A stretch of DNA of 55,906 nucleotides. Source: an uncultured SAR86 cluster bacterium. Its GTDB lineage: Bacteria > Pseudomonadota > Gammaproteobacteria > Magnimaribacterales > D2472. Where the stretch lies: positions 1 to 55,906 of the forward strand of contig CABXNE010000006.1 of the NCBI GenBank assembly GCA_902513515.1, written 5' to 3'. The notes below the pieces were generated by a model that was not told where the DNA came from, made no database searches, and worked only from the letters and a program-made list of their open reading frames with translations. Below, piece after piece: positions 1 to 55,906 of the stretch. A program made the position numbers and the translations under genes. How positions within the stretch are numbered: the first letter of the stretch is position 1; each line of letters begins with the position of its first letter.

Positions 1-273
1 ATCACTAGATGTCATGTTCATAATTCTGATGAGTATGATGAATACATCAAGTTAGCTGGACCTGCGATTAAAAAACATGGAGGCATATTCTTGGTTAGAG
101 GTGGAGAACAAATTGAGCTTGAAGGTGGCCCCTATGAAAGAACCGTGTTGGTTGAATTTAATTCAATGAATGAAGCAAAGCTTTGTTATGAGTCTAGTGA
201 ATATCAAGAGGCTTTAAGGTATTCTTCAAATTCTTCTAACCGCCATGTTGTTTTAGTTGAAGGAGTTAATTGA
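1..273 (+). CDS. DUF1330 domain protein, 5'-truncated by window edge
   Basis: Frame is open from base 1 (ITRCHVHNSDEYDEYIKLAGPAIKKHGGIFLVRGG...RTVLVEF), DUF1330-like; listed ORF 91-273 is its 3' part. Confidence 0.7.
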   Translation: MTRCHVHNSDEYDEYIKLAGPAIKKHGGIFLVRGGEQIELEGGPYERTVLVEFNSMNEAKLCYESSEYQEALRYSSNSSNRHVVLVEGVN

Positions 274-1634
274 TGTTCGTAAAAAAAATATTCTTGAGTT
301 TTATATTTATTTTCAATGTTTCAGTCACGGCTAAATCTCTTGATCCAATCAAACTCCTTTCAGATTTTGTGGGTGTGGATACCATTAATCCTCCAGGCAA
401 TGAATCTAGAGCCGTGGATTTTTATGCAAAAATTTTTGAAGAGGAGGGCATCGAATATTTCACTGGAGAAAGTGCACCTGGCAGAGGAAATATCTGGGCA
501 AGAATTAAAGGTGGAGATAAGCCTGCATTAATTCTTCTGCAACATACCGATGTTGTCCCTGCGTCAAAAGATTACTGGGAAACTGATCCTATGATTGCTG
601 AAATTAAAGATGGATATCTTTATGGCAGAGGCGTTATTGATATGAAAGGAGCTGGTATTTCTCATCTTATATCTTTTATCAGACTGCACAGAGAAAATAA
701 GAAATTAAATAGAGACTTGGTTTTTTTAGCAACCGCAGATGAGGAGGCTGGAGGTCTTTATGGGGCAGGCTGGATGATAGAAAATCATCCTGAGGTATTT
801 GAGGGCGCTGGTTATCTAATCAACGAGGGTGGTAGCGGTTTAAAAATTGGTGACGATACAGTTTTTTCCATTGAAGTTACTCAAAAAGTACCTGTTTGGC
901 TTAGATTAATAGCTACCGATGAACCCGGTCATGGCTCGTCACCAAGAGCAACCAGTTCGGTTTCTCGCATTGTCCATGCCTTGAATTTAATCAGAGAGAA
1001 CCCATTTCCTGCTAGAATTATTCCAGCTGTAGACACATATTTTAAAAGCCTTTCTTTAAATATGAATGGTCAAAATGCTGAGGCATTTGCGGACATCAAA
1101 AAAGCAATTAAGCAAGATGGCTTTCTTGAAAAGTTACAAGAATTCTCTCCCTCTTATCATGCATTAACAAGAGATACATGCTCACTCACAATGCTTCAGG
1201 GTTCTCAAAAAATTAATGTTGTGCCGCCAGTTGCGCAAGCTGAAGTTGATTGTAGAATGTTGCCTGACAGGAGCTCCGATGAATTTATTCAGGATTTTAA
1301 TAATTTAATCAAGCCTGCAGGCGTTGAAGTCGAGCTTATTCTTGCTTTTGCTCCCGCAGTCTCATCAACTGACTCCGAATTCTTTCAGCATATCGAATCT
1401 ATCACAGCTTCTATACATTCAGGATCAAGAGTAGCTCCGGCGGTTAGTACTGGCTTTACTGATAGTCATTTTACTCGTGAGTTGGGTATTGATAGCTATG
1501 GTTTTAATCCTATTATCTTTGATCCAAATGATTTTTCTGGCGTGCATGGAAACAATGAGAGAGTTAAAGTTAGTAGCTATCTTCAAGGCACTGAAGATCT
1601 TCATCAAATTGTCAGCCAGTTTGTTCTTGATTAA
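270..1634 (+). CDS. M20 family metallopeptidase (ArgE/DapE/CPG2-like), secreted
   Basis: Signal-like N-terminus; LLQHTDVVPA, GRGVIDMKG, ATADEEAGG motifs. Confidence 0.9.
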   Translation: MMFVKKIFLSFIFIFNVSVTAKSLDPIKLLSDFVGVDTINPPGNESRAVDFYAKIFEEEGIEYFTGESAPGRGNIWARIKGGDKPALILLQHTDVVPASKDYWETDPMIAEIKDGYLYGRGVIDMKGAGISHLISFIRLHRENKKLNRDLVFLATADEEAGGLYGAGWMIENHPEVFEGAGYLINEGGSGLKIGDDTVFSIEVTQKVPVWLRLIATDEPGHGSSPRATSSVSRIVHALNLIRENPFPARIIPAVDTYFKSLSLNMNGQNAEAFADIKKAIKQDGFLEKLQEFSPSYHALTRDTCSLTMLQGSQKINVVPPVAQAEVDCRMLPDRSSDEFIQDFNNLIKPAGVEVELILAFAPAVSSTDSEFFQHIESITASIHSGSRVAPAVSTGFTDSHFTRELGIDSYGFNPIIFDPNDFSGVHGNNERVKVSSYLQGTEDLHQIVSQFVLD

Positions 1635-3675
1635 TTTAATTCAAAAAAATATTTTTAGAGCCTTCATTGGTTTTTTAATAATTTTTACACTAAATTTATA
1701 TTCTGAAGATCAATCTGATGCAGATAGTTTCTTTGGAAGAGAAGCACCCATTTATCCTTTGCCAGATAATTTGATTGGCTGGATAGACTCAAGACAAATT
1801 TTGACCCTGAACGGTGAATGGAGTTACATAGTTGATCCAATGAACAACGGCTTACCTGAGTCATCATTTTTTGGTGGATTTCCTAAAAATAAAATTCAAA
1901 AAACAGGCATGGAGTTAATTGAATACAATTTTGAAACCGCATCAAAAATTCAAATTCCTGGAGCTTGGAATGCTGAAGATGAAAAGTTATTTTTTTACAG
2001 AGGCCCAGTTTGGCTTTACAAGAAATTTAATTATTTACCTAAACAAGATGCTTTAACTCATCTCTACATAGAGGGTAGTAATTTCACCACAAAAATTTTC
2101 CTTAATGGTTCTATTGTGGGAGAGTTTGAAGGTGGTTATGTTCCATTTAATTTCGATATTTCTAAGTATTTAAAAGAAGGCGAGAACATCTTACTAGTGC
2201 AAACAGACAACACTCTCAATGAGTCATCTGTTCCAACGCAAAAAACTGATTGGTGGCCATGGGGAGGTATTGTTGGTGATGTGTATATTGTTGAGACACC
2301 AAAGCAATTTATTCAAAATGCATATATACAACTTAATCCAGAAAATTTTTCTGAAGTTTTATTCAAGCTTGAGATAAATAAAAAATCTGTAGGGCATAAA
2401 ATAAAGCTTGAAATTCCCGAGCTTCAATTCAAAGCTGAATATCAAACAAATTCCCTAGGTTTAGTTAAAGAAAATATAGAAATTAACCCTCAACTCTGGT
2501 CACCTTCAAGCCCTAAGCTGTATGAGGTAATCATTTCTTCCAATGCTGAAACTATTTCTGATGAGATAGGGTTTCGTTCTATCAAAACACAAGGCCAAAA
2601 AATATATTTAAATGACCGTGAGATTAAATTTAAGGGAATTGCCATGCACTCTGAACCTATTGGAACTCCAGGACCAGCTTTTTCAAAGGAGCATTTTCAA
2701 GAATTACTATCAACCGCTAAAGATCTCAATATTAATTTTATAAGAGCGGCACATTATCCCTACACACGACATCTTGCTAAGGTTGCTGATCGATTTGGAT
2801 TAATGCTTTGGGAGGAGGTGCCTGTTTATTGGAATATTGATTGGAACAATTCTGATACATTGAATATAGCAAAGAACCAAATCGCTAGATTGGTTCAAAG
2901 AGATCAAAACAGAGCATCTGTGGTAGTTTGGTCCGTAGCAAATGAAACTCCGCTATCCTCGCCAAGAATGAAATTCTTAGATGCGCTTCTGTCTGAGATA
3001 GAAGCGCATGACTCATCACGCTTATCAACCGCTGCTCTTTTGTCTGGTAGTGAAGAGCAATTTAGATCGCTGGTTCTTGTTTTAGCATTACAGGGAGCTA
3101 AATCCCAATGGGTTAACCCAAAAGAAAAAGCTATTTTTCGATTAATTCTAGATCAAGCAAACATACCGATTAATACCGAATTAGCTTTCTCTCTTTCCAT
3201 TGATGACCCGCTTGGGGAGAGCGTTGATTTGATTTCTTATAATGAATACTTTGGCTGGTACTACGTAACATTTTTTACAGAGCAAATGATGATTTCTGAA
3301 GGCACTCTTAGGAAATTAATGTTTGAGATTATGCCTAAGATTAAAATTGCCTCTTCATTCAATAAGCCTATTCATATTTCTGAATTTGGTGCGGGCGCAA
3401 AATTTGGCAATCATTCTAATAAGATCTGGTCTGAGGAATACCAGGCTAAATTATATGCGCGTCAACTAGAAATGCTTTCAAATAACCCTCAAATTCAAGG
3501 AATTAGTCCCTGGGTCTTCAAAGATTTTAGAGCCATGTTAAGGCCATTGCCTGGAATTCAAGATTTTTATAACAGAAAAGGCTTGATAGATGAGGCTGGA
3601 AATAAAAAAATGGCTTTTGAAGTTTTAGCAGATTTTTATAAAAATAAATGGAATAAAGAAACTACCTCAAATTAG
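1627..3675 (+). CDS. Glycoside hydrolase family 2 (beta-galactosidase/glucuronidase-like)
   Basis: Jelly-roll then TIM barrel motifs (GIAMHSEPIGTPG, NFIRAAHYPYTR, WEEVPVYW, VVVWSVANETP, ISEFGAG). Start uncertain; ORF track opens at 1477, probably a TTG near 1621-1627. Confidence 0.88.
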   Translation: MINLIQKNIFRAFIGFLIIFTLNLYSEDQSDADSFFGREAPIYPLPDNLIGWIDSRQILTLNGEWSYIVDPMNNGLPESSFFGGFPKNKIQKTGMELIEYNFETASKIQIPGAWNAEDEKLFFYRGPVWLYKKFNYLPKQDALTHLYIEGSNFTTKIFLNGSIVGEFEGGYVPFNFDISKYLKEGENILLVQTDNTLNESSVPTQKTDWWPWGGIVGDVYIVETPKQFIQNAYIQLNPENFSEVLFKLEINKKSVGHKIKLEIPELQFKAEYQTNSLGLVKENIEINPQLWSPSSPKLYEVIISSNAETISDEIGFRSIKTQGQKIYLNDREIKFKGIAMHSEPIGTPGPAFSKEHFQELLSTAKDLNINFIRAAHYPYTRHLAKVADRFGLMLWEEVPVYWNIDWNNSDTLNIAKNQIARLVQRDQNRASVVVWSVANETPLSSPRMKFLDALLSEIEAHDSSRLSTAALLSGSEEQFRSLVLVLALQGAKSQWVNPKEKAIFRLILDQANIPINTELAFSLSIDDPLGESVDLISYNEYFGWYYVTFFTEQMMISEGTLRKLMFEIMPKIKIASSFNKPIHISEFGAGAKFGNHSNKIWSEEYQAKLYARQLEMLSNNPQIQGISPWVFKDFRAMLRPLPGIQDFYNRKGLIDEAGNKKMAFEVLADFYKNKWNKETTSN

Positions 3676-3695
3676 TTATATTTTTTTTAAAAAAA

Positions 3696-3951
3696 GTGTT
3701 GACTCTATTTCCCAAAGGCGTATATTTAATAGACCAACTCGGACCGACTTACAAACAACTGCAGACGGGAGTAAGAGAGAAAGAGAAGGAAGAGACGAAG
3801 GGCGAAAGCGATACTAAGAGTCGACGATAAAAAAGAGCTTAGTAACCCACCAAGAAGGAAAGAGAAAACCTTCAAGGAGCTAAAGAGATTCTCACTTTAG
3901 ACCCCTTCCAATCTCGAACTGAAAAGACAGAGCCTGGCTCTGTTTTTTTTT
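3696..3951 (+). repeat. Copy 1 of a ~250-bp direct repeat (promoter + ncRNA + terminator)
   Basis: Read base by base, 3696-3942 is identical to 5528-5774 (offset 1832), followed by T10 versus T9. Confidence 0.97.
3699..3726 (+). promoter_or_regulatory. Sigma70-like promoter of ncRNA copy 1
   Basis: TTGACT (3699-3704), 16-nt spacer, TATATT (3721-3726). Confidence 0.75.
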
Positions 3952-3952
3952 T
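3731..3952 (+). ncRNA. Putative novel ~220-nt small RNA, copy 1
   Basis: Promoter upstream, intrinsic terminator downstream, no ATG in the repeat. Potential hairpins CTTAC/GTAAG (3748-3775), TACTAAG/CTTAGTA (3812-3844), GAAGG/CCTTC (3854-3873), TAAAG/CTTTA (3881-3899). Confidence 0.8.
3928..3952 (+). terminator. Rho-independent terminator of ncRNA copy 1
   Basis: CAGAGCCTGGCTCTG inverted repeat followed by T10. Confidence 0.9.
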
Positions 3953-3970
3953 GCCTTTAGAAAATTAAGC

Positions 3971-4597
3971 ATGTTAGATCAATTACTTGAAAATACGATT
4001 TTACTATTTGTTGCGGTTGATCCAATTGCGCTCGTTCCTATTTTTGCAAGCCTTACACAAGGTTTAAATAAAAATGATATTAAGAAAATCTATCTTCAAG
4101 CAACCATAGTTTCTTTTTTTATATTATCTTTATTTTATTTATTTGGAACTGCAATATTGGATGTCATGGGTATTTCAATGAGTTCATTTAAAATAATCGG
4201 TGGCTTATTTCTGGTTGCAATTGCATTTCAAATGGTTCTCGAGCAAAGACAAACTCGACGACAGAATACAGCTGAAGTGGCGCTAGATGATGAATCTATT
4301 CAATCTCTTGCAATTTTTCCATTAGCAATTCCTTTGATTGCAGGCCCTGGCGCAATGACTACCGCCTTACTTATAGCTGAATCGAATGCAAACGACCTAA
4401 CTGAGATACTAATAAACTTTACTCCGATTTTGATAATTATTATTTTAGTGGCTTTCGCAATGTGGCTTTCTGCCAGTCTCTCAAAAAAAGTTGGCCCTAC
4501 CATTATTATCGTTGTCCAAAAGATCTTTGGAATATTGCTTGGGGCTCTTGCTATAGAGTTTGTAGTTGCAGGCATTATTGAATCTTTTAAATTATAA
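3971..4597 (+). CDS. MarC family integral membrane protein
   Basis: MarC-type sequence (FVAVDPIALVPIFASLT..., FPLAIPLIAGPGAMTTALLIA). Confidence 0.88.
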   Translation: MLDQLLENTILLFVAVDPIALVPIFASLTQGLNKNDIKKIYLQATIVSFFILSLFYLFGTAILDVMGISMSSFKIIGGLFLVAIAFQMVLEQRQTRRQNTAEVALDDESIQSLAIFPLAIPLIAGPGAMTTALLIAESNANDLTEILINFTPILIIIILVAFAMWLSASLSKKVGPTIIIVVQKIFGILLGALAIEFVVAGIIESFKL

Positions 4598-4633
4598 GGT
4601 TTCTATAATTTTATTACTTATAACTATTAATTT

Positions 4634-5476
4634 ATGCAAGAAAATACGAGAGCATTAATTGTTGAAGGCGGCGGAAGCAGGGGAGTCTTTTCGTTTGGAG
4701 TTATAGATTCATTTATTCAGGCATCGTATAACCCATTTGATATTCATTTAGGCGTATCTAACGGAGCAGTAGTTCAGCTTTGGTATTTATTAAAAGTGGC
4801 TGATTATAACTTAGACAAAATGTTATTTTCTGCATCCAAGAATTATGTTCGATACTCTAATATTTTTTTGAACAAAAGCATTATGGATTTTGAAAAATTA
4901 TATCAAGATGCTAATAAAGTTTTTCCTATAGATTTTGATCGTCTCCAAAATAACTTAAAGGGTAAAAATTTTTATGTTGTTGTTTCTGATGCAGCAACCG
5001 GCAATCCAGAATACATTGAATTATCTAAAAAGAATTATATAAATGAAATGCTTGCAACAGGGTCTTTACCTATTTTGATGAAAAATCCAATTTTATTAGA
5101 TGGCAGAAGAAAATATGACGGTGGAATAACTGACCCAATTCCAGTTCAAAAAGCTTACGAATTGGGTGCGCGAGAAATTGTGATTATAAGAACCTATGAG
5201 GAGTCATTTATTAGAAAAACTAAGTTAGAGAATCATATTGCTGCTTTTGCTACTAGGCACCATCCAAAGATTTCAAATGCATTAAAAACGAATACAGCCA
5301 CTTACAACTCTGCTCTCAAATTTATTAAAAACCCGCCGAAAGATTGTAAAATTACACAAATATGCCCTCCAAATAGATTAAGAGCCAGGAGAGCCACTAC
5401 AAACATCAATATTATGAAAGGAGATTATCAGGTAGGCCTAATTCAAGGCAAAGAATATCTAAATAATAATTCTTAA
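4634..5476 (+). CDS. Patatin-like phospholipase family protein
   Basis: GGGSRG oxyanion motif, GVSNGA (GxSxG) and DGGITDPIP (DGG). Confidence 0.9.
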   Translation: MQENTRALIVEGGGSRGVFSFGVIDSFIQASYNPFDIHLGVSNGAVVQLWYLLKVADYNLDKMLFSASKNYVRYSNIFLNKSIMDFEKLYQDANKVFPIDFDRLQNNLKGKNFYVVVSDAATGNPEYIELSKKNYINEMLATGSLPILMKNPILLDGRRKYDGGITDPIPVQKAYELGAREIVIIRTYEESFIRKTKLENHIAAFATRHHPKISNALKTNTATYNSALKFIKNPPKDCKITQICPPNRLRARRATTNINIMKGDYQVGLIQGKEYLNNNS

Positions 5477-5530
5477 AATACTGATTTGAGGTAATTTTTT
5501 TAATTAATATATTTTTTTTACACTTAGGTG

Positions 5531-5558
5531 TTGACTCTATTTCCCAAAGGCGTATATT
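5531..5558 (+). promoter_or_regulatory. Sigma70-like promoter of ncRNA copy 2
   Basis: TTGACT (5531-5536), 16-nt spacer, TATATT (5553-5558). Confidence 0.75.
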
Positions 5559-5562
5559 TAAT

Positions 5563-5783
5563 AGACCAACTCGGACCGACTTACAAACAACTGCAGACGG
5601 GAGTAAGAGAGAAAGAGAAGGAAGAGACGAAGGGCGAAAGCGATACTAAGAGTCGACGATAAAAAAGAGCTTAGTAACCCACCAAGAAGGAAAGAGAAAA
5701 CCTTCAAGGAGCTAAAGAGATTCTCACTTTAGACCCCTTCCAATCTCGAACTGAAAAGACAGAGCCTGGCTCTGTTTTTTTTT
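5563..5783 (+). ncRNA. Putative novel ~220-nt small RNA, copy 2
   Basis: Identical to copy 1; same promoter, hairpins and terminator. Confidence 0.8.
5760..5783 (+). terminator. Rho-independent terminator of ncRNA copy 2
   Basis: CAGAGCCTGGCTCTG followed by T9. Confidence 0.9.
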
Positions 5784-5861
5784 GCCATGAGGAAATTCTA
5801 TTAAATATATTTAATGCAATCTAAGAACATATTAAGATACATTACTTATATTCAATAAATC

Positions 5862-6968
5862 ATGTCAGTCACCATAAAAGATGTTTCTAAAGATGCAGGA
5901 GTATCCATTAGAACTGTTTCACGAGTTATTAACAACGAACCAAATATTGCACACACTACAAAAAGTAAAGTTTTGATTTCAATAGAAAAGCTTGGTTTTA
6001 AACCCAACAAAAGTGCCCAGACTTTAAGGTTAAATAAATCCTATCTTGCTGGCAGAGTTTTACTGATTGATATTGGCGGAACAAACATTAGATCGGCTCA
6101 AGCTGATGTTGGTTCAAATGACTTACAAAATGTTAATAAACAGAAGCTAGATTCCTTGGATTCATTTGATGAGATCTTGTTAAATTTTCTAGATGCAGAC
6201 TCATCTATAAAACATATAGTTTTTTCTATAGCTGGTCCAAAATTTAATAATTCTATTTCAATGACAAATAGAAAATTTACAATAGACAAAGAAAAGATTT
6301 TAAAAAATTTTTCTATAGATTCATGCCATATCCTTAATGATTGGGAGTCGATAGGCCACAGCTTTTCTCTTTTTACAATAGATGAAATGAAGATAGTTAA
6401 TCCAGGAAAATCTTTTAATGATGCAGCATTAATTATTGGGCCAGGAACTGGCTTGGGCGCAGCTCAGGTCATTGGGGATGACATTGTTCTCCCAACTGAA
6501 ATTGGTAACAGCTCATTTAGAATCCCAAGCTTGTTAAGCGAATTAGGTATCTTAAATGATACAAGTTTTAATGTTATTGAGGATTTAATCTCTGGAAGAG
6601 GGCTATCAAAAATTTATTCATATTTTGCCAACGCTAAAAAGACTTCAGAACAGATAGTTGCAACCTACAATCAAGATCAATTTTCTCAAAAGAGTATAAA
6701 TATATTTTTAATAGCCTTCTCTCAAATTCTCTCTGAGCTTGCCTTGATATATATGCCAGGAAAGGGAATATATATTATGGGAAGTTTAATGCGTAATTTG
6801 CATAAATTTCTTGATACTGAAATTTTTATGAATAATTTTTTGATAAATAGAAAATCAATGCATGCAGATATCTTAGCTCAAATACCAATAGCATTAATTG
6901 AGAATGAAATGACTTGTTTGCATGGTAGCTTAAATTTCATCAACAAATTAAACCAAAACGTCAATTAG
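5862..6968 (+). CDS. LacI-type HTH fused to glucokinase-like (Glk/ASKHA) domain
   Basis: N-terminus TIKDVSKDAGVSIRTVSRVINNEPNIAHTTKSKV is a LacI HTH; then LLIDIGGTNIR, ILNDWESIG, IIGPGTGLGAA, SGRGLSKIY as in Glk. Confidence 0.85.
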   Translation: MSVTIKDVSKDAGVSIRTVSRVINNEPNIAHTTKSKVLISIEKLGFKPNKSAQTLRLNKSYLAGRVLLIDIGGTNIRSAQADVGSNDLQNVNKQKLDSLDSFDEILLNFLDADSSIKHIVFSIAGPKFNNSISMTNRKFTIDKEKILKNFSIDSCHILNDWESIGHSFSLFTIDEMKIVNPGKSFNDAALIIGPGTGLGAAQVIGDDIVLPTEIGNSSFRIPSLLSELGILNDTSFNVIEDLISGRGLSKIYSYFANAKKTSEQIVATYNQDQFSQKSINIFLIAFSQILSELALIYMPGKGIYIMGSLMRNLHKFLDTEIFMNNFLINRKSMHADILAQIPIALIENEMTCLHGSLNFINKLNQNVN

Positions 6969-6970
6969 CC

Positions 6971-7606
6971 TTGGAAGACTCTATTTTACAAAGCCTCTCT
7001 GAGTCTATAGCCAATTCATTAAAGAACGGTATTAAGATTAATGGTTCAGCATCATTTGTCGTTTGTGGTGGGAAAAGCCCATTACCGTTATACAAATGCT
7101 TGAGCAGGATAGAATTAGATTGGTCTAAAATTTCAATTTTTTTAGGTGATGATAGGGTGGTTTCTTCAGCGCATGAAGATTCAAATGTGAATCTAATTAA
7201 AAAAAATCTATTGATAAATAATGCTAGCAAAGCTTCATTTCATGAGCTTAATGTTAGTAATACCATGCAACAAATCAACCATCCTTTTGATGTCGTTTTA
7301 CTTGGGCTTGGTAGCGATGGCCACTTTGCATCTTTATTTCCAGCCCAACTTAATTTAAATAATGCATTTGATGTTAATGCTCCACCAGATTTAATACTAT
7401 CCGAGCAGCCTTTAGGCTCTCCAAGCTATCATCGTATTTCTATGAATCTTTCGCTATTGCTCAATACAAATCGTTGTATATTGTTGGTAACAAATTCAGA
7501 TAAAAGAAGAATTGTTGAACAAGCATATACAGACGACCAATTACCTTTGCATTTTTTACTAACCCAAGATAAATCAAAGATTGAATTTTCAGATCTTGAT
7601 TTTTAA
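6971..7606 (+). CDS. pgl: 6-phosphogluconolactonase
   Basis: FVVCGGKSPLPLYKCLS, WSKISIFLGDDRVV, VLLGLGSDGHFASLFP. TTG start. Confidence 0.88.
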   Translation: MEDSILQSLSESIANSLKNGIKINGSASFVVCGGKSPLPLYKCLSRIELDWSKISIFLGDDRVVSSAHEDSNVNLIKKNLLINNASKASFHELNVSNTMQQINHPFDVVLLGLGSDGHFASLFPAQLNLNNAFDVNAPPDLILSEQPLGSPSYHRISMNLSLLLNTNRCILLVTNSDKRRIVEQAYTDDQLPLHFLLTQDKSKIEFSDLDF

Positions 7607-7652
7607 ATAAGGAGATATACAAACTGTATAACTATTGCTTGCTAATTTAGAT

Positions 7653-9863
7653 TTAGTTATTTGGATTGTAAAAATATTGAAACTTTGCATATATCTGTGA
7701 AGTTTCGAGCCTTATATTATCACTGAAAGGATTGGGCTCTTCATAGAACTGTGTTCCACCTGCATAAAATATTGTGTATGGGTTAGGCTTCCATTGGATT
7801 AAAGCCTCAAGAAAGTAGTCGTCACTAAAATCATTTTTTTCAATAATAGTTCTTGTAGACAATGCACTAGTAAGCTGATAGTCAACTTCAAATCTATTAA
7901 TTTCACCAGCATAGAATTCTTCACCAGTAACTTTATTTTTTAACTCAGAGTACCTATGCCCCAGAGAAATCTTAAAGTTATCTGAAAATCTAAAGACATT
8001 GTAGAGATTGTATTCTGTTGAATCACCTATCTCGGGATTATCAATTCTCTTAGCTATGGCGTCTCCTTTTTCAAATTCAAAACTTGTAAAGAATTTTTCA
8101 CTTGGATGATAATTTCCTTTAATTTCATATTCTTTTTGCTCACCAAAATGCAAACCTTCAAATTTTTCACTTGGTTTCACTTTCCACTCAATTGTTCCAG
8201 TGAAGTTAAAGTTTGTTTCAAGATCAATTTTAAATTGATAAAACTCTAAAGTTTTTTGATCTTTGTAATTTAATTTGTTTCGATTAAACCAATTAAAAGA
8301 TATTCTTCTTAATGTGCCTTGAGATCTATAGGTTCTGCCATACCAATAGTTGCGACTTTTGTAATTATTTTTCTCTACAAAACCAACATGCGCTCTATAG
8401 GTAGGGGAAACGTCTTTAAATCTTATTCCTGCATGAGAGCTATCAACTATTCTTCTTAGACGAAAATTTTTAGCAGTTCCTGAGAAAGACTCTCCATCCA
8501 TTGCATAAGTTCTGCCTGCAAAAGTCTCATCAGTATCAATGTAATTTATGTTGCCTTCCTGGGTATCACTTCTAGCAAAATTTACATCTAACATATAATC
8601 ATCTAAAAAATTAATTAACCCATCAAATTCAACCAATGACCCTGAGCCACCAGTTTGATAATCTCTATTGGTTGCTATTAGGCCTAAATAAGATTTATTA
8701 CCTAGATTTCTTTTAAACCTTCCTATGGTTACATTGCTTTTACCAGCATTGCCTTTATAAGATCGGTACTGGCCTGCAGCCAAGTAGGGTGAGTCAGTAT
8801 CAGTGGCTTGCAATAGATAAGTTGAGTTTTTATCACCATGATTAATATATTTAAGCGCACCTAGAGGATTAGTAATTGATCTGGTGTAAACAGTTTGTGT
8901 ATCTGATTTAAGCAATTCAGAGCCTTCAAGAAAAAAAGTTCTTTTTTCAGGGTATGACATTGCAAATGTTTGGTTTGCCATGATCATTGGAACATCAGAC
9001 TCGACTTGCGAAAAATCAGGATTAATTGTGTATTCTATAGAGGACGATTTACTAAGGTCATAAAGGCCAGTGATGCCAACTTCATAGTCTGGATTTTGTA
9101 ATTTAAAATCTTTTACAGGTCTGTCACCATTTTGATTTAAAAAAATATAGGGATAAATATAGTTTCTATAAATTTTTTCTGGTGACCCTAGCAAAATTTC
9201 TTCATCTGCTTGGCATGCGTAACAAGTTTCAGCAGGTAAATTTTTAAAGGACCCAAACACGGTTTGGATGCCAGCTTGGTATGATTTTCTAATAAACCCT
9301 ATTTTCCACTTTTGTACTTCTTCATCAGGCAATTGAAGTTCAGAGAAGGGAATTATTAATTCAGCAGAATAACCATCATCTTGAAATGCAGTTGCTGATT
9401 GAAACAATATGCCCCAAGAATCATCTGGTTCAGCATTACTAATATGTTTTTCATCTAATTGAACACCCAGCGCATTAACACCAATTAATATTCCATATCT
9501 GCCGTCTCTGAATGGATCAGTCATAAGCGCAACATAATCCTCATTCCATGTTTCATCTCTATTTTTTAGAGTGGCTCTAATTTTTTTTGGATCTCCATAG
9601 GCTTTGATTCCAATGTACAAGAATTTTTCATCATACTTAACGTAGGCAGTTGTTTTTAATTCTGCAGGAGCATTACGAGCAGGCATTAATTCGTACTCTA
9701 AATCAAAGGTAATGGCTTTATCCCATTCACCCAATGAAAGAGATCCATCAAGCACGATGTCATTACTTAAAACTTCAGGGCCTAATAAGCCGAGAGCTAA
9801 AAGAATTAAAGACTTTGGCTTTACAAAATAGCTAAATTTAATAGACGCAAGTTTCATTAACAT
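7653..9863 (-). CDS. DUF5916 / CBM9-like domain outer-membrane-associated protein
   Basis: N-terminal CBM9-like module (VLDGSLSLGEWDKA), then PEKRTFFLEGSEL and a beta-rich C-terminus. Confidence 0.75.
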   Translation of the reverse strand: MLMKLASIKFSYFVKPKSLILLALGLLGPEVLSNDIVLDGSLSLGEWDKAITFDLEYELMPARNAPAELKTTAYVKYDEKFLYIGIKAYGDPKKIRATLKNRDETWNEDYVALMTDPFRDGRYGILIGVNALGVQLDEKHISNAEPDDSWGILFQSATAFQDDGYSAELIIPFSELQLPDEEVQKWKIGFIRKSYQAGIQTVFGSFKNLPAETCYACQADEEILLGSPEKIYRNYIYPYIFLNQNGDRPVKDFKLQNPDYEVGITGLYDLSKSSSIEYTINPDFSQVESDVPMIMANQTFAMSYPEKRTFFLEGSELLKSDTQTVYTRSITNPLGALKYINHGDKNSTYLLQATDTDSPYLAAGQYRSYKGNAGKSNVTIGRFKRNLGNKSYLGLIATNRDYQTGGSGSLVEFDGLINFLDDYMLDVNFARSDTQEGNINYIDTDETFAGRTYAMDGESFSGTAKNFRLRRIVDSSHAGIRFKDVSPTYRAHVGFVEKNNYKSRNYWYGRTYRSQGTLRRISFNWFNRNKLNYKDQKTLEFYQFKIDLETNFNFTGTIEWKVKPSEKFEGLHFGEQKEYEIKGNYHPSEKFFTSFEFEKGDAIAKRIDNPEIGDSTEYNLYNVFRFSDNFKISLGHRYSELKNKVTGEEFYAGEINRFEVDYQLTSALSTRTIIEKNDFSDDYFLEALIQWKPNPYTIFYAGGTQFYEEPNPFSDNIRLETSQIYAKFQYFYNPNN

Positions 9864-9981
9864 TGAATTTTTTAAGAGCCCAATTTTAGGGCAAATAGCA
9901 CATTAATAAAATAGATATTTCACATGATTATTTACAAAATTCATGGGAAATTGTAATGATTTCGGTATAATCACCATCATT

Positions 9982-10185
9982 ATGGCAGACAGCAAAAAAA
10001 AACAGACTAAGGTTTACTTAATTCCCGAGAGTGAATCAAGGGACAGCCACACTTATCATTACTTGGCTATTAAAACAAAGAAGCTTGTTATTGAAAACCA
10101 AAAGCTTAGATTAAAAAAATTTAATCCTGCCAAGCAAATCCACGAGTGGTTTGTTGAGGCTAAACTGCCACCTCACAGCAAGTAA
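9982..10185 (+). CDS. Divergent ribosomal protein L33-like protein
   Basis: C-terminal KLRLKKFNPAKQIHEWFVEAKLP resembles L33 K-L-x-L-K-K-[YF]-[DN]-P-x(3)-x-H-x(3)-x-E-A-K; N-terminal TKVYLIP as in L33 K[IV]xL. ATG at 9982 favoured over 9943. Confidence 0.55.
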   Translation: MADSKKKQTKVYLIPESESRDSHTYHYLAIKTKKLVIENQKLRLKKFNPAKQIHEWFVEAKLPPHSK

Positions 10186-10190
10186 TCTCT

Positions 10191-11333
10191 TTATTTCTTC
10201 TGTTGCTCGGTTTCATCCCGATGCTTTTTTAGGTAGGTCATAAAAGGAGTCCCGCCAGTTCCCGTGATTGTAGAGCCACCTCTGCCAAAAGGGTTTTCAA
10301 TTTGAGATTGCTTATGAATGTAGGTCCCTGCATATTCAAGGTGCATTGCTCTGAATGCTCTGATTTCTTCAAGGCAGTCATTGTATTTATCAGTAAGTTT
10401 CTTTGAATCTTGCACAAGATTTTTAATCATTGAAGTTTTTTCAAGTGAGGCAATAAACTTGCGATGTTTAGGGGGCATATAATCCCTCATCTCATTTAAG
10501 TAATGCCTTAGATGATCTTTTGTATGTGAGATTTGCAATGCACCATCTAAAGATGGAATGATGCTGCTTTGAGCTCCTGTTTCCCCTCTAAAAAATTGGG
10601 GTTTATTATCAAACTGACCTTCATATACAAGGCCTTTTTTAAGATCAGGGTTATCTTTCGTACCAAAAATAAAAGGGCGCACACGATGATAGTAAATATA
10701 TGGATCGCATTTCTCAGGCATTCTTGCAAAAATTGAATTAACTTTTTGCATTGAATCTACTATTTGTTTGAATAATTTTAATATTTCTTTTTCAGATGAA
10801 TCTTTATCACATTGAGATATTTTTTTGCAGGCTTCTATGGCTCCTGAGGCAGCATCTTCTATACAAACATGAATTGTGACAAACCAATCCTCGTCAACTC
10901 CGCCTAAGAAGTTATTTATTAAACCAACATTTTCTAATGATATATCTTCATCTTTGTTAATTAAAAACCAGTTATCTAGGCAATAACTTGCATAACTTAA
11001 AATTGGAGGCCTGCCTTGATGATTTGCAACCTCAACCCATGGTTTTGCAAGAGCCTTAGGTAATTTGCCATGAGGTTTTATATCACCCCATATATATGCG
11101 TGAGCTATAAAGCTGAGTTGTGACATAGCAAGTTTCAGATCCTGTCCCATTTGATTTACCAAAAGTTGCTTAATGGATAAATCTTTCTTTGAAAGTTTAT
11201 CTATGGTTGACTGAACTTTTCCTGTTAATAATAATTTTGGAAGGTTATTGCATATTTCTTCTATTCTTGAGCATGAATGAGAGTCTACTGAGTATGATTG
11301 TGCCGGTGTATTTTTTGGCAAGAAACCTTTCAT
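10191..11333 (-). CDS. Indoleamine 2,3-dioxygenase family protein
   Basis: RPPILSYASYCLDNW, FRGETGAQSSIIPSLDGALQISH, FRAMHLEYAGTYI, GTGGTPFMTYLKKHRDET are IDO-like blocks. Confidence 0.85.
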   Translation of the reverse strand: MKGFLPKNTPAQSYSVDSHSCSRIEEICNNLPKLLLTGKVQSTIDKLSKKDLSIKQLLVNQMGQDLKLAMSQLSFIAHAYIWGDIKPHGKLPKALAKPWVEVANHQGRPPILSYASYCLDNWFLINKDEDISLENVGLINNFLGGVDEDWFVTIHVCIEDAASGAIEACKKISQCDKDSSEKEILKLFKQIVDSMQKVNSIFARMPEKCDPYIYYHRVRPFIFGTKDNPDLKKGLVYEGQFDNKPQFFRGETGAQSSIIPSLDGALQISHTKDHLRHYLNEMRDYMPPKHRKFIASLEKTSMIKNLVQDSKKLTDKYNDCLEEIRAFRAMHLEYAGTYIHKQSQIENPFGRGGSTITGTGGTPFMTYLKKHRDETEQQKK

Positions 11334-11394
11334 AAAAACCCCCCCAGTTTTATAAAGAAGCTAACTAAAAACAGTATACCGATTTTTATAAAAT

Positions 11395-12501
11395 TTACTC
11401 TTGTTCTTTTCTGAGCAAGGTTGAAGAAATGTCATCTCTAAATATTTCCTCGCCAAATCCAGAAAATCTTTTAGCTATATGCTCAGGTATAGTGACAGAA
11501 TCAAGACCAATAAAGTTATTTTTTATTTTGCGTCCAAATACTAAGAAGTTAATGTTATGACTATTAAATAAATCTAATTGATTTAGCATATCCTGGCGAT
11601 TTAGATAAAACTTTTCATCTAGAATTCTTGTTAATGTATCAGCTCCAATAATAAATACAGAGTTTGGGAAGAGAGCAGCCTTATCGGTAAATTTTCCAGC
11701 TTTAGTTAATACCCATTCGTGCCCATAATCAAACTGATCAAGTATTTTTTCAATCTCATGATATGAAAGTGGAGGCTTGTCTGCATTCTGAATGCATATT
11801 TCATAAGCAAGACCTAATCCAGTTTGTTTCTCAGCTAATTCACTCATAGAGTTATGTCCTGAATGAAAGGGATTAAATGATCCAGGGAAAATTAGCTCAG
11901 GGATACGATTTGATGAAGATACGAAATCAATTTTATTATCAACTAATTTAACCCAATTTTTTTTAGCTTCAACAGTCTTAATTTCAAGAGAAGTGTTTTC
12001 AGAGGTCATACGATTTTGAACTTCGCATGATTGTGCAATCGCATTGATTATATGGTCAGTTACAATTTGCTCTTCTTCTTCTCGTGTTAGCTCACCCTTT
12101 ACAAATGAATAAGAGAAGCTAGAGGAATATTTGTAAGTTTGTATAGCGATAAAAAATTTATGCTCTCCTTTTTTTGAATAATTTGTTGCTAGCGAGGCAG
12201 TAACCGCGACGCCTAATAGATTTTTTGGATTTGTATTTGGATCAATTTTTTTAGCTGCACTATAAGCTTTTGCTGCCATGCTCAGAGTCGTATCTAGACT
12301 ACAGTAATGATCGGGTTGCTTAAGAAGATAATAATCTAAAGATTCCTTTGCATAGGGAACATATGCCTCTAATACCGATTTACTTGCTCCAGGAACTTTT
12401 AAGATTTCTGATATCGCATTTGTGCCACCACCACTTGATATTAAAACAAATCTAAATTGTGAAGAGTGTATCTTTTGAATGATTTCTAAATACTGAGACA
12501 T
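11395..12501 (-). CDS. Fusion of CinA/PncC-like domain and NMN-adenylyltransferase-like domain
   Basis: N-terminus: ISSGGGTNAISEILKVPGASKSVLEAYVPYAKESL...LGVAVTASLAT (CinA/PncC-like). C-terminus: FPGSFNPFHSGHNSM...ISSTLLR (nucleotidyltransferase HxGH and ISST). Confidence 0.8.
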   Translation of the reverse strand: MSQYLEIIQKIHSSQFRFVLISSGGGTNAISEILKVPGASKSVLEAYVPYAKESLDYYLLKQPDHYCSLDTTLSMAAKAYSAAKKIDPNTNPKNLLGVAVTASLATNYSKKGEHKFFIAIQTYKYSSSFSYSFVKGELTREEEEQIVTDHIINAIAQSCEVQNRMTSENTSLEIKTVEAKKNWVKLVDNKIDFVSSSNRIPELIFPGSFNPFHSGHNSMSELAEKQTGLGLAYEICIQNADKPPLSYHEIEKILDQFDYGHEWVLTKAGKFTDKAALFPNSVFIIGADTLTRILDEKFYLNRQDMLNQLDLFNSHNINFLVFGRKIKNNFIGLDSVTIPEHIAKRFSGFGEEIFRDDISSTLLRKEQE

Positions 12502-12553
12502 TTTAAATTTTCGCTATAAATCTGAATGTTTTTGAGTGCATAATTAAATCAAT

Positions 12554-14428
12554 GTGAATATTAGCAAGCAAACTCTAGAAAGGGCATTGGATTCAGCCAG
12601 TTTTCCTGTTGTCGCAGCATTATTAGTCCATTTTACAGGAGATATTTCAATTTTAGATAGATTACCTAGGCCTAATAAGGCTGTGCTGGGAGAAACACAA
12701 GGATTCCTATCCAACGAAGACAAGAAAATAATTAAACAAATAGCCCTCAACGAGATTGATAAGTTTTTTTCTAACTCTCAGATTGAAGATCTATACATTC
12801 CCAGCAATGAAGAACTTAATGAGATGATGGATTTTATAGTGGGCGAGAGAGTTACATCTGATTATATTCCCATGATGTTAAGAGATTTAAACATTAATTC
12901 TCAAGACTCAAAGTTAAATCTTAAAAATACAAAATCAAGCCTAGAGGTACTGATCATTGGTGCAGGGATGTCTGGAATTCTTGCCGCTATTAAATTAGCT
13001 GAAAGAGGCATTAAATTTAAAATTTATGAAAAGAATATTGACCTTGGTGGCACTTGGTATGAAAACAAATATCCAGGATCTCGAGTTGATATTGCAAATC
13101 ATTTTTATTCTTATTCATTTGAAGAAAACCACCAGTGGTCAGAACATTTCTCGCAACAACCAGAATTATTAAATTATTTTAGGAAATGTTTTGATAAATA
13201 TGATATTCAGCGGCATACGTATTTTGAAACCCAAGTAACAAACATGAAATTTGATGAATTAACTAAATCATGGGATGTGGAATCAATATGTAATGGGAAT
13301 ATAAATAAGGAAGTGGTAAATATCGTCATCTCTTGCGTAGGTCAGCTGAACCAACCTAAAGTTCCAGAAATTAAAGATTTAGATGAATTTCAAGGCGATA
13401 TGTTTCATTCTGCACAATGGCCAGAATATGATGTTATCTCTGGAAAAAAAGTTGCTGTAGTTGGAAGTGGCGCAAGCGCCTTTCAAATAGTTCCAAGCAT
13501 TGCAAATTCTTGTGAAGAATTAACAATTTTTCAACGATCGCCCCCCTGGATGTTTCCAAATCCCAAATATCATGAGGAGGTTGATGAGGGGAAAAAATGG
13601 TTGTTAGAAAATTTACCTTTCTATTCAAGATGGTACAGGTTCTTACTCTTCTATCCTGGTTCAGATCAGCTTCTTAACTCACTCTTTATTGATCCGGCTT
13701 GGAATGAAAGAGATGATTCTATTAATAAAGAAAATGATGCGATGAGAGAGCTGTTTACAGAAGCTATGCTAATGCAAATTTCTGATCAATCTCTTGTTGA
13801 AAAGGTTATTCCAAATTATCCCCCTTTTGGCAAGCGAATGTTGCAAGATAATGGCGCATGGTTAAGTGCACTGCATCTTCCAAACGTCACTTTGCTTCCA
13901 GAAGGAGTTGAATGTATGAGCACTAAAGGAATCGTTACTTCTAAAAAGGAACTTGAGTTTGATACGATAATTTTTGCTACTGGTTTCAAAGCACAAGATT
14001 TTTTTCATCCAATTAATATCGATGGGGGTTCAGGATGCTTTCATGAGATTTATGAAGATTCCCCCAAATCCTATTTAGGAATTACGTTTTCATCAATACC
14101 AAATTTTTTTTCTATGTATGGTCCAGGAACTAATCTTGCTCATGCAGGAAGTATAATCTTTAATTCTGAATGCCAAATTAATTATATTTGCTCAGCACTT
14201 GAGCATATGATTGAGCATAATCTAAAAAAAATTAGTGTTAAGCCTGAGATTGAAAATCAATATCAAAATAACTTTGAAGACAGACATAGTAAAATGGTTT
14301 GGCAACATCCAAAAGTCTCAAGTTGGTACCAAAATTCAAAAGGTAAAGTTGTCACCACATCTCCATGGAGATTGGTAGAATATTGGAATTGGACAAAAAA
14401 TTTTAATGGAGATGAGTATGATTTTTAA
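12554..14428 (+). CDS. Flavin-containing monooxygenase (Baeyer-Villiger type)
   Basis: IGAGMSGILAAIKLAERG Rossmann motif; VAVVGSGASAFQIVP; FDTIIFATGFKA. Confidence 0.9.
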   Translation: MNISKQTLERALDSASFPVVAALLVHFTGDISILDRLPRPNKAVLGETQGFLSNEDKKIIKQIALNEIDKFFSNSQIEDLYIPSNEELNEMMDFIVGERVTSDYIPMMLRDLNINSQDSKLNLKNTKSSLEVLIIGAGMSGILAAIKLAERGIKFKIYEKNIDLGGTWYENKYPGSRVDIANHFYSYSFEENHQWSEHFSQQPELLNYFRKCFDKYDIQRHTYFETQVTNMKFDELTKSWDVESICNGNINKEVVNIVISCVGQLNQPKVPEIKDLDEFQGDMFHSAQWPEYDVISGKKVAVVGSGASAFQIVPSIANSCEELTIFQRSPPWMFPNPKYHEEVDEGKKWLLENLPFYSRWYRFLLFYPGSDQLLNSLFIDPAWNERDDSINKENDAMRELFTEAMLMQISDQSLVEKVIPNYPPFGKRMLQDNGAWLSALHLPNVTLLPEGVECMSTKGIVTSKKELEFDTIIFATGFKAQDFFHPINIDGGSGCFHEIYEDSPKSYLGITFSSIPNFFSMYGPGTNLAHAGSIIFNSECQINYICSALEHMIEHNLKKISVKPEIENQYQNNFEDRHSKMVWQHPKVSSWYQNSKGKVVTTSPWRLVEYWNWTKNFNGDEYDF

Positions 14429-16040
14429 AGTTTTTTTAATCTGGTTGATAACTTTTACTGCCATCATCAATGCAGAAGAAAATAGTCCAAATGTAATTAT
14501 ATTCTTAGTTGATGATTTAGGCTGGGCTGACATTTCAGCAAGAGGAGCTCCCATTGATACTCCAGCAATTGATTCTTTGTTTTCAGAAGGTTTAACTTTA
14601 GATAGATTTTATGCAACGCCAATATGCAGCCCAACTAGAGCAGCTTTGATGACAGGCCGCGATCCTTTAAGGCTGGGCATCTCATATTCTGTTGTCATGC
14701 CCTGGATGAATAATGGAGTTCATCCAGATGAGCATTTTATGCCAGAATCATTCAAAGCAGCAGGCTATCAAACTGCCATGGTCGGCAAATGGCATTTAGG
14801 CCACTCTCAAGAGATATTCCATCCTAATGCAAGAGGTTTTGAAAATTTTTATGGCCACATGCATACAGAGGTAGGATATTTCCCACCATTTGCAAATCAA
14901 GGAGGAATTGATTTTCAGCGTAATGGTGTAACTATTTCTGATGAAGGCTATGAAACATTTCTTTTAGCAGCTGAGGCTTCTAGATGGATCAAAGCCAGAG
15001 ACAAAGAAAAACCTTTTTTTCTATACATGCCATTTATTGCACCTCATACTCCTTTAGAGGCTCCGGATGATCTTGTCCAAAAATATAAAAATTTAGAAGA
15101 CACTAGAGAACTTACAAGAAGCGTTGCAATTGATCGTACCAGAACATTGGGTGGCTTTCTTCCTAGCGCAAGACCTATTTATGCTGCTGTTGTCGATGCT
15201 TTAGATCAGGCGATTGGTCAAGTATTAAATACCTTAGCAACTGAAGGCATTGAAGAGGAGACCTTAATATTATTTAGCAGCGATAACGGTGGAGCCGCAT
15301 ATGCTGGCGGAGGAGCTAATAACTTTCCATTACGCGGAGGTAAAGGAGATACATATGAAGGAGGAATCAGAGTTATAGCCGCCATGAAGTGGAAAGGAAA
15401 GCTAGATGAAGGAAAAAACTTTGAGTCAATAATGACCGTAATGGATGTTTTTCCAACCCTTGCAAGTGCTTCTGGAATACCGATGTTGAATACAAAAGAA
15501 GTTTGGGGAAGAGATATGTGGCCCGCAATCAAAAATGGAAAAGATGTAAAGCTTAATAAAGAAGTTTTTTTTGCCTCAGAGACTCCTAATTATGGAGAAT
15601 TTCACACAACAGTTTTTAATGATAAATGGAAGTTAGTTCAAGTTATAACAAGTTCATTACTAGAGATTAATGTAGAAAATAAATTATTTGATATCAACGT
15701 TGATCCAAATGAATATAATAATTTAGCAGATGAGTATCCAAAGTTAGTTGAAATTATGGCTAACAAGATTAGAGAGTGGCGCGCTCTGCATCCTATTTCA
15801 GGTGTTAGAGCTCAATTAGTTCCTCCTCCAGGATGGAGGGCCCCAAAAGATTGGACCAGTTACACTATACCCATTGAAGAGCTCCAAGAAGATGCATCAT
15901 TGGGTTTTGGCGCTCACGCTCACCAGATATTAGATTATTTAATCAAAGATCATGGAAGAATAGTTTATGATTGTAAGCCTGGGGATTGGGAACGTGGAAA
16001 ATGCAAAGCTCCAGAAAAACCTGAAACTCATCCACATTAA
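14406..16040 (+). CDS. Sulfatase (arylsulfatase family), secreted
   Basis: NVIIFLVDDLGWAD, CSPTRAALMTGR (FGly motif), GKWHLGH, SSDNGG. Confidence 0.93.
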   Translation: MEMSMIFKVFLIWLITFTAIINAEENSPNVIIFLVDDLGWADISARGAPIDTPAIDSLFSEGLTLDRFYATPICSPTRAALMTGRDPLRLGISYSVVMPWMNNGVHPDEHFMPESFKAAGYQTAMVGKWHLGHSQEIFHPNARGFENFYGHMHTEVGYFPPFANQGGIDFQRNGVTISDEGYETFLLAAEASRWIKARDKEKPFFLYMPFIAPHTPLEAPDDLVQKYKNLEDTRELTRSVAIDRTRTLGGFLPSARPIYAAVVDALDQAIGQVLNTLATEGIEEETLILFSSDNGGAAYAGGGANNFPLRGGKGDTYEGGIRVIAAMKWKGKLDEGKNFESIMTVMDVFPTLASASGIPMLNTKEVWGRDMWPAIKNGKDVKLNKEVFFASETPNYGEFHTTVFNDKWKLVQVITSSLLEINVENKLFDINVDPNEYNNLADEYPKLVEIMANKIREWRALHPISGVRAQLVPPPGWRAPKDWTSYTIPIEELQEDASLGFGAHAHQILDYLIKDHGRIVYDCKPGDWERGKCKAPEKPETHPH

Positions 16041-16882
16041 TGAAACAATTTTTTCTATTTTTCTTAATTCTCTTTACCTGTGAGTTATTTGCTCGGCAAA
16101 TAGAAGAAACTACTTTTTCGTATTGGGACAAACCTGATGCAAAGATTTTTTATTCAATACCAGATTCTATAAATGCTAATACAAAGATTATTTTTATTAT
16201 GCATGGCGCTTCAAGAAGGGCTAAAAAATATTTAAATGATTGGCTGCCAATGGTAAATAACAGGAATGTGGTTCTAATTGCTCCAGAATTTTCTGAAGAA
16301 TTTTATCCTGAGTACATTTACTTAATGATGAGCACGCAAAAAGGTAAGCTGCTAAAAGATGAATCACTTTACTTAACTGATTCTCTAGGACTGCTTTTTG
16401 ATTATTTTAAAGCCAAATTAAAAATCTCAACTACATCTTTCAGGTTATACGGTCACTCTGGAGGATCTCAATTTGTTCATAGGTATCTTTTACTAAGTGA
16501 TGAAACAAGAGTTGAAAAAGCAGCTATGGCAAATGCAGGATTTTATACTTTTGCAGATGATCGAATTTCTTATCCATTTGGTATTAAAAATTTGAATATT
16601 TCCAATGAAAGACTTGAGTGGTTTCTTCGGTTAAAAGGAGGAATCTTTTTAGGCGATGCTGATAATGATCCAAAGCATCATTCACTGCCTTTGATGAGAA
16701 AAGCAAGAAAACAAGGAAAGCATAGATTTGAACGGGGAACAAATTTCTTTAATAATTTAATTAAGCTGGGAGTAGAAAAGAATTTACCATTTAGATGGAG
16801 ATATCAGAGCGTTCCTGGTATTGCTCATGATAATGATGGTATGAGTTTGGCTGCATCCGAGTTCTTGTTAGAGGATCTTTAA
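16040..16882 (+). CDS. Alpha/beta hydrolase-like secreted protein
   Basis: IIFIMHGASRRA; LYGHSGGSQFVHRY (GxSxG); C-terminal GIAHDNDGM. Confidence 0.75.
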   Translation: MKQFFLFFLILFTCELFARQIEETTFSYWDKPDAKIFYSIPDSINANTKIIFIMHGASRRAKKYLNDWLPMVNNRNVVLIAPEFSEEFYPEYIYLMMSTQKGKLLKDESLYLTDSLGLLFDYFKAKLKISTTSFRLYGHSGGSQFVHRYLLLSDETRVEKAAMANAGFYTFADDRISYPFGIKNLNISNERLEWFLRLKGGIFLGDADNDPKHHSLPLMRKARKQGKHRFERGTNFFNNLIKLGVEKNLPFRWRYQSVPGIAHDNDGMSLAASEFLLEDL

Positions 16883-18378
16883 GCAGTATTTCTGTCAATA
16901 AACTCGTCAGCTGCGTTAAAAATCTTAATTTTTCTATCTTCATTCATTTTATCAAGTGACTTTAACATTAATCCGAGCCTAGGATTTGTAGCAAAAAACT
17001 CTCTATTATTTTCTATAAATCTCCAATAGAGACCATCCACTACATTACACCATTCTCCTTTTTTGTAATTTGACATTCTGAGCATGTAACTTGATCCACA
17101 AATATAAGGTTTAGTAGAAAATATCCCCCCATCAGAATAGGTGCCCATTCCAAATACATTTGGTACCATGACCCAGTCAGCAGAGTCTACATACATTTCC
17201 ATAAACCATTTATAAATTTCATTTGGTCTGATATTTGATAGATTCATTAAATTAGAAATAATCATCAGCCTATTAATGTGATGAGTGTAGCCAGTAGTCA
17301 CAGATTCTTTAATTGCATCATCAAGTAGGGGAATTCCCGTTTCTCCTGAATACCAATTCTCATTTAAGCTATTGTTGTGCGACCAAAAATTCATTTCTTT
17401 ATACTGAGGCATGTTTTCCCAATACACACCTCTGATAAATTCTCTCCACCCTAAAATTTGTCTAACAAAACCCTCTAATGCATTAATTGGAATCCTATGC
17501 TCTGTTTGATTAAAATAACTTATAGCATCTACGATGCATTCCATGGGATCTAACAAACCAGAATTTATATATGGGGATAGAAGAGAGTGAAATAAGGTTG
17601 AATTTTTCTTATCTATCGCGTCTTGAAAATCTCCAAAGGATCTAAAATAACTGTTTAAAAAATTCTTCAATTGTTCTCTTGCCTCAGTATGAGTTACTGC
17701 CCAATTAAAATTTTCTAAATTTCCTGCTGAATCTGGAAAGCAATACTCAACATCAACCATTGTTGATATTGTTAACTCATCTGATTTAAGTTTCCTCCTC
17801 GGCTCTGGCGGCTCTTTTAACTGCAAGATGGTTTTTTGATTTTCTTTATCAAAATTCCATTTACCACCTAGCGGTTTATTTCCCTCCATGAGGATGCTGT
17901 ATTTTTTCCTTAACCAGCGATAATAGTATTCTTGAACAAGAGATTTTTTATCTTTAGACCATTCAGAAAAACCTTCAATCGAATCAATGAACTTCGTATC
18001 TGGATGAATCTTAATTTCAATATTATGCTTGGATCCAAAAAACATAAGTTGAGTCAAGATGCCGTGATCACTTGGTTGAGTGACATGCAGTAAATTAAAA
18101 TCAATTTTTTTATGTAAAGTTTCTAACTCATGCATCAGATCGATATTTCTATCTTTAGTAATTTTTATATGGATAATGTTTTTAAAATCTTTTTCTAAAT
18201 ATTTTTTCCGGTGTCGTAAAGCTGATAAAAGAAAGACTAACTTATGCTTGTGATGTTTAAGTTGATAAAAAGTATCGCAGGGCTCATATAGCAGCAATGG
18301 ATCTGAGTCATTGATAATTGAGAGAACTTTATTATTAGTTGATAAATCGTCTGGGAATATTAATCCAATTTGCTTCAT
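16879..18378 (-). CDS. Cryptochrome/photolyase family protein (FeS-BCP/PhrB-like subfamily)
   Basis: QILGWREFIRGVYWENMPQY, THHINRLMIISNL, SADWVMVPNVFGMGTYSDGGIFSTKPYICGSSYMLRMSNY, DGLYWRFI. Confidence 0.9.
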   Translation of the reverse strand: MKQIGLIFPDDLSTNNKVLSIINDSDPLLLYEPCDTFYQLKHHKHKLVFLLSALRHRKKYLEKDFKNIIHIKITKDRNIDLMHELETLHKKIDFNLLHVTQPSDHGILTQLMFFGSKHNIEIKIHPDTKFIDSIEGFSEWSKDKKSLVQEYYYRWLRKKYSILMEGNKPLGGKWNFDKENQKTILQLKEPPEPRRKLKSDELTISTMVDVEYCFPDSAGNLENFNWAVTHTEAREQLKNFLNSYFRSFGDFQDAIDKKNSTLFHSLLSPYINSGLLDPMECIVDAISYFNQTEHRIPINALEGFVRQILGWREFIRGVYWENMPQYKEMNFWSHNNSLNENWYSGETGIPLLDDAIKESVTTGYTHHINRLMIISNLMNLSNIRPNEIYKWFMEMYVDSADWVMVPNVFGMGTYSDGGIFSTKPYICGSSYMLRMSNYKKGEWCNVVDGLYWRFIENNREFFATNPRLGLMLKSLDKMNEDRKIKIFNAADEFIDRNTA

Positions 18379-18424
18379 GTCATACCAGGTTCCAAGATAA
18401 TAATCTTAGACCTATTAATCATTC

Positions 18425-19711
18425 TTAAGAGCTTTGCTTATAGATGACCCCATCTTTCATTACAAAGCTTACATTCTCAACTGTTGATATATCCTTGATA
18501 GGATTATTTTGTACAGCTATTATATCTGCAAGCATCCCTGGTTTTATTTGTCCCAACTTATCTTCGACCTTAAGGAGTTTTGCGGTTTCAATTGTTGCAC
18601 TTTTTAAAGCATCTTTATTGGACATCCCAGCATTTGTCATGAGAATAAATTCTTGCCAATTATCTCCATGTGCAGAAACACCCGAATCAGTACCAAAGGC
18701 TATTTTTACACCAGCTTTATATGCTTCAGCAAAGGTTGATTGGATTTGAGGCCCAATTTTTTCTGCCTTGGGTTTAACAAGCGCTGGAAAGAAATTAGGG
18801 ATCTTAGCTTTTTCAGCCACCCAATCACCAGCCATAATAGTAGGCACATAGTAGGTACCTCTGGCTTTCATTAAATCCATAACCTCTTGATCCATATAGG
18901 TTCCATGCTCTATTGAGTTGATGCCTGCTATAACAGCTCTTTTCATACCTTCTTTTCCATGGGCGTGAGCCGCTGTCCATAGACCGTAATCATTGGCTGT
19001 GGTTACAATAGCAACGAGCTCTGCATCCGTGAATTGTGGATTTTCACCAGATTTAGCAACGCTCAAGACACCTCCAGTAGCAGTAATTTTTATTCCATCT
19101 GTTCCATCCTTGTATCTCTGTCTTACAGCTTTTATAGCTTCTTCTGGACTATCGATAACACCTTCTTCGGGAGTAGGAGGTGCGTAGTTATCTTTTGGCA
19201 TTCCATTAGTTGGATCTCCATGGCCACCAGTAGTAGCGATAGTTTTACCTGATGTAAAAATTCTTGGACCAATCGCTAAACCTTGCTTGATTGCCTCTCT
19301 AAGTGAAATAGTTTCCATACCACCATCACCAAGATTTCTTACCGATGTAAACCCAGCCATTAAAGTTTTTGTTGCTGCATTTGCAGCAAATAGTGCTCTA
19401 TATTCAGGCTCAATTTTTGATTGCCTTTCTGCTTTTGGAACATATTCTTGAGCCAAATGTACATGCATATCCATAAACCCTGGTAAAACATAGGATTGCT
19501 TTAAGTTAACAACCTCATCATCCTTTTTTGGTGTTGCATAACCCTTAGTAACTTCAGATATTTTATTGCCTGCAATTCTAATGGTTACAGCTTTACTAAT
19601 CTCCCCATGATTCGTGTCCAGCAAGTTTCCAACATGCAGTAGAGTATCTGCATTGGTAAGGCCAGAGATTAACAGAACGAACAATAAATCAATTTTTTTC
19701 ATATTTTTCAT
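18425..19711 (-). CDS. Amidohydrolase family protein (prolidase/imidazolonepropionase-like), secreted
   Basis: VLPGFMDMHVHLAQE, IKITATGGV, AAHAHGKEGMKRA, IAFGTDSGV, LADIIAV. Confidence 0.92.
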   Translation of the reverse strand: MKNMKKIDLLFVLLISGLTNADTLLHVGNLLDTNHGEISKAVTIRIAGNKISEVTKGYATPKKDDEVVNLKQSYVLPGFMDMHVHLAQEYVPKAERQSKIEPEYRALFAANAATKTLMAGFTSVRNLGDGGMETISLREAIKQGLAIGPRIFTSGKTIATTGGHGDPTNGMPKDNYAPPTPEEGVIDSPEEAIKAVRQRYKDGTDGIKITATGGVLSVAKSGENPQFTDAELVAIVTTANDYGLWTAAHAHGKEGMKRAVIAGINSIEHGTYMDQEVMDLMKARGTYYVPTIMAGDWVAEKAKIPNFFPALVKPKAEKIGPQIQSTFAEAYKAGVKIAFGTDSGVSAHGDNWQEFILMTNAGMSNKDALKSATIETAKLLKVEDKLGQIKPGMLADIIAVQNNPIKDISTVENVSFVMKDGVIYKQSS

Positions 19712-19785
19712 TTTTTATATTTTGTTGATATTTAACAATACTATCTTTTAAAAGAACTTAAAAGATTATCAAAAATAACCATTTA

Positions 19786-20769
19786 TTAATGGATATCAAT
19801 TATTTTTGAATTTAGCTCCAGCCCATTTTTATCATGAATTGAGACAGTAATTTTATTTTTACTAGGTTCAATGTTTAGAACCCCAAAATTTTTAACAGGA
19901 TATATTTTATCTATTAACAAAGGATCGGTTTCTTTATTCTTTGATCCAGGTTTATTTAATGATGAAGCCGTAATTTCAACAAAATCTTTATTTTGATAAA
20001 TTCCTGATTTATGTCTGTCACCAGTGATTGCAATAACTATCCTTTTTTTTGCAGCGTTAGCCATTAATTTCAGCAATCTGTTTCGCTCTAAAGGAAAATT
20101 ATTCCATTTTTCATATGGGTGATTGGTAGCTAAAATTTGAATGGAAGAAAGAATAACAATGATATCCGCAGTAGAGTTAGATATTGATGATTCCAACCAA
20201 ATCCATTGATCTTGACCAAGAATAGTTGCTTCATAATCCTTGTTTTGTTTATAAGCATTTTTTTTACCCTTTAGCTTTGATCTAAAGTATCTCGTATCTA
20301 AGCCAATTATCTCCATCTCAACCCCTCCGATATGTTTGGATTTTTTGAAATAAATACCGTCTCTAACTCTTCTTGGATCTGAATTAGGGATATTCCAGAA
20401 ATTCAAAAACATTTTTTCAGCTTCTTTTTTTAAAGAATAATCTCCACCTCCATCATTTAAACCAAAATCATGATCGTCCCATATTGCTAATATCTCTTTC
20501 TCATTCATCAGCCATTTAGGCAATCTAGTTTTTTGAATTTTATAAGCTTTCCCCATTTTTGATAGTTTTCCACTTGGCATATCTCCATAGACGTTATCTC
20601 CTAGAAATATAAATCCATCCAGATCCTCTTTTTCAATAGATGACCAAATACTCTGTTCCCGATCTTGATCAAGGCATGAGCCTAGCCCATATTTATATGC
20701 ATAAACCTTTGTGGGGATAATTAACAAAAGGAACAAAGATATAACTGGTATGCATATATAATTTTTCAT
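19786..20769 (-). CDS. Alkaline phosphatase D-like metallophosphatase
   Basis: FGLGSCLDQDR-type start, FIFLGDNVYGD, AIWDDHDFGLNDG, ITGDRHKSGIY. Confidence 0.85.
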   Translation of the reverse strand: MKNYICIPVISLFLLLIIPTKVYAYKYGLGSCLDQDREQSIWSSIEKEDLDGFIFLGDNVYGDMPSGKLSKMGKAYKIQKTRLPKWLMNEKEILAIWDDHDFGLNDGGGDYSLKKEAEKMFLNFWNIPNSDPRRVRDGIYFKKSKHIGGVEMEIIGLDTRYFRSKLKGKKNAYKQNKDYEATILGQDQWIWLESSISNSTADIIVILSSIQILATNHPYEKWNNFPLERNRLLKLMANAAKKRIVIAITGDRHKSGIYQNKDFVEITASSLNKPGSKNKETDPLLIDKIYPVKNFGVLNIEPSKNKITVSIHDKNGLELNSKIIDIH

Positions 20770-20808
20770 AATATTATTATCTCATTATTTAAATATTTTA
20801 AATCTAAA

Positions 20809-21543
20809 TTGAAACGCTATATTAAACTTTTTTCCATTGTTCTTCTTGCAAGCTGCGGGGGAGATTCTAAAAACTCTAATTTAGAATTAAGTAATTTTAT
20901 TAAACCAGAATATTCATTCAAAGAATCATCGTTTAATTGCAAGTTAGTTGCAGATAAAACCCTTAATTCCGTAGAAAGATTTATTCCAAAATTTGTTGAT
21001 AGTTTTTTAAAGATGGGACGAGATGCCGAGGAATTATATTTCTTATTTCCAGTCACAGAAGATAAAACAGAAACTCAATCCTTTGACATTTTGTTGAAAC
21101 ATAATGAAGTTGATGCCTTGGATAGATTTAACCTTACCCTTACAGCATTAAGTTTTGATGATATAGCTACTTGCGAAAGTTCTAAAGTTTTAAATAGTTC
21201 TTTTAGGCTAACCAATAAAGTCATTGATAATTCTCCTGTAATTTCAGAAGTATTGCAGTGCAAATATACAGATGGATTTAATTACGCAACAACTAAACTG
21301 GTGCTTGAACAATTTATCAATGCATTGACAAAAAATAATTCACCTGTAGAAATACTTTATTCTGACGAAGAGGGATCTAGTAATAGTTTTCAATGGACAA
21401 ATATATTTTCATCTCTCGAGTCTCGAAAAGATTTTGTTGAATCTTGGCAAACATTAGAGATTAGCAAAGAGATCCAAGAATTATTACTTGAACAATCTAC
21501 TTGTCAGTCATCTTCAACCTATTATCAATACAAAGTTTTATAA
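20809..21543 (+). CDS. Hypothetical lipoprotein
   Basis: Lipobox-like IVLLASCGGDS; TTG start. Confidence 0.6.
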   Translation: MKRYIKLFSIVLLASCGGDSKNSNLELSNFIKPEYSFKESSFNCKLVADKTLNSVERFIPKFVDSFLKMGRDAEELYFLFPVTEDKTETQSFDILLKHNEVDALDRFNLTLTALSFDDIATCESSKVLNSSFRLTNKVIDNSPVISEVLQCKYTDGFNYATTKLVLEQFINALTKNNSPVEILYSDEEGSSNSFQWTNIFSSLESRKDFVESWQTLEISKEIQELLLEQSTCQSSSTYYQYKVL

Positions 21544-21544
21544 T

Positions 21545-21739
21545 TTAAAAGTGCGACATCTCGTCAGCAATCTTTTTAACTCCATTGCTAACAGTCTCAA
21601 CAAAAGCAAAAGGGAAAAGGCCATGAATAATTCCTATAACCCCAAGCGCAATTAGAACAATTGAAACCTTAATCACTCTTACTCCATGAGAAAGGTAATT
21701 GATATTAGCTTTTTTTAGATGATGAAGATCAAATATCAT
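21545..21739 (-). CDS. DUF6356-like small membrane protein
   Basis: YLSHGVRVIKVSIVLIALGVIGIIHGLFPFAFVETVSNGVKKI resembles this family. Confidence 0.55.
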   Translation of the reverse strand: MIFDLHHLKKANINYLSHGVRVIKVSIVLIALGVIGIIHGLFPFAFVETVSNGVKKIADEMSHF

Positions 21740-21846
21740 GATTAATCTTAAACTAATTCAATAAAAATGTTTATGAAAATCTAAATGAGCATTTAATTCT
21801 CTTAAGATTAATATAAAGATGGTGTAATATACGATCTCTTTATGAA

Positions 21847-21921
21847 GCGGCATTAGTATAATGGCTAGTATATCTGCCTTCCAAGCAGATGGTCCGAGTT
21901 CGAATCTCGGATGCCGCACCA
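21847..21921 (+). tRNA. tRNA-Gly (TCC)
   Basis: Acceptor GCGGCAT/ATGCCGC, anticodon loop CTTCCAA, TpsiC GTTCGAATC, encoded CCA. Confidence 0.96.
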
Positions 21922-21988
21922 ATTTACAATTATTAAATTAACTCCCTCCAATGTGTTAGTCTGTTAGATATAAATATGGAGGATATAT

Positions 21989-22747
21989 ATGAGATATTTA
22001 ATTTTAATACCTTTGCTAATTTTTGCTTCATCATCTTTTGCTACATCTGAGCAATATGTTGTTAGAACCGAAGCAACGTTTTGTAAGTATAAACCTGGAA
22101 AAGGTTATGACGATGTAATTAAGCACGCAAAGAAATATGAAAAATTTTTAAGAGCTAACGGCCTTCAATACTCTAAAACAATTTTTACCCCTGTCATTGC
22201 AGGGCTTACCAGTGATCATGATTATGTTTTATGGGGCACTTGGCCTAATGGAGAGGAGATGTACAAAGAGTATGGGGCATTTTTAAATGATTACGATGCG
22301 AAGGGTTCTCAGAATCCTGGTATATGTGACCGCAATGTTGCTTTTTTTAATACAGCCGCGTTGCATATGAGAATCCCTCTTGATGAGCGAGATAAAATTC
22401 AGATGGTTGATTTTAGATCATGCAAATTCACTGAGAATGCGTCTTGGGAAAAAATTCTGAAGCTTGCTGTTGATAATGAAGAAGCAAATATTAAACTTGG
22501 CAGGGATGGTTTTGGGGTTCATTATCTGAGACCATACCGTGGATTCGCAGATGGCAATCCTTTTGATATGATGACAATGACTCATTATTATCATCGAGAC
22601 AAAAGAGCGGAAGCAACAAAAACTTATCCAGCAATTCGAGACTATAGAAGGGACAATGGTTTTGGGGAGAGATGGAGAGAAAATATTGAATCATGCTCGC
22701 CAAATAATCTTTATGCTATGGAATGGATTTACGATACAAGTAATTAA
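21989..22747 (+). CDS. Hypothetical secreted protein
   Basis: Good ORF with signal peptide MRYLILIPLLIFASSSFA; two internally similar halves (C-x-[YF]-...-W...). Confidence 0.6.
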   Translation: MRYLILIPLLIFASSSFATSEQYVVRTEATFCKYKPGKGYDDVIKHAKKYEKFLRANGLQYSKTIFTPVIAGLTSDHDYVLWGTWPNGEEMYKEYGAFLNDYDAKGSQNPGICDRNVAFFNTAALHMRIPLDERDKIQMVDFRSCKFTENASWEKILKLAVDNEEANIKLGRDGFGVHYLRPYRGFADGNPFDMMTMTHYYHRDKRAEATKTYPAIRDYRRDNGFGERWRENIESCSPNNLYAMEWIYDTSN

Positions 22748-22767
22748 AAAAAGAGTACTTCAAAAAA

Positions 22768-22793
22768 AAGAGAGGCTAGCCTCTCTTTTTTTT
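22768..22793. terminator. Rho-independent, possibly bidirectional terminator
   Basis: AAAAAAAGAGAGGCTAGCCTCTCTTTTTTTT palindrome flanked by A and T runs. Confidence 0.85.
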
Positions 22794-22835
22794 AATATAA
22801 GATTTTTTATCGAACTCAAATGCTAAAATATACCA

Positions 22836-23276
22836 ATGTTTATTAAAAGCGTTTCATCGCCCATTGGCTTCTTCGATGCTTTTTATAGCAACAAAGGGCT
22901 TAGAAAATTATCCTTTCTCGGTCGGAATCGATCTAGGCATCCAAGTGATCTAAAATTACAAAAAAGTATAAATGGTTTTTTTTCTTTAAAGGGTCTGAAA
23001 TCTCTGCCGCCAATTGATCTTCAGGGTACAGATTTTCAATTATTAGTTTGGGATGCTTTATGCTCTATACCACGAGGAAGAACAACGTCATATTTAGCGA
23101 TTGCAAAAAAAATTGGTTCGCCAAATGCTTCAAGAGCAGTAGGTACCGCATGCAAGTTGAACCCAATCCCTCTGTTTGTTCCATGTCATAGAGTGATCAA
23201 GCAAGATCAATCTGTTGGGCAATTTGCATTAGGTATTCATAACAAAAAATACTTGCTGAATATGGAGGGTGTCTAA
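22836..23276 (+). CDS. ogt: Methylated-DNA-[protein]-cysteine S-methyltransferase
   Basis: RTTSYLAIAKKIGSPNASRAVGTACKLNPIPLFVPCHRVI (PCHRV active site). Confidence 0.92.
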   Translation: MFIKSVSSPIGFFDAFYSNKGLRKLSFLGRNRSRHPSDLKLQKSINGFFSLKGLKSLPPIDLQGTDFQLLVWDALCSIPRGRTTSYLAIAKKIGSPNASRAVGTACKLNPIPLFVPCHRVIKQDQSVGQFALGIHNKKYLLNMEGV

Positions 23277-23577
23277 TATGATTATCTATGAGACTATTAT
23301 TGAATGCCTAAATAGAGAATTTGCTGTCGAGCATTTATTCTTAGAGAATGAGAGTTCTATGCATAATGTTCCTCCTGATTCTGAATCTCACTTTAAACTA
23401 GTTATTATTTCAAACAATTTTAATGACATGTCAAATGTTCAGAGGCATCAAGCTGTATACTCCGCACTCAATAATGTAATGAATAAAATTCATGCTTTAT
23501 CAATCCAAGCATTTACAATCGATGAATTTAAAAATAATCCAGTGATATTAGAATCACCAGATTGTTCTAAAAAATAA
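23269..23577 (+). CDS. BolA/IbaG family protein
   Basis: ESHFKLVIISNNFNDMSNVQRHQAVYSALNN...IHALSIQAFT. Confidence 0.85.
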   Translation: MSNMIIYETIIECLNREFAVEHLFLENESSMHNVPPDSESHFKLVIISNNFNDMSNVQRHQAVYSALNNVMNKIHALSIQAFTIDEFKNNPVILESPDCSKK

Positions 23578-23584
23578 TTTTAGT

Positions 23585-26044
23585 ATGAAGAAAATTTTCC
23601 AATTTATCTTAAAAAAACCACTGGTTGTAATGGTTTTTATAGTTGCTATTTTCTTCTCAGCTGCAATCGGTCTTAAGAACTTCAAGCTTGATGCATCTTC
23701 TGATGCTTTGGTTATAGAAGGGGATGAAGCCTTCAAAATTTATAGAGAAACAGGTGAAATATTTGGCAACTCAGATTTCTTAATTATTACCTTTACTCCA
23801 GAATCTGATTTATTTTCATTTGAATCTTTAGAAACTATAAAAAATCTTGGTACTGCGCTTGAAAAACTTCCCACCGTTGATTCTGTTTTAACCATTCTGG
23901 ATGCTCCAATCTTTTTTCAGCCAAAAGTCCCGCTTGCTGATTTGATGGATAATCTAAAAACTCTAGAAACTGAGGATATCGATCTTAATTCTGCCAAAGA
24001 AGAAATCTTAAATAACCCAGTTTACTCAGAACTTATTGTTAGCCGCTCTGGCAATACAACTGCAATACAGATCACTTTGCGCGAAAACCCTTTGTATAGA
24101 GATTTAATTAATAAAAGATACGACTTGCTAAATTTAAATGGCCTTTCATCCGCACAGAATTCAGATCTTCGTGAAATTAATCAACAGATTTCTCAGATCA
24201 ATGATGAAGAAGCAATTCAACGAGCAGATCTAATCGCTAAAGTTAGACAGCTTTTAAAAGCAAATAGTGATAAAGGAACTTTATTTTTAGGAGGTGCATC
24301 CATGATAGCCACTGACATGATGAGTTTTATTAAATCAGATTTAGCAGTTTTTGGTGGAGGTGTTGCGATAGTTTTCTGTTTAATGCTGTTTATATTTTTT
24401 CAAAATATTTGGTTTGTAATTCTCCCATTAGGCAATGCATTTGTTACAACAGCTTTTACAGCCAGTGTACTTGGGTTAATGAATTGGAAAATAAGTGTTA
24501 TTTCCTCTAATTTTATTGCTCTTTTATTGATTCTAACTATTTCATTAACTGTTCATATACTAGTTAGGTTTACTGAGATCTCACGTGATACAGATTCTGT
24601 CGATGAAGCTATTTATAAGACGTTAAATCAGATGCTTATGCCTTGTTTATTAGCAGCATTAACTACTGCGATAGCTTTTCTTTCATTGATTATGGGTGAC
24701 ATAAAACCTGTTATTGAATTTGGCAAGATGATGTCAGTTGGAATGTTTTTTGCGTTTATTTTTACATTTACCTTTTTACCAAGTGCCATGAAACTTGCAA
24801 TTAAATCAACAACCACACATTCACAAGAATTCATAAATAAAATACCTATAAGATTAGGTACGTTTACCATAAATAAGGGAAAGCAGACCATTGTCTTTTT
24901 TCTTATTGTTACCGTCTCTATGATTTATGGAATTTCAAAACTTGAGGTTGAAAACAGATTCATAGATTATTTTTCTCCTGAAACCGAAATATATCAGGGT
25001 ATGTTGTTGCTGGATCAAGAATTAGGTGGCACCGCAACATTAGATATTATGATTGACCAACCGCCTGAAGAAATTTTTGATGAATCAGAATTTGATGGAG
25101 ACGACTTTTTTGAGGATGACTTATTCGAAGATGAATCAAGCGATGCATCTGGTTATTGGTGGAACTCATCATCTCTAGGTAAGCTCGAAGAGATTCATGA
25201 CTACCTGAATGATATTCCTGAAATGGGAAAGGTTTTGAGCGTGGCTAGCGGAATAAAATTAGCTAGAATGATTAACGATGATAATGACTTAAATGATCTA
25301 GAGTTAGCCTTATTGCGATCAGTATTACCAGAAGACATTAAAGAAACCTTACTCTATTCTTATATAAATCAAGATGATTCAAAAGTAAGGATTTCTGCTA
25401 GAGTTCTTGAATCTGCCGAAACGTTAAATAGAAATGAGTTACTTAAAAAAATTAACTATGATCTAGTTAATAAATTTAATTTAGAAAAAGATCAATTTCA
25501 GGTAACCGGCTTAGCTGTTTTATATAACAATATGCTCCAATCTTTATTTTCATCACAAATTAAATCTTTGGGATTGGTTTTCGCTGCGATTGGTTTAATG
25601 TTGTTGATGATCTTTAGATCAATAAAAATAACATTAATTGCACTAACTCCAAATTTAATAACAGCAGGTTCTGTGTTGGGCTTATTAGGAATTTTAAGCA
25701 TTCCATTAGATATCATGACAATTACTGTAGCTGCAATAAGTGTTGGCATGGCAGTAGATAATACAATTCATTATCTTTACAGGTATAAAACTGAGGTTGA
25801 AAACAAAGATATAACCAACGATCAAAGAGTCTTAAACTCCCATGACTCAGTAGGAAGAGCAGTTTTTTATACAGCAACAACCATAGCTGCGGGATTTTCT
25901 ATTTTTGCTCTTTCAAATTTCACGCCGACCGTTCTCTTTGGCCTATTTACAGCTTTTGCCTTGATCGTTTCTTTTTTTGCATCATTAACTTTGTTACCAT
26001 TTCTATTGAAATTTTTTAATGCTTTTTCAACACAGGAGTTATAA
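23585..26044 (+). CDS. RND/MMPL family exporter
   Basis: Two repeated ~6-TM sections, large extracytoplasmic loops, AISVGMAVDNTIHYLYRY. Confidence 0.9.
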   Translation: MKKIFQFILKKPLVVMVFIVAIFFSAAIGLKNFKLDASSDALVIEGDEAFKIYRETGEIFGNSDFLIITFTPESDLFSFESLETIKNLGTALEKLPTVDSVLTILDAPIFFQPKVPLADLMDNLKTLETEDIDLNSAKEEILNNPVYSELIVSRSGNTTAIQITLRENPLYRDLINKRYDLLNLNGLSSAQNSDLREINQQISQINDEEAIQRADLIAKVRQLLKANSDKGTLFLGGASMIATDMMSFIKSDLAVFGGGVAIVFCLMLFIFFQNIWFVILPLGNAFVTTAFTASVLGLMNWKISVISSNFIALLLILTISLTVHILVRFTEISRDTDSVDEAIYKTLNQMLMPCLLAALTTAIAFLSLIMGDIKPVIEFGKMMSVGMFFAFIFTFTFLPSAMKLAIKSTTTHSQEFINKIPIRLGTFTINKGKQTIVFFLIVTVSMIYGISKLEVENRFIDYFSPETEIYQGMLLLDQELGGTATLDIMIDQPPEEIFDESEFDGDDFFEDDLFEDESSDASGYWWNSSSLGKLEEIHDYLNDIPEMGKVLSVASGIKLARMINDDNDLNDLELALLRSVLPEDIKETLLYSYINQDDSKVRISARVLESAETLNRNELLKKINYDLVNKFNLEKDQFQVTGLAVLYNNMLQSLFSSQIKSLGLVFAAIGLMLLMIFRSIKITLIALTPNLITAGSVLGLLGILSIPLDIMTITVAAISVGMAVDNTIHYLYRYKTEVENKDITNDQRVLNSHDSVGRAVFYTATTIAAGFSIFALSNFTPTVLFGLFTAFALIVSFFASLTLLPFLLKFFNAFSTQEL

Positions 26045-27151
26045 ATGGCCGGACCTTTAAATGGAATCACTCTTGTAGAATTTGCTGGCATAGGTCCCGG
26101 ACCATTCTGTGGAATGATCCTGGCTGATTTAGGAGCAGAAGTTATAAGAATTGATAGATCTTCTCAACATGGTCATGGCAACACAATTGATTTTCAGCAT
26201 AGGTCTAAATCATCATTGACTGCAGATTTAAAAAATACAGAAACTATTGATGAGATTAAAAAGCTTCTACAAAGCGTAGATGGATTGATTGAAGGTTTTA
26301 GGCCAGGTGTTATGGAGCGTTTAGGGTTGGGTCCTGATGAATGTTTAAAGATAAATCCAAATCTAGTTTATGGCAGGATGACAGGGTGGGGGCAAGATGG
26401 CCCATTAGCTAAAACTGCTGGCCATGATATAAATTACATTGCATTGACTGGTGCTCTTGAGTCAATGGGAAGAAAGGGGCAAACTCCACCACCTCCCTTG
26501 AATTTGGTTGGAGACTTTGGCGGCGGCGGCATGTTTCTAGCCTTGGGAATTGTTTCTGCTTTGCTTAATATTAAACAAGGTGGAAAAGGACAAGTTGTTG
26601 ACGCTGCAATGGTAGACGGGGCTTCAGTTCTAATGTCAATGTTTTATGCATTTAAAGCTTCTGGTTTTTGGTTAGAGGAGCGAGAGTCTAATTTGCTTGA
26701 CGGAGCTGCACATTTTTATGATACCTATGAATGTGCTGATCAAAAATTTCTTGCAGTTGGCTCAATTGAACCACAATTTTATTCAGCTCTTTTAGAAAAA
26801 CTAGAAATCTCAGATCCAAAATTTCAAGATCAGCATAATAAAGAATTATGGCCAGAGCTAAAAGCTATCATCGGAGACAAGATAAAGGAAAAGACTCGTG
26901 ATGAATGGGCAGATATTTTTGATGGATCTGATGCATGCGTTGCACCAGTACTAAGCTTGTCTGAGGCGCCGGAGCATCATCACATGAAAGCTAGAAATTC
27001 ATTTATCGAAGTAGATGGAGTCATTCAACCAGCTCCCGCACCTAGATTCTCAGATACAAACCCGCAGATCAAACATTCTTCTGTTAAAGCGGGAGCAAAT
27101 AATGAAGAGATCTGCACTAAATATAATCTAGATAGGTCTTGCTTTAGCTAA
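26045..27151 (+). CDS. CaiB/BaiF CoA-transferase family (alpha-methylacyl-CoA racemase-like)
   Basis: GPLNGITLVEFAGIGPGPFCGMILADLGAEVIRID; GRMTGWGQDGPLAKTAGHDINYIALTGAL. Confidence 0.95.
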   Translation: MAGPLNGITLVEFAGIGPGPFCGMILADLGAEVIRIDRSSQHGHGNTIDFQHRSKSSLTADLKNTETIDEIKKLLQSVDGLIEGFRPGVMERLGLGPDECLKINPNLVYGRMTGWGQDGPLAKTAGHDINYIALTGALESMGRKGQTPPPPLNLVGDFGGGGMFLALGIVSALLNIKQGGKGQVVDAAMVDGASVLMSMFYAFKASGFWLEERESNLLDGAAHFYDTYECADQKFLAVGSIEPQFYSALLEKLEISDPKFQDQHNKELWPELKAIIGDKIKEKTRDEWADIFDGSDACVAPVLSLSEAPEHHHMKARNSFIEVDGVIQPAPAPRFSDTNPQIKHSSVKAGANNEEICTKYNLDRSCFS

Positions 27152-27929
27152 AAAATTTAATGGCATTATTGTGTGTTGCCAATTTTAATTCTTCCATTTC
27201 AATACCCATAAGCCCAGCTATCTCATTAGCAATATGAGGAAGGTATTTAGGCTCATTGATATTTTTTTTTGGTTTATTGGGGAGGTTTTTAGGAATAAGA
27301 TATGGGCAGTCAGTTTCTATCATAATTCTATCAATAGGAATATTTTTGATCGATTTACGTAGTTCAATGTTTCTCTTTGCATCACAGATCCATCCAGTCA
27401 GACCTATATAAGCGCCTAAATCTAAATAATCATCTAATTCTTGTTGAGTGCCGGTAAAGCAGTGCACTACGAACTTAGGAAAGTTATTTATTTTTTCTTT
27501 AATGATATGTATAAAATCTTTATGTGAGTCCCTTTGATGAAGATAGAGAGGCAGGTTGAGTTCCTTTGCAATTTCTATGTGCATTTTGAAGGATTTTCTT
27601 TGAGTATCAGGTGGAGAGATGTTTCTAAAGTAATCCAATCCAGTCTCTCCAATAGCATTTGGGTTGATAGAATAAAGTTTAGCAAGGAGATCATCATAAC
27701 TAACTTCAAGGATTTCCGTTGCATGGTGTGGATGAATACCTGCAGAGACAAAATATTTTTCAGGCGATTGATTTTGTATCATTTTTATAGGTTCTAGATC
27801 AGCTAAACTTGCGCAAAGTAAAACAAATTTTTTAACACCCTCAAATTCTGCATTATCTATAACTTCCTTTAAATTATCTTTAAAAGATTTATGAGTAAAA
27901 TTACATGCAATGTCTATAAATCCGGCCAT
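27144..27929 (-). CDS. TatD family hydrolase
   Basis: FIDIACNFTHKSF, SAGIHPHHA, AIGETGLDYFR, VVHCFTGT, IETDCPYLIP. Confidence 0.92.
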   Translation of the reverse strand: MAGFIDIACNFTHKSFKDNLKEVIDNAEFEGVKKFVLLCASLADLEPIKMIQNQSPEKYFVSAGIHPHHATEILEVSYDDLLAKLYSINPNAIGETGLDYFRNISPPDTQRKSFKMHIEIAKELNLPLYLHQRDSHKDFIHIIKEKINNFPKFVVHCFTGTQQELDDYLDLGAYIGLTGWICDAKRNIELRKSIKNIPIDRIMIETDCPYLIPKNLPNKPKKNINEPKYLPHIANEIAGLMGIEMEELKLATHNNAIKFFS

Positions 27930-27974
27930 TTTTATTTTCTATCAATTACAATAATGATGTAATTATCTATCAAT

Positions 27975-28817
27975 ATGAACCAATTTGAACAATTTCAAGC
28001 AGCTTTAGATCTAACAAAAGTTTCAGACAGTGTTTTTTCCTTCACGCCTGATCCAAAATATTTTGTTGGCAATACTCCTCATGGAGGATATCTCTTGGCA
28101 TTAATGAATAAAGCCATGACATCGGTTCTCCCTCATCCGAGTGCAATTAATTCAAATATATATTATTTAGATAGAACTGAACCTGAGCAAGCTGAGTTAC
28201 ATGTTGAAGTGTTTAGAACCTCAAGAGGATCTTCAATGGGTCAAGTTAAATTGGTTCAGAATAAAAAATTAACATGCTTGTACTCTGCATTATGTTCTGA
28301 TTTTGAATACATGAAAGGCCATTCTGGACTTTTAACACCATTGCCTGAAATAATGCATTCAGTTCCAAAAGAAGATTTTAAAGTTATGAATTATGAAAAT
28401 TTTAAAAAAGGCTCAACCCCCTCGTTTATTCAACAATTAGATATGTCTGTTCATCCAGATCATGCATGGTGGGATAGAGATATTTCTAGTGATACTGCCG
28501 AAGCTAGATGTTCTGCTTATTTAGAATTGCAAGGAGGGGTTGCTGACACATTCGTTCTCTCATATCTAGCAGATATTTTGCCCCCAGTTGTTCAAAATAA
28601 ATATGGCCCATTAGGCTGGGTGCCTACACTTGCACTAACTTGCAATATTCGCCAACTTCCCCAAACAAATCGATTATTTATTGACGGTCTTGCAAAAGAT
28701 ATAACTAATGGATATTTTGAGCAAGATTGTTACATATGGGATATGGATGGAAACTTAGTTGCCACTAGCAGACAGCTCACAAAAATCTTAAAATCAGAAG
28801 AAAAAATTTCTTCATAA
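27975..28817 (+). CDS. Acyl-CoA thioesterase (TesB/hot-dog family)
   Basis: FVGNTPHGGYLLALMNKAM; double hot-dog length and C-terminal NGYFEQDCYIWDMDGNLVATSRQL. Confidence 0.82.
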   Translation: MNQFEQFQAALDLTKVSDSVFSFTPDPKYFVGNTPHGGYLLALMNKAMTSVLPHPSAINSNIYYLDRTEPEQAELHVEVFRTSRGSSMGQVKLVQNKKLTCLYSALCSDFEYMKGHSGLLTPLPEIMHSVPKEDFKVMNYENFKKGSTPSFIQQLDMSVHPDHAWWDRDISSDTAEARCSAYLELQGGVADTFVLSYLADILPPVVQNKYGPLGWVPTLALTCNIRQLPQTNRLFIDGLAKDITNGYFEQDCYIWDMDGNLVATSRQLTKILKSEEKISS

Positions 28818-28834
28818 TTAAATAAGGAAATCAA

Positions 28835-29683
28835 ATGAAATTTACTGGTACAAAAAATTATGTGTCTACTGAAGACCTCAGCATGGCTGTTAACGCAACT
28901 ATAGCATTGGAGAGACCTTTAATTATTAAAGGAGAGCCAGGAACTGGAAAAACATTGCTGGCAATTGAGGTGGCTGAGTCACTTGGAATGGACTTAATTG
29001 AATGGCATATAAAGTCAACCACGAAAGCTTCTCAGGGACTATATGAATACGATGCTGTCACCAGGCTTAGAGATTCTCAGCTAGGTGATGAGAGAGTGAA
29101 AGATATTAAAAATTACATAAAAAAAGGCAAGTTATGGGAAGCTTTTGAATCAGATAAGCAAGTGGTATTACTTATTGATGAAGTAGATAAAGCAGATATT
29201 GAATTTCCAAATGATTTATTGCAAGAGCTCGATCGTATGGAGTTTTACTGCTATGAAACTGGAGAGACCATTAAAGCTAAAAAAAGACCTTTAATTATTA
29301 TTACTTCTAATAATGAAAAAGAATTACCAGATGCTTTTTTAAGAAGGTGTTTTTTTCATTATATTCAATTTCCAGATCGCCCGACTATGGAGGGAATTGT
29401 TAAAGTACATTATCCTAAGATTAAGAAGGCTCTAGTAAAAGAGGCTTTAGATTTATTTTTTGATGTTAGAAAAATTCCAGGTATGAAGAAAAAACCTTCA
29501 ACCTCTGAATTAATTGACTGGCTAAAACTACTCATGTCTGATGAGCTACCAGATGAAATCTTAAAGAACGCTGATACATCAAAGGCAATACCACCTTTAT
29601 ATGGTGCATTGCTTAAAAATGAACAGGATGTTCAACTTCTTGAAAGGCTTGCATTCATGTCTAGGAGAGATCAAGCCAAATAA
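28835..29683 (+). CDS. MoxR-type AAA+ ATPase
   Basis: Walker A GEPGTGKT, Walker B VVLLIDEVDKA, SNNEKELPDAFLRRCFFHY. Confidence 0.92.
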   Translation: MKFTGTKNYVSTEDLSMAVNATIALERPLIIKGEPGTGKTLLAIEVAESLGMDLIEWHIKSTTKASQGLYEYDAVTRLRDSQLGDERVKDIKNYIKKGKLWEAFESDKQVVLLIDEVDKADIEFPNDLLQELDRMEFYCYETGETIKAKKRPLIIITSNNEKELPDAFLRRCFFHYIQFPDRPTMEGIVKVHYPKIKKALVKEALDLFFDVRKIPGMKKKPSTSELIDWLKLLMSDELPDEILKNADTSKAIPPLYGALLKNEQDVQLLERLAFMSRRDQAK

Positions 29684-30859
29684 ATGTTAATCAATCTCTT
29701 TCATACAGTTCGATCTTCAGGAGTTCCCTGTACATTAAGAGAATTACTTGATTTATTGGGCGCACTTGAAAAGAATCTTGCTTTTGCTGATATGGAAGAT
29801 TTTTATTTCCTTTCAAGAACGACCCTTGTAAAGGATGAAAAAAATTATGACAAGTTTGATAGAGCCTTTGAGATTTATTTTAAAGGTATAGAAACTTTAG
29901 AGGATATATTTGAAGCGCTAATCCCTGAAGATTGGTTACGCAAAGCATTCGAAAAAGAATTAGATCCTGAAGAATTAAAAAAAATTCAATCCTTGGGTGG
30001 CTTAGAAAAACTTCTAGAAGAATTTAAAAAAAGACTTGAAGAGCAAAAAGAGAGACACGAGGGTGGAAATAAGTGGATTGGCACTAATGGCACTTCTCCA
30101 TTTGGCAATAATGGCCAAAACCCCGAGGGTGTAAGAGTAGGCGGTGAAGGCGGTCAAAAAAAAGCTGTCAAAGTTTGGGAGCAAAGACAGTTTCAAAATT
30201 TAGATGATTCAGTTGAGATAGGAACCAGAAATATTAAAGTTGCTCTAAGAAGATTGAGAAAGTTTGCGCGTCAAAGCACAGATTATGAACTAGACATGGA
30301 TGGCACAATCAAATCTACTGCTAGAAATGCAGGAATTCTAGATATCAACATGATTCCTGAAAGAACAAATCACGTGAAGGTTTTAATCTTTTTTGATGTT
30401 GGGGGGTCAATGGATCCTTATATTAAATTGTGTGAAGAGCTTTTTTCAGCTCTTAAGACTGAATTTAAACATTTAAAATATTTCTATTTTCATAATTGTG
30501 TATACGAGTCCGTATGGGAAGATAATAGAAGGAGAACCCAAGAAAGGTTTTTAGTACAAGACATCATCAACAAATACAGCGCAGACTATAAAGTTATCTT
30601 TGTGGGCGATGCCACTATGGCTCCATATGAAATTACTAACGCTGGAGGAAGCATCGAGCATTGGAATGAAGAGCCTGGCGGAGCAACCATTAAACGATTA
30701 TGCGAACATTTTGATAGAGTGGCCTGGTTGAACCCTGTTCCTGATGATCATTGGGACTATACCTCTTCTTTATGTATTATTAGAGAGCTGATGGACAACA
30801 GAATGTTTCCATTAACTTTAAAAGGACTAGAAGAGGGAATGTCAGTACTATCAAAATGA
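29684..30859 (+). CDS. VWA domain-containing CoxE-like protein
   Basis: LIFFDVGGSMDPYIKLCEELFSAL; follows MoxR as usual. Confidence 0.88.
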   Translation: MLINLFHTVRSSGVPCTLRELLDLLGALEKNLAFADMEDFYFLSRTTLVKDEKNYDKFDRAFEIYFKGIETLEDIFEALIPEDWLRKAFEKELDPEELKKIQSLGGLEKLLEEFKKRLEEQKERHEGGNKWIGTNGTSPFGNNGQNPEGVRVGGEGGQKKAVKVWEQRQFQNLDDSVEIGTRNIKVALRRLRKFARQSTDYELDMDGTIKSTARNAGILDINMIPERTNHVKVLIFFDVGGSMDPYIKLCEELFSALKTEFKHLKYFYFHNCVYESVWEDNRRRTQERFLVQDIINKYSADYKVIFVGDATMAPYEITNAGGSIEHWNEEPGGATIKRLCEHFDRVAWLNPVPDDHWDYTSSLCIIRELMDNRMFPLTLKGLEEGMSVLSK

Positions 30860-32241
30860 ATACAATTATTACTTCACAAAGCAACGGGATTAAATGGGGT
30901 CCATTCACCCTAAGAATCCCTTTCATTCATATTAAATTTAGAGCTCCAGAATTTCTTCAGGGCCTTGTCATTTCTGGTGCCACAGCTTTTGCTGCAGCTC
31001 CTTTAGCTATGAAGCTTGGTTTAAGCTTTGAAGAAGCGGTTGCTTTAAGTATGGTTGCAGGAACTTTCATCTCAGCTGGACCATTAATTTTTGGTGAGCC
31101 AATGGCACCTGGTTGGGTTACACCTGCAGTCCCTATTGTGATGGGTGCCCTTGCAACTGCGGGCTATTATGGAGTCCCCACAGAGGGTTCAGATGTTTGT
31201 GTTGATGGGGTATGTCGATACAACCCTGAAGCCTTTCAGTTTATGGCTGCAATGTGTTTTGAATTTACAGCTTTAATTCTTATTTTGGGTTTAACCGGAT
31301 GGGGTAAATTGTTAGTTGAAAAGATTCCTAATGGTTTAAAAGCTGGAATTATTTTGGGAGCTGCTTTAGCTGCTTTTTATCAGGTTTTTTATGAAGATTT
31401 CGATGCTTATCTTAAGCAGCCTGTTTCAATGACGGTGGCAATAATTTTATGCGTTATTACAACTTTTTCTAACCCTTTTAAAAAAATTGCTGCCAGTAAT
31501 AAGTTTTTTGAGGTCATTGGCTCCCTTGGATTATTGCCGGGATTTTTGATTGCTGGTTTTATAGCTTTTTTCTTGGGTGAATTGACTTTCAATATTGAGT
31601 GGGGATTTAAAATTCCTGCAATCATGAGTTTAGTTGAAAAGACATCTCCTCTTTATATTGGATTGCCTAGCTTGCAGATGTACATTGATGCTTTACCTCT
31701 TGTGATTATCGGTTACATGCTACTTTTTGGAGATTTGGTGACTGCAACAGAAGTTCTAAAGGATGCGCAAAAACATCGAGATGATGAGCAGTTACCAATT
31801 GATCTTAATAGATCACATCTTTCTGTTGGAATCAGAAACCTATTGGCTTCATTGATTAATCCATTTTTCCCTACTCAAGGTGCCTTGTGGACAGGCGTCC
31901 ATGTTGTTGTTGCTGAGCAATGGAAGAAGGGGCATAAACATATGCCATCGATTTTTGATGGTATAGGATCTTATTACTTGATGGGCATCCCATTTCTATA
32001 TTTTACCCTTCCATTTGTTACCCTCATGCAGCCCTTAATGGTGATGGCTCTTACTCTGACATTAATTCTTACTGGTTTTGCATGTGCTTATGTTGCTATG
32101 GGAATACCAAAAAAGAATTCAGAAATGGCAACAGCTCTACTTATAGCATTCTTTATTACTTTTTATAGTGCTTGGATCGGTCTCCTCATAGGCTTATTGT
32201 TGGCTGTCTTTGTTGATGGTTTTGAAGAAGAGGGTGTATGA
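30856..32241 (+). CDS. Multi-TM permease, possibly NCS2-like
   Basis: About 12 hydrophobic segments; NCS2-like motifs only approximate. Confidence 0.5.
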   Translation: MNTIITSQSNGIKWGPFTLRIPFIHIKFRAPEFLQGLVISGATAFAAAPLAMKLGLSFEEAVALSMVAGTFISAGPLIFGEPMAPGWVTPAVPIVMGALATAGYYGVPTEGSDVCVDGVCRYNPEAFQFMAAMCFEFTALILILGLTGWGKLLVEKIPNGLKAGIILGAALAAFYQVFYEDFDAYLKQPVSMTVAIILCVITTFSNPFKKIAASNKFFEVIGSLGLLPGFLIAGFIAFFLGELTFNIEWGFKIPAIMSLVEKTSPLYIGLPSLQMYIDALPLVIIGYMLLFGDLVTATEVLKDAQKHRDDEQLPIDLNRSHLSVGIRNLLASLINPFFPTQGALWTGVHVVVAEQWKKGHKHMPSIFDGIGSYYLMGIPFLYFTLPFVTLMQPLMVMALTLTLILTGFACAYVAMGIPKKNSEMATALLIAFFITFYSAWIGLLIGLLLAVFVDGFEEEGV

Positions 32242-33155
32242 GTGAATTTGCGCTTGAGATTACCAATCTAAAAAAAACATATGACTCAGATGTTGTTGCC
32301 TTAAAGGGCATTAATCTTTCTGTAAAAGTGGGTGACTTTTTTGCCTTGCTTGGACCAAATGGAGCTGGAAAATCTTCGACAATCGGAATTATTGCTTCAT
32401 TAGTAACTAAGAGTGATGGCAAAGTTAAGATCTTTGATATTGATACTGATAAAGATTTTCCTAAAGCAAAGCGTTTGCTAGGAGTTGTTTCACAAGAGAT
32501 AAATTTTAATAACTTTGAAAAGGTTATTGATATTGTTACAACTCAAGCAGGTTTTTACGGTATACCGTTAAAAGATTCAAAGCTAAAAACTGAAATGACT
32601 CTTAAGCGTCTTGGTCTTTGGGAAAAGCGTAATGAGCAAGCACGGTCATTATCAGGTGGATTTAAAAGAAGGCTAATGATTGCCAAGGCTTTAATCCATG
32701 AACCAAAACTTTTAATACTTGATGAGCCAACAGCGGGAGTAGATATTGAGCTTAGAAGAGAGATGTGGGAGTTTTTAAAAGAGATTAATGCTCAAGGCAC
32801 TACTATTATTTTAACCACTCATTATCTTGAAGAAGCAGAACAATTATGTAAAAACATTGCCATTATTGATCATGGTGAATTAATAGAAAATACCTCAATG
32901 AAGGATCTTTTAAGTCGACTTGATGTTCAGGGATTTGTTTTGGATATCGATAATCCTCTAGATGAGCCACCCTCTATCCCTAATTTTCCAGTGACTCTTG
33001 AAGATTCAACAACCCTGAATGTTGTAATTAAAAAAGAGCAATCTATTAACTTTCTTTTTGATCAATTAACAGCTCAAGGTATTAATGTTTTGTCAATGCG
33101 AAATAAATCAAACAGGTTAGAAGAAATGTTTATTGAAATGGTTAATAAGAATTAA
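32238..33155 (+). CDS. ABC transporter ATP-binding protein
   Basis: Walker A GPNGAGKSS, LSGGFKRR signature, LLILDEPTAGVD. Confidence 0.95.
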   Translation: MSEFALEITNLKKTYDSDVVALKGINLSVKVGDFFALLGPNGAGKSSTIGIIASLVTKSDGKVKIFDIDTDKDFPKAKRLLGVVSQEINFNNFEKVIDIVTTQAGFYGIPLKDSKLKTEMTLKRLGLWEKRNEQARSLSGGFKRRLMIAKALIHEPKLLILDEPTAGVDIELRREMWEFLKEINAQGTTIILTTHYLEEAEQLCKNIAIIDHGELIENTSMKDLLSRLDVQGFVLDIDNPLDEPPSIPNFPVTLEDSTTLNVVIKKEQSINFLFDQLTAQGINVLSMRNKSNRLEEMFIEMVNKN

Positions 33156-33157
33156 TT

Positions 33158-33937
33158 ATGAATAGAAGAAGTGAAATCCTAGTTTCTTTAATCACCCTTA
33201 TTAGAAAAGAAATCAAGCGTTATTTAAGAATTTGGGTTCAAACATTAGTACCGCCAGCAGTAACTATGTCCTTATATTTTGTAATTTTTGGATCCTTGAT
33301 TGGTCCAAGAATTGGAACCATGGATGGCCTTGATTATATTCAGTTCATGATACCTGGGTTAATTATGATGTCTGTGATCACTAATTCATATGCAAATGTT
33401 GTTTCTTCTTTTTATTCAGTTAAATTTCAAAAATCTATTGAAGAGCTTCTTGTATCACCAATGCCAAATTGGGCCATATTGGTTGGTTTTGTTATGGGTG
33501 GAGTTTCTCGTGGTGTTTTAATAGGATGTATAGTTTTTTGTGTAAGTCTCTTCTTTTACCCATCTTTCACTATTGTCAATCCATTGCTAACGATCACCGT
33601 GTTATTTTTAACAGCTATATTGTTCTCCTTAATGGGTTTTATAAATGCAATTTTTGCTGATAGCTTTGATGATATCTCCATCATTCCAACTTTTGTTCTG
33701 ACTCCTTTAATTTATTTAGGTGGTGTATTTTATTCTATCAATATCCTTCCTGATATTTGGAGAAATATCTCTATGGCCAATCCAATGCTTTACGTTGTTA
33801 ATACTTTTAGGGAAGGAATGTTGGGGGTGAGTGATGTATCTATTCCATTCGCATTAGCTATGATCATTTTTTTTATAGTTACCCTGGCTTCTACATGCTT
33901 ATTTCTCCTTCATAGAGGGGTTGGAACCCGTCAGTGA
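33158..33937 (+). CDS. ABC-2 type transporter permease
   Basis: Six TM permease directly after the ATPase; PGLIMMSVITNSYANVVSSFYSVKFQKSIEELLVSPM. Confidence 0.92.
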   Translation: MNRRSEILVSLITLIRKEIKRYLRIWVQTLVPPAVTMSLYFVIFGSLIGPRIGTMDGLDYIQFMIPGLIMMSVITNSYANVVSSFYSVKFQKSIEELLVSPMPNWAILVGFVMGGVSRGVLIGCIVFCVSLFFYPSFTIVNPLLTITVLFLTAILFSLMGFINAIFADSFDDISIIPTFVLTPLIYLGGVFYSINILPDIWRNISMANPMLYVVNTFREGMLGVSDVSIPFALAMIIFFIVTLASTCLFLLHRGVGTRQ

Positions 33938-34665
33938 AAGTTAAATATTTAGGTCAACAATCTACACCAAAGCTTTCTTCTTACTCTCCTGATTTCTTAG
34001 ATTCTATTCCACGGAATAACCAGCACTTAGGTAAGTTTTTTGGCTTGGATTATTGGAATGCCTATGAGTTTTCATATATAAATTCCAATAATTTTCCAGT
34101 AATAGAAACTTTAGAAATTAAAATCTCTATGCACTCAGCGCTTACAGTTGAATCTAAATCTTTAAAACTTTATTTGGCATCTTTTTACAATAAAAAATTT
34201 AATAATCCCTCAAGAGCATATGATTTAATAGCAAAAGATTTGAGTAAATTAATAAATTCACCTGTATCTGTAAGAAAATTAACTAAATTTGATACAGTTC
34301 CCAGATCAACTGCTATTTCTAAATTTAAACATAAAGTCCCAAAAAATAAACTTATTCACTTTAAAGGCTTTAGGTCTATATGCCCTGTGACCTCCCAACC
34401 TGATTGGGCTAATATTTATATTCATTCCACGTCTACCCCCATTGATTCAAAAAAACTAGTAAAATTTTTGAAATCATATAGAGACAAGGACGATTTTCAT
34501 GAATCATGCACTGAATCAATCTTTATAGCGTTACTTGATGATTTTGCAATGGAAGATTTAACTGTTTATGGAAAATTTCTAAGAAGAGGCGGCATAGATA
34601 TTAATCCAATAAGATCAACATCAAAAAAGCTTTTGTTTAAAAATTTTAGAGATTTTGGTCAGTAA
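33934..34665 (+). CDS. queF: NADPH-dependent 7-cyano-7-deazaguanine reductase
   Basis: GFRSICPVTSQPDWANIYI (catalytic Cys), FHESCTESIF, RRGGIDINPIRS. GTG start. Confidence 0.93.
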   Translation: MKVKYLGQQSTPKLSSYSPDFLDSIPRNNQHLGKFFGLDYWNAYEFSYINSNNFPVIETLEIKISMHSALTVESKSLKLYLASFYNKKFNNPSRAYDLIAKDLSKLINSPVSVRKLTKFDTVPRSTAISKFKHKVPKNKLIHFKGFRSICPVTSQPDWANIYIHSTSTPIDSKKLVKFLKSYRDKDDFHESCTESIFIALLDDFAMEDLTVYGKFLRRGGIDINPIRSTSKKLLFKNFRDFGQ

Positions 34666-34740
34666 TTAATTTTATGTTTCTGTACAAAAATTTTGTGCTC
34701 TTAGAATCAACTTAAAGTACAATTCCCATTCTTATCAGCA

Positions 34741-34830
34741 GGAGAGATGGCAGAGTGGTCGATTGCGCTACCTTGGAAAGGTAGTAACCGGGCAACTGGT
34801 TCCGGGGTTCGAATCCCCGTCTCTCCGCCA
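34741..34830 (+). tRNA. tRNA-Ser (GGA)
   Basis: GGAGAGA/TCTCTCC acceptor, anticodon loop TTGGAAA, long variable arm, GTTCGAATC, CCA encoded. Confidence 0.96.
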
Positions 34831-34917
34831 ATAATTAAGATTTTTTCTCTTTTAAAACTTTCATCTTAGTTATGATTTTTGGTAACATGTAAAAGGTTTT
34901 AAAGTTACCACAATAAT

Positions 34918-35214
34918 ATGAATGAATTTTATAAAAATATTAGTGATGCCCTGATTATGCTCGATGGTTTTCAAAAGGATTTAAATATAAGGCACTTTAC
35001 ACCTAACGAGATTAAGGTCTTCCACACTATTATTATCCAATCTAACAGCAATAATGAAAGCTCAAGCATTTCAGATATTGTTAAAAATTCAGGAATGTCT
35101 CGATCTACTGTTTATAAAACTCTTAAGAAATTATCTACAGAAGGAATTATTGGTATGCATCAATCACAAGATGATGGTCGTGAATCGTTGGTTACTTTAA
35201 ATAACTTTTCTTGA
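34918..35214 (+). CDS. Winged-helix transcriptional regulator (MarR-like)
   Basis: SSISDIVKNSGMSRSTVYKTLKKLSTEGIIG. Confidence 0.75.
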   Translation: MNEFYKNISDALIMLDGFQKDLNIRHFTPNEIKVFHTIIIQSNSNNESSSISDIVKNSGMSRSTVYKTLKKLSTEGIIGMHQSQDDGRESLVTLNNFS

Positions 35215-35241
35215 ATCTCCTCGTAAAGTAAAGATCATTTA

Positions 35242-35808
35242 ATGAAACATTTTATTTTAAGTTCATTAACTGCTTTTATCTTTTCATCAGTTCTATGGAT
35301 AATTTGGTCTTTTTTTACCGTTCAATCTGGAATAGTTCCTAATTGGGTGGGCAGTCTTTTATATCTACCCCATGCTGCTAGGGTGCTAATGGTCGTATAT
35401 TTTGGTTGGAGATCTATTCCTGGCCTATATTTAGCAGAGCTATGGGGGCCACTTTATTTAGCACAAGATGCATATAATTTTGCTATATGGATACCATCGG
35501 CTATAAGCGTTTTATCTGTTTCAGCTGCTTTATATGTACTCAGACTTTTTGGTTTCCCGCTTGGAGGAACTATTGAAAGCCCATTAAATAAAAGTAATTA
35601 TAAGCACATAGGATTAATAACTATGATATCTGCTTTTTTTAACGCATTAATGGTAAATGTGTACTTGTCACAAATACATGCAAATTTTGAGCCTATAGAT
35701 GCAGACATAATTCAGGTACTTAGATTTTTTGTTGGAGATATGCTGGGAGTTCTTCTTGTATTTATATTTTTAGCGATTTTTCTTAAACCAGTTTTAGATA
35801 AACCTTAA
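35242..35808 (+). CDS. Hypothetical integral membrane protein
   Basis: About 5 hydrophobic segments; family not recognised with certainty (MASE1-like look). Confidence 0.55.
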   Translation: MKHFILSSLTAFIFSSVLWIIWSFFTVQSGIVPNWVGSLLYLPHAARVLMVVYFGWRSIPGLYLAELWGPLYLAQDAYNFAIWIPSAISVLSVSAALYVLRLFGFPLGGTIESPLNKSNYKHIGLITMISAFFNALMVNVYLSQIHANFEPIDADIIQVLRFFVGDMLGVLLVFIFLAIFLKPVLDKP

Positions 35809-37661
35809 TTAGATTCAATCCACTCATCAATAATATCTTCTAATATAAATAAAGGAACAATTCCTTGATCAAGCACTATTGTATGAAATTTTCTTATATC
35901 AAATTTCTTGCCTAAAGCATCTTGTGCTTTTTGTCTTAATTCTAGGATCTTTAACATGCCCATTTTGTAGCTTGTTGCTTGACCAGGCCATACAATATAA
36001 CGCTCAATTTCAACCCTTACCTCTGTATCTGACATACCAGTAGTTTTTTTCATATAATCCATAGCTTCTTCTCTGGTCCATCTTTTATAGTGCATGCCTG
36101 TATCTACAACCAATCTATTGGCTCTAAACATTTCACTTTGTAATACTCCTAGCTCATCATAAAGGTTCTTTGTCATTCCAACCTCTACAGCTAATTGTTC
36201 TGAGTACAATGCCCAGCCCTCAGTAAATGCAGAGGTCCTGTAACCCATTTTTCTATAAAGTGTTAGGCCTTCATTTTCTTGATTAAGTGCTATTTGAAAA
36301 TGATGACCTGGAACAGCCTCATGAAATGTGAGAGTTCTCATGCCGAATGTTGGTGTTTGCTTGATATCATATAAATTTGCATAAAATACACCAGGACGCG
36401 ATCCGTCTAAGCTTGGTGCTTGGTAATAGCCTCCAGCAGCAGTTTTTTCTGAATATTCAGGAACAGCTCTGACTTCTACAGGGCTGATAGGAAATCTTTC
36501 AAAGTACGGTCTAACATCTTCTTCTGCCTCTTTAACCATTTGATTGTAGTCAGCAATAACAATTTCTTTTCTGTCTGGAGTATCTGCATAAAGGAAATCT
36601 GGATTCTCATTTAGGTCATTCATCATTTCACCAACAGGTTTCTTGACTTCATAGCCTAATAAAATGAAGATTTCTTTCATTCGATTACCAATTCTTTCAA
36701 CCTCTGATAATCCAATCTGATGAATCTCCTCAGCCGTGTAATCTGTTGTCGTGTAAGACCTTAATCGAGATGCATAAAATGCATCACCATTAGGTAATGA
36801 CCAAACACCATGATTTTTATTTGCGTTGTTATAATTAACCTCCATGTATTGAAGAATTGACTGGTAGCCGGGCTTTACATCAGATTGAATTACATTACTT
36901 AATTCATTAAACAGAGCTTCTTTTTTATCAGTTGTAATGTCTAACTCATTCACCTTTCTTATAAATACTTGCATCAATGGATTCTCATCATCTTTATACG
37001 CAATTAATTCTTTGAGCTGTCTTATTACATGATCAAATACAAATTGAGGGGCAAAGATTCCCAATTTTTTTTGTTCTTCCAGCCAAATCAAATCAGAATT
37101 CATAGAATCATCAAAAAGCTTAACCCTTTTTATATAATCTGTAGCTTCTCTGTAATCTCTAATCGGATGAGTGTCTGTCATAAACTCAACACCATTTAGG
37201 TGATTGCCACTAATTTGGTTGAATGGATAAGAATGAAATCTAAAGTTTTCAAATCTATCAATACCATTTTCAGTATCAAAAATAGCTATTTTTTGTGTAA
37301 CCTTTTGGATGTCTGTTAAGCCATTGGGGTTATATTTTTTAAGCATTTGAAGATGCTCTAAGGTTTCTTTGTAGTCATCTTCGCCATCATCTAGAGTATC
37401 AATGCTCAGTCTCTGATTGTGTTTTAAAATTGCGTTGAAGGGATCAAAAATTCCTATGTATGTCATAAATTCAGGTGAATCCAATAGACTTAAGGTTAAC
37501 TCTTTAGCTAAATAGTGATCAATTGAATATGGCTTCATGAAAAACAAATTTGCTAAATATAGTGATACAAGGGCTAAGCCGCTTAGAACAAGATACCCAG
37601 CATATTTAAATATTTTTTTCATAATAATCCTTTGCCTAATGTAGTATATTAATTTTAGCAT
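35805..37661 (-). CDS. DUF885 family protein (M32-like metallopeptidase fold)
   Basis: MRTLTFHEAVPGHHFQIALNQE (HExxxGHH), FTEGWALYSEQLAVEVG, WPGQATSYKMG. Confidence 0.92.
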   Translation of the reverse strand: MLKLIYYIRQRIIMKKIFKYAGYLVLSGLALVSLYLANLFFMKPYSIDHYLAKELTLSLLDSPEFMTYIGIFDPFNAILKHNQRLSIDTLDDGEDDYKETLEHLQMLKKYNPNGLTDIQKVTQKIAIFDTENGIDRFENFRFHSYPFNQISGNHLNGVEFMTDTHPIRDYREATDYIKRVKLFDDSMNSDLIWLEEQKKLGIFAPQFVFDHVIRQLKELIAYKDDENPLMQVFIRKVNELDITTDKKEALFNELSNVIQSDVKPGYQSILQYMEVNYNNANKNHGVWSLPNGDAFYASRLRSYTTTDYTAEEIHQIGLSEVERIGNRMKEIFILLGYEVKKPVGEMMNDLNENPDFLYADTPDRKEIVIADYNQMVKEAEEDVRPYFERFPISPVEVRAVPEYSEKTAAGGYYQAPSLDGSRPGVFYANLYDIKQTPTFGMRTLTFHEAVPGHHFQIALNQENEGLTLYRKMGYRTSAFTEGWALYSEQLAVEVGMTKNLYDELGVLQSEMFRANRLVVDTGMHYKRWTREEAMDYMKKTTGMSDTEVRVEIERYIVWPGQATSYKMGMLKILELRQKAQDALGKKFDIRKFHTIVLDQGIVPLFILEDIIDEWIESN

Positions 37662-37680
37662 TTAACCAACCTAATTAGGC

Positions 37681-38094
37681 ATGAAGAATCCATTTCACTT
37701 AGCCATCCCAGTTAATAATTTAAGTAAAGCATCAGATTTTTATCAAAATATACTTGAGTGTCAAAGAGGTAGAGAAAGCGATTCTTGGATTGACTTTAAT
37801 TTATTTGGACATCAACTAGTATGTCATTATGTAGAAGATGCTCAGAAAGAAAATACAAATCCAGTTGATGGAGATGCAGTGCCTGTTCCTCATTTTGGGG
37901 TCATCCTTAGCTTTGATCAGTTTGACGCTCTTGCTAAAAAATTAATGGACAAAAATCAGACTTTTATTATTGAGCCTAAAACACGTTTTGCTGGTCAACC
38001 CGGAGAGCAGAGGACGATGTTTCTTAAAGATCCTAGTGGAAATGCATTGGAATTTAAAGCGTTTAAAAGTTTAAAAACTCTTTTTCAATTCTAG
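37681..38094 (+). CDS. VOC (glyoxalase/bleomycin resistance) family protein
   Basis: FHLAIPVNNLSKASDFYQNIL; MFLKDPSGNALEFK. Confidence 0.9.
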   Translation: MKNPFHLAIPVNNLSKASDFYQNILECQRGRESDSWIDFNLFGHQLVCHYVEDAQKENTNPVDGDAVPVPHFGVILSFDQFDALAKKLMDKNQTFIIEPKTRFAGQPGEQRTMFLKDPSGNALEFKAFKSLKTLFQF

Positions 38095-38583
38095 ACTTCT
38101 TTCAATCCTAGGTTTTGAAGAATACCCAGAAGATAGAGACCTGTACATGCTGGACGTTTTTATAAAAACTGTCTTCTTTATCAACCAATTGCCTCCTTTT
38201 TGTCTTGTATACATATCTTCGTATGTGCCATTTATGTTTAAGCAAAGTTTTTTCTTTGTATCAATCAAACTGTATGAGAGAGACCAAAATCCATTCGCTT
38301 CATTGTTTGATAGTAAATTAATAACTGGATTCTTGCCTGAATGCTGCTCAAGTAGATGTTGATGACATGAATTTAACTTGAATTTATTCACCATGTCTTG
38401 GGCGCAAGAGAAGATACCAAAATCTTCAAAATCTATATGAACTTTATTGGAGCAGAAACACTCAAGGATTTCATTTGGTTTTTTTGAATCACAGGCATTC
38501 CAATATTTAAATTTTAATTTTTTAATCTCATTAAACGACTCTAGTAATTCAATTCTTTTGATGATATTTACTTTGCTTATCAT
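38071..38583 (-). CDS. SnoaL/NTF2-like family protein
   Basis: ELLESFNEIKKLKFKYWNACDSKKPNEILECF is NTF2-like; convergent with 37681-38094. Confidence 0.65.
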   Translation of the reverse strand: MISKVNIIKRIELLESFNEIKKLKFKYWNACDSKKPNEILECFCSNKVHIDFEDFGIFSCAQDMVNKFKLNSCHQHLLEQHSGKNPVINLLSNNEANGFWSLSYSLIDTKKKLCLNINGTYEDMYTRQKGGNWLIKKTVFIKTSSMYRSLSSGYSSKPRIERSLELKKSF

Positions 38584-38651
38584 TAATTAGTATTTTGATT
38601 TATATATAACCTAAATCCAATAGTTGACTTATTATTAATAATGTTATTAAA

Positions 38652-38671
38652 TACTGTATATATATACAGTA
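38652..38671. promoter_or_regulatory. LexA/SOS box
   Basis: TACTGTATATATATACAGTA, a perfect palindrome matching the gammaproteobacterial CTGT-N8-ACAG consensus, downstream of TTGACT (38624-38629). Confidence 0.8.
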
Positions 38672-38683
38672 TAGGTAAAAATT

Positions 38684-38917
38684 ATGAATAATCTAATACA
38701 TTTAAACCCTTTAGATCCAATCTTTAATGAGTATGAAGCATTTGTAGATAAAGGAGCTGGATTGAAGACAATTGCATTTAAATATTTTGGTGCAGATATA
38801 CAAAAAGCTCTTAAATATCTAGATATTAATAATAAAGAAGAGTCCCTCCACGATGAATTCCCTAGCTTTAATTTAATTGATAGCAAGGAATATTATCAAC
38901 CTGAATTACTGCATTAA
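38684..38917 (+). CDS. Hypothetical 77-aa protein, putatively SOS-controlled
   Basis: ATG 13 nt after the LexA box; no recognised family. Confidence 0.6.
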   Translation: MNNLIHLNPLDPIFNEYEAFVDKGAGLKTIAFKYFGADIQKALKYLDINNKEESLHDEFPSFNLIDSKEYYQPELLH

Positions 38918-38981
38918 AGATTCCAGTTTTTTCAATTAATTCAATCTTTTATTCTAGAGTTTTCTATATATAATTTTAATT

Positions 38982-39181
38982 AGAAGTCGCATACATAAAT
39001 TACTAAGGGGATTTATTTATGCTTGTTTTAATGCCCTTGCGCAGGAGGTGATCTTATTAGTATTTATATTACATTAGGAAACGGAGGGTTCGCCTTTTGA
39101 CAAGAGGTGAGTCACTGAATTCGCCTATCAGACTTATCTAACTCTGATAGTTAGAAGCCTCTTTCGAGAGGCTTCTTTTTT
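38982..39181 (+). ncRNA. Structured intergenic ncRNA or leader candidate
   Basis: TATAAT at 38969-38974; hairpins AAGGG/CCCTT, TCGCCTTTT-GAC-AAGAGGTGA, CTATCAGA/TCTGATAG; ends in a strong terminator. Confidence 0.55.
39153..39181 (+). terminator. Rho-independent terminator
   Basis: GAAGCCTCT-TTCG-AGAGGCTTC stem-loop followed by T6. Confidence 0.93.
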
Positions 39182-39261
39182 AGTAATTTATATTTAAATT
39201 ATTCCCCTAAAATTTTTCTATTAGTTTAAAATTCACAAACTTTTTAACTCTAAATTTGATT

Positions 39262-40113
39262 ATGGAATTCAAAGATTGGATCTTGCTTATTGCCTTGGCA
39301 GCAATTTGGGGGAGCGCCTTTATGTTTATTAAAATCTCAGCCGTAGATTTTGGGCCTATTTTATTAGTCACTTTAAGATTACTTATAGCAGGTTTGGTAT
39401 TCATGCCGCTTTTATTAAGGCATAAATATAGATTATTGTTTAAATCTCATTTACCTGGAATTTTTATTATTGCAATAATTAGTAATGCTTTGCCATTTAC
39501 GCTTTTTGCGTTTGCTTCTCTTGGCGCAACATCTAATATGCTTGGCATATTGAATGGGACCACTGCATTCATTACAACTGTCATTGCGTATTTTTGGTTA
39601 AATGAATCTATTTCAACAAAGCAGGTTATTGGTCTAGGTCTTGGATTTATCGGTATATTAATATTAGTTAATCCCGCCAATGGATCAACGACGATTCTTG
39701 CAAGCATATGTGCCTTAATTGGTTCTATCTGTTATGCCTTTAATGCAACTTATCTACAAAAATATCACTCTAACTCAAATAAAAAAGTTCTAATCGGTTG
39801 GTCTATGCTTTTTGGTGGTTTGATGATGACGCCAATTGCTGCCTTTAATTTACCCAATGCTCTACCAAGTATAAATTCTTTTTTAGCTTTACTTTGGCTT
39901 GCAGTTGTTTCAACCGGCATTGGCTATTTAGTTTTTGTACGATTGATTGATAAAATTGGTGCTGTAAAAACGGCAACTCTGACATATTTATTACCAGTGT
40001 TTAGTATTATATGGGGAGCTATTTTTCTAGAAGAACAAATAACTTTAATTATTTTTGGCGGTTTTATTTTTGTTATGATGGGAATGTACTTTGCCAACAC
40101 TGTAAAGAAATAA
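39262..40113 (+). CDS. EamA/DMT family transporter
   Basis: 10-TM EamA repeat (AAIWGSAFMFIKIS..., FLIPLLxxxWG-type end motif: YLLPVFSIIWGAIFLEE). Confidence 0.92.
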   Translation: MEFKDWILLIALAAIWGSAFMFIKISAVDFGPILLVTLRLLIAGLVFMPLLLRHKYRLLFKSHLPGIFIIAIISNALPFTLFAFASLGATSNMLGILNGTTAFITTVIAYFWLNESISTKQVIGLGLGFIGILILVNPANGSTTILASICALIGSICYAFNATYLQKYHSNSNKKVLIGWSMLFGGLMMTPIAAFNLPNALPSINSFLALLWLAVVSTGIGYLVFVRLIDKIGAVKTATLTYLLPVFSIIWGAIFLEEQITLIIFGGFIFVMMGMYFANTVKK

Positions 40114-40129
40114 TAATCTTAGAAAGCCT

Positions 40130-40489
40130 ATGACTTATACAGAAGAATTACTTGCTAAAGCAGATGAAATTATTCCAAGGGTAACATTAGATGATTTTAA
40201 TAATGATTCTAATGCAAAAGTAATGATAGATGTAAGGCAGCATGAAGAGTTACAAGCATCTGGGTCCGTAATGGGTTCAATGCATGTCCCAAAGGGGGTC
40301 ATAGAATTTAGGTTAAATAATAATAACGATATAACTTTTGATACCTCAGTTTATGTTTTTTGTGCTGTAGGCATAAGATCAGCAATAGCAGGATATAACT
40401 TAAAAAAAGCTGGGTATAAAAGAGTTTTCAATTTAGTTGGGTTTCAAGATATTCTAGATCAAGGAGCTGAAAAGCAACTTTTAACTTAA
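40130..40489 (+). CDS. Rhodanese-like domain protein
   Basis: VMIDVRQHEELQASGSVMGSMHVPKG; VFCAVGIRSAIAGYNLKKAGYK. Confidence 0.9.
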   Translation: MTYTEELLAKADEIIPRVTLDDFNNDSNAKVMIDVRQHEELQASGSVMGSMHVPKGVIEFRLNNNNDITFDTSVYVFCAVGIRSAIAGYNLKKAGYKRVFNLVGFQDILDQGAEKQLLT

Positions 40490-40505
40490 TTCAGGAGTAG
40501 GGCAT

Positions 40506-40907
40506 ATGTTTAGTCATATTATGGTTGGGGCAAATGATATTGAGGCATCAAAAGTTTTCTATGATGCGGTTTTAGGCACCCTTGGATGCAAGCCAGGAAT
40601 CTTATCTGTTAATCCAACAGGCCAAACAAGATATTTATATATTCATGAAAGCAATATGTTTATTGTCTCTGAGCCTATTGACGGTGAACCATCATCAATA
40701 GGTAATGGTAGCACTATAGGTTTCTTAGTTCCTGACGAAGATACAGGGAATGCATGGCATCAGGCAGGAATAGAAAATGGCGGGGAAACATGTGAAGGCC
40801 CTCCAGGTATTAGAGATGTTAAAAAATTAATGGGAACTAATATGTATTTAGCGTATCTCAGAGATCCTTCAGGAAATAAAATCTGTGCTCTTAAAAGAAT
40901 GAACTAG
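40506..40907 (+). CDS. VOC family protein
   Basis: FSHIMVGANDIEASKVFYDAVLG; LRDPSGNKICALK. Confidence 0.92.
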   Translation: MFSHIMVGANDIEASKVFYDAVLGTLGCKPGILSVNPTGQTRYLYIHESNMFIVSEPIDGEPSSIGNGSTIGFLVPDEDTGNAWHQAGIENGGETCEGPPGIRDVKKLMGTNMYLAYLRDPSGNKICALKRMN

Positions 40908-40916
40908 AATTTTTAC

Positions 40917-40993
40917 TGGCACGCCCGGAGAGATTCGAACTCCCGACCCCTTGGTTCGAAGCCAAGTACTCTATCCAGCTGAGCTACGGGCGC
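40917..40993 (-). tRNA. tRNA-Arg (TCG)
   Basis: Reverse complement GCGCCCG...CGGGCGT-G-CCA, anticodon loop CTTCGAA, GTTCGAATC. Confidence 0.96.
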
Positions 40994-41115
40994 ATTAGTT
41001 TCAAGATTATAAAATGATAACCTGAAGACAATCATAGAGCCATGAATTTATAGGGTTGTACAATTTACATTACCCAAACATAATATATTTGAGATATGCA
41101 TTATAAGGAGAAGGC

Positions 41116-43119
41116 ATGTATAGAAATGTAAGTTTGATTTTTATTTTTATATTTTTTTCTAGTTGCTCTGAACCTATTGAAGAGATTGAGGCTGATAGCT
41201 TTCTTAATATTGCAGGTGCTAGAGTTGGTCTTGCTAGTCAGCAACCAATAGATTGGGACTTTCAGGCAGTGGATCCATATTTAAACATTGATCCAAAAAT
41301 GAGCTCTTCAAGAGTGCCGTTGTTTGGTGATTTGCACGTGCATACTACCTATTCTTTTGATGCTTATATATTTGGAACCTTAGCAACACCAGATGATGCT
41401 TATGAGTTCGCTAAGGGAAAGTCAATTAAGCATCCTGCTGGATTTGATGTAAGTTTAGATAGGCCTTTAGATTTTTATGGCGTTACTGATCACGGAACGT
41501 TTTTAGGTCAAGTTGCTGAGGCTGCAACTCCAGGCACACCTTATTATGATGCCCCATCTAGCGTGCAAGTTAATGATATTAATAGCCCAGAAAATTTAAA
41601 TATATCAACTATCCCAAGAAGAACTGAAGCTTTTGGAGGATTTTTAGTTAATACAATAACGGCTTTAAGAGAGAGAAAGCTTGATATCCAATATTTAGAC
41701 AGTGTAAGCAGAAGAGCTTGGGCTGATACAGTGGCAGCTGCAGAACGACACAATGACCCCGGAAATTTTACAACCTTTATAGCCTATGAATACACTGCTT
41801 CAACTGCAGATATGGGTAATCTTCATAGAAATGTAATCTTTAAAGGTAATGGCAATCGTATACCTTCAGTTCCTTACAGCAGAGCTAACTCTAATGACCC
41901 TGAGGGATTATGGAAATGGATGGATAGAATAAGAGAGGATGGTATTGAAAGCTTGGCCATACCTCATAATTCAAATGGATCAGATGGTTTTATGTTTGCT
42001 TTAAAAGACTCATACGGAAATCCATTAACTAAAGAATATGCTGAACTTAGAATGCGTAATGAACCTATAGTTGAGATTACACAGGTTAAGGGCACTTCTG
42101 ATACTCATCCAGCTCTTTCTACCAACGATGAATGGGCGGACTTTGAGATCATGCCATTTAAAGTTGCAACACAAAGCTACTCTGAGCCTAAAGGAAGTTA
42201 TGTGAGAGATGCTTTGTTGGAAGGGATTAAAATGGAAGAAAAAGAGGGTTTTAACCCATATAAATTTGGCTTTATTGGTTCAAGTGATACGCACACAGCG
42301 GCATCCTCTCAAGAAGAAGATAATTTTTTTGCAAAAATAGGTTTATTGGATTCAAGCGCTGCTTTGCGTGGATCTATTCCAATGACTGATCCTGCTATTT
42401 TGGAGACTGATCAATCATTGACTGAGGTTGATGGAAAAAAATATATGAATTCATCGGCAATTACCTGGGGCGCATCTGGACTTGCGGGAGTATGGGCTGA
42501 AACAAATACTAGAGACAGCATTTATGATGCTTTTAGACGCAAGGAATCCTTTGCAACGTCAGGCCCTAGAATGACCATACGTTTTTTTGCTGGTTTTAAC
42601 TTAGATCAAAGCAAGATCAATGATGCTGATTTGATTGAGTACCTTTACGCAAATGCAAAAACTATGGGCGCTGATTTAGATGGCATAGGGCAACAAACAC
42701 CTAGCTTCTTTGTTTGGGCTGTGCGAGATGCCTATACAGCACCGCTACAAAGGGTTCAAATTATAAAGGGTTATGTTGATGCCAGTGGTCAACCTCATGA
42801 ACAAGTCTTTGATGTTGCTTGTTCAGATGGAGGTGTGCCTGATCTTAATAGTTTTAGATGCCCAGATAACAATGCGAAAGTTGATATTTCAAGTTGTGCA
42901 TTTTCTCAAGATGTTGGAGCGGTTGAATTAAAAACCTTTTGGAGCGATCCGACTTTTGAAGTTGATCAAAGAGCTTTTTATTATGTTAGAGCGCTTGAAA
43001 ATCCAACTTGTCGATGGAGCACCTGGGATGCAGTGAGAAATAATGTTGAGCCAAGACCTGATATGCCTAAAACGATTCAAGAGCGTGTTTGGTCATCACC
43101 CATTCACTATATTCCATAA
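41116..43119 (+). CDS. DUF3604 domain lipoprotein
   Basis: FGDLHVHTTYSFDAYIFG, GVTDHGTFLG, GFIGSSDTHT are typical DUF3604 motifs. Confidence 0.93.
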   Translation: MYRNVSLIFIFIFFSSCSEPIEEIEADSFLNIAGARVGLASQQPIDWDFQAVDPYLNIDPKMSSSRVPLFGDLHVHTTYSFDAYIFGTLATPDDAYEFAKGKSIKHPAGFDVSLDRPLDFYGVTDHGTFLGQVAEAATPGTPYYDAPSSVQVNDINSPENLNISTIPRRTEAFGGFLVNTITALRERKLDIQYLDSVSRRAWADTVAAAERHNDPGNFTTFIAYEYTASTADMGNLHRNVIFKGNGNRIPSVPYSRANSNDPEGLWKWMDRIREDGIESLAIPHNSNGSDGFMFALKDSYGNPLTKEYAELRMRNEPIVEITQVKGTSDTHPALSTNDEWADFEIMPFKVATQSYSEPKGSYVRDALLEGIKMEEKEGFNPYKFGFIGSSDTHTAASSQEEDNFFAKIGLLDSSAALRGSIPMTDPAILETDQSLTEVDGKKYMNSSAITWGASGLAGVWAETNTRDSIYDAFRRKESFATSGPRMTIRFFAGFNLDQSKINDADLIEYLYANAKTMGADLDGIGQQTPSFFVWAVRDAYTAPLQRVQIIKGYVDASGQPHEQVFDVACSDGGVPDLNSFRCPDNNAKVDISSCAFSQDVGAVELKTFWSDPTFEVDQRAFYYVRALENPTCRWSTWDAVRNNVEPRPDMPKTIQERVWSSPIHYIP

Positions 43120-43132
43120 AGCTTAATTACTC

Positions 43133-44119
43133 ATGAAGAATCTATTGGTGTTTTTCGCTATATCTTTCTTGTTTTCAAGTCTTATATATGCAGAAAACTT
43201 CAAAAATACTGATGAGCAACTCAATGAAAAAACTTTTGGCCAATTTATGTCCTGGGTCTTTGATGGTAAAGAAAGCCCAGAGAGAGCAATCATTGAGACT
43301 TCCAATGAGTGGCAACAGCTAACAGTCAATCAAAGCAACTATGCAGTTTGGATAGGGCATGCAACATATCTCATTAACAATGGTGATATAAATATTCTTA
43401 CTGATCCTATCTTTTCAGAGCGCGCTTCACCAATTGGTTTTACTGGGCCAAAAAGGATGATTCCTCCAGCTATGAATCTAGAAGATTTACCAAAGATAGA
43501 TGCTGTGGTTGTTAGTCATAATCATTATGATCACTTTGACATCTGGTCACTTAAAAAATTACATAAGCTTAATCCAGAAACTATTTTTATGGTTCCTGCC
43601 GGAGATAAAAAAAGATTAATTAAAGCAGGTCTTACGCATGTCTTTGAGATGGACTGGTGGGATACAAAACAAATAAGTAAAACAAATTTTCACTTTACAC
43701 CTGTTCAACATTGGTCAAAGCGAGGTTTTTTTGATCGCAATAAGAGTCTGTGGGGTGGTTGGTTTATGAAGACAGAAGATTTATCTTTATATCATGCAGG
43801 TGATACAGGATACTCAAGTGATTTTAAAACAACTTATGAGCGTCTTGGTGCGCCGGATTACTCATTTATACCCATTGGAGCCTATGATCCTCGGTGGTTT
43901 ATGAAGGATTCTCATGTTAATCCAGAGGAAGCAGTACAAATTGCACTGGATCTAAAAACACCGCATTCATTTGGCATGCACTGGGGTACATTTATTCTGA
44001 CAGATGAGCCTGTTACTGAGCCTCCTATCAGATTACAACAAGCTCTCAAAGAACAAAATTTAGCATCAGATTTCTTTAGATCTCCAAAGCCTGGAGAGAT
44101 TCTCCAACTTACTAAATAA
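43133..44119 (+). CDS. MBL-fold metallohydrolase (NAPE-PLD/UlaG-like)
   Basis: WIGHATYLI, VVSHNHYDHFD, YHAGDTGYSSDF, FGMHWGTF. Confidence 0.93.
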   Translation: MKNLLVFFAISFLFSSLIYAENFKNTDEQLNEKTFGQFMSWVFDGKESPERAIIETSNEWQQLTVNQSNYAVWIGHATYLINNGDINILTDPIFSERASPIGFTGPKRMIPPAMNLEDLPKIDAVVVSHNHYDHFDIWSLKKLHKLNPETIFMVPAGDKKRLIKAGLTHVFEMDWWDTKQISKTNFHFTPVQHWSKRGFFDRNKSLWGGWFMKTEDLSLYHAGDTGYSSDFKTTYERLGAPDYSFIPIGAYDPRWFMKDSHVNPEEAVQIALDLKTPHSFGMHWGTFILTDEPVTEPPIRLQQALKEQNLASDFFRSPKPGEILQLTK

Positions 44120-44135
44120 GTCTTATAATTAATCT

Positions 44136-44504
44136 ATGAGTCAATTAAATGTTTTTGGTGAACCATTACCAATCTGCTGTGAAGATCCTATGACAGGGTT
44201 CACCCGTTCAGGCTCTTGTGAAACCATGGACCAAGATCATGGCATACACACAGTTTGTGCTCATATGACTGATGACTTTCTAGCTTTTTCCAAAGCTCAG
44301 GGCAATGATCTATCTACTCCAATACCTGAGTATGGCTTTCCTGGTTTAAAGGAGGGGGATGACTGGTGTCTATGTGCACCAAGATGGGTAGAGGCTTATG
44401 AAGCTAATTGTGCTCCTAAAATTTATTTAACAAAATCTCATATAAAAACATTAGAATTAGTTCCTCTAAAAATTCTTAGAGAATACGCATTAGATATTAA
44501 CTAG
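44136..44504 (+). CDS. DUF2237 family protein
   Basis: NVFGEPLPICCEDPMTGFTRSGSCET...GDDWCLCAPRWVEA. Confidence 0.92.
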   Translation: MSQLNVFGEPLPICCEDPMTGFTRSGSCETMDQDHGIHTVCAHMTDDFLAFSKAQGNDLSTPIPEYGFPGLKEGDDWCLCAPRWVEAYEANCAPKIYLTKSHIKTLELVPLKILREYALDIN

Positions 44505-44507
44505 TAT

Positions 44508-45422
44508 ATGAGCATCACATTTAAAACAAAAAACGGAAAGATTGTTCATGATGATTCATTAAAGTATCTAAAAAGATTAAAAGATAATTCTGTTGACCTT
44601 ATTATAACTAGTCCACCATTTGCTCTTACAAGAGAAAAAGCATATGGAAATAAAAAAGGTGATGAGTATATGGATTGGTTAAAAGATTTTGGTCAAATTT
44701 TTTATAAAAAACTTAAAGATGAGGGAAGTCTTGTTATAGATTTTGGTGGATCTTGGGTGCCTGGAATACCAGCAAGAAATCTCCATCAATTTAAAATTCC
44801 TCTTTTGTTTTGTGAGGATTTAAATTTTTATTTAGCGCAAGAATTTTTTTGGTGGAATACTTCAAAAATGCCATCACCAGCTTCATGGGTAACGCGATCT
44901 CGAGAACGCATCACTGATTCAGTAAATTATATATTCTGGTTTTCAAAATCTCCAAATCCGAAAGCAGATAATCGAAAAATTTTAAAGCCTTATTCTGAAA
45001 AGATGCTAAACATGATTAAAAATCAAAAATATAATATGAGAAACAGACCAAGCGGACATAATGTTTCAAAGACATGGGCAAAAGATAATGGAGGTGCAAT
45101 ACCGCAAAATTTTTTTCCATATGGTAATTCAGCTAATGACCCATACTTTCAATATTGTGATGAAAAGAAAATTAAAAAACATCCAGCAAGATTTGGAAAA
45201 TTTATTCCAGAGTTCTTTATTAGATTTTTAACAGATGAGAAAGACTTGGTTGTCGATCCATTTGCAGGAAGTTGTACAACAGGAGCTATTGCTGACGCTT
45301 TGAATAGGAAATGGATTTGTATAGACACTGATAAAGACTACCTGAGGGGTGGAGAGGGACGATTTCAAGACCCATACAAATTTAAAATTGATCCCGAAGA
45401 GAATATGGAGTTTAATTTTTAG
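44508..45422 (+). CDS. Site-specific DNA methyltransferase, beta-class, probably N4-cytosine
   Basis: Motif IV TSPPF before motif I DPFAGSCTTG; HPARFGKFIPEFFIRFLT block. Confidence 0.88.
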   Translation: MSITFKTKNGKIVHDDSLKYLKRLKDNSVDLIITSPPFALTREKAYGNKKGDEYMDWLKDFGQIFYKKLKDEGSLVIDFGGSWVPGIPARNLHQFKIPLLFCEDLNFYLAQEFFWWNTSKMPSPASWVTRSRERITDSVNYIFWFSKSPNPKADNRKILKPYSEKMLNMIKNQKYNMRNRPSGHNVSKTWAKDNGGAIPQNFFPYGNSANDPYFQYCDEKKIKKHPARFGKFIPEFFIRFLTDEKDLVVDPFAGSCTTGAIADALNRKWICIDTDKDYLRGGEGRFQDPYKFKIDPEENMEFNF

Positions 45423-46914
45423 AAATCTTAAATCTCATCAATGCATCTTTTACTTCAAAATAATCATCCATAGTTAACCTTTCATCTCTCTCAATTTTGA
45501 AACGAGTAGACATCTCCAAGATTATATATATGTAGTAATCAGTAAGGTTTACAAAATCATTTTGAGTGAGATAGGGGTGATCAAGGTTTACAATAATGTG
45601 AAATTCAATATGGTTAATAGCCTTATAAGCTGCATATGGTTTATCTTCGCCATTATGAGTTGGGTACATTTTTACAATATAATTTTTAAGGTTAAAAACT
45701 ATTTCTTGATCTTTTGGAATTGCACTAAATGTTCCATCAATTCTTTTTTTAATAATGTCCATTTCAGGAATAGGTTTTCTAGAAATTTCGCCTAAGTCCG
45801 TATCAGGTATAATATCTTCTAAATCACCCCTCGCAGTTTCCTCTTCGTCTAAAGTAGTTGCTTGTTTTTCTTGAATAGACTTTGCAATCGAAGTAATTTT
45901 ATTATCTTTGAAAAATTGATCTAAGTAAGTCTCCATTATCTCTAGATCATCATTTGAGATACTTGATTTTGTATGAGAGACTGTTCCATCATTAAATACC
46001 AATTCTCCAACGACCCTCTGGTTTAGAGTGCTTCCAGCTCCTGATGCAAATATTTTTTTTGGCCGCCAAGCTTCAGGATACCCTTGAATCATTCTTCCTC
46101 TTCGCATTATGCTGATTCCAGCATTTTCTCTTGAAGCTCCTCTTCCATAGCCGTCCTCACCAGCTTTCATTCCAACCCTCAAGACTCCAATCCAACCAGT
46201 TACCTCTCGATTTTTATCTTCACCGATATATCCAGGACCGACAGTCCATTTGTAATCTCTTCCAGTTGAAGGATGGGGGTGCAGTTTGAATGGTTCCCAC
46301 TCTAATGTTTCTCCATTGAAAATAATCGTTACACTTTTATTAAGCCAGTTTCTATATGTGGAAGCTAAAAACCTCTTCGCCTTGTTAATCGCAGTAACAT
46401 TAAATGAATGCTTTAAACCTTCAAAGTTTAATTTCGTATATCCATTTGTACCCTCAACATCTTTAGTATCTTCCTCTAATTCATCTTCGTTATTGAAAAT
46501 TCTCTCATTTTCAATAATTACAGAGGTTTGAATATTTTCATCAAATCGCTTGGTCTCAACTGTCCATATTGTCGATAGCCAGATTGCAGCTGATTTCAAG
46601 CCCACATTGAACTCACTTAAGCTATTTTCTGAATCTTTTCTTTTTCGTTCGCCGCCTACATCAAATGCTTCTGTCAAAACTTTTTTTGAAATGCCAGATG
46701 AATTGTCTGTAACCTTCAAGGAAGATGCATCTCTGTCATAAACGATATTAATTGTTAAATTTTCTTTTCTTTTTTTATAAACTTTATCTAGGCTTTTTCG
46801 TTCATCGAAATATGCTTGTATAGAGTTATCACATAATTCTGCAAGGCATTGCCATAGAGAGTAATCTATCCTTTCATAATTTTTTAACGATGCTACGCCA
46901 ACTTTAATTTTCAT
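45412..46914 (-). CDS. GHKL ATPase (MutL/MORC/Hsp90-like)
   Basis: N-box LAELCDNSIQA, G1 VTDNSSGI, G2 FNVGLKSAAIWLS. Confidence 0.82.
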   Translation of the reverse strand: MKIKVGVASLKNYERIDYSLWQCLAELCDNSIQAYFDERKSLDKVYKKRKENLTINIVYDRDASSLKVTDNSSGISKKVLTEAFDVGGERKRKDSENSLSEFNVGLKSAAIWLSTIWTVETKRFDENIQTSVIIENERIFNNEDELEEDTKDVEGTNGYTKLNFEGLKHSFNVTAINKAKRFLASTYRNWLNKSVTIIFNGETLEWEPFKLHPHPSTGRDYKWTVGPGYIGEDKNREVTGWIGVLRVGMKAGEDGYGRGASRENAGISIMRRGRMIQGYPEAWRPKKIFASGAGSTLNQRVVGELVFNDGTVSHTKSSISNDDLEIMETYLDQFFKDNKITSIAKSIQEKQATTLDEEETARGDLEDIIPDTDLGEISRKPIPEMDIIKKRIDGTFSAIPKDQEIVFNLKNYIVKMYPTHNGEDKPYAAYKAINHIEFHIIVNLDHPYLTQNDFVNLTDYYIYIILEMSTRFKIERDERLTMDDYFEVKDALMRFKISKN

Positions 46915-46922
46915 ATCGTTTC

Positions 46923-47741
46923 CTATGTTAATTCGAACATTTTATCTTTACATATAATAGATTTAATTTCTAATAGTTCACTTATTTCAACCTCAGTCGT
47001 AATATTTTTGGATCCAAGAGGGGATAAGTAAATTCCGTCAACCTCTCTATCTACATGAAAGAGATATTCAAAATCTTTGTATGTGATAGAAATATTTGCT
47101 CCATTTTCAAAATATTTATTTCCAATTTCTTGAAATTTAAAAAAATAATTAATCCATGAAATTTCATATCTATCAATTTTATTGATTACTTTGCAATCAT
47201 GAATCAAATATGAAAATTCATTCATATCATTTATATGAGTAGACATAGTAATGTACCTAGCTTTGAAATCTGCCAATCGGGCCTCCCAGCTATGAAGATA
47301 CTTTTCAGCAACAATCATGTACTCAGGATCAACACCATCGAGCATTTTTAGAAATCTTTCTCTTTCAATTTTAGGATTAGAATTTGTATTACATATATTT
47401 TGAAATATTTTCTCCTTTTGATTAGAATAATCAGCATTCACCAGGCATTTTACTTGCCTTGATACATGACTTTCCCAGTCATGGTGACTTAGCTCAACCT
47501 CGATAATTGAGTAATAGCTATAATCTTCTGAGAAAGCTATTAAATCTGGCATAGCATTACCAAAATCTGATAGAAATTTATGATTACATTTATATATCTG
47601 TATTATTTTCTTTTGATCTCTTTCCAAATAAATTGGTAATTGCTGCATAACAACGTTTTGAAAAGAAATTTCATTAGTTGCAAATAAAGAATCATTATTT
47701 GAAAACAGATCTTTGTTGATTAGTATTTGTTGAGATTTCAT
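46923..47741 (-). CDS. Hypothetical protein, candidate PD-(D/E)XE/K nuclease
   Basis: Possible core MPDLIAFSEDYSYYSIIEVELSHHDWESHVSRQV; operonic with the helicase (4-nt overlap). Confidence 0.5.
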   Translation of the reverse strand: MKSQQILINKDLFSNNDSLFATNEISFQNVVMQQLPIYLERDQKKIIQIYKCNHKFLSDFGNAMPDLIAFSEDYSYYSIIEVELSHHDWESHVSRQVKCLVNADYSNQKEKIFQNICNTNSNPKIERERFLKMLDGVDPEYMIVAEKYLHSWEARLADFKARYITMSTHINDMNEFSYLIHDCKVINKIDRYEISWINYFFKFQEIGNKYFENGANISITYKDFEYLFHVDREVDGIYLSPLGSKNITTEVEISELLEIKSIICKDKMFELT

Positions 47742-48910
47742 TTTTTAAAAATTAGAGAGGTCCAATTGACAGCAATTCCTTCTTCGATAAATCTCTTTGA
47801 TTCTAACGTAAGTCGATCAAATTCTGAATCAGAAGAATAAATTGAAATAATCATGGCATTTTTTTCTGCTTTAGTAGTTCGCAAGACTCTTCCCATGCGC
47901 TGAATTCTTTGGCGAGTTGTGGTTGATGCACTTAAAATTAATGCAGCATTAATTTCCGGGTAATCAAAACCCTCATCTAATGCCTTGCAGGTAACTAATA
48001 TATCAAGCATATCATTTTTAAATTCATATAAATTTGCTTGCCTAGACACCAAGTTAATATCTGTATTGTAAATTGCTGATCTAAAACCATTCTTATTTAG
48101 TAATTTATTAAAATGAGATGCTTGCTTTTTTGTCTCAGAAAAAACTAGCCATTTAGAGTTTTTAAATTTTTTTAAAAGTTTTATGCCTAGTGGAATTCTA
48201 TTGATAGCATTATTAATAACTCTAGCTCTTTTAAAAAATAATATTTTCAATACTTCATCAGATTTATCAAAACCTCCTTGGATAGCGATTCTTCGAGATA
48301 TTTTATAAGTTAAATCTTTGTATTCTAAATCCTCATCTTCAAGCATAGGAGCGTAGGCATTGAGTAACTCAAATTTAGAAATTACATTATCTTTCTTTGC
48401 CTCTAAATAATCGTACTCAAAAACAATAGGGCCTAGAATAGGAGATATAATTTTTTCAAAATAATCATCAAAATCTCTTTCGGGAGTTGCTGAAAGTCCC
48501 ATTGTTGCAGCCCACTTTCCTGAGAGCATTTTTCCCTTAGTTGGAGTTCCAAGTTTGTGACATTCATCAACAATCAAGAATGTAGAATGATCTCTAAATT
48601 TTTTGTATATATTCTTTAATGAGCCAATGGTTGTTATATTTATTTGCTTAATTTGATTTAGTCTTGTTCCCCCACCATTAATTGCAATCGAATACTCTAA
48701 ATGCTCTTTTAATTCTATTGACCATTGATCAAGCAATGGTATTGAGGGCACTACTATCAAAACTTTTCTCTCTGGATGCTCCATTAAAAATTTTTTGATG
48801 CAATGGAGTGCAAAAAAAGTTTTGCCCCCACCAGTAACTACTTTTAAGATGCCAGATTTATTTTTCCACCAAATCGGAAAAGCTTTTTTTTGCCATTTAC
48901 GAAGTTTCAT
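47738..48910 (-). CDS. SF2 DEAD/DEAH-type helicase (ResIII-like)
   Basis: TGGGKTFFA, VDECHKLG, GLSATPER, LVTCKALDEGFDYPE, RQRIQRMGRVLR. Confidence 0.93.
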   Translation of the reverse strand: MKLRKWQKKAFPIWWKNKSGILKVVTGGGKTFFALHCIKKFLMEHPERKVLIVVPSIPLLDQWSIELKEHLEYSIAINGGGTRLNQIKQINITTIGSLKNIYKKFRDHSTFLIVDECHKLGTPTKGKMLSGKWAATMGLSATPERDFDDYFEKIISPILGPIVFEYDYLEAKKDNVISKFELLNAYAPMLEDEDLEYKDLTYKISRRIAIQGGFDKSDEVLKILFFKRARVINNAINRIPLGIKLLKKFKNSKWLVFSETKKQASHFNKLLNKNGFRSAIYNTDINLVSRQANLYEFKNDMLDILVTCKALDEGFDYPEINAALILSASTTTRQRIQRMGRVLRTTKAEKNAMIISIYSSDSEFDRLTLESKRFIEEGIAVNWTSLIFKK

Positions 48911-48947
48911 GATTTATTTTGATACATATATATATTACATTAACTCA

Positions 48948-50303
48948 ATGGCTGAATATAAAACAATTGCTAGCATGGTTTTTACTGATAAAGGCCCAGC
49001 AATTAAAGATATATTTGCAACTTTATTTCTTGATATCTATCAACTTATTAAAAATGGAGTAGAGATAAGCGATGAAGCCGCTATTGAGGAGTTGAAGGGA
49101 TTTCCAGAGCAATTAGATCTTAACTCAACCCTTTTAAGATTTAACTATAATCATTTTGGCATGGATTCAATCGGTAGATTAAAAAATAATTTTAATTTTC
49201 GATTCTCTCTTGGAAATATTTCAGAATTATTAGCTTCGCCTAAGTTAAAAAATAATCCACAAATAAAAAAATCAGTTATTCAAGTTTTTGAAAAAAAACC
49301 GTATTCAATTTCTCAATACTCTACATATGGAGCCATTGCCGAAGAAATTGTTAGATGGAGAAATTATTGGGCTCACAATGATGGCTTTAAGAATGCGTCA
49401 GAAGCTCTTGTCCTTCAGTCCAATATTGCACTCATTTTAAAAATTTATCCAGATCATCTTCAAGAAAAAATAAATGGTTTTGATGATTATGCAGAATTTA
49501 TTAATTCTAAATTTCTTGAATCTATTTTAGAAATTTTAGGAGTTGGACCAAATCAGAATATTGATGATGAAATAAAGGCGTATTTACAAGCAGAAAATTC
49601 CCACAATCAACCAAATCAAGAGAGTTCTATTGCCGATGATGTTGATCTTCAATTATCTGGAATATCATATGATACGCTAGAAATAATTGAAAAAGTCGAT
49701 CAGTTAAATTCTAATTTTAATAAGATTGAGGATAGAATAGATTCTCTTAGCGTTCAAATTTCAACCATAAGCAACCACCCCCAGTTTTCTAAGATAAGTA
49801 ATCCTGAATTAGTTGAGGAAATGAGATCTCGATCTGAGTCTGGCATGGGTGATATTGATGATCTCCATGAGGAGTTATTGCAATCTGAACCTAGTGAAGC
49901 ATTAGATATAAATAATGGTAAAATTGAATCTTCCTCAGAAGTTTCTGAATACGAGATTACCTACCTTACCAATGCAGAAGTATTAGATAACTTAATGGAA
50001 TTAAGACAAAAAATTAAATCTGAAATGAAAAAGAAATATGCTGATTTTCAAAATTGGCATAACATTTTGATGCAGCCATTATCTAAACAACTGATTTATT
50101 TTGAAATTGATTCAGCAAAATCATTTAAAGATGATGAGATTTTTCAATATTACTACACATCATCTCAAATTCCAGTCAATCTTTTAGACCAACCTAATCT
50201 TGATGAAAAGAAAGAAATAGCAAAAAATTATATGGATGAACAGCTGGAAATTTATTGGGAGCTCATTAAAGAGCTATTAGATAAAAGAGCTCCGTTAAAC
50301 TAA
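48948..50303 (+). CDS. HEPN-motif-containing protein of unknown function
   Basis: EEIVRWRNYWAHNDG carries an R-N-x3-H (RX4H) HEPN-type motif; coiled-coil-like middle. ORF track opens at 48795, but first plausible ATG is 48948. Confidence 0.6.
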   Translation: MAEYKTIASMVFTDKGPAIKDIFATLFLDIYQLIKNGVEISDEAAIEELKGFPEQLDLNSTLLRFNYNHFGMDSIGRLKNNFNFRFSLGNISELLASPKLKNNPQIKKSVIQVFEKKPYSISQYSTYGAIAEEIVRWRNYWAHNDGFKNASEALVLQSNIALILKIYPDHLQEKINGFDDYAEFINSKFLESILEILGVGPNQNIDDEIKAYLQAENSHNQPNQESSIADDVDLQLSGISYDTLEIIEKVDQLNSNFNKIEDRIDSLSVQISTISNHPQFSKISNPELVEEMRSRSESGMGDIDDLHEELLQSEPSEALDINNGKIESSSEVSEYEITYLTNAEVLDNLMELRQKIKSEMKKKYADFQNWHNILMQPLSKQLIYFEIDSAKSFKDDEIFQYYYTSSQIPVNLLDQPNLDEKKEIAKNYMDEQLEIYWELIKELLDKRAPLN

Positions 50304-50304
50304 A

Positions 50305-51120
50305 ATGGCTCGACATAGAGGTACCTATAAGCCTGAGCATCCAGAGCCCTATGAAGTAAGCAGGTCTCAGATTCAATCTTTTCTTAATTGCCCAGCTTGT
50401 TTTTGGATGAATCGAGTGAAGGGTATCAAATTTCCAGGCATACCAGGTTTTTTACTTAATACAGCAACAGATACGCTGCTAAAAAAAGACTTTGATGTTT
50501 ATCGAGAGTTGCAAGAGCCACATCCTTTTATGGAACGCCATGGATTAGGTCATTTAGTACCGTTTAAACATGATGATTTTGAGCTATGGACAAAATCACT
50601 GCAATTGGGGCTAAGAGTAAACTTCGAGCCTGCTGACTTTATTATTGGCGGGGGTTTGGATGATGTCTGGCATAACAGAGAAACAGACGAAATCCACATT
50701 GTTGACTACAAAAGTACTGCAGGAAGAAAGAATGAGGAGGGTACAGCGCTACATCCTATCTCTTTGGTTGGAGCATACAAAGAAGCTTATAAAAACCAGA
50801 TGGATATTTATCAATGGATACTAAAGCAGCAAGGATTTAATGTAAGCAATATGGGATATTTTGTTTATGTAAATGGAGATCAGCATTTTCAGGGTGGAAT
50901 GCTTGCACAAGATGTAGATGAAGCAAATATGAAGTTCGAAGTTCAGCTTATAGAGTATGAAGGTAATTCAGATTGGATTGAGCAAGCCATTCTTGATGTT
51001 AAGGCTTGTCTAGATAGTCCCGAGTGCCCAGACCACGCAGAAACTGGTTTTGGGCCTAAAGGCGATAAGCAATGCGAGTATGCTCAGCTTTTTAAGCAAA
51101 TGCAGGAATTTAATTTATAA
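50305..51120 (+). CDS. PD-(D/E)XK nuclease (Cas4/RecB-like)
   Basis: SRSQIQSFLNCPACFWM, GGGLDDVWHN...IHIVDYKST, QMDIYQWIL; C-terminal Cys trio (CLDSPEC...DKQC). Confidence 0.82.
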   Translation: MARHRGTYKPEHPEPYEVSRSQIQSFLNCPACFWMNRVKGIKFPGIPGFLLNTATDTLLKKDFDVYRELQEPHPFMERHGLGHLVPFKHDDFELWTKSLQLGLRVNFEPADFIIGGGLDDVWHNRETDEIHIVDYKSTAGRKNEEGTALHPISLVGAYKEAYKNQMDIYQWILKQQGFNVSNMGYFVYVNGDQHFQGGMLAQDVDEANMKFEVQLIEYEGNSDWIEQAILDVKACLDSPECPDHAETGFGPKGDKQCEYAQLFKQMQEFNL

Positions 51121-51129
51121 AATAGATTA

Positions 51130-51576
51130 ATGAGTCACAGGAAGGGAGAAGATACATACTACATTACTTGCGATACTTGTCAGCGTGAGGTGAATTTCAT
51201 ATCTAAAGATCCAATCAAAGAACCTTCTTTTTACGAAAGACTGATTTGTGGAGACTGCAATTCAAGAAACCCGTTAGTGGAGTTTCTATCTGAGGCCCGA
51301 GTTCGCTGGCTTCAAGAGGAGCAAGAACAAGCAAAGAGAGATGAAGAATGGGAAAAATTGATCGAGGATGAAGAGCAAGAGGCGATACAGCGAGCTGCTC
51401 GATGGGACCCATATACAAATTATTATACTAAGCCAGATGATAGTTTGTACGATGGTACATATCCTGAATCTTCTACATTAACACTTTATCGAAAGCTTGC
51501 TGATGATAATTATAATTGGGATAGTGAAGAAAGCGAATGGACAAGTGATAACGGTGATTATGGAAAACATGAGTGA
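51130..51576 (+). CDS. Small zinc-ribbon protein
   Basis: CDTCQREV...CGDCNSRNP (two CxxC pairs); acidic tail. Confidence 0.6.
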   Translation: MSHRKGEDTYYITCDTCQREVNFISKDPIKEPSFYERLICGDCNSRNPLVEFLSEARVRWLQEEQEQAKRDEEWEKLIEDEEQEAIQRAARWDPYTNYYTKPDDSLYDGTYPESSTLTLYRKLADDNYNWDSEESEWTSDNGDYGKHE

Positions 51577-51850
51577 GATAGAGGAGATGCTAAAAGCAAT
51601 TCTAAAAAAAATTGATGCTATAGAAAAACATTTAGATATAAAACCTAAATCTCTTTTTGATAATCTTCAGCCAACAGTTACAGTTGGGGATGCTGCAAAA
51701 CTTATGGGCTGCACTCAGCCAAAGATAAGGCAATATATCAAATGGAATATACTTGAGACTTTTAAGGTTGGCGGTCGAAGGATGATTGTCTCTAGCTCAT
51801 TAGTAGACCTAATTAAATCAAATGCTAATGCTCAAAATAGAGATTTTTAA
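51560..51850 (+). CDS. Excisionase/MerR-like HTH protein
   Basis: TVTVGDAAKLMGCTQPKIRQYIKWNILETFKVGGRRMIVSSSLVDLI. ATG at 51560 or 51569. Confidence 0.68.
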   Translation: MENMSEIEEMLKAILKKIDAIEKHLDIKPKSLFDNLQPTVTVGDAAKLMGCTQPKIRQYIKWNILETFKVGGRRMIVSSSLVDLIKSNANAQNRDF

Positions 51851-51954
51851 ATCTGCAACGAACTAACCATTTATCTGTTACAAAATATATTAAGTTTATT
51901 TGCAATTTAACTCTTCCCTTGCTGTCTAAAAAATAGGTAGTATTAATTAAGGAC

Positions 51955-52515
51955 ATGGAAGCAACGAATTCAATCAATATTTTCACGCCAACACAGACTC
52001 GTGTTGGTGAAGTCTCTACTCTACCCAAACTCAACCCACCATCACTCAAAGAAGCTTTACATATTGTCAGTCCAAAACTTTTACCTTTTGCTTTGAGTCT
52101 TAGTGGCAACATTGCTGATGCTGAAGATTTATGTCAGGCAACCATACTAAAACTTATAGAGAACAAAGATAAATTTCTTTCTGCTGAATATCCTCTTGCC
52201 TATGCAAAGACAATTTTACGCAATGGTTTTATTGATAAATGCAGGAAAGATTCCAAAGTTGATTCATTGGATGAACTTAATCTCGAACCAGTGATTGATG
52301 AAAATAAATTTAAATCTTATGAGCATCAAGAACTGATGAATTGTCTCAAGCAACAAAATGAGACTGATAGAACTATCCTTGCAATGAAAGGGGCAGGACA
52401 TGACTATGATGTAATTCAAAAGTTCATCGGTAATATCTCCAAGGGCAACCTAAGAACCAAAGCTAAAAGAGCCAGAGCTTTGCTAGCTGATTGTTTAGGG
52501 AGGAAGCAGAAATGA
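51955..52515 (+). CDS. ECF-type RNA polymerase sigma factor
   Basis: NIADAEDLCQATILKLIENKDKF...AYAKTILRNGFIDKCRK (sigma2); degenerate sigma4. Confidence 0.85.
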   Translation: MEATNSINIFTPTQTRVGEVSTLPKLNPPSLKEALHIVSPKLLPFALSLSGNIADAEDLCQATILKLIENKDKFLSAEYPLAYAKTILRNGFIDKCRKDSKVDSLDELNLEPVIDENKFKSYEHQELMNCLKQQNETDRTILAMKGAGHDYDVIQKFIGNISKGNLRTKAKRARALLADCLGRKQK

Positions 52516-53135
52516 ATCAACGCCTTAAACTCCAATTAGCAGGATACCTGGATGATGGTATGGATTACGCCAATTCAGCTGAAGTAAGAAGCATTGTTGA
52601 TGCATCAGATGTAGCCAGAGAGTTCTATGCGAGATTGCTCTTTGCCAATAAACGTCTTGAGAGTTTCTTTCAATCCAAAGAGATGCACAAGACCAACAAA
52701 AAGCTACACAAGTTTATTGATGAGACTCTAGAACCAAAAGATACTTTCTGGACTCGTTGGGTCCCTGCATCAGGCTTGATAATGGCAGCTGTTGCCATGC
52801 TGATTACCTTTGGTCCTTTTATAACTCCAGTGACTGAAGCACCTGCCATGTCTAACATTCAAGTTAATATCCCAGCCTCTATTCCTCAGCCTCAAACCAT
52901 TAAGAGCTATCAAGTGAATACTGCTTGGTCGCTGGCTTCATCCATGACCGATGAAATGGATGCAACAATTTATCAGGTGATGTACGGAGTTTTTGCAGCT
53001 AACACCAATGCCTTTATTGGCGGTGACTTAACCTCTATAAGAGCTGACAAGGACTTTGTAAAACCTGATAAAGCTCTTGTCCAAATGATAGACCCAGCAA
53101 CTGCTCAGCAGATGGTTGAAAGTTATTTAAACTAA
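52512..53135 (+). CDS. Putative anti-sigma factor, single TM
   Basis: ATGA overlap with the sigma gene; cytoplasmic N-terminus then TM (SGLIMAAVAMLITFGPFI). Confidence 0.7.
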   Translation: MNQRLKLQLAGYLDDGMDYANSAEVRSIVDASDVAREFYARLLFANKRLESFFQSKEMHKTNKKLHKFIDETLEPKDTFWTRWVPASGLIMAAVAMLITFGPFITPVTEAPAMSNIQVNIPASIPQPQTIKSYQVNTAWSLASSMTDEMDATIYQVMYGVFAANTNAFIGGDLTSIRADKDFVKPDKALVQMIDPATAQQMVESYLN

Positions 53136-53179
53136 CTAGCTAACATTGAGCGCCGAATATTTATGTGTAATTATGGTTA

Positions 53180-53791
53180 ATGGATTTATTTTCATCTAAT
53201 CAAGAAACTTTTCAGATTGATGGCTGCGAAATAGAGCTAGATAGATCATTTTTAAGTCACGAAACAGCAAAATCATATTTTGAGACTCTTCATAATGAGA
53301 CTCCATGGCAGCAAGAGCATATTAACTTTATGGGCAAGGTGAGCCCAATCCCAAGGCTGACCTATTGGTACTCAAAAGAGAATAAAGAATACATTTATGC
53401 TGGCATTAAAGTTAAGCCAGTGCCATACACTGAACTGATTTCTAAATTAAATACGCTTATTCAAGAAAAAACAGGGTATGAATTTAATAGCGTTCTTTTG
53501 AATCTTTACAGAGATGGTAATGATACTGTGGCTTGGCATGCAGATGATGAGAAGGGCTTAGGTGAATATGTAAACATTGCATCTTTAAGTCTTGGTGCTG
53601 AGAGAGTTTTCCAGGTAAGACCGAAAGATAAAGATAGTTTAGGAGAATCTCCAATCACTAACATAGAATTAAATTCTGGCAGCATGGTAGTCATGCATCA
53701 TCCCACTCAACAAAAAACACTGCATCAAATCCCAAGGCGCAAAAACATTGATCATCCAAGAATAAACTTAACCTTTAGATTCATCCCTTAG
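53180..53791 (+). CDS. alkB: AlkB-like 2OG-Fe(II) dioxygenase
   Basis: LLNLYRDGNDTVAWHADDE, ASLSLGAERVFQVRPK, RINLTFRFI. Confidence 0.92.
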   Translation: MDLFSSNQETFQIDGCEIELDRSFLSHETAKSYFETLHNETPWQQEHINFMGKVSPIPRLTYWYSKENKEYIYAGIKVKPVPYTELISKLNTLIQEKTGYEFNSVLLNLYRDGNDTVAWHADDEKGLGEYVNIASLSLGAERVFQVRPKDKDSLGESPITNIELNSGSMVVMHHPTQQKTLHQIPRRKNIDHPRINLTFRFIP

Positions 53792-53792
53792 A

Positions 53793-54689
53793 GTGAAGAT
53801 TTTTCAGGAGAATCTCTATGAGCAGCTAATCGAAGACCTCTCTTTATATTTAAAACTTGAAGGTAGTAATGTATCAATAGAAGAGTTCCTCATATCATTA
53901 CAAAGCACTCAAAGAGATTTATGGCATTCATTACAACCAAGTTCAGTTTCAGTAGATTATTCTGAATTTAAAACTCAACTCTGTTATCTATTTAGATATC
54001 TTATTATTTATTGGGAGAATATTTACTCAGGTTTATCTAAAATAGATGAACATAGAAAAGATAATTTATTTAGCAAGACTGCTAAAAATCTAAGAATAGG
54101 GCTTTTCTTTTGCGGTCCTGCACCTGAAATTATCGGAATCATAAATTATATGGAGGAAAGAAATTTATTAGTTAACAATCAATCCATAGAAATTGATATG
54201 TATGACCAATATATTAATCAGTGGAGGTTAGTAAGGAATAATTTTATTATCAATTCACCGCGATTAAAGAGGCTAAGCGCTTTAGGGTTTAATTTTAATT
54301 CTCGAAAAATAGACTTTTCCTCACCTATTACTCTAGCTAATCCATCAAAATATAGTATTTGCTGCTTTCAAAATTGTATTAATGAATTTTGGGATAGGAA
54401 TAGTCGCATCATTGCTTCTAATTTAAGAAAAGTAGCCTCAGAGATAGACATAGGTGGATACATAATCTTGACTGACAGACATTATCTTCAGGCGAAAGGA
54501 AAAGAAATCATCGCAATACTTTTAGAACAAAATTTTAATCTTTTATATTTTGATGTTGATGAAATTGATTGCTCAAGAAAATCTCGAATTCCAGGCATTT
54601 TATCCCAGAACTTATTTATTGGTTCAGATGGCCTTAAAGCTACAAAGTTCAATCGTCGTTTTCTTTGCATCCTAGAAAAAGATGCTTAA
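53793..54689 (+). CDS. Hypothetical protein, possible SAM methyltransferase-like fold
   Basis: LRIGLFFCGPAPEIIGIINYM...IEIDMYDQYINQW resembles Rossmann motif I; GTG start. Confidence 0.5.
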   Translation: MKIFQENLYEQLIEDLSLYLKLEGSNVSIEEFLISLQSTQRDLWHSLQPSSVSVDYSEFKTQLCYLFRYLIIYWENIYSGLSKIDEHRKDNLFSKTAKNLRIGLFFCGPAPEIIGIINYMEERNLLVNNQSIEIDMYDQYINQWRLVRNNFIINSPRLKRLSALGFNFNSRKIDFSSPITLANPSKYSICCFQNCINEFWDRNSRIIASNLRKVASEIDIGGYIILTDRHYLQAKGKEIIAILLEQNFNLLYFDVDEIDCSRKSRIPGILSQNLFIGSDGLKATKFNRRFLCILEKDA

Positions 54690-54768
54690 TTTTTATTTTT
54701 TGTAACAATTTACCACTTCCTCCGTTTAAGTATTAAGACCACTTAATAACTATCCTAAGGAGGGATTA

Positions 54769-55455
54769 ATGATTGAGATACTCACAGCATCAGTAATATG
54801 GCTATTTGCCTTAACGATATATTTGTTTGTTAGAAAGCTTAGAAAACCAAAACCAGTGGATGAAATTAAGCTCCAGAAAATCCATGTCATGCGTTTGGGG
54901 CCCTTTTCTGGGCAAAGTAATTCGTTTAAAGGTAAGTCAGTTGTATTTTTGATGTTGTTGAGTACCTTGTCATATGCTGAGGTCAACATCATAACCCTTG
55001 ATAATTTTTGGATTGATGATCTAAGTGAAAATGAGTTATCCGTAGCCAAGAAAGCAGAAGATATAAATAATGGAACTCAATTGGGCTTTCACATTGAACG
55101 ACCACACTGCATACCAAACTATCCGTATTTAATGGCAGAGGTACCAGATGAAATGGACCAAGGTACCAATGTCTATGCCAAGATGATTGTGGATAAGAAA
55201 AAAACAAGGAAAGCAAAACTTATTCTTGAGTTCGTGATGGATTCACCAAAGGGTGCAAGGATTGGTTGGTTTGCTCTCAAAGACTTCCCTTCCTTTTACA
55301 ATGCTTCCAAAGTGGATATGAAGTTTCAGCCTACCTCTGGTATGAAGAATCAAACTTATGTTTTAGAGGGTTTAAAAGAATCTACTTACCAAGCTCAACA
55401 AATATGTAATTCAGGTCATATGCTCAGAGCTGCAAATAAACAAGTTAAGATTTGA
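54769..55455 (+). CDS. Hypothetical protein with N-terminal TM segment
   Basis: Good RBS (AAGGAGG) and start MIEILTASVIWLFALTIYLFV; no family recognised. Confidence 0.6.
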   Translation: MIEILTASVIWLFALTIYLFVRKLRKPKPVDEIKLQKIHVMRLGPFSGQSNSFKGKSVVFLMLLSTLSYAEVNIITLDNFWIDDLSENELSVAKKAEDINNGTQLGFHIERPHCIPNYPYLMAEVPDEMDQGTNVYAKMIVDKKKTRKAKLILEFVMDSPKGARIGWFALKDFPSFYNASKVDMKFQPTSGMKNQTYVLEGLKESTYQAQQICNSGHMLRAANKQVKI

Positions 55456-55592
55456 AAAAATTACTAGTACATATTTTTTATATTGGATTAATTATAGGCC
55501 TACAATTAGTAAATTTTCATGCTGTTGGATTCACTAAGCATAAATCAGATTGGTGTGATGGCTTTTACGAACAATTTACGAAGGGTTTGTAA
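55452..55592 (+). CDS. Small (46-aa) secreted peptide ORF
   Basis: TTG start overlapping previous stop: MKKLLVHIFYIGLIIGLQLVNFHAVGFTKHKSDWCDGFYEQFTKGL; below the ORF-track length cutoff. Confidence 0.45.
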   Translation: MKKLLVHIFYIGLIIGLQLVNFHAVGFTKHKSDWCDGFYEQFTKGL

Positions 55593-55674
55593 TCTAATAA
55601 GTCTATCTGTTCAATAATTAACTGTTTTTTTGTATTTTGGGGTTTAAATTAACACTGTATATATATATACTATT

Positions 55675-55906
55675 TTGCTGACCGAGAGAAATATATTGTT
55701 TACAGAACCGCCGACAAACCTTAATAATTACCTAGTTTCAAACGCTTACTTAGAATACTCAGCATTCCTTTTATCTGATATTGAGTACTTTCTACTCTAT
55801 ACAGATATTCCAACCAAAGCTTCAAAATTTTCTCAAGTAGAAAAGAGATTTCAAGATATTCAAGAGTTAATTCTAAAAAGCAGAAATCATTATCTCTCTA
55901 GCAATA
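55675..55906 (+). CDS. Partial hypothetical protein running off the window
   Basis: Open to window end: (L)LTERNILFTEPPTNLNNYLVSNAYLEYSAFLLSDIEYFLLYTD...; TTG start at 55675 or 55696. Confidence 0.5.
   Translation, partial: MLTERNILFTEPPTNLNNYLVSNAYLEYSAFLLSDIEYFLLYTDIPTKASKFSQVEKRFQDIQELILKSRNHYLSSN

Follow-up and report, generated by a model that had tools for sequence, protein, structure and literature searches.

What is encoded by the one stretch of sequence that occurs twice, in the same orientation, in the 55.9 kb of SAR86-cluster DNA analyzed here (the window)? A repeat search of the whole window returned exactly one direct-repeat family of ≥40 nt, in which positions 3670-3951 and 5502-5783 are 96% identical across 282 nt at a spacing of 1832. 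Its perfectly identical core is a 256-nt unit on the + strand, with copy A at 3696-3951 and copy B, the same base for base, at 5528-5783. An earlier note on this DNA had correctly described the copies as identical and co-oriented but gave their length as 247 nt, nine bases short, ending inside the T-run. Its reading of the unit as promoter, RNA, and terminator stood: a promoter-like TTGACT and TATATT with a 16-nt spacer lie at 3699-3726 (copy B, 5531-5558), and an intrinsic terminator, with a 7-bp hairpin (ACAGAGC-CTG-GCTCTGT) and T-run, lies at 3927-3950 (copy B, 5759-5782). Scored by motif alone, promoter matches of this type were no commoner than in shuffled sequence; the promoter (TTG/TAtaaT) and terminator columns are conserved across families in the alignment of the unit. 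As the note had also said, no ATG occurs on the + strand of the unit, and the sole + strand ORF of at least 15 aa begins at GTG/TTG codons located upstream of the predicted transcript start. The genes flanking copy A encode a glycosyl hydrolase of family 2 (1477-3675) and MarC (3971-4597); those flanking copy B encode a patatin-like protein (4634-5476) and a LacI-glucokinase fusion (5862-6968). In this last ORF a DNA-binding domain of the LacI type (PF00356) is fused to one of glucokinase (PF02685); the ORF adjoins a 6-phosphogluconolactonase-like gene and is possibly a sugar-kinase-like regulator of unusual make-up.

The earlier note had proposed a novel small RNA, a claim it held open to refutation by a confident Rfam match. 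Since just such a match was found by cmscan, the claim to novelty fell: both copies are IMES-1 (RF02034; 196.3 bits against a cut-off of 81, model positions 1-191, E 1e-44), at 3738-3927 in copy A and 5570-5759 in copy B, and they share with the Rfam family its full length, its fold, and its marine gammaproteobacterial hosts. Both units are genes for this already known RNA in a SAR86-cluster bacterium, and the note's broader reading, that a promoter and terminator of its own enclose a non-coding RNA gene kept in two near-identical copies, was correct. IMES-1 is reportedly among the most abundant non-ribosomal RNAs of surface-ocean bacteria, and SAR86 is one of the commonest bacterial groups of the ocean. 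The family was reportedly first published by Weinberg et al. in 2009, who are said to have found it very abundant in marine metatranscriptomes; it has been an RNA family without a function. That it might be the clade's own housekeeping RNA, either 6S or RNase P RNA, is suggested by a size near that of 6S and by a local likeness (AGGGUGAAAG) that visual inspection showed to RNase P RNA. We regard this as barely credible, considering that 6S RNA (RF00013) and all other Rfam families fell below their cut-offs in the unit (an AgrB match was sub-threshold only) and that separate genes exist for 6S RNA in 76 of 81 genomes and for RNase P RNA in 71 of 81, the window's genome included.

Across the SAR86 order, IMES-1 was above cut-off in 124 of 204 genomes, often in two copies, and among 369 genomes drawn across the class it was matched in three, all within that order. 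Profile-confirmed pattern matches in named genomes were likewise nearly all from a "SAR86 cluster bacterium." Genomes lacking a match are mostly incomplete and copies often lie at contig ends, making absence an unsafe sign of loss; the window's genome is itself an incomplete 1.09-Mb assembly (~64% complete). Divergent IMES-1 sequences (94-107 bits) occur on the related contigs L115 (labeled gamma proteobacterium), L149 (Woeseia sp.), and L200 (Gammaproteobacteria), with a tRNA gene of the same score ~3 kb away. Near-SAR86 copies under the labels Pseudohongiella, Neomarinimicrobiota, Bdellovibrionota, and Woeseiaceae (L097, L147, L194, L207) are probably from mislabeled or contaminated bins, and a weak match in G005 (27 bits) was set aside as having none of the IMES-1 motifs. 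A loose pattern search of viral contigs gave 118 stretches, with a partial IMES-1 on only one of them, at the end of a 2-kb "viral" IMG/VR contig (L328) that is probably a misclassified bacterial fragment.

Many relatives carry two IMES-1 copies in the same neighborhood, some on a 1.2-Mb contig. Because of this, and because the flanks of the window's copies differ on one contig, an assembly duplication, which the earlier note had named as a possible undoing of its claim, is unlikely. In nine two-copy genomes of the genus, in which the copies flank the patatin gene, copies within a genome were 97.7% identical on average, compared with 93.9% for copies at the same position across genomes, which is no more than the 93.8% found crosswise. 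IMES-1 copies evolve in concert, the pattern of gene conversion that the note had suggested and that accounts for the perfect identity of the copies in the window. Two identical copies, variation among relatives in the genes between them, and a genome (G031) with the repeat at both contig ends could also be read as signs of a mobile element or of an artefact of assembly. This is very improbable, since the repeat consists of exactly promoter, RNA, and terminator and has neither a transposase nor terminal inverted repeats, its neighborhood is conserved in several species, phage and plasmid records held no IMES-1 match, and the RNA itself covaries, as described below. Among close relatives (L035, L038, L039, L040, and L043), the genes between and around the two copies are reshuffled; in G000 and G012 the MarC gene falls between the two copies, in G021 and G011 it falls outside them, and ~9 kb is inserted at the pair in G007 and G010. 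The repeats may act as recombination points. On contig C2 of G031 (L104, L168), 279 kb long, IMES-1 lies at both ends in inverted orientation, which indicates that assemblies break at the repeat and that copy numbers are perhaps under-counted. Beyond the genus, neighbor genes vary between genera, so a role of IMES-1 in cis is unlikely.

The test of the fold covered 70 distinct sequences, taken from families f1, f2, and f4 and the divergent contigs. The Rfam-based structure was the one counted, RNAalifold alone having recovered H2-H4 and missed H1 and the closing helices. In this structure 85.1% of cells were paired (66.5% in shuffles), both-sided changes were seen in 474 cells (148 in shuffles), and the covariation score was 0.481, compared with 0.166 for shuffled alignments and ≤0.15 when partners were slid by one to three columns. 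The consensus fold of RF02034 is thus kept by covariation. The RNA is predicted to form two domains, one the H1 stem-loop and the other a multibranch fold in which a GAAGGG/CCCUUC helix closes around H2, H3, and H4. Within the latter, GAGA of the H3 loop (3862-3865; copy B, 5694-5697) and TCTC of the H4 loop (3890-3893; copy B, 5722-5725) are the halves of a predicted intramolecular kissing contact. Its cells are 90% paired, and the two sides change jointly, to GAAA/UUUC in L200 and to GGGU/ACCC, AGGU/ACCU, and similar pairs in a second family, IMES-5, discussed below. The Rfam structure leaves the loops of H1 and H2 unpaired, and it is these that we found to be palindromic; to that structure we add their predicted self-pairing and the contact between H3 and H4.

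The H1 loop of the window's copies is CTGCAG in the context AA[CTGCAG]A (3759-3764; copy B, 5591-5596), and the H2 loop is GTCGAC followed by an A-rich tract (3820-3825; copy B, 5652-5657). H1 reads CUGCAG in f1 and f4, CUCGAG in f2, and CUUAAG in the divergent contigs, and it is a perfect palindrome in 120 of 121 distinct sequences; the self-complementary fraction of this window is 0.99, compared with an average of 0.037 over 174 six-column windows (122 distinct sequences). H2 is far more changeable, with 11 forms (GUCGAC, as in the window, GUUGAC, GUCGGC, GUUAAC, GUCGAU, GUGCAU, GUAUAC, GCUAGC, GCAUGC, GCCGGC, and GGUACC), ten of them from 114 labeled rows and GCCGGC from another row. All 11 are self-complementary when G-U pairs are allowed, and seven are strictly so. 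When the 3' halves were reshuffled 2000 times, self-complementarity fell from the observed 100% to a mean of 42% and a maximum of 52%, and both-sided changes fell from 84 to 22; a random substitution leaves H2 self-complementary with a probability of only 19%. On a tree computed after removal of both hexamers, H2 changed at least 22 times and H1 about twice, the former being a soft count, as a 190-nt RNA yields a weakly resolved tree and the shuffles ignore relatedness. The MAFFT register of H2 shifts by three columns between families, and outside f1 the palindrome itself, next to an A-rich tract, was part of what placed the hexamer; within f1 its position is fixed, and seven forms occur there. 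Where a genome has two copies, the loops of both can cross-pair in 23 of 23 cases.

Adjacent bases at the center of such a hexamer are unable to pair in a single molecule, and the constraint is therefore taken as a sign of pairing between two molecules. As the palindromes of H1 and H2 lack complementarity to each other, two orthogonal contacts per molecule are predicted. Two other candidate pairings were rejected: H1-H2 pairing for want of complementarity, and pairing of H2 with the conserved 3' CUCGA, which stays constant while H2 becomes GUAUAC, GUUAAC, or GCAUGC. As free duplexes, GUUGAC, GUUAAC, and some other H2 forms are weak. IMES-1 could also act as a monomer whose loops pair with target mRNAs, the palindromes being incidental or kept by a two-fold-symmetric protein. 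The loops are indeed conserved and predicted to be accessible, and a dimeric protein could favor two-fold symmetric sites. However, target pairing needs no self-complementarity, and a protein that reads sequence would hardly accept 11 hexamers alike only in that respect; we consider the monomer unlikely. The covarying palindromes make IMES-1 concretely and cheaply testable, as to whether it dimerizes and through which loop.

An RNA with its own promoter and terminator, varied neighbors, and several GGA motifs could also be an ordinary trans-encoded small RNA dependent on Hfq or ProQ, or a CsrA sponge of the CsrB/RsmZ type. Against this, Hfq was found in 0 of 81 relatives of the SAR86 order and ProQ in 0 of 81, with controls matched, an absence that rests on the order as a whole given the incompleteness of the window's genome. 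In the IMES-1-bearing families f1 and f4, none of the genomes searched had CsrA, which was found only in f2 and f3; moreover, the number of GGA motifs is not conserved, ranging from 1 to 8, about that expected by chance. The usual explanations for a small RNA fail on these grounds and on those of the separate 6S and RNase P RNA genes, and the Hfq-, ProQ-, or CsrA-dependent RNA in particular is quite improbable. What remains, given the missing chaperones, the varied neighbors, and the separate housekeeping genes, is a trans-acting structured RNA independent of known chaperones. The absence of Hfq, ProQ, and CsrA also means that the small-RNA biology of SAR86 must differ from that of textbook gammaproteobacteria.

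Further evidence on which parts of the RNA matter came from IMES-5. An f3 sequence matched weakly, at full length, by the IMES-1 model (34 bits) proved to be IMES-5 (RF02995, 124 bits), and the IMES-5 model in turn matched f2 IMES-1 at 21 bits, in the same register and over the full length. The two families have in common a set of collinear motifs (ACUCGAGACG, AGGGUGAAA, CCAC, and CCCUUC), the multibranch fold, and the H3-H4 contact. IMES-5 differs in its shorter H2, which has no palindrome, in its length of ~150 nt, and in its distribution: all strong f3 matches are IMES-5, f1 and f4 carry IMES-1 only (IMES-5 was found in none of the f1 genomes searched and gave no match in the window), and f2 has both. 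In f2 the two genes lie ~14 kb apart on opposite strands and their H1 loops are alike (CUCGAG), with the exception of one IMES-5 (L283, CUAGAG). No clan uniting the families is listed in the Rfam version used. We take IMES-5 to be a divergent paralogue of IMES-1 that would have arisen by an old duplication. Joining the two gives a near order-wide distribution and reveals the essential parts. This relationship and the switching self-complementary loops are what is new here beyond Rfam, and neither was in the earlier note.

The best overall explanation, which we think likely to be correct, is that the twin genes encode an RNA that joins to itself through kissing loops into a dimer or chain and works in trans, either scaffolding or binding a protein as a particle. 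Each gene would be transcribed from its sigma-70-type promoter to its intrinsic terminator as a ~215-220-nt RNA, which would fold as described, with the covarying H3-H4 contact formed within each molecule. The self-complementary H1 and H2 hexamers would then form symmetric kissing loops between two IMES-1 molecules, a step well supported by covariation, and the product would be either a chain or a dimer with two points of contact. A second copy may raise the dosage, and gene conversion, evident in the concerted evolution of the copies, may serve to keep their loops mutually compatible. The weakest step is the last, in which the assembly would work in trans without Hfq, ProQ, or CsrA; among its candidate roles, that of scaffold or protein-binding particle is favored.

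To our knowledge, natural homo-oligomeric RNAs are few. A viral parallel is the dimerization initiation site of HIV-1, an A-flanked six-base palindrome in a single nine-base hairpin loop, AA[N6]A; the H1 loop of IMES-1 likewise reads AA[N6]A, and no homology is claimed. Closer in kind are OLE and GOLLD, for which a 2025 cryo-EM study took switching palindromes as support for intermolecular bridges: L9.3 of OLE switches from GGCC to GAUC or AGCU, and L21a of GOLLD switches between GC and CG (PMC12286853). That study of OLE, GOLLD, and ROOL makes no mention of IMES RNAs (PMC12286853). IMES-1 has the same trait, loop palindromes that switch and yet stay self-complementary, and as this is the accepted signature of symmetric kissing loops between molecules in OLE and GOLLD, IMES-1 probably forms homodimers or oligomers. 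A bolder form of this reading, which we put forward tentatively and hold at somewhat less than even chances, makes IMES-1 an ordered RNA-only assembly, a two-point C2 dimer or an alternating chain, whose contacts are two palindromic loops that are incompatible with each other. IMES-1 would then be a small counterpart of OLE, GOLLD, and ROOL in a lineage that lacks Hfq and ProQ and, in part, CsrA, and would form one superfamily with IMES-5, the members of which may also pair with each other through the common CUCGAG loop in f2. OLE, GOLLD, and ROOL are larger, have no sequence relation to IMES-1 (none of the three matched in the unit by cmscan), and were seen as oligomers by cryo-EM, whereas IMES-1 is ~190 nt, is known here from sequence alone, and carries six-base palindromes in two loops. 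If the proposal is true, few homo-oligomeric RNAs would be simpler to study than this one, with its 190 nt and its contacts of six bases.
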